NCBI GenBank assembly: GCA_963971425.1
Contig: OZ020515.1
Span: forward strand, 12,664,291 to 12,728,290
Length of the DNA stretch: 64,000 bases
Direction of reading: 5' to 3'
Origin: Bryoerythrophyllum caledonicum
Taxonomy: Eukaryota; Streptophyta; Bryopsida; Pottiales; Pottiaceae
This document shows positions 1-64,000 of this stretch, piece after piece. Numbering within the stretch: the stretch's first letter is position 1; every line of letters starts with the position of its first letter. A program made the position numbers and the translations under genes. Below the pieces are notes generated by a model. The model worked only from the letters and a program-made list of their open reading frames with translations, was not told the DNA's origin and made no database searches.

Positions 1-1092
1 TACTCGCGGTACCTCTGTCGTACTTTAGATACGCCCTAATATCCTCGACCAAGGGTAGGTCTTCCATTGTGCACGTGGTGGTTTACCCATAAACCTGAAC
101 AAATAGTGGTTCATGATTTTTTCTGAGATCTACATCGCGTGAAATAATAGGATTTCCGAGCCTAAGCAATATTTCTCAGAAGTTTAGAAGTGCACCATTG
201 TAGCCAAGCCTTTTTTCTGTATTTTTCCGAGCGTACAGTATGTGACTACGGTGAAGTGTGAGAGGTAGACTAGGGGGCGAAACCATTAATTGAACATTTT
301 TTTTAATTGCGAAAAGAGGCTTCATGTTTTAGCTATCTCGCACCTAGCTAGAAAGAAGTGGTTGCCTAGGGTGGTGAGGAGTATGGTAAAAGTTGTGATA
401 ACAATGGCTACGTGGGTTCGGAACAATATCTAATTATGTCACCTGTGACTCAAATCAATCAAGATTCAATTTGGTTTTGGCATTTGACACTAAAATGTAT
501 TCACAAAGTCTCAGAGTCTCTAATTCAAACTGAAGCCTATAGAAAAAGAGAACCAAAGCAAAAGCAAAAAAAGATTAACTCCTTTACATTTGTAGAAACC
601 TCTGTCATTTTTCGCCAGCAAAAAAAGGGTCGATTGTAGCTACCAATTTTTTGTAAAATAACAATATGTACAACTCACTCAGAGCATTCTCCACATTGAC
701 TGTAGAGTGCTAAGATGAATTCCAACACTGATCAATGTAAAAGTCTCTCATTTTCTTGAGGGCACGTCAAACTCCTTCAGAACCCCTGCACACACACAAA
801 GTTCTATGAGTCAGCACTCTTGCTAAAAAAACACCAAATGTAAGTCCTTTATAAACTGAGGTAAAGCCACCACGGGTTTCGACCCCTTTTCAAAGAGGAA
901 AAAGGTGGCTAAGACTTATGACCTCTACTTCCTTTTCAAAGGTGGAGGTTACAGACCTGTTCCATTAACTTGATTGGAGGATTCTGGTTGAAAGTCTACA
1001 TGCTCTTCCATTGATCTAACCGTTGTTAAGAGTGAGGAAACCGTTGTTAAGAGTGAGGAAAGCGTAGTACCATGAATGAATAGAAAAGGAAG
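1..1092. other. Intergenic, 3' flank of the ABCC gene
   Basis: No gene was recognised here. One open frame of 75 codons at 412-639 has no recognisable content. From about 840 the sequence is a copy of the repeat unit that recurs in the introns of the neighbouring ABCC gene (see the repeat entry). The motif GTTGTTAAGAGTGAGGAAA occurs twice in tandem at about 1023-1060. Confidence 0.6.
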
Positions 1093-4000
1093 TTAACTTA
1101 TTGAAGCCGAGGGTGGCTTTACAAGTGGCTCACCAGATTCCAGTACCAGGACTCTGTCGCAGTCTGAGGGCACGCGGTGCTCACTACTACTGATGACAGT
1201 GGTCTGCGCAAGCTCTGAGTCGACGACTCTTTGGATGACATCATCAGTCGGCACGTCCACAGCCTCCTCAAGCACCAATACTTTGTCCTTCCTCAGCAGT
1301 GCACGGCTCAAGCAAAACAGTTGTCTCTGGCCCGCACTCCACATCGCACCTGCCACCATTACAAATGAAGTCAACCCCAAGCAAACAAAAGGGTCCGTCA
1401 CCACAGCACATTCAAGTCAATTGTAAAGCCACCCAAGGTCCCATCAAGACACCTCTTTCTTCATTTTTAAGTCTTAAAATCAACACTAAATTCTACAATC
1501 AACTCAAAGAGGAACAAGGCAGCTACAATACATAGTACAGAATGACCTCTCCTTCCTTCTCAAAGCGGCTAAAACTAGCTCCAAATTGACTTTAGAAACC
1601 ACCAAGATTGATCTGATGGCTATGAAGTATAGCAAATGAAAAGAGGGGCTGTCTTATTGAAACTTTGGCTGCAAGCAAGCGTTCCATCACTAGAGACACA
1701 ATGCAAGCTACACCATTTCTCACCTGAAAACTCGAGCTTGCCGTTTCTGTCCCTGACAGGTGCAGCCATGTGACACTTCTCGAGGGCCTCCCAGATCTCC
1801 AGGTCGGAGTGGCGGTGCAGCGGGTCGACGAGGGAGCGGACGGTGCTGCCCTCCAAGACGGCGGGGTCGCGGGGGACGATGCCCAGCTTCAAGCGCAGGT
1901 CCTTGACGCCGATGCGCTGCGTGTCCAGGCCGTCGATGAGAACGCGCCCGTGGGAAGGCTCCGCGACCCGGAAGAGGGCGTGGATGAATGCGCCCCTCCC
2001 GCTGCCTATGAGTGCCACTCTCTCGCCGCCCTTGATTGTGAGGGAGCTCTCCTTCAAAGTCGAAAGCAGCTGCAGATCATATATACCAGAGTTAACAAAC
2101 AGGCTGGAAAAGTCGTTGTTTGTAAAGATATCATAAGTTTTGACCTCTTTTCTCATTTGTGATTAGAGGACTTCTACATAAGCAAAAAATTGAACAAAGT
2201 GGCATTAAATAGAGTTTTTAGTTGAACTAGAAAAAGACCTGGAGGCGCTCGAACTGAATGCTGCCTTGAGAAGGCCAGCTCTCAGCTGGGCGACTGTCCT
2301 CAATGACTTGGGCAGCCTCGCTTGGGACTTCACAGAACTGATTGATGCGCTCCACCGACGCCATTTTGGTGTCCAGTTGAGAGGCCACATGGGTCACCCC
2401 ACACAGGGATTTATTGAGTGCCAACCCGTATGAAAGAGCCAAGGCCACCAGCTCTGAAAACCACCGTTGAGTTGAAGTGTGAGTTGAGGAGATCATCTCT
2501 TTCTCTTCATTCTCAAAGGTGGCTAAAACTACTTCTAACTTGAGTTTACAGGTCACCAAGCTCTTTCATGCTTAATCATGAAACCACCAAGCTCTTCCAT
2601 CGATCTAATAGCTATTAAGAGTGAGGAAAGAGTGGGGTCATATAACAAAGGAGGGGATATCTTATCTTAGGTGACGTAACAAACTAGTTCGTGACAAACG
2701 GAGCCTTGCAAGTAAATCAATGAATGCTTACCTGGTTGAATGATATTCCGTGCAGCAGTGACCATGAACAGAGCTGACGATGCCAGTACCACATTTCCAA
2801 TCATCTCCAGGCGGAGCCCAAGCCATTCATTTACTGCGTTGTTATGGAGATCCATTGTGAGATTAGCGTCCACTCTCTCGGTGTTCACCGCAGCAAATCT
2901 CGGTTGCTCACCAAATGCTCTGATTGTCGCCAATCCAGAGATCGTTTCGGAGAAGTGTGTGAGTATCGGTGCCTTTGTCATGGCGTCCATGCGAGTCAAC
3001 TCGCGAGAAGTTGCAATGAAGTAGCGCTGCACCCATTAAACCCATCCCACCTTCAGAACATGCATCAAGTAATCCATGACAAGGTTTTCTAGTTGAGAGA
3101 GCACCAAGCTCTTCCATTGATCTAGAAATAAAAGAGGGGGTATCTTATTGAAACTTTAGGTGGCTTTCACATATAACTCCAAAAACTTGATCAAGATTGG
3201 AAGACATACCTGATACACCAAGTACAGGTAAGCAAGTGGAATAATAAGGAATATCATCTGCCAAGTGACTTGGCAAACCACAACAAGAATTCCAAGAACT
3301 TGGAAGCCCTGGCCAAGCATAGTACCCATCAAAATGGGCAACAAGAAGTCCACGTTGGATTGATCACTTGCAAACTGCCGCCCAAATCCAGCCCCACAAT
3401 CAGTACCAAACATTTCCAAACCCATGCATATGAATAAAAATCATAACCAGAAAATCACTGTCGGAAATAACGTCAGGACGTATAAGTAAATTTGTGCCAA
3501 GGAACCCCATTTTTTCAGGGTACTTTTTGACCTGATTTCCACAGTGAATAGACCTCCACAACATAAGAACTTGTTACACTAAAAGTGATGAATAGTATTC
3601 TATAATACTTATAACAAGTCATAATCTCCAAATGATTATGCGATGATTACGTACCCGGGTGAGAATTCTTCCATTCGGCGTTGCGTCAAAGAAGGCCAAT
3701 GGCGCATGCAAGATGGAGCTCAAGAGAGAGACGAAGAATGACTGAGCAGTCACCAGACCAACAAATGCTGTGAAAAGAGACCTTAGAAGAACAAAGAATG
3801 CGCTGCCAAGAGCAAGTTCAGAGTAAACTGTAATAAACTGTAAAGACCGAAAGGTTGCAGGATCTGCAGTTGACTGCGCCAGCCAGTAATCGCTTGCAAT
3901 CTGCAGCCCTTCCCTGCAGATCAGAAGAATGACCAACACCAGAATGTGGACCCCCTTGACAGCTTTTGTTGCGTATAGCAAGTATGCGCCAAGACCGACC

Positions 4001-4335
4001 CGACCGGTGGTTCGCTTCTCATCGTCGGTGGAAGCAACTTTTCCAAGCACTTTGCCACTTCTCCAGACACTGGATCATAAAGAATAGAGTTACTTGTGAA
4101 GTGAGGCAAAAATACCATGAGTTTTGACCTCTTTTCTCGTTAAAGACGACTAAGATTCACGACCTCTCCATTCTCAAAAGTCACCAAAATGTGAGTTTCA
4201 TGACCACTAAGCTCTTCCATACTTAAAGGTTAGAAGAGATTGGTGGTGCCTCAAATAAAATCCTTAATAAGAGTGAGGAAAGAGTAGAATTATTAACCAA
4301 AAGAAGGGTATCTTCTCAAGCCCTTGGTGGCTTTA
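840..4335. repeat. Repeat unit recurring in ABCC introns and 3' flank
   Basis: Similar blocks of roughly 80-250 bp occur at about 840-1110, 1425-1665, 2490-2675, 3085-3165 and 4120-4335. Read on plus, a full unit runs: CTCAAAGGTGGCTAAAAC, then ACCACCAAGCTCTTCCAT, GATCTAA, AAGAGTGAGGAAAGAGT, AAAGAGGGGATATCTTATTG and finally GGTGGCTTTAC. Copies lie in four separate introns and across the last exon's stop codon. They are imperfect and in the same orientation, so they are either a dispersed repeat that inserted several times or relics of segmental duplication within the gene. Confidence 0.65.
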
Positions 4336-7300
4336 CAAATGCACAGATGATTCATCGACTTTGTTTTGCTCACCTGCCAGCCTTGGCCAGGGACTTCACC
4401 TTGGACAGGGACTTCACATTGGACAGGGACTTCAACAAGCGGTCTGCTTTCTGCGACACACGAGCAGAGGAGTCCACTACAACGAAAGGCACGTCTATTT
4501 CCACCTCCGAGTCCGTGGAGTCTTCCGCCATCAAGGCTCCGAAGTCCGTCCCTGCCTCCACAAGTTCACCGTACTTTCCAGACTGCACTATCTCGCCATT
4601 TCGCATCACCTGAGACAACAGAGGTACTCAGGAACTAGATAAGCATGAAGTAGCGTAAAAGTAGAAGCAGCTGAGTCTTTTCATACCAGGATAAGGTCAG
4701 CTGCGTGTAAGAACTCCACTTGCTGAGTGACCAACAACACCGTTTTCTTTCTCAAGGCGCCCATAATACATTCCTGCAATAGGACGAATTATTGCTAGAT
4801 TTCCATGAAAAAAAACACACATAACATTTAACATTAGGTGTACCTTAAAAATATCGCGGCTAGTTTGGGCATCAACAGCGTTGAAGACATCATCCAGAAG
4901 ATAGACATCCGAGTCGTGGTACACAGCCCTGGCCAGCTGAATTTTTTGCTCCTGGCCTTCACTAAGAAGACGCTCGCCAACCTCCGTTTTGTCACCGAGA
5001 GGCATGTGTGCAAGGTCTTGTGTCAGTGAACAAACGCGAAGCGTTTCCTGGTATTTGGTTTCATCCAGGTCTTTTCCAAATAAAACGTTCTCCTTGATGG
5101 TTGCATTCTGGATCCAAGCTGATTGCCCAACGTAGGCTGTGCGACCTCTGACTTTCACCTGAACAATTCGACGCAAAAACTTAAAGCACAAGCTTAAGAA
5201 AAAAAATAGCCATGCTTGTGCAGAAAGTGACCTACCGAACCAGAGAGTTTAGGGGTCTCTCCCAAAACAGCTGAGAGAAGAGCTGAATTTCCTGACGCAT
5301 CCGTTCCAACAACAGCAACAAACGCGCCATGCGGAACCTTCACGTTCACATCCTTCAAAGTATCTCGCTCGCCGGAACCTTCAAACCACCCATCTTCAAT
5401 CTCCACATCAAATTCACCGCCAAGAGGCAGCCTTTCAACGGCGTGAGCGTCCACCTCCTCACTCATCAGGAAGCTCTCGAGCCGGTCGCATGACCTCAGG
5501 CCTTGGGAGATGGCCATCAGAGCCTGGGGAAACAGACGCACCGGCTCTTGCAGAATCCGGAAAGTCGAAAGCGCGGTGAACACCTTGGCCGGGGTGAGTG
5601 GCACCTCCAGGACGACACAGAGCGCGAAGGTGGCGGTTGAGACCGCGAGCGGTGAGAGCCACAGGAAAAAGACGTTCAGGGCTACGACATACATGAACTG
5701 CGTCAACCACGTCCGCTCGTGGCTCCGAATTCTCTCGATTTTCTCCTTGAATAAATCCTCCCAAACCTGTCAAGAAAGTCATGGTCACCTTCAGAAATAC
5801 TAGCTCCACATACAATGGATCATGTCTGAATATCTATGATGACAGACCTGCAGCTTTATGTTTTTGATGTTGTTGAGTAGTTTGGATGTGACGCCGACGC
5901 GCTTCGCCTTGAGCTTCAAAGCCATGGCCTGGTACCCGCGGTGACGCTTGCCGACACTGAAGCTGACAACGAGAATGCACAGCATGACCAGCAAGCCTGC
6001 GAGACACGAGACGCCGATAACCGCGTACAGGATCGCGAGAGCTGCCGCGGCCTGGAGCGGCAGCACCCAGACGTTGTGGAGCTGCACCATGAGCTCACCC
6101 ACCTGCTGCACATCCGCCAACGCATTCCGGCCGTCGCCATGATGCCTTCGACGAAGCCCCTTTGCGTACAGCGCCCGCATAAGGGACGAGCGCGTCGCCA
6201 TCCCCAACGTCCGGCTCTGGAAACTGAAGTGACGCGCTGAGAGCGTCTCCACTGTCTTCGCCATGAAGAGAATCGCGACAAGCAATGACGAGCGCGTCGA
6301 ACTCACAAACTGCGTGATCAGGACCGGTCCTACAAACATCACAGAGAGGTTTAACAGAGCGAGAACCGCTGTTGCAACAAGGCGTCGCCGGAAGGTGCGC
6401 AGCAGAGCCCTCCGAATGGATCCTGACGCCTCAAAACAATCCTCGTCTGCGACTCCAGGAACATCTTCAACCGCGAGAGACGCTCCTTTTTCCAGCAACG
6501 GGTTCAACCATAGCCAGAGCGCCTTGGAAATGAACGACGCGGTGGCTTTCTCTTCTGAGACTAACATCCTCTCAGTTAAGCCGCCATCTTCATCACCGTC
6601 TGAGACACGATCCTGTCCCACAAAAGTTAGCACCAAAACGACAGGGAGCGCCGCGGCGCAGAGGGGGCCATCGACCCAGAGATACGGGTCGTCCCGCTTG
6701 TAGTACGTCGTGTGGAGCGTCAGGAGCGAGAGGAGGAAGGTCGTGATCCACCACGCTCGCAGCAACCGCCGGTTCTGGTGGCGTGTTGCGAAGAAGGCTG
6801 TCCATGCTACGGATTGAGAGATTGAGTAGATGAGCTCGTGGGCGCGGACGTGAGGCGCGAGCAGGACGCGCCAGGCTGCTACGCACCAGTTGGAGAGCAT
6901 CACCAGGGCGATGAGTGCACCAAGGCTGCTGCTGCTACTCCGGCAGCGCTTGTGAGATACCGTGGATCCTCGGAGGCAGGTGAGTGATCCGAAGAGTAGG
7001 TGGACGCAGGAGATGAGCATGTGTTGTGGGCATGGCGCGACCAGGAGGAAGGTGATCCAGGCCCAAGGAGTGTTGGTCTCCGGTGATGCGCAGGCCACCA
7101 TCCCCAGCACCCTTTCTGCACGAGAAAAGTGCAACAATTATTCGTCAGATTGCCTTCTTACTTTCAAACATAAAAGTCCAAAATCTCAACAATCTGTTTG
7201 ATGACAAACCTGTAAACGCCATAGCTGGATTTGGTTTCAGCTCTCCAATCATCTGCTGCAACAAGCATCAAATGTGCAAAAGAATCAGCGGAGTTCAAGA

Positions 7301-7558
7301 GAAGCATATTGCACAGAACAAGGACGTCCTTGATACAACATCAAAACTCATTTGTGAAACAAGAGCAAACACTGGAAACGAAAACAGAGAACAAGGTCGA
7401 AACTCGGGCATCACAACCATCGTCACTCACGCAGGCACCAACAAGAGCAGAGGAAACTCACATGTTACTCAGAGGCCACCTCCGAAGAGCTTGAAGATAT
7501 CCCAGCTGCCCACCTCGAAGAGTAGGAGGACAGTAAACAAAATCCACAGTGATTGCAT
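1093..7558 (-). CDS. ABCC (MRP-type) ABC transporter with degenerate ATP sites
   Basis: A twelve-exon model, all with GT-AG introns and an intact frame, gives about 1402 residues: 7558-7480, 7115-5848, 5766-5236, 5158-4844, 4773-4687, 4609-4374, 4069-3655, 3374-3210, 3026-2732, 2453-2239, 2069-1724, 1349-1093. The order is a hydrophobic N-terminus, membrane domain 1, NBD1, membrane domain 2 (exons 7-10) and NBD2, as in plant vacuolar or plasma-membrane exporters of conjugates. Landmarks include [33 protein letters not shown] and [16 protein letters not shown]. The ATP-binding motifs are unusual. In NBD1, Walker A reads GTDASGNSA (lysine replaced by Asn), the signature is LSEGQ and the H-loop reads VTQQVEFL (His to Gln). 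In NBD2, Walker A is shortened to GSGRGAF (lysine to Arg) and Walker B reads LVLEEA; the H-loop His remains. It may be a catalytically weak paralog or a young pseudogene. The first exon is the least certain. Confidence 0.85.
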
Positions 7559-8173
7559 GGCGGCGCCAGTCGCTGTGATGCTGATGCAGCGCCGCGGTCA
7601 CAACACTGTCTCATCATGGCCATCACAATCAAGGAAACTAAGTCGTCCTCTCTCTCTCCCTCTCTCGCGCACACACATACACACACACACACACTCTTCA
7701 ATTAAGGGCGAAAACGTGGGCCAATCACTATCTTCGCACCAAGAGCTTGCCCGTTCCAGCGTCGTCAGCGAGCCTCGAATCCTCGGGGATTCCACCAATA
7801 CCACCACAAGATTTTGAGGAATATTCTATTCCCGGCGACACATGGCAGAGAACCTCTTGCGGAGTGGACCGCACAACCACGACGCAATAACGTGCGGCGA
7901 AGTGGTCGCCGCCGGTCCACCCCGTCCAAATTTAGTCCCGACATTCTCAAATTGTGGCTCTCCCACTTCCTGGCTTTGTAGCTGCCAAAGTTGCTGCAAG
8001 CGGGTTGGTTTTTACAAGTGATGGTTCGAATTCGAAGTTAGGTGATGGCCTTTTCCGAGAGAAACACGGAGGTTTTGTTCGGTTAACGGATGGAGTTTTC
8101 ATTTGACCACCAGGAGTATGCAAAATAGGGCATCCTCAACCACATTTGGCAGCAAGGAGGCGTGAGTTTGGCG
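7559..8173. promoter_or_regulatory. Spacer between divergent genes, probable shared promoter
   Basis: About 600 bp separates the proposed ABCC start (minus) from the unknown plus-strand gene, so both promoters should lie here. A CT-rich tract runs into a short (CA)n microsatellite at about 7645-7695. No TATA box can be assigned with confidence. An ATG at 8092 is followed in frame by a stop at 8128-8130, which is why the downstream gene is started at 8174. Confidence 0.4.
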
Positions 8174-10124
8174 ATGGCGCACATGAAGGAGCAATGTGAT
8201 GAGGAGCTCCAGTTGCAGAAACTGGAGGATCAGGCGCGTGTGAGCACCGCGTTCCAGCAGTTGCACATGTTGCCGGTGAAGCTCGAGGGTCTGAGCTCTG
8301 ACAGTGCCGCGGTGGGCGTTCGGGGATGCGAGTTCGAGGAGAGACTCGCTTGCATGTGCGCGTTTCTCTCCTTTTTAGGGTTACGAGAATCTAAACGATG
8401 TTTTTTAGCGGTTGTTGTTTCCATGTGACAGGGGAGAGAGCAAGAGGGAGCAGAAGCTGCGAAAGGATGATGTCCAGAAGCTCATCGATCAGATGCGGCG
8501 CGCACACGAGGACTCCAACGAGCGTTTCCACAGGATTTTGAAGTTTATCAACGCAACATGCCATCTGAGCCAGGTTTTTGGAGATGCATAAAAAACAATT
8601 GTGTGCACGCATAGGCCATGTCTAACGTGAGCATTCCTGTGTTCCTTAGGACTGTGAATTCAAAGAGATAACCACTCTATCGCCTTCGTGTTGCGAGTTG
8701 TCCCCCAGCAGGTATGAATTTTCTCTTCATCTCAACAGCTTTACTCAAGGTTTATTGTGGTTGAGTTGAAACCCTAGTTGCCTGCCCATGTGGACAGAGG
8801 AACACCGGAGAATCCGCCCAAAGGATTAGGCATCGACTCCGCCAGGATGATGCTCTCGAGGAGGATCAAACGCAAGGCGAAGATCAGCGACGACAAATCA
8901 GCAAAGGAGGCGATCGGAGCTCGCCACTCGCCCTGTGAGGTTGTGGAACTGGCGGCGACGGATCCCTCCACCGAAACCACTTGCAAGGGTGGTGAGACGC
9001 GAGCTTTTCCACCATACATAACCTTTCTCTCTTTCGATCCACATGCGTCATGAAGTCTGCACGTGATCTGCAGAGACACGACCTCCTGAGCGCGAGGTGA
9101 GCCCTCCTGCTTCGAAAATCACTGAGATGCCGCTGCCATGTGATGTTTCTACCGAGGTTAGATCTTGCAGCTAACTCCTGTGCTAAGCATCTCACTTTCA
9201 AGGTTTACTGGACTGACGAGGAATGGATGAGCAGGCTGCAAGGCAAGAGAGGAGGAAACAGATGCGGCTCTGGCCAACAGTTGAGAAGCTGTCCACGCTA
9301 CGGATTCTGAACAACACCATGTTCTTATGGGATGACAAGCCAGCTCTCGCTGCCGCCGCCATCTCCGAGGATCTCATTCTGAGCACCCTCGCGGCCGCCA
9401 GAGGGAGCCAGCGGCGCCTATTCGACGCGCTCGACACGGTGCGCGGCGTCCCCCGGCGCACCGTCTGCTGCAGCGCGGTGCGGGAGCTCGTCCGCGCATA
9501 TCCACCGGAACGCCTCGCGCCCACCTCGTTCATCAACGACCACTTCAGGGTGAACACCGCCACTCCGGAGCTTGATGTTACGCCGACCTCTCAGGGAGTG
9601 TTGCAGAGCGCTGCGTCTTTGAGGAGCGTGCAGGATTCCGAGGCCGCAGAGTTCTGGCACGCCCTTGTGCACCATGTTGTCTCGCTTGCCGATCATAAGA
9701 TGGCGTCGTTGGAGGAGAGCGCGAAAGAGTTCGCGCAGGTGCTCTTGGAGGCGGACGTCGTCGGCGACGCACATCTCTCGCTTCAGTCGTTCCTGACGCG
9801 GTGCTTCAAAACGGAGCCTGTTTCAGAATGCCCCACTCATCCTCCTCTAGGCGAGTGCTGCTTGACATCTCTATCACAACCCTTTTCCGTGCTAGTTTTC
9901 TGACCTTGGTGTGCCTGATTCCAGACGAGGACCAGGACAGCTCCGAGGAACTGCTCCCCGTTAGCGACACGGCGCCATCGCAGACAGAGGAGGTTGCGAT
10001 GGACAGACAAGTGCGTGACATCACGCGTGGGAGCAAAGCTGTCGTTGCTACAAAACACTCCAGGAAATCGAACCTGTCTTTATTCAGCTCGCTCAAGTTC
10101 TCCCTTTTTCACAATCAAGGTTGA
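8174..10124 (+). CDS. Multi-exon gene of unknown function, N-terminal coiled coil
   Basis: Not recognised. Exons that join in phase are 8174-8355, 8432-8573, 8650-8711, 8798-8991 and 9074-9156, followed by a large GC-rich exon from about 9235 to 9800 and a last exon of about 9927-10124. The joins around the large exon are unresolved. Exons 1-2 encode a charged, helix-rich segment (for example KREQKLRKDDVQKLIDQMRR) likely to form a coiled coil. Exons 4-5 are basic and probably disordered. The large exon encodes a leucine- and alanine-rich, mostly helical region. The phrase VYWTDEEW at 9203-9226 is open but lies in a different frame from the rest of the exon, so either it is intronic or there is a frameshift. 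Splice-compatible frames with a change in GC content support a real gene. Function is unknown. Confidence 0.55.
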
Positions 10125-10371
10125 ACCATTCACACAAGACAGAATATTTCCACAACCCACTCCGCTAAAGCCTACAGTAATTGAACTTTTCAGTCAATCA
10201 CAACTCTACCCACAACCACAAACTCTGCACATAGCTCCTAAAACATAGATGTTTACACGAACAAACGCAAATCACTATCTTGTCCAAATGATCTTCGGCG
10301 GGGGAACTTCCAGAACTTCCTCCACCTACTATTAGATTTTTGGCATTGTAGGTCTAAGAACCCCTGAGTCA
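10125..10371. other. Intergenic between convergent genes
   Basis: A short 3'-3' spacer, AT- and CA-rich. I see nothing beyond the untranslated ends of the two flanking genes. Confidence 0.5.
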
Positions 10372-10751
10372 TCACTTCGCGCCACACCTCGCCTTGAGCA
10401 ACTTCTCCACGACCTGGAAGCCACCGTTTCCCACGTTAGTCACTGACAAAACTGTAGCGTCCAACTAGAGTGACGAACGGCACCCACCTTGGTGTTGAAG
10501 ACGCCATAGCTGCACACCGGCGCGATGGACTCCGCATACGCGGTCTTGAGCTGGGCGCACCCATGATTAAATAACAACTTCACCCTTTCCACGCCAGTCC
10601 CTGTGTTGCCGTGATGTTTAAACCGCCCCACGGAAGGGTGGATGCGATGCACGAGCACACCGGATCCCGCCATCCTTGAGCTCGTGCGGCGATCCACGAC
10701 GCGATCCAGCTTCCCCAACGACATGCTTGCTAGCTTCACTCTCACAGACAC
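10372..10751 (-). CDS. Small protein of unknown function
   Basis: An open frame from 10751 encodes a compact basic protein containing VLVHRIHPSVGRFKHHGNTG and QLKTAYAESIAPVCSYGVFN. The frame can be extended past an apparent 41-nt intron (donor at about 10482, acceptor at about 10441) to a tail reading NVGNGGFQVVEKLLKARCGAK-like sequence with a stop at 10372-10374. That intron would be very short for a plant, so the ending is uncertain. If it is not spliced, the frame instead stops at 10440. The amino acid composition looks like a genuine folded protein, but I cannot name the family. Confidence 0.5.
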
Positions 10752-10872
10752 ACTGTCACTGTTGCGATAATCGGCGGATCGCTCTCACGTTCCTTCCAGA
10801 GGATAAGTATCTCAGCAGCTCCGTGCTTTCGTTCGGCCTCTTTCTTATCATTGGCCGTTAGTTTGGTGGAGT

Positions 10873-10911
10873 TGCATGCGAGTTCAGGAGGTGCATGCGA
10901 GTTCAGGAGGT
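10873..10911. repeat. Two-copy 19-bp tandem repeat
   Basis: The unit TGCATGCGAGTTCAGGAGG occurs twice head to tail just upstream of the small minus-strand gene. Confidence 0.8.
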
Positions 10912-13549
10912 GCCACTTGTTTCAGTTCTAAAATTCTAGTCTTCGAAGATCTAGATTTTTTCGAGGTGATATTTCATCAGGAAATCCCAAGACAACTGTT
11001 CCCATATTACATCCACATGTACTAGAGTACGTTTCGATATAAAAGGCGAACATGGATGATATGTACACCAAGTCATACACGCTTTATATGACATAACTGT
11101 CATATCGTACACGTAGATTTTGTTTTAGAACATTGTATATATGATGATGTTATATGATGTCTGTACTTATAAAAATTGATATAGAATAAGTATAGAAAAG
11201 AAGATTATATACAAAAATTATGTAAAATCTATATGTATTACTTTTTGATATTGAAGTTGTATATAAATGATATATTTAAAAATCCATATAATTGTTATGT
11301 GGCAATAATGTCATACTATAAATGTATGTATTGATATAGTGCACCTAGGCCGTGGTGCATTTTTAATACTTGTATTTGATAACAAAAAATGATCTATTCT
11401 CCACAAAATTAGGAATTACTTCAAATCCTCTTGTAATGGTTGCTACATCCACCACTACGTACGATATACCATGTTGCCACGAGACGTGGTGTCAAGGGCC
11501 TCTCTACATCATAATGTTTTAGCATAGACTAGCAGTTGGCGCTTGCTTTGCAACGCATTAGAATGTAGTTTTTATATCACAAAATATAAAAAAGAAAGGT
11601 AACAACAATCTACATAAAATATAAATATGTCTTTGAAACCTAATATGCATGAGTTTTAATAATGTAATAGAATAGAATAGAAAAAAATAAATTAGATTTT
11701 AGATTTTTTGCATTTTAACATGGAATTTCAAAAATGTTATGAACGTCAAATTTGTAATCAAGAGTTTCAAATTTATTTTGGATAAGCACAAATTGCCACA
11801 CACAAATGCAAATTTCACACACCCACAAACTCAACTTGTAATTACAATCTCAATTTCACATATCCACAAACTCAATTTGCAATTACAATCTCAAAACTTG
11901 CAATCTCACCTCAAAACTTGTAATTTCAATCTCCACAACTCGAATATGCAATTTTGCAACTCCAACTTTGTATGCCAACCTCCAAGATCACAACTCCAAC
12001 TTCACAACTTTTTTACTTCAAGTTTACAACTCATAATTTACAATTCAATCTTTTAGAGTTCAATTAAAAAGATATTTGAACGTCAAATTTGTAATCAAGA
12101 GCACGAATTGCAACACACAAATGCAAATTTGTCACACCCAAAAACTCAAGCTAATGCTTTGCAAGGCATGATTCCAACTACTTTAATGTAGTTTTTAATA
12201 TTACAAACTATATTTTAAAAAAGTAACATGATTCACTGTGCGGTTGGCTGCGCAATTAACTGCGCGGTTGACTGCACCATTCCTATAGTTCACCGCACGG
12301 TTGATTGCGCGATTGATCGCTGCGTGGTTCACTGCGCGGATTATGATTTTAGTAGTATGATTAGTTTGTTACCGATCTACGAGTTTTAGGACGTGCGGCG
12401 TCGCACCGCATTCATCCGTGGATGATTTCCATCCACTTAGGGTTGTGTATGTGTATGAATAGCGCCGCATACGTCCTTGACTTGACGTCTTTATCATGTC
12501 AAGCTTTGTGAGTGACTTAGAGAGTGTTTAGTGATTACTTTTGCTTGTAAGTGATTGTTTATCATCGGTAAAGGTTCCGCATTCATTTATACTACTTGCA
12601 CTCCTTGATTCTTCCTTTGCAGAGTGTGAGACACTTGACTACTCTTATGATTTACTAGTTATTCACTTGACAAAAATCCTCTCACATTCTTCTTTTTAGT
12701 TCTAGAATTTGAACTTGGGTGAGTTTAGTAAAAACTTAGGTGCTTAGATTGATGTTGTAGAGTGCCTCAAAATGGAGCCAACGCAACAAATGGCGCCCAA
12801 ATCAGATAATTTTTGAGCAAGATGTGAGCGGCACAAGAATTGGAAGAAGAAGAATAGCTATTGGAACTGATTTTGCAATTTTTTATTCACTACGCCGTTA
12901 TCATCCACATAAAAATTTCACCCGCGATCAATTTTCATCATTTCTTGCAAATTCATCTACTGTGGGTAGTTTTTATCCACTGTGATTAAAACTGTAATAT
13001 GGGCAGAATTCATTAACTGTAAGTTAATATCTCGCAAAATATATATATATATTTTAATACAACTTTAGATTTCAGCTCTCCATAGGGATTTTTACCTATT
13101 GAGAAGGAAAAATTTTAGTGGAATTTTTTTTTTTCAAGAACCACATTTTTGAGTGTTATCAAAAAGAATAAGTGTCTAAACTTTGGAGGTATGTAACTAG
13201 GGCAATTTAACTCATTTTTGAGTGAAACTTGTGCCTGCATTATCTCCAGAGAGGACCCGATTTTGATTTCTGGAATCTTGTGCGGTACCCCTCCGTGTTG
13301 CGGGCTTGTTGCTAGTGTTTACCGGTGGCCCAATTTCCGTGCTGTGCCAAATTGTGATAGGGTATCATAGGGGTGAAGCCAGGTTCCTGGCTAGCAAGAC
13401 CTTTTTATGTGAGGGGTTGTGTTTGGACTTGTGCTAGCCGGAGGTGATGATTGGTGAATTACAAAGTTTGGTGGTTTTCTAGGTGCATGTTGCTTGTTCG
13501 TATTTTTTCCTTTTGATAGTACCCGTAGATAGATTCCGTGCTGGTTTTT
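10912..13549. repeat. AT-rich repeat region 5' of the retrotransposon
   Basis: No gene recognised. A block starting GAACGTCAAATTTGTAATC at about 11741 recurs at about 12078 (spacing near 338 bp), both followed by CA-rich text such as ACACACAAATGCAAATTT. A second pair sharing GCTTTGCAA and AATGTAGTTTTTA lies at about 11535-11605 and 12155-12225. At 12235-12345 there is a run of loosely repeated TGCGCGGTTGACTGC motifs. From about 12440 onward the sequence could include the 5' LTR and leader of the downstream element. Two weak primer-binding-like sites occur, TGGCGCCCAAATCAG at about 12793 and TAGGGTATCATAGG at about 13358. I could not match a 3' LTR to this region. Confidence 0.5.
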
Positions 13550-14599
13550 ATTTATGGTGAGTACCCGTAGTCGGTATCACTGCTCCCCTCAGCAGACCCG
13601 CCCAGAGAGTGCTTCTACCGCACACATTGGGCCAGGGTCGGATACCAACGAGGCTTTTGAATGTGTTTCGGCGTTGGATATCAATCGTTGGCTTTAGGTT
13701 TGGGACGTGGGCATGTTTGACGACATGGAAGACGATCTCCGTCATATTGTACGAGATAGGTTCTCAAGACAAGGCTGAGGATATCTCTCTATCCGATTGA
13801 CGGCTCTGATTCCAAACTTGGATGAACAAGAAGCGTCAGCGGAGGCCATCGTTTAAGGACTGGTATGCGTTTGAGCACTTACCCCAACATTTCGAGTTGC
13901 ACGCCCTTCAGACATACGGAAGGTGGGCTACGCAACACGAGGCAAAGGTACGCGGCACGTCCCATTTAGGAGTACTGGCTCCGGCGTGAGGAGTTGGTTA
14001 CTACGCTCAAGGAGAGTGCGGTTGCCGAACTCTCGACTTCCAACAAGGAGCTCAAGGTGGAAGTGGGTTTTTTCGGTGGGAACTCCAAAGGCAAGGGTGT
14101 TGCCATTGTAGGCGAACGGGTTGACATGGGGGCCATGTCCCATTTGGCAGTAGCCGTGCGTGTGGCATTGATGGCGGATGGCAATTTGCCAACCTTTGAT
14201 CCTCTAGCACAGTTCATGGCACATTTGGAGGTGGAGTACTAGGGCTTCAGGTGTGGTCACATGTAGCGCATCTAGGATTTTTGTCGGCAGAAGGAAAATA
14301 CCTCTCGCACTATGTATACCCGATTGGTACAATTATGAGCAGAGGCCGGTGATGGGTTTACGGAGCGCCAGCACATGAAGGTCTTCAACTTCAAGGTAGA
14401 TAAGCGGATGGTGGAGTTGAGGAGCCCGCATCTTCTTTTTTGGTATCACGGGAACTCCACTTTGGCGCAGACGTTTGTTGAGGTACATGCGTTTGATAGA
14501 GCGTTCAGCGTAGGCGAGGCCATAGATTTGGTCACGTCATTGTTGGAGGCTCCCAAGCCCAAGAAACTTCCTACAGCTACTGGTAGCTTGGCGGAGGCA

Positions 14600-14830
14600 C
14601 AATTTGAAAAGATTGTGCATTTGTTGGGCTTGTGGAAAGGCGGGTCACATCAATGGATACCTCAATTGCTCCAAGAAAGAAGGGGCAAGTATGGTGAAGG
14701 CAAAGCCTAAGATCGAGGCGGCCAAGCCTGTAGAGAAGGTAGGAGGCAAGGAGATGAAGACCATGACATATTCTCATTGTGGCAAGGTTGGCCACAATGA
14801 TAAGAATTGCTATTTTTTTCACGCGGAGAA
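14600..14830 (+). pseudogene. Retrotransposon gag zinc-knuckle region
   Basis: Two CCHC-like knuckles are visible. The first reads CWACGKAGHINGYLNC (about 14616-14672) with an enlarged H-to-C spacing. The second reads YSHCGKVGHNDKNC (about 14768-14812), with the first cysteine changed to Tyr. A basic, lysine-rich linker separates them, in a different reading frame. This is the nucleic-acid-binding end of a gag protein. Sequence from about 13800 to 14550 upstream is probably the rest of gag, broken by stops. Confidence 0.65.
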
Positions 14831-15119
14831 GCGCCCAGGGTCTTCGACTGTTGAATCGGATGTGGTGAAGGCACTTGAAGCCAAACTCGAGGAGCTGAAG
14901 ACACAAATGAGCGCGTTGGCCTCTTTGGAACAAGTGACAAACACATGATCTTTGGTGAGAGGTCAGGGCTCATCTTCAGCCCTAGATTGTTACTTGAATG
15001 ACACTTAGAGGAGGTGGTGGCAGGAGTTACCACTCGTGCTCAGTCTGCCGCACAAGCGGTGGCATCTTCACCCTTTGTGCCGGTTACTTGTGGCCGTCCA
15101 CGCCACATGGGTTTGCCGG

Positions 15120-15548
15120 ACACCTAAAGGGCACGGAGAAGGCCATGGGTTATACCCAACATCCGTTGCAGTTGATGTTTGGCATGGAATATGGTCCAAT
15201 ATTCTCATACGTATCTCTACAAGGCGTTGTGGTTGGTGCCACAAACTATGACATTCAGGTGGTTCAGCAAGCGCTTTATCTACTCGATTTTTGGGTGGAA
15301 AACTCGATTAGGCTTGGGTGGTCTACCAATGATGGTAGAAATGAGCATATTCCGGTTGTCTTTGCACCTAGTGCGGTGACTTCCAAGGCAAATGCCAACA
15401 TTGGGTGTAGTGCCTTGGCATCCAATTTGCCAAATTGTTCTATGCTTTTGGAGGAGACATATGCTTTTATGTCGGAGGTAGCGGAATCACGTGAGCACAA
15501 ATTAGTGGAGATCCCTGCACGTCATTGCAAGGTTCAAGGTCCTCCTTA
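15120..15548 (+). pseudogene. Putative retropepsin (protease) region of the retrotransposon
   Basis: The open frame contains LQLMFGMEYGPI, then NYDIQVVQQALYLLDF, resembling the C-terminal half of Ty3-type aspartic proteases (NYD.LLGQQ.LYPLGF pattern). Its position between gag and the methyltransferase supports this. The catalytic DSG/DTG triad is not visible in this frame, so the assignment rests on context and this partial motif. Confidence 0.4.
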
Positions 15549-15654
15549 AGGGACCCAATTGAAGCTCACACGTTGCAGTTAAGAGATTGTCGACACTCTT
15601 GATGTTCCACAGTTCTCAATGGACTTTTCCACTCTGTTGGTAATTTGTACTATT

Positions 15655-16560
15655 CAGTGGCAACCATTGGATGAGAGTAATACCCTTGTGGAGCTATTTG
15701 CTGGTATGGGAACGGGGCTTGCGGTTGTGTTGGAGGCTGGGCTGAAGGTATGTCGGTACATCGACGTGGATAGTGGCTCTGTAGCCAACCGTGCTGCTCA
15801 CCATCACATTCAACATCTTTTGGCGTTGTATCCGAAGCAGTTACCACCTTTTGCCATTCGGGGATGTTTTGGCAAACTCCTACAAGATGTGACATTGAAC
15901 AGTGAGGATAATCTGCACCGGTTAGGTCACGTGGACTTAGTGATTGCCGGTTGGCCTTGCCAAGGCCATTCACGGGCGGGCAGTACAGACGGGTTTTGGA
16001 TGATCCGGGGTCGGTGCTCTTTGCGGATTTGCATAGGTTCCTTCAGTGGTGGATTCCCCACCAATCGACGGCACCAGGGTACATTTTTTGGAATGTACCT
16101 CCATTGGGGATTTGAACCAACATGGCATCATCGGCAACACTCACCTTTGGACTTGCTCAAGTGCAACGGCCCATGCGCCGTGAGGTCGATGACATCTTGG
16201 ACGACCACCGTGTTTTCATGGAGGTTACCAAGGATGATGAGCCACCATTGGCGGTTGTGAACTGCGTTGGTTTCACTCGGGGGGCATTTCCCACGTTGAT
16301 GTGCTACTCGGGGTCTTTTGCCTTCATGACACGCAGACCAAGCATGGTTTGAGATTCTACTTCCTAAACTTACAATGAGCCTTTTGCCGATGCGAGGGAG
16401 CGGGCAATGGGCTTTTTGACAAGCACCACCGCGGCACCAAATCTCTTTGAGGGCCAACGTCGTTATTTGTTGGGTCAAGCCATTGACCTAAACACTCTTG
16501 TTTGGGTTTGTAGCCTTCGTTTTGCCGTTCAACGCCGTTTGAGTGACCATCGACACGTGT
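15655..16560 (+). pseudogene. DNA (cytosine-5) methyltransferase domain inside the retrotransposon
   Basis: About 300 residues spread over several frames show the C5-methylase motif series. Motif I (AdoMet binding) is LVELFAGMGTGLAVVLEAG at about 15685-15740. Motif IV with the nucleophile is VIAGWPCQGHS, with the Cys codon at 15958-15960. Motif VI is IFWNVPPLG at about 16084-16110, where the usual Glu of ENV is Trp. A QRPMRRE stretch at about 16155-16180 is reminiscent of motif VIII (QxRxR). Motifs IX-X are GFLTSTTAAP and RRYLLGQAIDLNTLVW at about 16410-16506. The domain lies between protease-like sequence and RT with no gap, so it appears to be an integral part of pol and not a separate host gene. 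Frameshifts after motif IV and the ENV change mean this copy is inactive. Confidence 0.8.
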
Positions 16561-17079
16561 TGGGGATAGATTCCGATAGTCAAGGGGTAGCGATGCCACA
16601 TCTCACAGAGATTGAGAATGCGGAACTGCTTTTTTGTTTGAAGAGGCATGCAGCTGGGGAGCTTCGTGCTCAACGTGCCTTTGCAACCTTGGCCAAGGAC
16701 TTTGGTTGAGAGGATGCCCATGATATCTTTTCTTGATTTTAGCACCTCCATATGGGATTTTCTGTGGATCCCGTGAGTGAGGAGTCTAGGGGCATGAATG
16801 CCCTTTCTGGTACAAAATAGCAATCACCAGTTGTGCCGGTACATGGTGAGTCTTCTACGGTGGAGATGGAGAACACGAAGTTTGATGATGGCCTTTGGAT
16901 TTAGGGCCACATCTTACCGGTGCTGAGGCACGAAGAGTACGAGCATTTATACGTTTGCATTGCAGCCGTTTTGCCTTTAGACTCCATGATTTGGAGGGCT
17001 ATAAAGGCAAGGCCATTCACATTCAGTTGGAAGATGACCAACCAATCTTTCGATGATTATACAAGCTCAGTCTTTCAAA

Positions 17080-17700
17080 GAAAGTGGAGGTCCAGATTTG
17101 TTGTCAGGAGTTATTGGCCGTGAGCTTGATTGAGCTCTCCAAGGACGAGTTCGCTTGTGCTACGGTTATGCCATCGAAGAAGGATATCTTTGGTAACTAC
17201 ACAGAGAAGCGGATGTGTGGAGATTATTGGCTGCTCAATCGTAAGACCAAGTTAGCTTGGTATTACATGCCGACGCCAAAGGAGTTATTTGATTTGGTGG
17301 GCCACACTAGAGTATTTAGTACTCTAGATTTGTGGTCTAGTTACCACCAGTTACCATTGATGGTGGATGACTGAGTGAAGAGTACATTCTGGAGAGTTGA
17401 TCAAGATGGGAGAGATCAACTTTATCATTGAACGTTTCTCCCATTTGGCCTCAAGAACGCACCGACTGAGTTTTCGAGGGTGATGGACCAGGTGTTGACC
17501 GGTTTATTGTTGCCCGATGCTACATTGGTGATGTTATCATTTTTAGTAGGAGCCCACACGAGCATGTGAGGCATCTTTAGTCGGTGTTCAAGAGGTTACG
17601 ATAGTGGAGATTGTGCTTGCACCATGGCAAGTGCAAGTTTTTCTATGATCAATTTCCATATTTGGAGCATATGATTGTTCCGGGGGATCTTGGCCTATAA
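17080..17700 (+). pseudogene. Reverse transcriptase domain of the retrotransposon
   Basis: Typical Ty3 RT text: RMCGDYWLLNRKTK, YMPTPKELFDLV, VFSTLDLWSSYHQLPL and FLPFGLKNAPTEFSRVMDQVL. In the catalytic YxDD box the sequence at 17521-17532 reads YIGD, so one catalytic aspartate is lost. A stop at about 17372 and frameshifts before and after the box break the frame. Confidence 0.85.
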
Positions 17701-17744
17701 CAAGCCAAGATGGATATGTTGCAAAAGAATCTTGCCCCAACTGA

Positions 17745-18340
17745 ATCACGTGTCACTGCTTCAAGCTTTTCTTGGCTTGACATATTACTATCGCCCATTT
17801 GTCACGAACTTTAGTTTGATTGCTAAGCCGTTGACTATCCTTATGGACAAGGATCAGCCATGGACTTGAGGATGGGAACAACAGCTGGCATTTGCTACTT
17901 TGAAGATGAAGCTCAGTTCAGTGCCTGTGCTGCGGCATCTGTATGGTACACAACCCTTTCGGTTGCACACATGATGGAGTGTTGTGGGATTGGAGGTTGT
18001 GTTGCCTCAAAAGGATGATGAGGGACGAGAGTACGTTGTGGTGTTTGCTTCTAGAAGCAACAACAACACAAAGTCCAACTATTTGTCCTATGAAGGGAAG
18101 CTTTGGCCACGGTTTGGGCCATAGCCCATTTTAGGCCCTATTTGTATGGACAACGTTTTACGTTGGTGACCGACCATCAGCCTTTGAAGTGGTTCATGGA
18201 GTCTGACAAGCTTACTGAAAAGCTCGCCATGTGGGCTTTGTTTCTTTAGAATTATGACCTTGAGGTTGTACATCGGGTTGACATCATGAACTTGGATGCG
18301 GATGGTCTATCTTGCAATCCGAGTCCTTCGGAGGAGGATT
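17745..18340 (+). pseudogene. RNase H domain of the retrotransposon
   Basis: It begins with the RT connection segment LQAFLGLTYYYRPFVTNFSL and continues through broken frames with NNNTKSNYLSYEGK, a TLVTDHQPLKW equivalent at about 18155-18195 and the HRVDIMNLDADGLS end at about 18270-18310. This matches the RNase H of Ty3-type elements. At least three in-frame stops or shifts are present. Confidence 0.75.
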
Positions 18341-18689
18341 TGACTAGTGCTAGGTGGCATGGGGACTGTGACAGGGAGTCAGTCTCGGGGTGGCATGAAG
18401 CGGCTTACCTCATGTTGATGTCTGGCTCTGCATCGACAATGCTTGATTTGGCAACGGATGAGAAACTGGATAGGACCCAAGTTGTTAGCAATGTGTGGGA
18501 AGACGGTCCAGTCTTGGACAAGCTACAACATGGGACACTTCCCCCAACTCTATCTGCTATGGATCATGATAGAGTTGGGCACCAAGTAGCAAGGTTCCGT
18601 TGGGAGAATGGACTTCTTATTTTTGTGAGGCCAGATGGGACTAGGTACATAGTGCTGAGGCGAAATCAAAGGGCTTCGTTAGTACGGTA

Positions 18690-19630
18690 AGTACACGAAG
18701 ACCTAGGACATTTTGGTGTGCGACGGACTCATTCAATGTTGCACAGTCAGTACTGGTGGACCAACATGTATCAGCAGGTTACCACGTATGTTTCTCGGTG
18801 TGAAGTATGTGATCGAGTTAGATCCAGCTTCAACACCTTGTCACCACTACTGCAGCCTTTGCTCATTATGGCGCTAGGATACAGGTGGTCTTTGGACTTT
18901 GTTGGTCCACTTGTCGTGACTCCACGCGGAGCTAAATATGTCTTGGTGAATCGTGATGGTGGAGCATTTCAGCAAGTGGATTTGAGCTCGTGGCTCTTCC
19001 GTAGAACTCTTTGGAGTTGGCGGCCATGGCATTTCTTGACCGGGTGTTGGCTCATTTTGGAGCCCTAGTTGAGGTTTTGACTGACTTGTGCATGATTTCC
19101 TTTGGGCTTTTGAAGCTTTGTGTACCAAGGCTTTGATTGACCATCGTACCACTTCTCGGGATCTCCCGGAAGGAGACGGTTTGGCGGAGCGTCTGCTACA
19201 GACTGTGAAGCGAAGCCTAAAGAAGTATGGATTATTTTAGGGTGGCCATTGTGATTAGGATCTAATGATACCATGGATCGCCATGGGGTATCGGTTTAGC
19301 CGGGAGGCTTTACTGGCTACTTTCAGTTTATATCAGTTGTGGTATGGGTGGGAGCCAATTTTACCGAGTTTCGTTCGGAAAAAGTTGGCTCCAGTTGTTG
19401 ATTTGGACAATGCAGAGGTGTAGGCCCAATGTCTACGGAATCGAGCGGAATTCTTCAAGCGGACCATGCCTATGGCAATGGAGAACTTGTCCATTGCTCA
19501 GCACTGTGACACCTTACGGTACACTCGTATTTGTAGTGGTGCCTACCGACCTTAACTGCAAGGTTTATCTACGGGGGATTATGTTTATCTGTAGCGTGAG
19601 ATGCCTACGACGTTGGACGTTAAGGCATGG
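18690..19630 (+). pseudogene. Integrase domain of the retrotransposon
   Basis: The HHCC zinc-binding region is HEDLGHFGVRRTHSML followed by CEVCDRV (about 18693-18815). The DDE core starts at WSLDFVGPLVVTP (about 18890-18925) and continues, frame-broken, to DHRTTSRDLPEGDGLAERL (about 19138-19190), where plant Ty3 integrases carry the HPEADGLAER motif. A C-terminal segment (KLAPVVDLDNAEV, RAEFFKRTMPMAME) follows to about 19630. Confidence 0.8.
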
Positions 19631-19779
19631 CGCACTATTCTCTATGTGAAGGATGTGTTGCCCAGTGGCATCTTGTTGCTGGAAGGCAAGGATGGCTGGG
19701 AGTGTTGGGAGCACTCTAAGAATTGTGCTCCATGCCATTTATCCATTGATGACTCCGTTCATCCGGAGTTGGCGTTTGT

Positions 19780-19935
19780 GCCGGATGGCCTTCCGTGTTT
19801 TGTGTGGTGAGAAGAAGGGCGCGGCTACCATGTTTTTTTTGTGGCCATTGCAAGCGCGATTGGCATATGGCTTGCTTGACGTCGCCTCTTTCTACTTTAC
19901 CATCCGGAGATTGGACTTATTGTCCTTGTTGGAGG
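19780..19935 (+). pseudogene. PHD-like zinc finger at the end of the polyprotein
   Basis: Read across two 1-base frame changes, the sequence gives LCGEKKGAATMFFL, then CGHCKRDWHMACL, then GDWTYCPCW. This fits the spacing of a PHD finger (Cys pairs, then His-x2-Cys within WHMAC, then a final Cys pair). PHD fingers bind histone tails, so in a Ty3 integrase it could act like the chromodomain of chromoviruses in target-site choice. That role is an inference. Confidence 0.5.
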
Positions 19936-19960
19936 TCTTTGAGCCACGTTTCACTTGATG

Positions 19961-20379
19961 GAACGGCTTGAATTCCTTGTGGACTTCTCACTATGCGGTG
20001 TGTTGCCATCTAGTTGGAATTCCTCGTTTTAATTCAAGGATAGGCAACGTGAAGATTGACCAAGGAATTGGCAACAAAGTTGCAGAAGGCAATTAAAGAT
20101 GGGGCTCACATTGCACCCGGCCTACCCTCTCTTTGTTACTTCTCTATATGCTTATTGATTCGACAACGAGCAATCCCTTCAATTGGATGCGTACAGTTGT
20201 TGCAGCAACATCACTGTGGCGTTTAGTCTTATTTGTGTTGTTTGGTCCTAGCTAGATAGAGGGTCTCTTTATTTGCTAGGGGGGGCACTTAAGGGTGTAC
20301 TATGTATTTTTATTTTAGTGTATGTTTTTTTATTTATTTGATGTTGGTTGGGACTCTCGATCTATTGTGATTATCAATC
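19961..20379. other. 3' flank of the retrotransposon
   Basis: Non-coding sequence that includes the candidate polypurine tract at about 20275-20288. If that is real, a 3' LTR should begin just after it, but no matching 5' copy was found by eye. Confidence 0.35.
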
Positions 20380-21060
20380 TTTCTTTACTCGACAATGTTC
20401 CTCTTTCCATCAAAGAAGTGGATACTCCAAAACATCATGGATCTCTACAAAATGATATAAATGTAAAAGAGCTAATTATTTTTCAATGCTCTCATTCTTC
20501 GTGGTTGTACATTGACATTTAAAAGACAGTCGCACTTGCCCATACATCTCCACTTGGCCATTTGCAACACTTTGGTCCACTTCATAAATAATAGAATTGT
20601 TGCACTTCTTCCAATGAAATAGTGGAGATAATTAAATCAACATTGTTTCACCTCCATATTCTGATTCTATATTTGGAGGTAGACCAAGAGTGCTGTATAT
20701 TTGCATAGCCAACATCACAAACAAATAGTGTAACAATTTGATTATCACTACATCTTATGTCATAGTGTATATAATAAGCCTTCTATCTTCAATTATGTAT
20801 TTGAGAACTAAACACATATCCGCACTCAATGAAACCCATGTAGTGTTATAAATGCATCAAGAGGACAAATGAAATCCACTCCAATCTCTGGTTAGGCCCT
20901 CAAAATTTGTTGAGCTCTTGATAATTCCAAATTTTCTACCTCACTTATCGCAATTGAGTTATCAACAATATTGAATTGGCTTCTTTAAGTTCCTTGGAAA
21001 CCACTCATTATACATAAGCCATACTCCGTTGCCTGCATGCATTTCATGTAACCAAAGTGT
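20380..21060 (-). mobile_element. Possible degenerate integrase fragment
   Basis: On minus, IGVDFICPL (about 20885-20860) resembles the start of a Ty3 integrase core, and VANGQVEM (about 20565-20545) resembles its HPQANGQVE motif. Stops interrupt every frame. This would be a second, older retrotransposon in the opposite orientation. The evidence is weak. Confidence 0.3.
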
Positions 21061-21789
21061 TAGTGAACTACGAGTCTCATTACTTCAATCAATCTTCATC
21101 TATAAATCCATACTACATCTACTTGTATATCAACTACAAAAATGAATGGTTCAATCATGCATACCTCAGTAAAAAAGAACTTTATTTCTCTGACTCTTCA
21201 AAACCCTCTTTCCCAAAGTTTTCTTTCCTCAACGATTGAAGTCTTCTATTATGTTTCACAATGAAGCTTCTCAAATCCTTTTTGTTACTAGCTCCATAAG
21301 TCGTCTTCATCAATGAACAATATTGTTCCCATCCATGTGGATTTTTGTGATATTATTAATCCTTGCAAGTCTGAGAAGCCACACTTGGATTGCAACATGA
21401 TTTGACCTACAAGGTGTAAGAATTGATCAATACAATAGAGTTTTCTTTAGAGTGCTACCTAAAGGAGAAAGCCAGTAGGAACATGATGCCAGACATGACA
21501 ATTTTTTTTATGCACGAGGATAGACTTCCAAAAATCTCATACTACTTTTTGTTTGCATCAATGAGATGCATGGCAATCAATGCTCTTGGGCCCTACCCCA
21601 TACAAGCTAAAGCTCCTCTGTAGTAACCCAAGTTCCCAAAAAGTTGACCAGTGGTCCTCCACACCTTTCCCAAACCAAGTCACCATAACCATGTGGTCCC
21701 ATTTACTAACATAAGACCCTAAGATTTGGGGTGACAAATGACGATTCAAATTCACATCACAATTGCACCTACTACATGTTTGAGAAATT
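21061..21789. other. AT-rich region without recognised genes
   Basis: Several short open frames on both strands, none with recognisable content. Probably decayed transposon or non-coding DNA. Confidence 0.4.
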
Positions 21790-21824
21790 GCAAAATGGTC
21801 ATGTATCCTACATCTACCGTGTTG

Positions 21825-22160
21825 TATTTGAACATGATTAAGTTTAGATATTGGAATGACCTCCAAATGAAAGAGTATTAGTTGAAGAATTTTCAATTCA
21901 ATGGTGTATGTTTTGCTAAATTTGAAACACAATATTTGTATTCTCAGAGTAAAATACATAACCGTACAATATGTGGTCCCGAACAGACCTTTAACCAAGT
22001 TAAATGTCAGAAGGTACCACTGGTGGCCACAATATTCTACATGTATGGTGTCATATTTGAGCATGATAAGGTTCACATATTGAAATGACCTCCAAATGAA
22101 ACATGTTAGTTAAAGAATCTTCAACCCAAAGGTGTAAGTCTTCCTTAAATTTAATATTTT
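21825..22160. repeat. Direct repeat pair about 210 bp apart
   Basis: Two imperfect copies of about 110 bp share ATTTGAACATGATTAAGTT / ATTTGAGCATGATAAGGTT, ATGACCTCCAAATGAAA and TTAGTTGAAGAATTTTCAA / TTAGTTAAAGAATCTTCAA, starting near 21830 and 22040. They form most of a 172-codon open frame on minus (21558-22076), which therefore looks like repeat DNA and not a gene. Confidence 0.65.
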
Positions 22161-22204
22161 AAATTTCAGATACTGATATCTTGAGAGTTTTCTATACAAG
22201 ATGC

Positions 22205-24357
22205 TCTCACCTTACAAACCCACGAAGATAAAGCTACTAGTGCATGGAAGGCTTCAGTGCGAAGGGGTTATAATTTACTTCTTGCCAATTGGGCCCTGTA
22301 TGGTGAGGTAGCTGATAGTGTCTCAAGCGCAGACTCCCAATTTGCAAGCTTAGGTGAGTCTCATGTCTCATGTTCAACTCTTTCTGGATACTTAGATACC
22401 TTAAGGTGTTTTTTGACGCACTGAATTTTTCTTTGTAGTTTCGTAGCTCCAAATTTATAAAATATGAAGGTACTGTATTTGTAATTATGTTTGCTCTACG
22501 TAGAAGACTACATAAAATGAGTGATGTCTCAATATTGTGGGTATTGGCAGAGGAACTGGGGACATTGGCGCACACCAATGCACATGGCATGGGATTACAA
22601 GGCATTCATAACGCAGATGTAGCTCTTGGAATGTTTCCACTTGTCTCCATGCTCAATCGCTCCTGCTGGTAAGTTTTAGTTTTTTCCACCTGTCCTCATG
22701 CAATGCTTGAGAATTATTTTATTTATATATCTGTAAAATTATTTTTTAAAAACATTCTTCAGTTTGACAACGCGAGCGCTTGAATCTGATCTGACCTAGG
22801 CAGCGATTTTACAACTCACTTCAAATCTCTGCAGCAATCTACCTAGCTTGAAACGTGTTTCAAATGATACTAGTGCGCCAGCGACGTGAAGTCTCAGTAG
22901 TTTCGTGAATGCAGGCCAAATTGCTGCTTTGCATCTGAAGGACGTGAAATGACCGTAAGAGCAAATCAAGACATACCTAAGGACACAGAGGTTAGTAGTG
23001 TCAGCCTTAGTCGTTGCAATCTTAGAGGTAGTCGCAAATCGGAATACAGAAAGACACTATTATAGATTTATGTTGAGATCCTGTGTGGCAGCTATGTGTG
23101 TCATACATCAATTTGTATGAGCCTCGTGGAGTGCGCAAGCAAACATTGGCTGATACCAAACACTTCGACTGCAGTTGTATTCGCACAGAGCCTCTCAAAT
23201 CGTCCATCGACCGTTTCCTAGAGGTTTGTCCAATTACCTGGCTTCATCTGTGGTTAATTTATTGCCTTCTTCAGTGATCCTAAAGTGATCTTACAGTCTG
23301 AGCTGTGCACCTGCGAGTTTCCAGGTGATGTCTACTTAAATTGGCTGGCGAACTAGTTACTCATTATTTCTCCAAACACAGGCTGCTATGTGCTCGGTGA
23401 AGGGTTGCGATGGAGTGCAAGTAATGTCGGTTTCGCTAGCTGGTCGAACTTACAAGCGGGACCAGGGTGCGTCATCTAGGGAGTGCGACGTTTGTTCTCG
23501 AGTGTCTAACCCGGTGACTTCCACTCCCTTCCGTGGTAAGATCGCAGCAGGAGTCGATAAGCCATGGGAGCTTGAGGCTGAAGCTGAGAACAGGCTTGCA
23601 GCTGCTATGGCGATATATCGGGAGCGGAAGTTCAAAGATGCGCGCGTTCTTCTTGAACGTTTCCTTACTGATTATTCTGGAAAACTGGTCAGTCCTAACT
23701 GCCACATCTGAGTACCATATGTGCTTGACTCATTTTCTCATTCCAGTTTTGACTTAGCACTTTTTCAATGGTCAATATTGATGCTCGTACCATGTTGCAG
23801 ACCTGTTCAGTTTCACAGAAAGAAATTTAACGTTAGGTGTATATATCTAGCTATTGTGAGATAGTAGTGTCTTATGAAATCCACTGCTGTCAGCATGCTA
23901 TGTTTTAAAATTGTGTGATCCTAAACCTGTAGCTACTGTTTTTGCAGCATCCATTGCACGTCTTCCTATTTGATGCGTTAACACCGTGAATGAATTGTTG
24001 CCGAGCACTTGGGGATGCTGGTGAAGCAGCTCGTGTTTGTCGTAATATTATCACGTCCTTGGAGAAGGTTGTTCCTGGCTATTCTCTTGAGCTGGCAAAC
24101 TTCTATTTCTGCCTCGGAGAGATGTACATCGAACAAGCCGATGAATCCAGCACAAGTCCAGCCATAGCCAAACGGTACCGTAAACAGGTATGCTGTCTTA
24201 ATCTTACAGAAGCTCTTGCTGCTGTTAATTTGTTTTTGATGTGCGTAAGTGTGGTCACAAAATAATTCCTACTTGATATACGCGGGGTCAGGAGTCGTTT
24301 CAAAAAGTGCGTCTGGCCCGGAAGATATGCCTTGGTAAAGCCAACCTTCCCACATAG
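22205..24357 (+). pseudogene. SMYD-like SET-domain protein, 5'-truncated and with a nonsense codon
   Basis: Exons show the second half of a SET domain and the C-terminal repeats of SMYD/ASHR1-type lysine methyltransferases. ALGMFPLVSMLNRSCW (ends about 22671) splices in phase to PNCCFASEGREMTVRANQDI (about 22917-22990), the conserved HSCxPN region with the first His as Arg. Next comes YINLYEPRGVRKQTLADTKH with a post-SET CSCIR (about 23081-23223). Helical, TPR-like exons follow at about 23385-23690 and 23948-24187, and a last exon ends at 24357. The MYND finger and start of SET are missing, and repeats lie directly upstream. The exon at 23948 contains an in-frame TGA at 23987-23989. Truncation, NRSCW and the stop argue for a pseudogene. 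Confidence 0.65.
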
Positions 24358-24542
24358 CGAGAGGATAGCAGCCGCACTCTGAACTCTTTACAAGGAAAAG
24401 GTGAACTACGTAGTGTCTCCTGAAGAACCACCATGGTTTACTGTGTAAAATGGCTGGTTTAGTTCCACCCCGAATATTGCAACAGACAGACCAAAGATAT
24501 GTGCTTAAATCTATATTCGAACTGAATTTAACTCTTGTAGGA

Positions 24543-26205
24543 ATCTCGCATGTATGCTACGACCTCAGAATCGCCGGTCGGATGCTGACAAACTACATCA
24601 ACGACCTGATCACGTCCAACGTCTCACCCGACATGATCGGAGTACGAAGACCTCCGCGACGAGCTCAATGAGGCGCCGCGACTCCTGACGCCACAGCAAC
24701 GAAGAGAACTGATTCTCATGCTGCACGATTTCCAACCTGTTCTAGAACCCGAGAATCAGGTTTCTTTTCTGGACGCACAATTGGATCAGATTGAGTCGCC
24801 GAGCCGGCATTTGGATCTCGAACCGGAACAGAGATTCCACGGGGGAGAAGACGAGTCTGAGATCTCCACAGAAATCCCATTGTACATGTCGGATTCTGAT
24901 ATCTCGGAAGGGCGTGCAAACGTGGTGACGCTCACGGCGGCACTGGAAGCATGCGAGAAGCACGTTCCGGAGTTCAACAACGTCCTTCCCAGAGTCGTGA
25001 TCTTCATGCGCCTGTGCCTGGTCGGAACCGTGTCGCCCTTTGCAGAAGCCAAATTCGAGCGGTACCGTATCGTGTTGGATCTGCTCCACAAAATGGATCC
25101 CGAGGACGCGCCGATCCCCAGAAACGTCCGCAACAGCATCAGTATCTGCTTCGAATCACTCGTTGGGCTTGCGCGGCGGTTCCAGGTCGTGGAGGAACTG
25201 CAACGCAAGTGTAGTAGCCCAGAGTGGTACAATTCCGCTCTGGAGCTCGCGAACGTGCGCCACGGGAAGCACGTATCGCGCTGGTCGGAATTCTCGCTCT
25301 CAGTTCGGGACTGCGAGTGGAGCCTCGACGTCGTCGAGCTCGCGTTTCATGCACTCGAAAAGCTGCTCACTCAGGGACAGTACACGGTGAAAGACGCCTC
25401 GTTCAAGTGGTCCTCCGAGAAGTGGCGCATGGCGCTGCAGATCCCAGGAAAACTCGACAGGGAGAACAACACGGAGGAGCTGACTCAGTTGAGCGAGGAA
25501 TGGGGCGCCATGGAGGAGGACGAGATGGTGGAATTTGTCGAGAAACTAGAGAACCTGGTGAAATCCGAGCAGGAGAAGAAACATCTAATTTTTGGCAGCA
25601 TGTCGAACGCTCTGCGAATCGCGAGTTTTCAGAGCGAGAAGCTCCAGGGCCCGACTCCCGAGGTCTGAACCTGCGTCCCATACTCGTTTAACCCTTAACT
25701 TAGACCCGTCCAACTTAAAACACCTCGAGTTTCTCGACAAGGGAAGTTCCGGAATGGTGGCCATCCACGACTGGTTCGGGATTAAGGTCGTGGTGAAGAG
25801 CGTCAGAGCCATCGGCTTAAGCAGAGCGAAGTTCGAGCAAGAAGCCGCAGGTCTCGCAATGTCGCAACATCCCAACGTGGTGCGCCTCATTGGCTGCGAA
25901 TTCCTGGAGAAGGATTCCTCCGGATCCTGAACAGAGCAGCTCGTGATGCAGCTCATGGATCACGATCTCCGCAGCATCATCGAGTACCGCCAGTCGGTGC
26001 TCCCGAAGAACTCCAGTCCGTTCTCGCCTGTGGTCGCCATAGACCTCATGCTGCAGATCGACCAAGCCATGCTCTATCCTTTTGAGAATCGCATCTTGCA
26101 CCGCGGCTTGAAGGCAAAGAACGTGAACATCTGCAAGCCGCTGAGGCTGATCTCCAAGGGGTCGGACACCGCCAACACGAACTTGATGGGAATGGCGTCT
26201 TGCAT
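24543..26205 (+). pseudogene. Plant protein kinase with long N-terminal domain, broken
   Basis: The N-terminal part (about 24560-25668) is a largely helical region with a clear GRMLTNYINDLI start and a long open frame from 24718. The kinase domain (about 25700-26205) retains a glycine loop (GSSGMV), VVVKSV lysine and HPNVVRLIG. The catalytic loop reads ILHRGLKAKNV, so the HRD aspartate is Gly. No DFG follows and the domain is cut short. There is a frame change near 24640, another between 25668 and 25700 (a 41-nt intron there would not restore phase), and an in-frame TGA at about 25928. The N-terminal region recalls the DUF1221-type plant kinases, but that is a guess. Probably a pseudogene. 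Confidence 0.6.
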
Positions 26206-26785
26206 TGTACACACACGTGACCACCTTCACCGGATAAACAAAACATCCATTGTCATTTATCAGACTATCCAAGTTAAGTTACCATTCACAATTGGAATCT
26301 ACACATCTCGTCGACATTGAATAGGTACATACTCCGCATGCATTCGAAACCGTGAATTAGCATCCGAAACCATCATTCAAGTTCAAAAACAACAATGGAT
26401 GTGTTGGTGCACATCAATATCTCGCGTGAGGTCCTACAAGACTGTTTGGTTTATTGTTTGTAATAGGACGAGTACAGAAACAGGGTATTCCGTTCATTGA
26501 CCTCGAAAAGGAATATCGTTTTTGCTGTTACAGATCCCCAGGTTCCCCAGGTTCGGCTTGCATTGTCAAATCTGAAACATCAGCGGACTGAGCTTAGATC
26601 TGACAGTTTAACTTGTGCTATAATACCTCACGTAATCATGGAACGCTGCATTCTCGCGTTATGAGAGCCAACTTCACCTAGCCATACGGAGGCCAAGTTG
26701 CTTTATCAACACAAACGGTGCGGATCTGGGCACCAGGCTTCGGTAATCTCACAACTCCGAACGTGTGGTAACATGGGTCTCCCAG
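26206..26785. other. Intergenic, nothing recognised
   Basis: AT-balanced unique-looking sequence between the kinase pseudogene and the 3' end of the PIMT gene. No open frame or repeat stands out. Confidence 0.5.
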
Positions 26786-27678
26786 CTACGGTAACAACTG
26801 CTTGTTGAGCTGCGACTGGCGATCGGTCAAAGGGACGTAACGGACCGAAAGGTGCTCGCTCTTCTTCAGCTCCCCTTTCAAGTCCTTGTCAATCACAATG
26901 AGTTCTTGGAACACTTCGCCAACAGGTATGACGAGCCGTCCTCCGGGTTTCAGCTGATCAGTCAAAGCGGCCGGGATCCTTGGAGCTGCTGCTCCCACGT
27001 GAATGGCATCGTAAGGTGCGTGCTCCAAGAATCCATCCCTGCCATCTGGAGGTGATGGATTTCAATTCAGAAGGTGGTTTTCTAGAGCAAGATATGGGGT
27101 CAATCATATACAAAACTCGAGGCGAGAGGGGTTGAGTTTTCACGCTGACCTCCGGTGTGCAGCGAAAGGCTGCCAGTTTCGAGCAACCGCGCAGCACTGC
27201 TCTTCTGTATATTAGCCACAGCAGTAGCAGCGAGCTCAGGAATGTGTTCTACTCCGACGGACCGGCCAGACTCGCCCACCATGAGAGCGAAGATTGCTGT
27301 CAGGTATCCTGTGCCTGCACCACCCAATCAACACATCAGAGAAAGATGCTTGCAGGAGGAGGGAGGGGCAGAGAGAGGGAGAGATGGAGCCGCACCTGCT
27401 CCGACGTCAAGGGCGTGCATACCGGGTTGCAGTTGGTCTTTGAGAAGCTCCAGACAGATTGCATGCATGTGGGGGGCGGAGATGGTGGCGTTGTAGCCTA
27501 TGGGCACGGGCTGATCCACGTACGGAGGCTCCCCTGGCGGCACGAAGAGGCCGCGATCTATCTGCTCCATGGCGTCCGCCACCTTCTGCGAGGTGATCTT
27601 CCCATTCCTCTGCAAACTGGTGACCAGAACCTTATTGCCGGGCATTCGTCCGCTCCACATATACTGCGCCACATGCAT
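26786..27678 (-). CDS. PIMT: Protein-L-isoaspartate O-methyltransferase
   Basis: Three exons (27678-27396, 27314-27150, 27045-26786) join in phase to give 235 residues, close to the usual 230-250. The enzyme transfers a methyl group from AdoMet to abnormal L-isoaspartyl residues, starting their repair, and in plants is important for seed, spore and stress survival. Family motifs are visible: PIGYNATISAPHMHA (substrate loop), LDVGAGTGYLTAIFALM (AdoMet motif I, split by intron 1), VGVEHIPELA, APYDAIHVGAAAP and LKPGGRLVIPVG, ending RYVPLTDRQSQL. The start is the ATG of MHVAQYMWSG. An acceptor-like CCTCAG lies immediately before it, so an additional 5' exon (for example a transit peptide) is possible. 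Confidence 0.92.
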
Positions 27679-29351
27679 CTGAGGTTATTCACCATCGAGG
27701 AGATGAGCCACAATAGAGGATGGCTTGGTGAACGACTTCAGTGAAAAAGAGACCCCCTCCGACTCAACCTCTCATTCACGGACCATCTTCCTACTCAAGG
27801 ACCGAGGTGATGACATTCACCGGTTGTAAGTGTGGTTATGAATCCGAAGTATTCACTCCGACACCCGCTAATCAGCAATCCGCTTACCTTGAGAGATGTG
27901 GGAAAATTCCAATTGAGACTTGGACGTTGTTGGTGTGGAAGGTGGCGGACGCAGCAGCCAGCTAGGGCTTGCAACAGCGGGGGTGCCAGGGTCGCAACAG
28001 CATCAATTCGTCAACGTTCCTTCAAGCCTATTGATTTCCACCACAGACTCAGAAATCGAGCTCTCGACAGGTCTCCACAAGTTTCGACATTCTCAAACCC
28101 TTTGACGACGACACAACACTTCAGTGACATCAACATAGATACGCAGAACCTAATTCTAAACACAACCCCGAATCTCGAACCATCGAAACCAAACCAACAC
28201 ACACGCAAGAACCAACAAACTCTCCCACCAACCCTCGCCATACCGACAACAGCAACAAATGATGACCCAATTCACTCCGCAACGAAAACCCACGATCCAG
28301 ACAACAGCATAAACCGAACCTTGAATACGGTGTCCAAGTTCACAATCGGCCCAACGAAAGCAAAGATAGACATACCAACACACGATGCAAGAGTTGGAGG
28401 TTGTTGATGGATCGACAGCGGCAGGAACAGCTACAAGAAGAGCGCGAGGGCGAAGAAGACGTGGTATGATGCCCGCGACGCAGAATTATTGCTGATGAGG
28501 GAGGATCATTCGCAAGAAGAGATTAGTAATAGATAGTTTTGTCGTCAATCTCGCTCTGGAGTGGCGTGTGAACAGGGAGGAATCAGTACCGAATCATGGA
28601 GAAGGTGAGTCATCACGCCCTGTATTATTGGTTTTGGAAGGGACTGCAAATGTTGCGTGACATCAAGTTGGTATCTGTCGACGTGAGATGTTAGTTCCCA
28701 TGCGTCATGTGAGTTTCATGACTCCTCCCTGACCTGTCATTAGTGAAGTTTTTTCATTGATTTCATTGACTGACCGATGAAGCCGTCTTGGTTGAAGAAA
28801 TGGAGTCCGTGAGTGATTTTTCCTTCAAGAAATGTGGAAGTTACAAGATAGAGAGTTTAGGGATGCGACTCAATCGACACTAATTCAAAGTTAGCTTAAG
28901 AGATGAAACGACAAACCACTAAGGCAACAGCATTACGTATCTGATTGCCATTGAGCAGCACCTCCGATTCATGAACAGGGTTGCAGAAAAACCCCCAGTT
29001 ACAACTGGTTCTTCGCTGATATCTCTAAATTCGGAACTCAGTTGCTGGTCTAGTGATACAAGTTCGTCTCTTCTTTCCTATCTTCAACGACCTTTACGCT
29101 ATTCCTAGTCTAGGAGACCCGCGAAGTGGTTGAACTACGTCTCGACTGATTGCAGACTTGGACTCGTTGAAATATGCTTACTCTAGAGAACGAGTCCAAT
29201 GCAAACTTCCTGGATCGATAATGTATGTTTCCTCAGCAGATGACATACGGACCGCTACCAATCGTAAAAATATGCCCTGGTCATCACGGTCAAGGCCTGT
29301 ATATCCTCACTAAGACTTTGAACTTTCTATGTACAATACCAGTGCTGGGGC
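27679..29351. other. Intergenic with C/A-rich stretch
   Basis: This holds the PIMT promoter and the downstream flank of MCM7. From about 28000 to 28400 the plus strand is rich in C and A, which leaves a 191-codon open frame at 27832-28407 that has no recognisable domain and is probably compositional. From 28450 to 29350 I see nothing. Confidence 0.5.
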
Positions 29352-33247
<3,896 letters not shown>

Positions 33248-33896
33248 CTGCAAACGGAGCTCAAATCAATAAACCAAGTACAATGAACATCTCCGCAACG
33301 CTCATATGCACTGCTTCCTGCCCTTCCTGTCCTAAACATTCAGCTGCATTCCGCCCCCATTTCCGATTTCTCCGAACTTCCCCAATGCCAGTAAAATATC
33401 ATCATATGAGTCTGAGCTTAAAACTCAAACCCACAATCTTAACCACCACTCCCTTGCTTCCATAAAATGAATTCACTCCTTGCATAGTACCATAAGGAAC
33501 TCTAACTCCGCCAGTCGGCATTTCCTCAACCCAAACACATCACTAAAAATCTCTCGGAAGGAGAAATATCGTACCGCGATCAGCATTAAAATCCGGAGCA
33601 GGCATTGTCGTCGAATCCAATGTCCCGGGACCAAAATCACAGCATCACCTGCTCACCAATGCAACCAATAATCTCCCTATCATCCTCAAACAAGTAACAC
33701 CCAACCTCCCAAATAGGTCAACACAACTCATGAACCCCCCCCCCCCCCCCCAACAAAGGCAAAACCCTCTAAAAACCACCAAAAAACATACCAGAATAGC
33801 TGAGAAAGGATGCGACACGCTCACTCCGAGAACGCTACACTCGAGACGAAACCCCACGAAGCGCGAATGCCATTGCCATCCTCTCGGAACGGCTCT

Positions 33897-33920
33897 GGCG
33901 GGAAAACCTTGTGGCGGGAA
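33897..33920 (-). promoter_or_regulatory. Two E2F-type sites upstream of MCM7
   Basis: GGCGGGAAAA at 33897-33906 and GGCGGGAA at 33913-33920 read on minus as TTTTCCCGCC and TTCCCGCC, close to the plant E2F consensus TTTSSCGS. E2F sites are known to drive MCM genes at G1/S. They lie about 650 bp upstream of the first visible MCM7 coding exon, nearer if a 5' exon exists. Confidence 0.65.
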
Positions 33921-33924
33921 GCGT

Positions 33925-34115
33925 GCTGACTGGACCACGCCCAAATTCCCCACCCCATGCCCGCCCGTAGCCCCTACGACCGCGGCGCGTGGACCCCACG
34001 ACCACGATTAGGGTTTAGGTTTAGGTTTAGGGTTAGGGTTTAGGTTTAGGGCCCACGGTCGTAGGGTCGAGGAGTGGGCATAGGGGAGGGAATGTAGGAG
34101 CGTGGTCCAGTCAGC
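33925..34115. repeat. Foldback element with telomere-like centre
   Basis: The 16-bp ends GCTGACTGGACCACGC (33925-33940) and GCGTGGTCCAGTCAGC (34100-34115) are exact inverted repeats. Inner arms also pair (for example CCCTACGACCG at 33972-33982 with CGGTCGTAGGG at 34056-34066). The centre, 34008-34050, is a run of mixed TTTAGGG, TTAGGG and TTTAGG units. The whole could fold into a 190-nt hairpin with a telomeric loop. It may be a MITE that captured telomere repeat or a rearranged interstitial telomere tract. Confidence 0.8.
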
Positions 34116-34510
34116 GAGAAATATCGGATAAGGCACATTTGGACGCATGTCGTGTAGCGCATCGAGCACTCATCGATCGCACCTTTAGTTCCATTGCTGC
34201 CACAACCGGATCGGGAGCTGGTGATATCAAGGCGGGGCAGCTGGGAGATCAGAGCTTCGGCATTCAATGATCGCGGGTCGTGAATTTGCATGTCTTTTGG
34301 AGCACTTTTGCTCAAGTGGGATATTCAGCTTGGATGGAGGTCCTAGTGATCTAGTGTTTTGGTTGTCAGTCGATGAGCTTGTGCTCTGAGTTCTAGAGAA
34401 TCTTTTTGTGTGAGGACTTGTACATAGGCTTTTTGGAGAAGGGTTGGCGTTCTTTTGCCTTACGAATGCGGTAGTTTTTCTGCAATTTGGGATTGTTTTG
34501 CTTGGATTCG

Positions 34511-37500
34511 ATGGCGGGGGCCATGGCGGCGTCAATGGCCGCCTTCTCGCCTCTCCGTACTTGTGACAAATCTGCCGCCTCTCCAACGCTTCGCCGACTC
34601 AAATTCGCCGACGCTTTGCGTTTTCGCAGTCGCTCTGTGAGCTCATCTCCCTGCACCTCTCTGTCTCCGATCACTTGTAAGGCACTAACCCCGTGTTTTT
34701 TTCCCTTGTGTAGAATGGTACTAGGGGGCGAGTATTTCAGATCGTAGCAGAAGCTGATCCGCAGGGAGTGCAAGTGAAGACAGTGGAAGGTAACGATCAT
34801 TTCTCACTTTTCACTGTTTTGTAGCTCGTGAGTGTTTGATGTTGTCGTGTGGTTTGCAGGGTCTGTTATCAACGGCCAAGCTCTGCCATCCGCTTCACCA
34901 AGTGAGAGGACCACGGACAATATCCCGGTGAGCCTTGCGAGTCCTGACGGATACCACGGGTGGAACAAACCGAACACCAATCCCTTCCTAAGTATTACAG
35001 TGCTGGGTGCTACGGGGGACCTTGCTAGGAACAAAATCTTTCCAGCCTTGTTTGCCCTTTACTACAGCGGAAACTTGTACAAGGTATGCATGAACTATTG
35101 CCAGTGCATTGTATTTGTATCATTTCGAAGATATAAACCCGTCACATCTCACAAGAACACTGGTCTGAGTTTCTTGTTCTAGACATAATTGTGGACTCAT
35201 TTGTACGTTTCACTGGTTGTATGAGAAGCTGGTGTACTCAACCCGTTGTGCTCTATATTCGAGAATCGACCTTCAACGTTGGCATTTTGATGGTTGCAGG
35301 ATGTGGCCATATATGGATACGGGAGAAGTGAGCTTACCGATGAAGAGTTTCGAGACCTGATTAGTGAGAGTGCAACCTGTCGAGTCGATGAACAGTACGT
35401 ATTGTTCTTTTTGTTACGAGATCCATTTCTGAGGAGTTCTAGATATGGTTTTCGGTTGATTTTGGTGCTGTTCTTATCTAATGAGAGTAATCTTGCAGTG
35501 AAAAATGTGGGGATGCTATGGAGACGTTTCTGCAGAGTGTTTACTACGAGTCAGGTGGCTACGACACTTGTGATGGCATGTCAAAGTTGGACAGCCGCCT
35601 TCAAGAACTAGAGGTTGGACTAGTCCCCACCCTTCTGTATTTCATCATTTGTGAGGCATGACTAATTTGTCTGTTGGTTTCACCAGGGGTTTGGGGAGGC
35701 CAATCGCATCTTCTACCTCTCTGTACCGCATGAGATAGTCCCAGATGTCAGCAAATGCTTGAGCAGAGACGCCCAAAGCAAAAGCGGCTGGACACGCCTC
35801 ATCGTGGAGAAGCCATTTGGCTCAGACACGAACTCGTCGGCGAAGCTGGCCGACTGTCTCTTGGATCATCTGGACGAAAGCCAAATCTACAGGTCCGTAG
35901 TAACGAATCTCAGAAGACGTGAACCTAAATTGGCACGAATTTACAACAGGCTAAATCGAACTCCCTCTCAATTTATTCAAATCTGATATTTTACACGAGG
36001 GTAATACACCTGTTGATTTGCATGATGGCATGAACTATACCGTCATTTCGTTGCAGGATTGACCATCACTTGGGAAAGGAGCTTATCGAAAACCTTACCG
36101 TTTTGCGTTTCTCCAACTTGATTTTTGAACCTCTGTGGACCAGAACGTATATCAAAAGCGTCCAGGTCAGTATTTGATTCAAGCTTTATCTCAAGTCTTA
36201 AGTTCTCTACACTGGTTATTAACAAATCCTTTGTGGTTTGATTCATGAGTGACAGGTGATTTTGGCTGAAGACTGGGGCATGGAAGGCAGAGGAGGGTAA
36301 GCTCTCTGGTGTGGTCTGTGTTTAATACTGTGTTCTCCCTTCATTCAACAGGTTTCTGTCGTTGCAGTACGTGATAACATGTTCTCTTGTGCATTGATCA
36401 GGTACTTCGATCAGCATGGCATCATCCGCGACATTGTACAGAGCCATTTGATGCAAACGATAGCACTGTTCGCCATGGAACCTCCTGTCAGCCTGGACGG
36501 TGAAGACATCCGCAACGAGAAGGTGCTCATCACAAAATCCCCTTCATAACTATGGTCTCGTCTGCTTTTTCACAAGTGCTAAGTTTTCAACTCCTTGTCA
36601 CCTGATGGTCCGAGTTTTTCCTTCGGCAGGTCAAGGTCCTGAGATCCATGCGGCAGCCGTGCCTACAAGACTTTTGCTTGGGGCAGTACAAGGCCAGCAT
36701 ATCCAAAGACGGAAAGTCGAGAGTGCGTGGCTATTTGGAGGAGGCAGGGGTGAACCCAAATAGCCTCACCCCTACTTTTGTTGCAGGAGTGCTCTACATT
36801 GACAACGCTCGCTGGGACGGAGTTCCCATTCTCATCAAAGCCGGCTATGGGCTCATCAAGCACAAGTACGTGAAAACTGGCATTAATTTGTTAATTATCC
36901 CTTCTAGTTTTTGGCACTGAATATGCACCTTTCTTTTCAGAGTGGAGATTCGCATCCAGTTCCATAACGTTCCTGGAAACCTGTACCGGGAGCAAATCGG
37001 GTACAACATGGGCATGGCTGGCAATGAGCTCATCATCGCCGTGCAGCCAGAAGAGGCCATTTACCTCAAAATCAACAACAAGGTGCCTGGTTTGGGCACC
37101 CAGCTGGACTCTTCCGAACTCAACCTCCTGTACAGCGAGAAGTAAGACCACCACCATTCTCATCTTCATCCATTACTTCTTTCACTTTTCCTGTCTCCTT
37201 CCGGATCTAGAATACTCAACTTTTCCAGGATCATCTTAAGGGTGCTAGTGTGGTAGTCTGAAGATGCCTGTGAAGATACCTGAGAAGTTGTACTAGACAC
37301 TTCCGGAATTGTACACGGCAATATATCGGTCTGGACGTGACCCATGTGGAAACCACCCTGCATTAGAACCTTCATTTCTTAAATAGAAATAACTGTAGAA
37401 CACTCAGACGTTTGCTTCTAATATCTAGCTCCTGGTGGCTCATCCAGTAGCACCACCTGATTCCTTATGGTTTTTGAGTTACTCTTTATCTGGATTGAGG

Positions 37501-37760
37501 TGGATTTCATGCGTGACAGGTATGACGGAGAAGTAATTCCGGATTCGTACGAGCGCCTGATCCTGGACGTGATCATGGGCGACAACCATCTCTTCATCCG
37601 CAGCGACGAGCTGAAGGCCACATGGGACCTGCTGACGCCGCTGCTGCAAGAGATTGAGGACCAGAAGGTGGCGCCGGAGATGTATACGTTCGGGGGCCGA
37701 GGGCCAGTCGGGGCGTACTACCTCGGAGCCAAGCACGGCGTCCGATGGGCCGACGAGTAA
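34511..37760 (+). CDS. G6PDH: Glucose-6-phosphate dehydrogenase, plastid type
   Basis: Twelve exons join in phase to 598 residues: 34511-34676, 34748-34789, 34860-35083, 35300-35394, 35499-35613, 35687-35892, 36057-36165, 36256-36296, 36402-36522, 36630-36865, 36941-37141, 37520-37760. It catalyses the NADP-dependent first step of the oxidative pentose phosphate pathway. Exon 1 encodes an Ala/Ser/Arg-rich leader typical of a chloroplast transit peptide. The NADP loop is [27 protein letters not shown] and the substrate motif RIDHHLGKE follow; the usual Tyr of RIDHYLGKE is His here, while the catalytic Lys remains. [33 protein letters not shown] and the [20 protein letters not shown] end are all standard. 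Plastid localisation is an inference from the leader and subfamily resemblance. Confidence 0.93.
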
Positions 37761-38220
37761 CATGAGTAATCTCAGTCATCCCGATAATAATTTGTCGATA
37801 TCTCTTGTCTTATTTGTAAATCTGCTGTTGGTAAACAACCGCCACTAGGAACACCTACTAACTCTCGCCTTGTCTCATCTCTCTTCTGTACAAATGATGA
37901 ATTATCAATCCAAATACTGGACCTCAGCCACTGTGCTTCTGTGTTTAGGCTGTAAATTTTTATCAAGCGCTAATGAATGACTTGTGAGAGATGAGTCAGA
38001 AGTTAGCCTTTCACTTGTACGTTCTTTCACTCCTAATAATGCAGCCACGTCAACAATCACCCTCTCCTCTTGTAGCGTGACTTCCCTTCTTAGGATTTTC
38101 TAGTATCAGGTGCAGACTCTACGTCTCGGGTCACAGAAGCTGTTTACTCTCTGCGTAACACTGGGCGTTAAAAGTCCTGAAAGTGCTCACCCTCCCTTAG
38201 CCTCAAGTAAGGGTGTCAAG
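37761..38220. other. Intergenic 3' of G6PDH
   Basis: The 3' untranslated region of G6PDH followed by unique-looking sequence. Nothing else seen. Confidence 0.5.
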
Positions 38221-38921
38221 TACACTAAAGATGATATTTAGTGTTCGCAACACTAATTACGAACTTGAACGCTAAATGTCAATTACCCTACTAATGTAAC
38301 AACATTAAATGTCAATTTAAACACTAATTGTCAATTTCTGTAACTTTTGCCCTTACTACATTTTAACATATTGACATTTAGTGTTGGTTATGTAACAATG
38401 TCGTATGCCACATTTCATTGCAAGTCACCCAAATCTCGCCACATGTCAAAAGCAAACCTTCCATGTTGGGCTGATTTTTTTAAGGTTGGATTTTCAAATG
38501 ATGATTTCGGGGGCAGTTTTTGTCCAATTTGAGAGTTTCTGGTGCCTATCTAAACTTATTTGAAAAGACGCTTCCAATGGCATCTTACCCATCTTCAAAT
38601 TCGTCTTAAATAAAAATTTATAGTGAATATTTTTGGGCAGATTTCTTGAATTTTGGTTGAAAGTTTGAGGAGGCATATCTTTATCAATTTCGCACCAATT
38701 CTATCGAGTGAGGTGACCAGCTTATGTGTTTTTTCAAGGAGATTCCATCGGTATACGGTACATCTTCTAATTCGTTGTGATGCAAAAGTTATGAGCAATT
38801 TTGTTAGACTGATTTTTTGACATTAAACACTAAATGTAAACAAATTGACATTTAGTGAAAGTCAGGTCATAGGGGTAGTTACACTATTGGTCCCTAAACA
38901 CTAAATATCATCTTTAGTGTA
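38221..38921. mobile_element. TIR element, about 700 bp, with CACTAAAG ends
   Basis: A perfect 25-bp inverted repeat bounds the element (38221-38245 and 38897-38921), beginning TACACTAAAGATGATATTTA. Related words (CATTTAGTGTT, ACACTAAATGT) recur inside both ends, giving a nested foldback look. If the outer TA on each side is the target duplication, it would be a TA-inserting (mariner-like) MITE. The CACTA start would instead suggest the CACTA superfamily, but a 3-bp duplication is not seen. There is no transposase. Confidence 0.8.
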
Positions 38922-40319
38922 GTGAACGATTCAACTCCCTAAAATAGAGTTATTTGTAAAGTTAAGTTCGTCTCTATCTAGAATTGTCCAACATCGGTTC
39001 GACTTACGATAGAATCTGTACGTCAAATGAAAGCTTAGTGAGAATAGTATAAATGATTTCCTTCATGATTCTGGGGAACATTGAGGAATGGGAGGAACAT
39101 CAAGGGAACTTATGAAAAGTGTAGACTTACTACAGTACATGAGTTGGATGATTACTTAGTCAACGCTCATTAGTTAGTTTCAACCTCCTATACACTTTAG
39201 TAGCCGGACCAAATTTTCCAACCTTTTTATCTTCTTCTGGTGAAACTTTATGAGTAACTTTGTGGTAGAGTTATGAGCCGAGTTGGCGTGCCATGAGATC
39301 ATAGATGACACAGAGTGTGCAACAGATGCGACTAGCGCGTTCAGTAGTGTGAGACACATTCACAGACGTGCTAGCCGAAGGCAATGTAAAGTCTCTAGTA
39401 CTAACCCTTGACTGTGTCCATTGCGTACCAACTCCGCCACAGGCACCGTAATCGTGCGTCGCAGAGGATATCGAGGCCCGCTAAAAGTGGCGGTGAAGCA
39501 TAAAGAATTCCGTCACCGATAGATAAAGTGAAAACATGATCTGGTTCCGAAACAGAGGAGATTTCTAAGGAATGACAAGTGGCGTTGGGACCACACGACT
39601 TCGCCCACAGTTTTCAACCACGAGGTAGGCCATCTGTGGTCCCAAAAACTATCAATGTCACGTGCAGATGCGGGAAACTGATAAGTACTGTCTCATAGTG
39701 GAAGTGGATATAACACACAATCCCACATGCATTTACAAGCGCTTCACAAGTGCAGGCCTTGTCAAACCACCAGCTCAGAACACAAGAAATTACAACGTGT
39801 TATTTTATTGAGTTAAGGAAGCAAACTCACATTCGCCATCAACAGAGCTCGTTTAATTGGCATACATCGTTATCATGTGTTAAGAACTAGTGCGCTTGTA
39901 CACCAGAGTACTCAATTCTCTCGACACTTTCATTATCAAGGGCAAGAACAAATTCTTGCATACGAATAAATAGTATATGAACGATCAAAATTATGAATCG
40001 GATTAGCAGTCTAAGATCGTTCTATTATGAAGAAAATGCTCATTGAGTCTAGTGAACTATCTTCGTCCGAGGTGGCAACCCTGAAGTCTACTACTCTCTT
40101 CTACTCCACAGGCCGTACCAACTCTAAGTACGCTAATTCATCAAGATTAGGCACGTATATATAGTTAAAGGTATGAGATTCAAGGATTAGTCTCCGCATA
40201 CTCTAGTCTTGATGGATGCGTACTAATCACATTCATAAAAAATACTAGGAAATTCTACTAAACCATAATAAGCTCATATGCGTGGTGGAAGCCAGCAACT
40301 AAACGTAGACGATCAATCT
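38922..40319. other. Intergenic, nothing recognised
   Basis: AT-rich sequence with no convincing open frame or repeat structure between the TIR element and the 3' end of the first isocitrate lyase gene. Confidence 0.5.
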
Positions 40320-42312
40320 TTACAACTTCGACTTCGCGTACACCTCAGCTTGACCATAACTGTCGCCCTTGAACTGAGTCTCAGTCACACCTGATCACGC
40401 AACAATAATAACTCATGTCAATACTCGTGTCGAACAGGAAAGAAATGAGCAGCAAGGACGGTGGGAATGATGCAAGATTTTATCAAAACATGAATGAAGC
40501 TGCAATCTGTGCACATTGAACATATCAAACTTCCACTCACCGTAACCCATGGCGGCCGTGGAGGACACCCCGCCCGTCACGGTCTTCAGCAGCGTGTCGT
40601 AGTAGTTCGCGCCCGACCACGTCTGGTGCGCCAGCGTCTCCACCCCGTGCGTCCGCTCTTGCCGCTGCACGTCCTGCACGTACGCCAGCATCCCGCGCTG
40701 CGCGAAGTCGCGCGCGAACGTGTCCACCACCAGCGCGTTCGAGTGGAACCCGGCCAGCGTGATGAACTGCCACACGAACCCCATCCGCGCCAGGTCCGGG
40801 ATGTAGCTCTGCAACTGTGCGTCCGTCATACCCGCCGCGTCCCAGTTGAACGACGGAGACTGGTTGTACGCCAACATTATCTCCGGATGCACCGCCTTCA
40901 CGCCCTCGGCGAACTCGCGCGCCTCGTCGATGTTCGGCTTCGCCGTCTCCATCCACAGCAGGTCGCAGTGCGGCGCGAACGCGATCCCCCTAGCGATACA
41001 CGCGCGGATGCCGCCGTCGAACCGGTAGTACCCCTCGCGCGTCCGCGGCAGGTCCCAGTCGAAGAACACGTCCGACGCACCCACCTTCTCCGCCAGCCGC
41101 CGCGCTTCCACCATCGACAGCCCGTCCACCTTCCCCATGAACTCGCGCACCCGCGACTCCTTCTCGCCCGGCGACACGCCGTTCAGCGCCCGGATCTTGT
41201 CCGCCACAGCGTCCTTGAACAGCCGCACGTTCGCCTCCGCCAGCCACTTGTCCTCCACGGCCTGCAGCGCCGCGCCAGTCAGTCCCGCCTCCACGGCCTC
41301 GTGCATGGCCTGCACCAGCGAGAAGTCCCGCACCGCCGGGCTGGTGGCGCCCAGGATGAACGAGTGGTCGCGTGGGTCGATGTTGGACTGGATCAGCGTC
41401 GCGGCGCCCGAGTCCGTCCGCGCCACCAGCAGCTGCTCCACGCCCATGATGTCGAACTGCAGCCGCGCCGCGATCAGGCGGTTGATGTGCTCCGACGTCG
41501 CCACCAGCACCTTGCCGCCCATGTGGCCGCACTTCTTCGTCACGGACGCCTGGTCCTCCATGTGGATCCCGGCGGCGCCGCGCTCCACGAACATCTTGGC
41601 CAGCTTCACGGTGGCGGTGGTGCCGCCGAACCCGGTGTCGGCATCGGCGATGAGGGGCCGGAGGAAATCCACGTACGGCGTGCGCAGGCGCTCTTCGCGG
41701 GACAAGCTGAGCCGGGCCTCACGCTGCTTGCGGTCGTGGAACTGCTGCGCCATGAACAGGTGCTCCACCTTGTTGGGCACGGTGTCCATCGGGTAGTCCG
41801 CGAGGTCGGGCCCGGGCTCGTTGCTGGTGGCGGCCGTGGACGCGCACTGCCATCCGGAGACGTAGATGGTGTCGAGGTACTTGGCCATCTGCGCGACCTG
41901 GACGGGGTCCAACGCGCCGAACGTGCGCGAGCACGTGCGGTTGGCCTGGTGCGCCTTGAGGGTGTACCACAGCTTCTTAGCCTGGTCACTGGACGCGTAG
42001 TGCTGGGGCAGCGTGCCGCGCAGACGGCACACCTCGCGCGCCGAGTAGGACCGCTTGGTCAGCCTCCAGCGGTCGCTCTGCCACCAGTGCTCCACCTCCG
42101 CGACCTGCCTCTCGAACAGGGCATCCTCCTCCGCCACGAACTGCACACACCGCAACAATTTAATCAGTCAGCACTGCAGTTATCAACTCTACCCAATCTG
42201 TCAACTGGCTTGAACACTCTCAACTCAAAATTCCACCGTGATTGTCTAGATCGGAAAGGGCGAATATTAAAAAACGCACTTGAGCAGCAGCTTCCTGGTT
42301 GTAGACGGCCAT
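40320..42312 (-). CDS. ICL: Isocitrate lyase, peroxisomal (copy 1)
   Basis: Three exons (42312-42280, 42140-40541, 40390-40320) join in phase to 567 residues, near the usual 570-580. The enzyme cleaves isocitrate to succinate and glyoxylate, the key step of the glyoxylate cycle that turns stored fat into sugar. The catalytic KKCGH motif is in [55 protein letters not shown] and [11 protein letters not shown] are conserved. The C-terminus is SKL, a classic PTS1 peroxisome signal, where many plant ICLs end in SRM or ARM. Exon 2 is strongly GC-rich compared with its AT-rich introns and flanks. It is nearly identical to exon 2 of the copy at 45109-47196. Confidence 0.95.
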
Positions 42313-45108
42313 GATTCCTGTCTACACAACAGCACACAGAGCCAATACGTCAGTTCCTCATGTATCTCGAAGTGGTGCAGCTGAAATGAAATCATGAGAT
42401 CAAAATCCAACGCTGTTGTCACTCATGCAGACCTCCATGCAGATTCAGCACAGACCACCACAGTACCTTGAAAGAAACCGGCGAGACAGCTAGCTGTGAA
42501 ACGTGAAGTACTCTACGAACTCCGAAAGGCAGAGCGCTCTGAGTGGAACTGAGAACTGCGACCCAGATGGGCACCCAGATCAGGAGACAATGAAAGACTG
42601 AGGAGTGCAGCAGTTGGTCACCTGTTTATACAATGGCACTTGCTATTCTGGTTACCAAGTAGACGTGACGGAAGTTTGAAATTAATTCTCCGGGATAAGT
42701 TCGAAAGTGTTCGAATTTACCGCATCGGAACGGTGCGCTGACGTCACTGGTTGACAAGTAGGCGGAAGTGTCTGCGTTCTGGGCGCTATTTATTGGAAAG
42801 GGGATGAAGTGTGAATCACTGAACTCATTATCCACTTCACCATTGCGTGTTCTTACTGTGGCTGGAATTTTTACTTTTATCTTTTTGGATACTGTGGGTG
42901 GATTTATAGGCTTCAGTTTTATGGTGACAAGATGAACTTTTCGGTGAGGAGGCACATGCGGAGAAGATGTAGGTTAAGGTGAACCCCCCCCATAACCGTC
43001 AAGTTAAGCAGTTTGCATATATAGAGAACTTAGATAATAATTAAATTATTTTTCAGTGATAGCCAATAGAATTACAATTTCAACCCTAGTGATTTCATAT
43101 TTTTCCAATGTGTTATGAATTAGTTATGAATTTTCAAAGGCACATGTGAAGAAAGTTGGGTGAGCGTCAGTAGGTGGGGGCCATGACCCTTCCACAAATG
43201 GCCTAAAACCGCATGCATAACAACCAAAAACCGGCAATGAGTCAACCTTAAACTAATTCTAGAAATATTCCATTTTCTCCACTCTTGCATGTACAATAAG
43301 TCTAGGAGATCCCATTCCCCTGAAACCACCAACTGTGCATCCAATTCATGCCACCCTTGCCTTTACTCCCGCCATTAAAAATAGAGAGTTGGTAACATGT
43401 GCATGTAGTGGCGGTTTTTAGTGAAAAAGTAGCTGTCGACCATGGGATATTGGCGGTTTTAGGGTGGCTTACCTGAGTAGAGTTTGTGTTTGGAAGTGAC
43501 TGTGAGAGGATTGTTGTAAACTAGAAAGAATATTGTACAAAATTTAAGGAAGATTTATTTTTAGACTGGATGCATTGGGAAATAAACACATTTCACAAGA
43601 ATTAAACCACAAGAATTTAACCGTTTTCTCCATAGGAAACCATTGACATTTAATGATGTCAATTTTGATCACAGATTTTTTTAAATATTCTCCAATGAGG
43701 CATGGTAGTACTTCTGTGGATATATGATAAAAATTACATTCATTCATGAGGTAGTTTTTAATGATAAAAATTTAATTATCAATTTCTTAGTATCATCATA
43801 AGATAGGTTCATCAATTTAGCAAATCCCATCGCAAGCAGGTTCCGGAATCACAGGTTCGGGAGAAGGGAGCTCGGGACGTGACAGGCAAGTGAAAGCGGG
43901 GGCCAATGAATGTGCAAGCCCACCTTCGCATCCTGCTATCACGGATTCAGTTGCTTTCACATCCAATCTTCGGAATCTGCGCTCCACAGACACTGTAGAC
44001 AGTCGCAACTCTCGCAGCTGGGCGACACCTGCACGCGGGACCGCAAGCGCGGGGCCCAGCGCGCTTTCCAACTCGGCTTCCACACCGAAACGCTTGGCCA
44101 CTGTGGTCCCCGCCGCTGCCATCACGTGTGAAGCCACTAGGCAGTGGTGTGCACTCAAGCCACGCCCCACTGTACCACCGGATGAGCATTCCTCGCAGAC
44201 ACTGATCACATACTAGCATGCATCAAGTGTAAGGTAGTCTATTATCCGTGTATCGATCCTGTGACATGGACTCAGAATGTTCATGAGGTCCTCTTGAGGT
44301 GCAGGATACGCAAGTGTCGCCATGGCCACTCTCGAAACAGAGCATTATCAATACTATCCAATCGATTTGAGTGACAAGTGGGATTCTGAAGTCCGGAGCT
44401 TGGAGAAGTCCAGCGCCACAGAATCACATAATTTTCATTCCTGGCTGGTGTTCAAGAGCTAGTACTGCTCATTCTTTGCATTGGAGTCTGGAGAGCATGG
44501 AGTACATTGGATGTTCTATGGTTTCGCCATTTTGGGATCATCAAACTCTTACGCCTGGAAACATCTCAATGTTATGGTTCCTTCCCGAACAACGCTTTCT
44601 CAAGTCTAGTAACTCATTTTAAGATGAGTAATTTGCTGATGAAGATCAGATAACATTGACAAATAATCGTTCGAACTGCACGAACGGGAAGCATACATTG
44701 ACGGCTCAAAAATCAGGACGTGCTATTATATTTGGATAAATTTGCATCTGTTAAAGTATGAACATATCCCGAGTTAGGGATTCACCAGCATCATGCAGAA
44801 ATATTCTTCTGCTTAAACAGGGGCCGTGAATGAGCCATACCAATCATCACAACTAAGCATACTATACATGTTGTGCCTACACAGTTTGCGGCGCAACAAT
44901 TTTGTGCCGAGTAATTGTCCAGCCACATCTTATCAAATAGCCAACCGCATAAACCCCTTCCGTAAGTGCTCTGCATCATCAAGTCTCTGCATATTCACAC
45001 TTTTGATATGTCCTCAATTATAAACCAAACTACAAACATTTCCCACGATGAATCATAATAACTAAAAGATCAATGTGGTCTTCGCATCAACAGATTGTCG
45101 AAATATCT
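42313..45108. other. Intergenic between the two ICL copies
   Basis: This 2.8 kb holds the promoter of copy 1 (just above 42312) and the 3' flank of copy 2. Most is AT-rich. A GC-rich island at 43817-44209 carries a 130-codon frame on minus (alanine- and valine-rich, ending PEPACDGIC), which is unrecognised and may be a stranded gene fragment. No repeat structure was noticed. Confidence 0.45.
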
Positions 45109-47196
45109 TTACAACTTAGACTTGGCGTAAGCCTCTCCACCCGAGTAACTGTCACCTTTGAACTGGGTCTCAGTCACACCTAAAATGATCACGACATTCT
45201 CAATGTCAGCAAAGGAGCAAACAAAACGATAACACACTTCAATTCTACCAAATTCGAACCTGACGAACTTTTAGGACCAAAAACAAACCCCCGGTAATAA
45301 ACACATGATAATGCAATATTGCACAGCCAAGCCGTGCTCATTGCGCATGTCTATATTCACTCACGTACCGTGACCCATGGCGGCCGTGGAGGACACCCCG
45401 CCCGTCACGGTCTTCAGCAGCGTGTCGTAGTAGTTCGCGCCCGACCACGTCTGGTGCGCCAGCGTCTCCACCCCGTGCGTCCGCTCCTGCCGCTGCACGT
45501 CCTGCACGTACGCCAGCATCCCGCGCTGCGCGAAGTCGCGCGCGAACGTGTCCACCACCAGCGCGTTCGAGTGGAACCCGGCCAGCGTGATGAACTGCCA
45601 CACGAACCCCATCCGCGCCAGGTCCGGGATGTAGCTCTGCAACTGTGCGTCCGTCATACCCGCCGCGTCCCAGTTGAACGACGGAGACTGGTTGTACGCC
45701 AACATTATCTCCGGATGCACCGCCTTCACGCCCTCGGCGAACTCGCGCGCCTCGTCGATGTTCGGCTTCGCCGTCTCCATCCACAGCAGGTCGCAGTGCG
45801 GCGCGAACGCGATCCCCCTAGCGATGCACGCGCGGATGCCGCCGTCGAACCGGTAGTACCCCTCGCGCGTCCGCGGCAGGTCCCAGTCGAAGAACACATC
45901 CGACGCACCCACCTTCTCCGCCAGCCGCCGCGCTTCCACCATCGACAGCCCGTCCACCTTCCCCATGAACTCGCGCACCCGCGACTCCTTCTCGCCCGGC
46001 GACACGCCGTTCAGCGCCCGGATCTTGTCCGCCACAGCGTCCTTGAACAGCCGCACGTTCGCCTCCGCCAGCCACTTGTCCTCCACGGCCTGCAGCGCCG
46101 CGCCAGACAGCCCCGCCTCCACGGCCTCGTGCATGGCCTGCACCAGCGCGAAGTCCCGCACCGCCGGGCTGGTGGCGCCCAGGATGAACGAGTGGTCGCG
46201 TGGGTCGATGTTGGACTGGATCAGCGTCGCGGCGCCCGAGTCCGTCCGCGCCACCAGCAGCTGCTCCACGCCCATGATGTCGAACTGCAGCCGCGCCGCG
46301 ATCAGGCGGTTGATGTGCTCCGACGTCGCCACCAGCACCTTGCCGCCCATGTGGCCGCACTTCTTCGTCACGGACGCCTGGTCCTCCATGTGGATCCCGG
46401 CGGCGACGCGCTCCACGAACATCTTGGCCAGCTTCACGGTGGCGGTGGTGCCGCCGAACCCGGTGTCGGCATCGGCGATGAGGGGCCGGAGGAAATCCAC
46501 GTACGGCGTGCGCAGGCGCTCTTCGCGGGACAAGCTGAGCCGGGCCTCACGCTGCTTGCGGTCGTGGAACTGCTGCGCCATGAACAGGTGCTCCACCTTG
46601 TTGGGCACGGTGTCCATCGGGTAGTCCGCGAGGTCGGGCCCGGGCTCGTTGCTGGTGGCGGCCGTGGACGCGCACTGCCATCCGGAGACGTAGATGGTGT
46701 CGAGGTACTTGGCCATCTGCGCGACCTGGACGGGGTCCAGCGCGCCGAACGTGCGCGAGCACGTGCGGTTGGCGTGGTGCGCCTAGAGGATGTGCCACAG
46801 CTTCTTGGCCTGGTCACTGGACGCGTAGTGCTGGGGCAGCGTGCCGCGCAGACGGCACACCTCGCGCGCCGAGTAGGACCGCTTGGTCAGCCTCCAGCGG
46901 TCGCTCTGCCACCAGTGCTCCACCTCCGCGACCTGCCTCTCGAACAGGGCATCCTCCTCCGCCACGAACTGTGCACGCAACACAAGACCATTGATTCATT
47001 CTAGTTGCCGGCGACCGGGAATAGTAAGTGACTGAACAACCACGATCGATCACTAGCCTCGTTTAATTGCAACTGTAGACTTGAGATGACCGATCCAAGA
47101 ATCAAAAGCTCTATCTTGTGAATGATGACCCAGAGATCATATTTAAGAGTAGTAGATGAAACTCACTTGCGCAGCATCCTTGTTGTAGAGTGCCAT
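45109..47196 (-). pseudogene. ICL: Isocitrate lyase, copy 2, with premature stop
   Basis: Same three-exon structure as copy 1 (47196-47167, 46968-45369, 45179-45109), and the exon 2 lengths are both exactly 1,600 nt. Exon 1 encodes MALYNKDAAQ versus [11 protein letters not shown]. Exon 3 encodes a tail differing at several residues but still ending in AKSKL. Exon 2 differs by only about a dozen bases from copy 1 by eye. A TAG at 46783-46785 replaces a Lys codon at about residue 72, before the catalytic region, and should abolish function unless it is a sequencing error. The KKCGH motif and the rest of the frame remain open, so the damage looks recent. One nearby change also turns a conserved Gly to Val ([11 protein letters not shown]). 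Confidence 0.9.
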
Positions 47197-48571
47197 GATG
47201 TCGATCGTACTGCGAAACCGGAACGCAAATCTTTGGTTGTGAGTACCAAACTGGAAACTGAATCCCAGATGCCGCGACAAAACTATGACTTCACGATTCT
47301 CCCTCAATGATACTGGTATCAATGCAGCTGTAGAGAACAAAAACGAAGAAAAAGGTGCTGAGTTCGTATCACTTGAACGGACAGGAGCTGTAGAGCCAGA
47401 TCAGCTACCTTGTGTGAATCGACCACTGGAAGACTACGAAGCTCGAAGCGGTGACTCTCTGCTGAACGGAGCTGCAGCGTGAACCGATTTCAGAGGAAAA
47501 TGGAAGTGAAAGGCTGAGAGGGCTCAATGGAAGGTCTGGTAATTATACGATTGCAGAGTTAACTATTCTAGTGAGCTAGAGTTTGTGGCATGTAGACATG
47601 ATTTGGAATTCGTAATGATCTCGATAGGATCAGTGTGCAGTCGTCAGCTTGACTCAATTTGACAAGACTCCAGGTGTTCGAGGTTCTATCGTCAGGAACT
47701 CAAACGCAACCGAGTTCAGCAACGGGAATGCTATCTTGTGAGCGGTGAGCGGCGAGGGGCGAGCGGTGGGCAGTGAGCACAAAATTTTATTGTTTTTTTT
47801 TCCACAATTTTTTTACAAATTTTGAAAGCAATGCCTATGGCCGTAGGTTATATTTAGTCTATCTTGACATATATAAAAAATCATGTAAGACCCTACAATA
47901 TTTGAACATGTTGAAGTTTGAATTGTTGACAACTTGATGGAATAGAGCAACAATTTTTCTTCTAAATGAAAGGGGCACTTATGGGTTTGGTATTTATGTT
48001 AGGGTAAAGAAACAAGTTTGAACTACTCATTGGTTGTATTTGTATTTATTTCATTGAGAATGGAGACTATCAATAATTGGGAAATTAAAAGGATTAATGG
48101 AAGGCCATACCCTTACAAATACCTGGATGATACCCATATATATCGGGGCAATATCCATATGATACCTATGTCATACCCATGGTGTGGGAACCACCTTTAA
48201 TTGAGAAATTGACATACTTTAACAGAAAGTGTGTGATACCAACAATTGCATATGGTACAAAGCACGGAAACACGTTCATGTTGTATAGCGTATTCTAGAA
48301 GACGTGGTGAATTCCCTAAATTACTACAATTTCTTATGAATTACATAGGACTTAGTTTTGTCTGTTTGTAATACACAACAATGCCTTGGTTTATGGATGG
48401 ATCAAATAATGGAATAGAGTTGTTTGATAATGTGTTAAATCATTCCATGTGTTTTGGTTAATATAAAATGGGACATCCACATACGCAAAAAAAGACTCCA
48501 ACAATTACAAAGATAATATCAAACAAAAGTAGGCCCCATATAAAATTTAAAAAACAATCCAAATAGAGGAT
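47197..48571. other. Intergenic, includes short GC-rich quasi-repeat
   Basis: It contains the promoter of ICL copy 2 and AT-rich sequence. A loose repeat of GAGCGGTGAGCGGCGAG-like units lies at about 47738-47780. At about 48105-48185 the word ATACCCAT recurs. No gene was seen. Confidence 0.45.
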
Positions 48572-48774
48572 TCACAAATCTTCCACCAAATAGTCAACAA
48601 AGTCATCATTGTCCAAATAAGGGGCACTACTGTCCAACCCACTACCATCAGCCTCATTGTCTACGAACTGCCTTGCGATGGACCTATGACGGGGTGTTCG
48701 AGGAATATTTGAAGGAGATGATCGTGCTGCCATCGCATTTGCAACACCACCATCCGAAGTAGCCAAATCATATG

Positions 48775-48948
48775 CACTGCAAGAAAATAGGGTGTTTAGC
48801 AACGTTTTGAAAAATTCCTAAGCAACACCTAGGGCCATACTTTGTACATAAAACCACGCTACAGTTGTTTCTTCTTTAAAAAGAAAGCCCCTAGGCGTTG
48901 CTTAGGAATTTTTTAAAACGTTGCTAAACACCTTGTTTTCTTGTAGTG
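48775..48948. mobile_element. Foldback MITE of CACTA type
   Basis: A 174-bp palindromic element. The left end CACTGCAAGAAAATAGGGTG and right end, which reads CACTACAAGAAAACAAGGTG on minus, match the CACTACAAGAAA ends common in plant CACTA transposons. The arms continue to pair for about 65 bp (GTTTAGCAACGTTTT, CCTAAGCAAC), leaving a short loop. It could form a long hairpin RNA. It lies between the C-terminal parts of the methylase-like pseudogene. Confidence 0.85.
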
Positions 48949-49978
48949 GTGTCTGTGGCGGGCTATTAACCAGCTTTGACAACCTTGACAACACCCCCGC
49001 CGGCGTTGCTGATGGTGAAGCCATCAACGACCTCGATCAACTGCAAAAAAACAAAAGCAATCAATGTGTTGTTAAAGTTAAAAATTAAATTACAAACTCT
49101 CCAAATCACAGTGATGCAAAATTCACCAAAGAAGTAGAGAACTTACTTACAAGTTCTCTTATAAGCCGTCTTCACCTCTAACTCATTGATATCAAGCTCC
49201 AACGGGCGCTTACGAGACTCAACCTGCACCGCTAGTGCCATTGGTGACTCCACCTCCACCGATCTCGAAATCAAGGGTCGGAGGACCCCCTCAACCAAAT
49301 CCGAGTCAAACTCTAATGCCAAGATGTGGCGCATTAGAGCCTTGCAAGCCTTGATTGATGCCCCTTTACAAGATAAACAAAGCAATTAGTATTAGAGTTG
49401 TAATACGATGAAGGATAATACAGTTTGACGTAGTAAAAATACTTACCAGTTGATGCTGTCAAATCAAAAACTACATCATCCTCTTGGGTGCAAAGGTCAA
49501 TCAAAACCTCCATGAGGTTCGTAGACTTCTTGCGCACTCCCCGCCATGGCTCCGTGGTAGTCCCTCTCATCGCCAACATGTCTTGTGTTATAAGATTGGT
49601 CAAGTGACCATTCGAGGACAACCAAATCCCTTTGCAAATCAACTCCACCCTGTCGTAGAAAGAAAAAGAGGCTGCTAACTTGAACTTCCTCACAAAGCAC
49701 TGCACCATGAAGCACTTGTGAGTGCCCCCGGGCTGCCCATCGCGCAAAAGTAGCAAGCCATTAATGGCAAACCACTTTGTCTCCTCGACAAACTCTACCC
49801 AATCTGCCCTGCCAAAGGTTCATTGGAAATGAACTTCGACTTCGGATATAATACGATGAAAAGCGCTACGTCACGAAGCAGCTACCCGGCCATCTAAAAG
49901 CACCACTGAATGAAAGGGGATTCCTTCTTGCCTCTCTAGTTTAGCTGAGTTGGATGCTCGTCCCAAGTGGGCACCTTA

Positions 49979-50488
49979 GGGCCGCTTCACACTTGGTGGC
50001 CAAGTCGAGAGGCCGTCGATTTCCACCAATGAGATTGCTAAAATGGCCAAAGTCTGGACTTTGGGCCTTCACACTTGTGCCCAAACTCCAAAGGCCGTCG
50101 TCCTACATGGCAACACTTTTGGGTTGTTTTGGCGCCAAAGCGACGGCCTCTTGAGCAAAATTTGGGTCGCCCATTTTAGTCGCCCAAACTACAATCAAAA
50201 GTCCGTCGATTTTTTTTATTAAAATAATCAAAAAGTGACAAGATCTAGACCGTTAGATGGAAGAGACCGAATTTTTGGGCTGATTTTTTTGGACTCATTT
50301 TTTTTGGCGTAATGATATGGGGTTTGGACTTTGGACTTGGCCTTTGGGGCTTCACACCACAACCGGCCAAACCTTCAATCTATATTGTTTAATGTATTTT
50401 TTTGGCAAAAAAGTTTGGCCTCTCGCCATAGTTTGGCCACTCATTTTGACGGTCGGCCTCTCGACTTAGGCATAGTGTGAAGCGGCCC
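49979..50488. mobile_element. PIF/Harbinger-type MITE in the methylase pseudogene
   Basis: Perfect 15-bp inverted ends GGGCCGCTTCACACT are flanked by a TTA duplication (49976-49978 and 50489-50491), the hallmark of PIF/Harbinger (Tourist) elements. Subterminal GTCGAGAGGCCG also pairs with its complement near the right end. The 510-bp element has no transposase and separates the motif IV-like and motif I-like parts of the minus-strand pseudogene. Confidence 0.9.
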
Positions 50489-52324
50489 TTAGTGCTACAA
50501 TGAATCCCTGGGACCGGCAACCCCTTTGGCACGTCTATCATTACCATGTCCACCAAACCAAGATCGCAAGGATCTCCACGCAAGGTTTGGAATCTAGAGC
50601 CAACATGCGCCTTTGCAAATTGGCGCAACTTGGTCCAAACCGGGGGGTAGTCAGCATCTTCAGAGATATCGTCCAAGAGAAGCATGATGGAGAGGGCACT
50701 CTCACACATCATCGACACTCCAACAGAAGAATCAACATGTTTGGTCATTGGAATTGTGTACAATGTCAGAAATGGCTTTGTAATCAATGTTGAGGACTGG
50801 CTACTAGCTAAAGGAAAATTTCCTTGCAACAATGCCACCGCAGTAGGAATAATAAGCGATCCACGGTTCCACCCACCCCAAACTGAGCAATGAGCTTCTC
50901 GGATCCCTCCCTCAACACCAACACTACTAGCTCTTTGTTTCTCTCCTTGACTTCCTTCTTCAGTGTCTTGGCGGTCTCCTTTTCTACACTGAAAGCTTCC
51001 TTCTCCGCCGCTTTAGCCGCCGCCTTTGCAGCAGCCGCCTCTCTCACCTTCGGAATCAAATCTACATCCACTTGAGCAACCATCAAGGGAACCGATGGAG
51101 GAAGCATCTTGTCATCACCATCTAAGACGCGTACAGAGTCACGGCGGGACCTTAGTTGCATCTCTTTGCCCGAGGTAAGATCGGAATCCTTCAGCTCCAA
51201 GTACCAAAGGCACTACTCCAAATGGCGAGTTGCAACTGCGCCTCCGTGAAGATGCAATGGACATCAGTGGGATCTGTCCACATGTTCAAGCGAATCCGAA
51301 GTTGTTTCGGCTGCATGGCTCACTTGGCAACAAGCTCTCTCCAAAAGTAGGGAAGAAATGCCCTTTTCATCGACCTCTCACACCCGGGCTACATCAGAAA
51401 TTTCTCGGTTTTTGTGAATCCAATCTTCTTCCCCATATGAGTTCACAAAAACTGAGAAAATGCTTTGTCCCACAACTTAATGCACCACGATTCAATCCAT
51501 GCTCCAAATTCTTTCACGGGATTGGGAAGCCCTTCCGTCTAGAAGACTAGATTGTCTTCTTGGACAATCTCCACAAATTTCTTCTCACATTTGTCTTCCA
51601 GCTAAAACCAACCAAACAACAATTTAGACCAAGAAAATATTAGCAATAAAAAATCTACATTAACTAAAATCCAATGATGTGGGAAACTTACCCCCAGCCC
51701 AAAAGGCAGCTCTATCGATCCATGCCCGAAGACTTGTGTCTGAAACTGGAGATTTTGGGAAGTGATATTCCTCTCTACTCAACTTGCTCATGTTCCACCT
51801 GGTCCACTTGCACCAGTGCGCCTTGAACTTTGATGGCACCTTAGCAGTACAAAAAAGCTATAACTTCTCCAATGTCATCTCCGGCTTGAACTGGTAAATG
51901 TCAAAATGGCGCAAAGGTAGAAGTTGACAAAGGGGTGCACATAGATGTGTTGTAACTTAAACTAGTGTCAGCATCAACAAGCCTTATGTGGTAATTGAAG
52001 AAAAGCAAGCAAATAATTAAAAGGTTTGAAAGAGATCAATTATAACATGGTTGTGTGTGCTAACATCATGTATATTGTATTCATGTGAAACTTTTACCAC
52101 ACAAACTAGACAAGTAGGGGCTTTTTTTCCAACAACTGTTACTACATTTAGACATTTGATGCAAAAGATATAATTTTTTGTAGTTCAACGGAGCCTACAA
52201 TGTACATAATATGTCCATAGAGACCATTAGAATTGTGGTTTCCATTGGCTAGCATAAACTTTCTTGGTGGTGAAGTTCACCGGTAGTCTTCACCTTATGA
52301 AGTTGGCCGGTGGACTTCACCGTT

Positions 52325-52479
52325 GGGTGTTTACACTACTAACCGGTCAAAACTTCTTCATGCATTACTTTATTCTTTTTTTGTCTTGTCCAACATCCAC
52401 CGCTCCCCTCAAATAACCATGTCTTGGCCGAGACTTCTTGACCGGCCGATGGAGTTCTCCACCGTAGTGTAAAACCCCC
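52325..52479. mobile_element. Small TIR element
   Basis: GGGTGTTTACACTAC at 52325-52339 pairs with GTAGTGTAAAACCCC at 52464-52478 with one mismatch. Inner AACCGGTCAA pairs with TTGACCGGCC. About 155 bp, no coding sequence and no clear target duplication. Flanking GGTGAAGTTCACC-like repeats suggest the element may extend further left. Confidence 0.5.
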
Positions 52480-52757
52480 CTAAATGGCACGTTGGAACAA
52501 CAATTGCACGGTGAGGTCAATATTAAATCACGGTTTGACAAATTTGTGTTCACAGTGCACTTCACGACCTCACAGAATCATACTACGAACAAGGATGAAG
52601 TGATCATCTCCAACCTTGACCCCACCCACTCAAGCAATGCTTCTGCGTACTCAATTCTACCGCCCTCCGTAATCAATAAAAAATTGCCCACGAGCAGCTG
52701 CAGCAAGGATGTCAATACAATAGCCTTCCAACCACCACACGTTGGCTACGTCGCTCA

Positions 52758-53077
52758 AGGCCTGTTCGCACTAGGCAGAAAAACGCATGTTCACCGCAAG
52801 CACTGCAAGAATCTACGTCAGAAGGGTAACATGTAAAAAAACATTCAGAGAATTAAAGAACTAAAATCCAAAAGTGAATAGTACTTGCGGCCACTTGAAC
52901 AATACTTACTATCGCAAATTTATGGCTCATTTTGGCTTGCGTGCGGCAATTGCATGCAACATTGACTTGAGTTGGTATGAGACAAGAGTCTACAATGTTT
53001 TTGAATAAGAAAATATTTTCTCAAATTACCCTAACGCGGAACGCAAGTTGACCGCAAGTGCTAGTGCGAACGGGCCT
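52758..53077. mobile_element. MITE with TCA target duplication
   Basis: The ends AGGCCTGTTCGCACTAG (52758-52774) and CTAGTGCGAACGGGCCT (53061-53077) are inverted repeats with one mismatch. They are flanked on both sides by TCA (52755-52757 and 53078-53080). The words ACCGCAAG and TTGACCGCAAG recur inside each end. 320 bp with no coding capacity. A 3-bp duplication and GGCC-rich ends fit the Harbinger group. Confidence 0.85.
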
Positions 53078-55203
53078 TCAAGTCCACTCCCCACTCACAA
53101 CAATGTGCGCTCACCGGTCGACAGCGTTCCCCAACTCCGGGATGCACCTCCACCTTCCCCTTCAACAGCTTCCAATAGTGCACAAAACGGCACACGCAGC
53201 CAACAGACACACCTCAACAATGGTAACATATAGAACGTCGACAAGGAGAGCCCTTCGCACACACATCCGACCCAACCAACGAGACACACTTAGACTCTGT
53301 CATCGCCTGCGCCGCGCACTCATGCGCCTCCGATCCTCCGGTTCAGGACTCCACCTACCGCCCAACCACCCTTGCAGATTCCGGACCTGATGCCGCTTCC
53401 GCTCCACCGACGCCCAAGAACTCCCCGGCCCTGCTCCTCCAGCTGCAGCTCATGCGGCCCTCATAACAGCTTCAGCTCCACAACCTCTTAAGTTGCAGAG
53501 CTCCGGGCACTCGGACTTGCGCTTGTAGACCAACCCCCGTTCAACCGCAGCTCTGCCGCAGCTTCGCTCGCGCGCAGCTCTTTTCACCTCCAACGCAGCG
53601 CCCTTCCGAGAAGACCTCAACTCAGCTCCCTCGCTCACAGCATCGCACTTCCGTCTCCCTCGCTCACAGCATCGCACTTCCGTCTCCCTCGCTCATAGCA
53701 TCGCACTTCCGTCTCCCTCCCGACTCACGACCACAACCCAACAGAATCACTCTGGTGCAACTAACCTTTGGCGCCGCACAACTCTAATCCTCCGACTCAG
53801 CCGCCTCCTACGCAGCACATACACTCCGATCCCCACACGGCGTCCACTCACGAACCCTTTGCGCACTCACACAATGCACGGCACAGCTCTTTCCAAACCT
53901 CAGCGCGGCACACGCGCCTCGTACGCAGACACAAGCTTCGGCGTTGTCTTCCGCTCCAATGTTCTCTTTCGATCCGTCGCCACTCTCTGTCAACCACCGC
54001 ACCCCACACCACACTCACAGACCGACCTCTCGCATGACACCCACATCCTACAGACCTCAACTCCTGTCCGACACAGACGCTACGGCCTACACCGCACCGC
54101 CATCTGTCCTCCTTCCACACACAAGCCCCCCACAGACAACCCACAAACCCTCGCTCAACTTACACACGCACTCTCCCCTCTCCCCTCTCACAAAAACACA
54201 CCCACTCCACATCCGTGCCTCATTCACGAACTCACACACCAGCCGACACCGAAAGGAAATCACGCACACACACAGCTTGCCCACAACACCAATCTACTTC
54301 TAATTTCTTTCCACTTGGTTTTCTTCTACTTCTAATTTTTTCTTTTCTTTTTCTTTTTTTCTTTGAGAGGTATAGTCTCCTCTCTTAAATTCTAAATTCT
54401 GCCACTTCTCCAACCCTTTCTTCTAATTTATCTCCTAAAACGTGGTTGTCCACCTACTATTAATCACTAAGTCCTCACACCAACTTTGGTGAACAACAAC
54501 CTAAATAAGTAGTAAAATACTACTAAAGGGCCTCGTAAATCCCTGTCTCTTTTCTCCTCGCATCTAAAGTTGTCCATAATAACCCGAACCTCTTTCCACT
54601 AATTTGGTGAAGTATTCGGGGTTTTTAACACTACTAACCGCCTGTTGTTGCTAACTTCTATCTAGTGTACCAAAATTTAACAATTTAATCTAAAATTAAA
54701 TAGGACCCAAAAATTGGGCTCACAGTTGCCTGATGTGCCCGCTCTCCCTATTTGAACTTCAAAACCCTATAACTTTTTCATAAAATGACGGACTTAAAAG
54801 AAAAAAAATTGGACTAGTACAAAGCTTTTAGTAATGTCCATCTGCAACAAAAATTTCAAAAAATAAAGTTATAAATTGACACAGCAGAAACCTGCCTGAA
54901 CCATAATAGATGGAATGTATTATGTGAATGTGACTGATTTCGACCAGTTTGACTTAACACTAACCGGACGTCAGCCGGTTCAGATGAAGATATGGGGGAT
55001 TTTCGAAATCAATGACATGTGCATGAACTTCATCAAATCCGGATTTAACAATGAGTTACCAGTTCCCCAATCCCAGCTGGGAGCCAGGTTGCCATGCTAC
55101 CACCTGGTTTGACCGTTCGAGTTTACTATCTAGAGGCTAAAGCTAGGCTGGGAGCAAAGTTAGCAAACCATGTGATGCGGGCCAGGACGAATTGACCCCC
55201 TCA
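53078..55203. other. C-rich then AT-rich intergenic region
   Basis: From 53080 to 54290 the plus strand is very rich in C, with CA/CT words giving many open frames on both strands that have no domain content. I treat these as compositional. A 29-bp tandem repeat lies inside and is listed separately. From 54300 to 55203 the sequence becomes AT-rich and non-coding. Confidence 0.5.
53626..53720. repeat. 29-bp tandem repeat, about 3.3 copies
   Basis: The unit starts CTCCCTCGCTCACAGCATCG and recurs at 53626, 53655, 53684 and (partly) 53713 with few changes. Confidence 0.85.
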
Positions 55204-55884
55204 GAGCATCTCCACCGGGGCACAGGGCCCCGGGAGAAATGCAATTATTCTGCTTGAGACACCGTGAAAGGTTGCATCGCAGGGCGTGGGTCGGCGCCGC
55301 CAGCCCGGTTGGCCAACCGAGCTGGCGGCGCCGGTTCTTCTGAACAACATATTTCTAGTAAGTAAAGGGTCACACCATAATTCCCCGCTTGAGTTCTCTA
55401 ATCACTCCATGCCACGTGGCGATCAATAAGTGGCAGTGGCTACGAGCGGCCACCTTCTTTGGAGTTTCACTATTTGTTAAGTGAAGTTTACTTTTCGGGA
55501 CTTGACTTCCTCTCTATTTCTCACCACCTTTGTGATTTATACATACCTCTTTGTGTGATATTTTTTTCCTTTATCACGGCCATGTTATATTTTTTGGTCT
55601 CTTACCTACTCTTGTTAGCGGTGCATAGTTCTTGTTATCAGCAGTACATCTTTTCTTTTAAATTTTGGTACATTGACCATCATTTTTTCGTTTTTTTCTT
55701 TAAAAGATCTTTTCATAGTGGAATCTATATCCATAAAAGAATACAGGATGAAAAATGAGTGCGCCGATGGATGAATGCGTAGATGAAAAACGCATGGAGT
55801 GGATGAACGTGTCGATGAAAAACGCTTTTGGATGAAAAGCTAAAAGTTAGGGTTTTGGATAAAATGAAAAGCTAAAAATTAGGG

Positions 55885-56037
55885 TTTTGGATAAAAGGAC
55901 GGGGACGGGGACGGGGACGAGGGACAAGGGGACAAGGATAGGGGGGACGATGGATTGGAGGGAAAGGGCTAGGGGACGGGGAGGTGGGGACTCAACACAA
56001 AAAAATGTTGTGTCCAAAGGACACGGGTAACACTCTA
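55885..56037. mobile_element. GGGGAC repeat and possible Helitron 3' end
   Basis: A short run of GGGGAC/GGGACA units at about 55895-55950 follows two copies of ATGAAAAGCTAAAA. At 56013-56037 a small hairpin (GTGTCC, AAA, GGACAC) is followed a few bases later by CTAG and then T, the usual layout of a Helitron 3' terminus. The 5' end was not found. Confidence 0.35.
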
Positions 56038-56387
56038 GTACTTAAATATTTGAATATGAAAGCTTGAAAAATTGGAGTTACATTTAATACAAATTAATAT
56101 TCAAACCCTGGAACTCATAAGTTTAGATTCCAAACATCTCTGGACTTAACTGTTCAATTTCAATTAACCCCTGAATGTCCTTCACAATTTCACACTAAAA
56201 CACTTCTAAACTATTAATTCTAGTGCAATGAGCAAGGAAGAAAACCGAATATCATATTCCTAGTTCTACCCCTTGGATCTCATTAAACACTTAATAAATA
56301 ACATACTCACAATACTTCATCAACTTTGAGCGTAGGGATTGAAAGATTGCATTTTTTCAGATTGAATTTCTAATTCTTCCTTCATTG

Positions 56388-57323
56388 ATGCCTCGTTCTC
56401 AAACCAGGTGGAGTACTATGGCTTCTGGTAGCGCTGTGAGAACGGCCCGTGGCTCAAACTTTTCGGACGCCGAGTGCGTGCGTCTTTGTCGTGCCTGAAT
56501 CCAACAATCTGAGGATTCTATTAGAGGGACTGGACAGAAACTTCTATCTTTTTGGGAAAGCATTCACAAGGCGTACGAGAAGATCGAGCCAGACAACGTT
56601 CCTTCACGTCCTTCGCGGAGCTTGGAGACTAAATGGCAGGAGATCAATAGGGACGTCACAAAGTTCAATGGGTTCTACAGCCAAGTGCAACTCATGAACA
56701 AATCTGGAACGAACGATGAGGACCGCATTCATGACGCAAAGAACTTGTATTTCAAATTCTACGGTGGAGGTGGAAAAAAACCCAAACCTTTTTGGTACTT
56801 GGAGTGTTGGAGGTACCTCAAGGACAAAGAGAAATGGAGGAGTTTGATTGTCGAAAGGGAAGAGGAAATCCCTAATGCCATCTGCAGCGCTACCAAAAGA
56901 GGGGGAGAGGAAATCCCTAATGCCATCTGCAGCGCTACCAAAAGAGGGGGAGAGGACTCCGGTGCAAGCTACTGCGGACCTCCTAGAGCGCCCCATCGGA
57001 AATAAGAAAGCAGAGGCGCTTTCAAAGGTGGACGCGAAGACCAAGAATATTGACCAGGAATTCAAGAAAGCAACCGCTAAATGGTCGAATCGCATGAGAG
57101 GAGGATGACGGCCATGGAGAAGGCTCTGAATATACAACTCTTCTCCATGGATTTGTCAAAGATGCCAGCTGAGAGCGCAAAATATTACACATTACTCCGT
57201 GAGCAAGCTATGGAAGAATTAACAACATCTCGCACTGCAGCTTCAATTCCACGGCCCTCCCCTGTGGCAATAGAACCTCCAATGGTTCCCATCGGGTCCA
57301 AACCCGAGGTACTGTACTTGTAA
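56388..57323 (+). pseudogene. Myb/SANT and NAM-associated-like protein of a Harbinger element, broken
   Basis: Starting at ATG 56388, GSNFSDAECVRLCRA is followed by a TGA (56496-56498) where the family has Trp. Reading on gives SFWESIHKAYEKIEP, SLETKWQEINRDVTKFNGFY and DAKNLYFKFYGGGG, the trihelix/Myb-like domain found in the DNA-binding partner of plant Harbinger transposases. In another frame RPIGNKKAEALSKVDAK and MEKALNIQLFSMDLSKM match the NAM-associated C-terminal region. A 45-bp unit is duplicated in tandem at 56862-56951, adding 15 codons. A nonsense codon and at least one frameshift show it is dead. Confidence 0.7.
56862..56951. repeat. Tandem duplication of 45 bp
   Basis: The unit beginning GAGGAAATCCCTAATGCC is repeated exactly at 56862 and 56907 inside the Myb/NAM-like pseudogene. 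It keeps the frame. Confidence 0.9.
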
Positions 57324-57934
57324 TTTCACCCTTTACAGTCATTTATATCAGTGTAGATACTTGAAATGCTCTCAAAATGCATATGCCATATTCACTCACT
57401 ATTACATTATTCTACAGAGTCCTGGAAGCAAAGATGATGATGACTCCCCGAGTCTCACAGTGGCGGCCCCTCCACGCCTGGATGTTGAGGTTGTTCGACC
57501 TAGCGAGAGATTTTACGATGACACAAACTACTTTGGTCAGACTTTTCCATGAATTAACTATTCACTTCTTCTTATCAGAACGCTTGAAGTATGAATGTTC
57601 ACCATGATATGTATTGCCCTTGTAGTAGCTAATCTTTTATGTACGGAGAACATTATCCTTTACGGCTTTTTCTGGCATGTTTTAGAAATTTTCATTTATT
57701 GCGGCCTGTGTTATAAAAAAAATTACTATTAAATTTTGTAAACAATTGTCATTTATTTTCTCTAATTTTACAGTCTTCACTCCTAAATCTCCAACACTTA
57801 TCTTAAATGGATAAATTCATTTTATCCAAAGTCAAATTTTCACACATTGCCATAAATTGTCCCGCAAGGTACCTAAAAAACTTCTTTGTTTCCACATAAA
57901 GCCTAGATTTTGACATATTCAATTTTTTCAACTA

Positions 57935-58209
57935 CATGATATGATATGGTGGAATCCTATATCATATCCATGATATGATATGATATGATATGATATGATA
58001 TGATATGGTGGAAATCTATATACAAAAAAAACAAAAAAACAAAAAAAACAAACAACAAAAACAAAAAAAAACAAAAAAACAAAACCAAAAACAAAAAACA
58101 AAAACAAAAAAAACAAAAAACAAAAACAAGAAGAAACAAAAAAACAAAAAAACAAAAAAACAAAAGAACAAAACAAAAAAAAAACAATTAAAAAAAACAA
58201 TAAAAAAAA
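57935..58209. repeat. TGATA microsatellite and A-rich simple repeat
   Basis: At about 57935-58012 the pentamer GATAT is repeated many times. At 58022-58209 the sequence is almost wholly A and C as (CAAAAA)n-like text. The Phe-rich and Lys-rich open frames seen here on both strands are products of the repeat. Confidence 0.95.
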
Positions 58210-58357
58210 CTAGCCAACTGCGTTTTGGGATTCCCTGTTGGCTTTCCCCGGGGATGAGTGCAGGGGCAAGAGGGTAACCTCCCTCCCTCCCCCCCACAAT
58301 CAGGCACCTCTCCTCCATGGCGTGGGAAATTCCCCGTCAGGGGTGGAGATGCTCTCA

Positions 58358-60802
58358 TTGGGGTCAGTGGATGGGTGCGGACACGACATCCCACGCTCGG
58401 ACTTACCCGAGGTACGCCACATCTTAATTGCATGGGGCCATTTTTCTGGCCCTCTTATTTTAGGGGGTCCATAAGCTTTTTTTGGAATTGTTTTGGACAC
58501 ATTTGAGGCCCACGGCTATTGTTTATCCTAGAAGTTCTTCCCTTGCTATAAATAGGGCCCCATCCCAAAACAAAATAGGGGCCAGGTTTGGCTCCACCAC
58601 CTTGTGGCCCCACGCGGTAAGTTCGAGTGTGGCGGATATCCTGTCAAATCACAGTGGATGGACGGACGTGGACAAGGTCATCTCCTCCCTATTCCCTTGC
58701 CCGTTCCTGCAGCCCCATTCTCCTACCCATTCCCCTAGCTTCATTCAAACTCTAAACCCTAAATACCACCTGTAAACCCTAACTCCTAAACCCTGAACCC
58801 TAATACCCTCCCCAGGGTTCTCTAAACCCTAAAACTAGGTTACAGGGGGAACAAGGAGGGAAATGGTCCTCGTCCACCACCGTCCATCCACTGACCCTGG
58901 TCTCTGATGCGGCATAGCGGCAAGTTGGGATTCGGGGCAGTGTTTTGTACGATTTGGTGGTATTTTATCAACTTCGCCATCTAGGAATCATTCACGCCAA
59001 CAGACTCCACAATCATGATCGCAGTCAAGTGTGCATCACCAAAGCTTCTGGTCAGCATCGAGCAACGTGCGAGCACGAGGTCCGAAAGTCATACGCCATT
59101 AAGATGAGGGCCCCCCCTCCGGGTAACGCTCGAACGACCACGAAACACTCGTGCCAAGACTCCACCAACATTAGGCCCACGCACATGCGCAGATTTGGCT
59201 GGAGACGCGGGCTCACAAAGATGGGGTCTGTTCACCAGAACAAGCTCTGTTGAGAGTGCGCCTCAACCTCAGCCAAAGTCAGGCAGGCACAAAAAAAATG
59301 AGCCGCCTCTCTTAGCCTCAGCCACCCACTTTTGTTTTACCCTTATCAACCCTCTGACACTTAAAATTAGAGTAAGTAAAATGCACAAGTCACATAGAAA
59401 AGCACTATAAAAGAAGGCAGAGAGATGTAGTAGTCCTCTCTCTCCTTGGCGTTTTTTTTTACTCAACACGGCGTACGCCGGCGCACATGCAAGCGGCGCG
59501 CTCCATGGCGTACGCCGGCTGACTTTCAAATACCCCAAACCCCTTCACACCGAGCGGTGTGAACGGGGTCGGAGCAGCTGATCCAGGCGCCGCCGCGTGG
59601 AACTGCGCCGGCGACGCCGGCTCAGCTCCTGACGCATGTGCGTCAGCCTATTATCGCCGTCAAGTGTGCAGCATCCAGCTTCTGTCGTTTTGGAGACATC
59701 CTTCTCCGCCGAAGTCTGTGAAATAACCCCGAAGCTCTCATTATCTCGATAGTGCAGCAGCAGGTCCGAGTTACTTGTTATACGAGGCTCCACTCTCTGT
59801 CACATGCATCTCTTTCGCCGCACGCCGCACGCTGCTCCTCCAGGATCTCCATTCTGCAACCCCGCGCACGCCGAACTTGCTGTCCGTTTCGGGAACCTCA
59901 GCTGGCAACCGGCCTCTGCATCCGCAAGCTTGGATTGTCTTCCTCCGTCGTGTGAAGAGTGTGCCATCGTAATTTCTACAGGTATGTATGCAGCTCAACT
60001 CAAGTCCGCCTTGCATCTCCCTCGGTGTACATAACTTGTGCACCTAAGTTCGGTTCTGGTCGGTGTCCTCGGTGGAGAGTCCTCAAACGTGACATGTATT
60101 CAATCCCAGTTTGTTTGCAGACCCTGTCGCTCTTAAGAGCCTGTTGTTTTCCTAAATGGTTGGAAATTTCGAGCTGAAACTAGAGATGATCTAGTTGAAA
60201 CTTCTGGAGATTACGAGAAGAGAGAGAGGTCGTTGGAATGCATGTTCAGTGAGTTTGTTCTGTGAAGAGGCTAAACCCTTTAACGCCGCGCTGGCTATGG
60301 CGCGACCATCAATCTACGATCGGAGTAGATGATGCTCTCCAGAGTCTCCTACTCTCATAGATGCTGGTCGCGCCATAGCCAGCCCTGCGTAGAAGGGTAA
60401 ATAAACACGCTGGTTTAATCTGTTATCCAGTTGAGGGATATCATTCTGGCAACTGTACATTTGACAACGTGTGCGTTATCATGTGGCGCTTTGGCATCCT
60501 GGACACCCCAAATATGTGATTGGGTATCAGTTGAAGGTCAACTTGTGGAGTCAAAAACTGGGACATGTGGATGTCGATCTGCGGATGCCTTGCACGCTCA
60601 CATATGTAACTTACATACATGTGTTCCTAGGGTTTTGTTCTCTCAACAGGAGCGGATCAAAGTGAGGTGCTCTACATTGTGAAGGAGAGTGGTGCTGAAC
60701 TTTTCTTGGAGCGGTTTCTTACTGCTCTTCTTATATGTGGTGGACTGCATCTAGCTTATATCATCATCGGAGTGAGTATTATCGAGGAATATTTCATCAG
60801 CA
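58358..60802. other. Intergenic, telomere-like tract and GC-rich palindromes
   Basis: At about 58745-58835 degenerate CCCTAAA units recur (interstitial telomere-like). At about 59475-59620 GGCGTACGCCGGC occurs twice in a GC-rich patch, and CTGACGCA/TGCGTCAG form a short palindrome near 59628. An inverted repeat at 60290-60383 is listed separately. The 5' leader of the ankyrin gene probably lies in the last few hundred bases. Confidence 0.5.
60290..60383. repeat. Perfect 19-bp inverted repeat (hairpin)
   Basis: GCTGGCTATGGCGCGACCA at 60290-60308 and its exact complement at 60365-60383 flank a 56-nt loop. It could be a small foldback element or a structured RNA, about 420 bp upstream of the ankyrin gene start. 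Confidence 0.85.
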
Positions 60803-63800
60803 ATGGCAAGTGAAAATCCTGAGCATGCTCCTGCAGGAGGTGTCTCTACGGAAGCCTCAGAGTCTACCTCAGAGTGGTTTGAGCATTTGAAACCTCGAGG
60901 CAGCTGCTTGCGACTATATTCCCTTCTAGTGAAGAAACGCGATTTGATTCATGAGCTGGGACCGAAAGGCATCACTGCTCTGCACAAGGGAGTGCAACAT
61001 GGATGTGTTCGCTTGGTGAAGTTCATTTTGGTGAATATGTTTGATAAAGGTTATTGTACTTGCCGGGTGTGTGGTCCTGGAGATTCACGGGTCACAAGGG
61101 GGCAGTTGCTTCGTGAGGCTTGTGAGGACGGTATCACGGCAGTGCAGATGGCGGTGGTGAGTGGGAGCCCAAAGATGGTGTTGCTTCTGGAGTGGGCTAT
61201 CGATATGAACGAGGTGGAAGTGAAACAGAAGAAGTGGACATCAAAGGGTGATGAGGTCGCTCCCTCAGAAGCCACTCGTGTGCTCATTCGAAGAGTCCAA
61301 CAGAGGTCCAAAGGAAATGCATTGTTGTTCTCCAGAGAAGAGTGGGACATGGAAGGAAAAGACATGAGGCATCTGTTTGAGGTTCGAAACAGTGAGGACT
61401 GTGATTCTTCGACACTCACAGAACTAGGCCCTCCAAATGCAGAGGAAGAAATCATGGAAGAGACGTTTTCGGAGATCGTGAATGATACTGGAAGAAATAG
61501 TTTCGTGAATGATACTGGAAGCAATAGTTTCGTGAATGATACTGGAAGCAATAGTTTCGAGGTTCCAGCCGACGTGAAAGATGATACCATTGATTGTGTG
61601 TATCACACTGGTTCTGAGGAAAGTGTCATGATTCCCAGGGTGTATGATCTCATTGAACGTATACTTGAAGACCCAGATTGTTTTGCAGTAAACAGGCAAG
61701 AGCAGATTCAAAAGTGGAAGGCCGAGTGCATGAAGGACGTAGACTTCGAATTTGTGCCAGTTGCACATGTCTTTCTACACTTTCTTTTTGGATCAGTATC
61801 GTGGTATGACTTGGGGGCGGCTGGTGTACGCGCAGTTTTTGAGAAAATCGTTCGTGCTTGCAATGAACATGACCTGAAGGAGCTAGGCAACCCTACAGAT
61901 AGTGGGTCTATGGTGGCTACTGTATTCAAGATTCTAGATCCTCGCGGCCAAACCATTCTTCATGCAGCTGTTCGCAACAATAATTTCCATGATCCATCTA
62001 GAATTTGTCAAATATTTCAGTGGATGGCGGAAATGGACGTAAATGGGATGTCTACCGGATCGGTGAAGGCGTGTATGAACTCTAAAGATGGTGCAGGTCG
62101 CACCATTCTTCACCTCATGTGCATCGATGATAATGCCCATATGGAATTGTTGTGTTCATCTTTTTTGAAGAAATCTAAGAAATGGCATACGGAAAATTTG
62201 GATAGGGATGCAAATTTGTCCCCACTTTGCCGTGAGAAATTGGTCACCCTGCAAAGGTGGTGTTTCCCTCATTATCAGGGAAGCTTTTCATTAGAACCAG
62301 TTCATTTGGCAATTCTATTTGGTTCAATATCAGTGTTCAGATTCATCTATTCAAATTTCGTAAGTACACCCGACAATATTATGAAATTGAATGCTTCTCA
62401 TATCTTGGAGCCAGAGATTGATTCAAATTATGTAAGGTGCAATGGCTTTGGGCCATTACAAGCAGCAGCATTTTTAGGCAGAGCAACAATTGTTGAAGAG
62501 ATTTTAGGGGTAAGCTCTGCTTTCAATTCACTTCAAATTCTTTGGAAATTTATGGTGTGGATTTGTATTCTTTAAATTGTCAGTGTTCTCTGCAAAAATA
62601 ACTTACAAAGCAATATGAAATATGCATCACTCAAATTAGTAATGCTGTGTGTTTTGTTGCTACAATACTTTTGATAACGATTCAATTGTGATTCATGAAT
62701 AGTATGGACTTATTTAGGGTGTATGTACTTTTCAAACAAAATTTTAGTTTTAGTTTTTACTAATTCTGTAAATGAGGACTTTGCACTTTGATTATGAATC
62801 AATTTTTATGATTTTTTCTTTCAAATGTGATGTAAATTGGGAATAAAATAGTTGATTTTTGAAATTAGATCATTTAAAGATAGATGAGATATGATTAATG
62901 AGCATTCAAGGTTTCATTCAAACCTGTAAAATAAACCCACATTGACTTAAAATATGATAAAATCTAATGCTTACATTTTTGTTGTTTCATGTTTATATTA
63001 TACATACATTATTTTGAGTATATTTAAATATTATTTAAATTTCTATGCATAGTCGATTTGTAAAAGAGAGATTCGAACTTATATATTTTTCTTTGGCGTA
63101 CAGCAACAAAAACCAAGGTTGGGCATGGGAAATGCCACCAATGTCCATTTTGAGAATGGTTATAATTTTCCAACAATTCATTGTGCTGCACTATCTGGCC
63201 AAGTTGAAGCAATCCAAAGTATCCTCAAATTTTCCATATATGACCCAAACATTCAACATGTAGGTCGCTCTTCGGAAGGGACTGCTTTACATCTTCTTTT
63301 GAAGAGAATGAACATCAGCGTCTATGTGAAGATGTTCAAGACCATAGCTCTGCTCCACGTGCTACCAAATTCGAAGTCGTATGTACGTTTGAAGGATGAG
63401 TTCTCCAAGCTTCACTTCTACTTCAAAGATGAGCCGCAGATGTTTTCAGCAAATGAAATCAGCTGCATCAACCTCCTACTTCAAGCCGGCATTGACATAT
63501 GGACTCCCCATATCAATGCAGGAGAGCGTCCTAGCCCTGGGCCCATGGCCAATGACAAGGCTAGAGAATGGTGGTACAACAAGGTGGTAACCGAAGTTGT
63601 AACTCAAAAAACAAGTATCAACAATGCTTCCAACGCAACCTCCGTCATTGCCGCATTGGTGGCCACGGCCTCCTTCATTGGACCTTTGCAACCACCGCTT
63701 GGCTTGGCAGATGATGGTTATCTACGTACTAGTGCAAGTGCGGTGCGAGTGTACTTCGTGTGCAACGGCTTATCATTCTACTTCTCCATTGCAAGTATCT

Positions 63801-64000
63801 TGATGGCGGTCTTGCCCGCAATTCCGATGCCAAAGGAGTCTCTCTACGACGAGCTCTTTAGAAGCCAAAGATGCTTGAAGACTGCTGCTTTGTTGCTACT
63901 AGTATCCATCATTTGTATACTTTCAAGTTTTACATCTGCGAGCATTGGAGTGGTATCCTCAGAGTTGCATGATAAGCAGCTTGTTGGTGCTTCTGTAGGG
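60803..64000 (+). CDS. Ankyrin-repeat protein with PGG domain (3' end off window)
   Basis: Exon 1 (60803-62511) starts MASENPEHAPAGG and joins in phase, across a 590-nt intron, to exon 2 (from about 63105), which stays open to the window end. Ankyrin-type helices are seen at KGITALHKGVQHGCVRLVKF, DGITAVQMAVVSGSPKMVLL, RGQTILHAAVRNNN, AGRTILHLMCIDDN and FPTIHCAALSGQVEAIQSIL. Near the end NNASNATSVIAALVATASFI followed by PPLG matches the PGG domain of plant ACD6/ITN1-like proteins, and at least three hydrophobic segments follow (about 63760-63960), so it is a multi-pass membrane protein. Relatives act in salt and defence signalling. A nine-residue unit (FVNDTGSNS) is repeated three times at about 61480-61560. 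A CRVCGPGD motif near residue 90 is unexplained. Confidence 0.85.

Follow-up and report, generated by a model that had tools for sequence, protein, structure and literature searches.

Among known systems, the one nearest to the element described here is KnitGypsy-Dnmt3, reported from the alga Klebsormidium nitens (de Mendoza et al. 2018, PMC5890265). The relevant sections of that paper report that the Klebsormidium Gypsy DNA methyltransferase (DNMT) gave no methylation in yeast, a result that its authors judged inconclusive. Among streptophytes and dinoflagellates, DNMT3 members have also been assigned to retrotransposons of 'LTR Copia and DIRS families' (PMC12344493, published in 2025, in the part concerned with these elements), and a passage printed in 2019 states that DNA methylases encoded by transposons are missing from land plants such as tracheophytes (PMC6338049). 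The original prediction for our locus had pointed to C5-methylases in retrotransposons of some algae, as the text of PMC5890265 confirms. Here, we analysed a window of 64,000 nucleotides from Bryoerythrophyllum caledonicum. In the open-access literature, we found no report of a DNMT and a PHD finger combined with Ty3 domains.

We are almost certain, as to both identity and anatomy, that the window contains a dead, decayed Ty3-type retrotransposon of the KnitGypsy-Dnmt3 kind. Using repeat and untranslated-region matches to another copy, and by reading the ends, we placed the whole decayed element at 11475..20394 (plus strand, as are all features below). It has the form A-coding-B, with an insertion within A and the 3′ A-B lost. 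The ends are flanked by the target-site duplication ATGT (11471..11474 on the left and 20395..20398 on the right, both read directly); the chance of a 4-base match is 1 in 256. Thus, the span predicted at the outset, 13550..19960, is correct for the coding part but not for the whole element. Repeat A (11475..12670) is ≈ 362 bp in other copies and carries an interruption of ≈ 810 bp here (11533-12344). Compared with another copy, A 1-57 corresponds to 11475-11532 (76% identity) and A 40-362 to 12345-12670 (81%). The 3′ untranslated region (19957..20394), with repeat B at its end, was 87% identical to that of another copy.

The reading frames were located by tblastn with two relatives as queries, P0001 (Gag-protease-DNMT) and P0015 (RT-RNase H-integrase-PHD). 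ORF1 (13554..16817; seven pieces with P0001) comprises Gag, CCHC knuckles, a protease remnant and the DNMT, and is broken by frameshifts and stops. At the deletion junction 15121..15133, ≈ 220 codons are missing (P0001 residues 506-728), including the protease active site. The coding region is therefore not without gaps, contrary to what had been proposed. The same break was seen against all 20 fetched copies; P0001 640-850 is aligned in one piece by each of them, with a stop inside in one. The DNMT3-type C5-methyltransferase lies at 15658..16540 (limits estimated from tblastn with P0001); motifs I, IV and IX-X are legible and the frame breaks past motif IV. The boundary between ORF1 and ORF2 is a UAG at 16818..16820 followed by CAA UCA, a leaky-stop context. 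ORF2 (16889..19953; four pieces with P0015, and Pfam) contains RT, RNase H, integrase, a C-terminal domain and, at the integrase C-terminus, a degraded PHD finger (19825..19953; P0015 984-1038; weak Pfam match).

Pfam analysis of the window yielded PF00145 DNA_methylase at 15583-16257 (E 4.8e-5, 23.4 bits, cut-off 22), RVT_1, RT_RNaseH_2 and RT_RNaseH at 16.9-18.3 kb (best E 7e-17) and Integrase_H2C2 at 18691-19065 (E 3e-15), all on the plus strand. These matches bear out the prediction of a Ty3-type element with a C5-methylase, RT, RNase H and integrase in one orientation. The PHD profile at 19753-19968 was weak (E 0.0043, 17.5 bits, under the cut-off of 24): the predicted C-terminal Cys/His array aligns to relatives and is canonical in other copies, but is broken here. 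Neither RNA families (gathering level) nor tRNAs were found within the window. Comparison with another copy (L037) revealed that 717 of 1441 differences were C>T or G>A, with rates, for an assumed direction of substitution, of 0.28/0.20 in CG, 0.26/0.21 in CHG and 0.14/0.10 in CHH. Host methylases may be the source of the CG/CHG decay. No ordinary LTR pair was found around the window copy, because the repeats are split and the 3′ A-B has been lost; we infer that recombination between both B copies is a simple route to this loss.

Family copies have the layout A, leader, Gag-knuckles-protease-DNMT, UAG, RT-RNase H-integrase-PHD, B-A-B. Two direct full-length LTRs are absent; instead, the repeats are split as A-coding-B-A-B, with B present at both positions in four of five copies examined and partial in the remaining one. 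Four-bp target duplications were found for these elements. The RT-RNase H-integrase order and the Ty3-like RT place the family in Ty3/Gypsy (Metaviridae), and the best solved match of the relative P0026 was Ty3-G Gag-Pol. According to the precomputed Pfam lists, integrase PF00665 is present in 14 of the 15 ORF2 relatives, and these 15 lists contain neither a tyrosine recombinase, as DIRS elements would have, nor a chromodomain after the integrase, as chromoviruses would.

The same genome contains at least 198 DNMT matches, the window included (2018 first-look candidates, 150 scored). PHD matches were obtained for 150 of 150 scored (1549 candidates), and 15 of these lie within open frames of 1042-1047 codons. 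Twenty copies, picked mostly for long frames, were fetched. Both reading frames were open in three, which agrees with the expectation that the dead copy has intact relatives; in nine, an open ORF1 ended at the UAG-CAA-UCA stop and an open ORF2 followed directly in frame, and 13 had full paired A repeats that were 97.0-99.7% identical. Stops were present in the RT-RNase H of 8/16 copies and in the integrase of 7/18. No stops occurred in the DNMT (0/18) or the PHD (0/18), the DNMT figure being biased because the copies were chosen by DNMT frame. The family appears to be large and recently active, with some copies apparently intact.

To describe the methylase, we used the 18 of 20 fetched copies whose DNMT aligns in one piece. 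Motifs I, IV, VI, VIII and IX-X occur in linear, non-rearranged order, and GWPCQG was found in 18/18, FAGIGTG in 16/18, ENVPPLG in 12/18 and GQAI in 17/18. The C5-methylase assignment held up in profile searches, in which PF00145 exceeded its cut-off and the ranking was led by DNMT3A/B (8e-25), followed by DRM (1e-14) and HhaI (6e-9); at E 0.01, neither DNMT1 nor CMT chains were matched. By profile, then, the methylase is DNMT3-type. The window methylase alone as query gave a weak match in the PDB (E 0.03). The DNMT is under purifying selection: pN/pS was 0.19 (0.14-0.25) for 16 of the 20 copies and 0.185 over all 18, similar to the values for RT (0.17) and integrase (0.18). It is quite possible that the enzyme is kept for another role, namely RNA methylation, protection against host or viral nucleases, modification of the host genome or a structural function. 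Such options are discussed by de Mendoza et al. (in sections of PMC5890265), and antiviral defence is suggested in a passage of PMC6338049. DNMT3-class similarity combined with RT-like purifying selection suggests a catalytic role directed at DNA, and to that extent speaks for the DNA-directed reading, while leaving room for the others.

In relatives, the DNMT also occupies a second position, between RNase H and integrase. P0023 was considered as a third position and rejected: because its sequence begins inside the DNMT, all that it reveals is the absence of a stop between DNMT and RT. A scan of viral contigs with the ORF1 alignment gave 28 loci (30-54% identity) matching in or beside the methylase region, which we take as phage-type C5-methylases (12 of the 28 inspected). 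A DNMT tree was built from 65 of 102 domain-bearing pieces (shorter ones dropped), many from proteins too short to display retroelement context, with eight viral-contig loci as outgroup. DNMT3A, represented by stretches only and on a long branch, was among the deepest pieces, beside P0023; the phage sequences did not form a single clade. Within the same genome, a search for the host's DNMT3 with a DNMT3A stretch as query hit, for the most part, element copies or long open frames (31-37% identity), together with a few short matches (36-42%) that are possible host exons. PF00145 gave one match there unlike the elements (L062, E 2.4e-62).

Because the window PHD itself is degraded, its class was judged from relatives. 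The PHD profile PF00628 is in the precomputed Pfam lists of 10 of the 15 ORF2 relatives, and the same number retain all eight zinc ligands (C4HC3); the other five end before the C-terminus. The ligands are also complete in 4/4 family 2 tails. The best solved matches were chromatin proteins such as CHD4, PHF12, PHF21A, KDM5 and UHRF1; these matches include known readers of H3 not methylated at K4. Could the finger, as part of the integrase C-terminus, bind zinc but not histones? The pN/pS among young copies (0.485, with a wide interval of 0.24-1.67) gives no clear selection signal and would fit this idea, but the canonical C4HC3 array and the presumed reader roles of its best matches make it rather doubtful, and we favor a histone-reading finger.

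The sequence UAG-CAA-UCA was found in 19 of 20 copies by a strict pattern, and the 20th also has it as read from its sequence; in family 2, UAG-CAA-CCA is present in 8/9 loci. CAR YYA behind UAG is a plant readthrough signal known from the literature (PMC2754532, in the section on this motif). A hairpin 3′ of the stop was modest (z -1.9, one copy). ORF2 could instead be initiated anew at its own Met: family 1 has a Met soon past the stop, ORF2 alignments begin 12 bases after that stop, and of three family 2 loci read, L070 carries a Met 24 codons on. However, the other two lack a Met in the next 39 codons while keeping UAG-CAA-CCA, and UAG with CAR YYA is conserved in both families. Re-initiation is therefore improbable, and ORF2 is probably produced by stop-codon readthrough. 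There remained the idea that an ordinary Ty3 element merely lies beside a host gene, or beside a methylase and a PHD that were inserted independently, for which the many frames of the window copy leave room in that adjacency alone proves no unity; this is refuted by open-frame copies with the same domain order, by the DNMT sharing a protein with CCHC knuckles and the protease D-x-G motif in 14/14 ORF1 relatives, and by P0023, which unites DNMT, RT, RNase H, integrase and PHD. The DNMT lies in long open frames of same-genome copies and, on contig C9, 9/10 DNMT matches among those listed are followed, ≈ 4.3 kb further downstream, by a PHD match of the same orientation. DNMT and PHD are regular parts of the element, as the original prediction implied for the methylase.

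As a whole, a family of the KnitGypsy-Dnmt3 kind with readthrough, self-methylation and PHD-guided insertion is probably the best explanation. Most ribosomes would halt at the UAG and yield Gag-protease-DNMT, and a minority would read through and add Pol-PHD. Since the DNMT precedes the UAG, and is thereby left on the Gag side, we propose that it is a particle component at the Gag level. Co-packaged DNMT might then act on the new cDNA as a de novo methylase, and copies would thus already be marked at genome entry; we put such self-methylation slightly below an even chance. The PHD at the integrase end would bind an H3 tail that carries no modification and direct new insertions to chromatin in a matching state, for which the chances seem about equal either way. 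Methylated copies would later decay by C-to-T change, the window copy seemingly being such a case. A further, rather unlikely proposal is that the DNMT3-class de novo methylase and the H3K4me0-type PHD form a linked writer-reader pair, choosing chromatin poor in H3K4 methylation and delivering pre-methylated copies, the pair having been kept while the DNMT changed its place in the polyprotein one or more times. Animal DNMT3A is paired with an ADD domain; the same pairing would here have been re-created in one readthrough polyprotein, and the epigenetic state of a newborn copy would be set by the parasite itself instead of the host. DNA methylation works against most transposons; the present family encodes the enzyme and a probable histone reader, and is a natural system for asking whether a parasite benefits from methylating its own copies.

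Chromoviruses are Ty3 elements whose integrase ends in a chromodomain, a module that reads histones. The elements here likewise end their integrase with a putative reader, but differ in having a PHD in place of the chromodomain, an extra DNMT and split repeats. CR1/L2 LINEs share the PHD finger, suggested to aid targeting; as described in the part of PMC4120745 concerned, they are non-LTR elements with the PHD mostly in ORF1, not on an integrase, and DNMT is unmentioned there. SymbioDIRS-Dnmt3 of dinoflagellates resembles our elements in its retrotransposon DNMT3, A-coding-B-A-B repeats and variable domain order, but has a tyrosine recombinase (sections of PMC5890265) where ours have a DDE-type integrase and 4-bp duplications. 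Likeness is greatest to KnitGypsy-Dnmt3, for which the same sections describe Gypsy domains with an intronless DNMT3-class methylase in the coding region, preserved catalytic residues, a DNMT under purifying selection and (Fig. 4 legend) a DIRS-like repeat layout. There, however, the DNMT is in the Pol ORF, whereas here it goes with Gag and protease, ahead of a leaky-context stop; the main text, figures aside, mentions PHD 0 times, whereas here a PHD ends Pol; and K. nitens is said to have fewer copies than Symbiodinium, compared with our at least 198 DNMT matches. Records from a liverwort (Calypogeia fissa) and from Closterium carry the same DNMT. Together with the conserved readthrough context, they point to a distribution of this kind wider than the charophyte and the dinoflagellates described in 2018, and the Calypogeia fissa records question the statement on land plants in the passage of PMC6338049 cited above. 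New here are the PHD finger, the leaky-context stop, the second DNMT position in relatives and the 4-bp target duplications.

The coding part of a single decayed element with all its domains on the plus strand accounts for 13550..19960, as the original prediction held. Pfam profile searches recovered the C5-methylase (DNMT; 15583-16257, E 4.8e-5), then RT and RNase H, the integrase zinc domain and a weakly matching PHD finger, all on the plus strand. Two relative proteins from public data covered most of this region: P0001 (Gag-protease-DNMT, 1331 aa) aligned as seven segments to 13554-16817, and P0015 (RT-RNase H-integrase-PHD, 1043 aa) as four to 16889-19953. The element had been described as running without gaps; this did not hold, as about 220 codons including the protease active site are missing relative to P0001 (junction 15121-15133). 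Since all 20 other copies from the same genome break against the window at this junction, and all 20 aligned in one piece over P0001 640-850 (one with an internal stop), the gap is a loss in the window copy. The window element is ≈ 82% identical to better-preserved copies. Compared with locus L037, 717 of 1441 differences were C>T or G>A; CG and CHG sites had such changes (direction assumed) about twice as often as CHH sites. This pattern fits methylation in plant-type contexts; host enzymes and the element's own would look alike.

Repeat A starts at 11475, preceded by ATGT, and repeat B ends at 20394, followed by ATGT. The layout A (362 bp)-coding-B (107)-GC-A-B was found in five copies examined closely, the last B being partial in one. 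Target duplications of 4 bp were exact in three of four copies with a complete end, and the fourth had one mismatch. In the window, repeat A is split by an insert of ≈ 810 bp (11533-12344), within which short direct repeats lie at 11785-12149. The 3' A-B is absent from this copy, which recombination between two B copies would explain.

A methylase query of the 437-Mb genome gave at least 198 matches including the window (150 of 2018 first-look candidates scored). For nine of the 10 methylase matches listed on one contig, a PHD match, read by eye, followed in the same orientation ≈ 4.3 kb downstream. The 20 copies that we fetched had mostly been selected for long open DNMT frames, which makes them a non-random sample. 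Full paired A repeats were 97.0-99.7% identical in 13 of these; in a fourteenth, L055, identity was 97.7% over 221 bases. Both ORF1 (Gag knuckles, protease and DNMT) and ORF2 (RT, RNase H, integrase and PHD) were open in three of the 20, bearing out the guess that intact relatives may exist. Among copies alignable in one piece, internal stops were found in DNMT in 0/18, PHD in 0/18, RT-RNase H in 8/16 and INT in 7/18. A second family (≈ 70% identical to P0043/P0048) is also present, with the PHD in all four tails read. Short 5' flanks of L037, L044 and L047 match related Ty3 coding sequence (3 of 16 copies), and these three are probably nested insertions. A further locus, L062, is unlike the elements: its match spans almost the entire PF00145 family (E 2.4e-62) and lies within one open frame of 370 codons.

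Are the DNMT and PHD regular parts of such elements? With the methylase by itself as query, a search returned 14 proteins (1252-1451 aa), in whose alignment the CCHC knuckle residues and the protease D-x-G fall in invariant columns; Pfam concurred for six of the 14, with protease matches mostly below cut-off. An independent RNase H-integrase search returned 15 proteins, of which 10 have a C-terminal PHD (P0029 judged from its domain list) and five end short of it. A methylase-domain profile built from the first 14 detected DNMT in five of the 15. The methylase is present in related elements and is not a separate insertion. In P0023, DNMT precedes RT and the sequence begins inside DNMT; in P0025 and P0026, it sits between RNase H and integrase; P0027 and P0028 begin inside or just before DNMT and continue with integrase. 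P0025-P0027 form a single clade (support 1.0). In these 14 and 15 relatives, DNMT and PHD thus travel together, and DNMT occupies two positions: one lies between protease and RT, where a stop follows it (window type) or is absent (P0023), the other between RNase H and integrase. For each of P0013 and P0016 the source is an NCBI contig 8955 bases long, presumably one and the same. Catalytic motif IV reads ECQ, not PCQ, in P0025, P0026 and P0027, where DNMT adjoins integrase, and also in the Closterium proteins P0093 and P0102. P0030, a DNMT of the element clade, has been assigned to a bacterial bin from a metagenome (Candidatus Obscuribacterales), probably through eukaryotic contamination.

ORF1 and ORF2 are separated by a stop. 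Nine of 20 copies have an open ORF1, one UAG and then an open ORF2 in frame. UAG CAA UCA occurs in 19 of the 20 by strict pattern, in the 20th by its printed sequence, and in the window at 16818; the second family has UAG CAA CCA in eight of nine loci. UAG followed by CAR YYA is described in a passage of PMC2754532 as the type I readthrough signal of plants. Three second-family loci were read past the stop: in two of them the following 39 codons contain no Met, and in the third a Met comes at codon 24. A hairpin 3' of the stop had a z of −1.9 (one copy folded). The UAG follows ORF1, which places the methylase on the Gag side of a leaky-context stop.

A class profile built from 22 diverse members ranked DNMT3A/B (8e-25) over DRM (1e-14) and HhaI (6e-9), HaeIII and DNMT2; DNMT1 and CMT chains gave no match to it at 0.01. 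The methylase differs from DRM in keeping the normal motif order. Among 18 copies, GWPCQG was kept in 18, FAGIGTG in 16, ENVPPLG in 12 and GQAI in 17. pN/pS was 0.19 in DNMT (16 copies), with RT at 0.17 and INT at 0.18; the PHD value of 0.49 has limits (0.24-1.67) too wide to read either way. The case for PHD conservation comes instead from distant relatives: all eight zinc ligands are kept in the 10 of 10 that reach it. The best solved matches include CHD4, PHF12, PHF21A, KDM5 and UHRF1, and also DPF and KAT6 proteins. Readers of H3K4me3 typically have an aromatic residue two positions ahead of the zinc-binding His. That residue is Gly here, and our guess from this residue is a reader of unmodified H3K4. 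The functions of both modules, DNMT and PHD, are putative.

The window itself looks plant-like, as suggested by ankyrin-repeat and PGG-domain gene fragments (60776-64000, plus strand). It also carries ABC transporter pieces and two isocitrate lyase copies (40503-42157 and 45328-46982; 98.0% identical over 1658 bases, ≈ 4.8 kb apart, same orientation), the first containing a single minus-strand open frame of 584 codons. By source names, the liverwort Calypogeia fissa (P0046, P0059) has the same DNMT, as does Closterium (P0093, and P0102 with RT and RNase H). P0020 is a Calypogeia RT-RNase H-integrase protein of the same clade, from a contig other than those of the Calypogeia DNMT records. A passage of PMC6338049 (2019) describes land plants such as tracheophytes as lacking transposon-encoded DNA methylases; the liverwort records, with DNMT and RT proteins on separate contigs, speak against the broad form of that statement.

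This kind of element is already known from KnitGypsy-Dnmt3, the Ty3/Gypsy element of Klebsormidium nitens with a DNMT3 (PMC5890265, 2018). Legends in that paper assign it DIRS-type repeats, one spelling the DIRS layout out as A-coding region-B-A-B, which equals the repeat layout found here. New here are the placement of the DNMT with Gag, ahead of a leaky-context stop, and the PHD on the integrase, and further the second DNMT position in relatives, the many copies and the recent activity.
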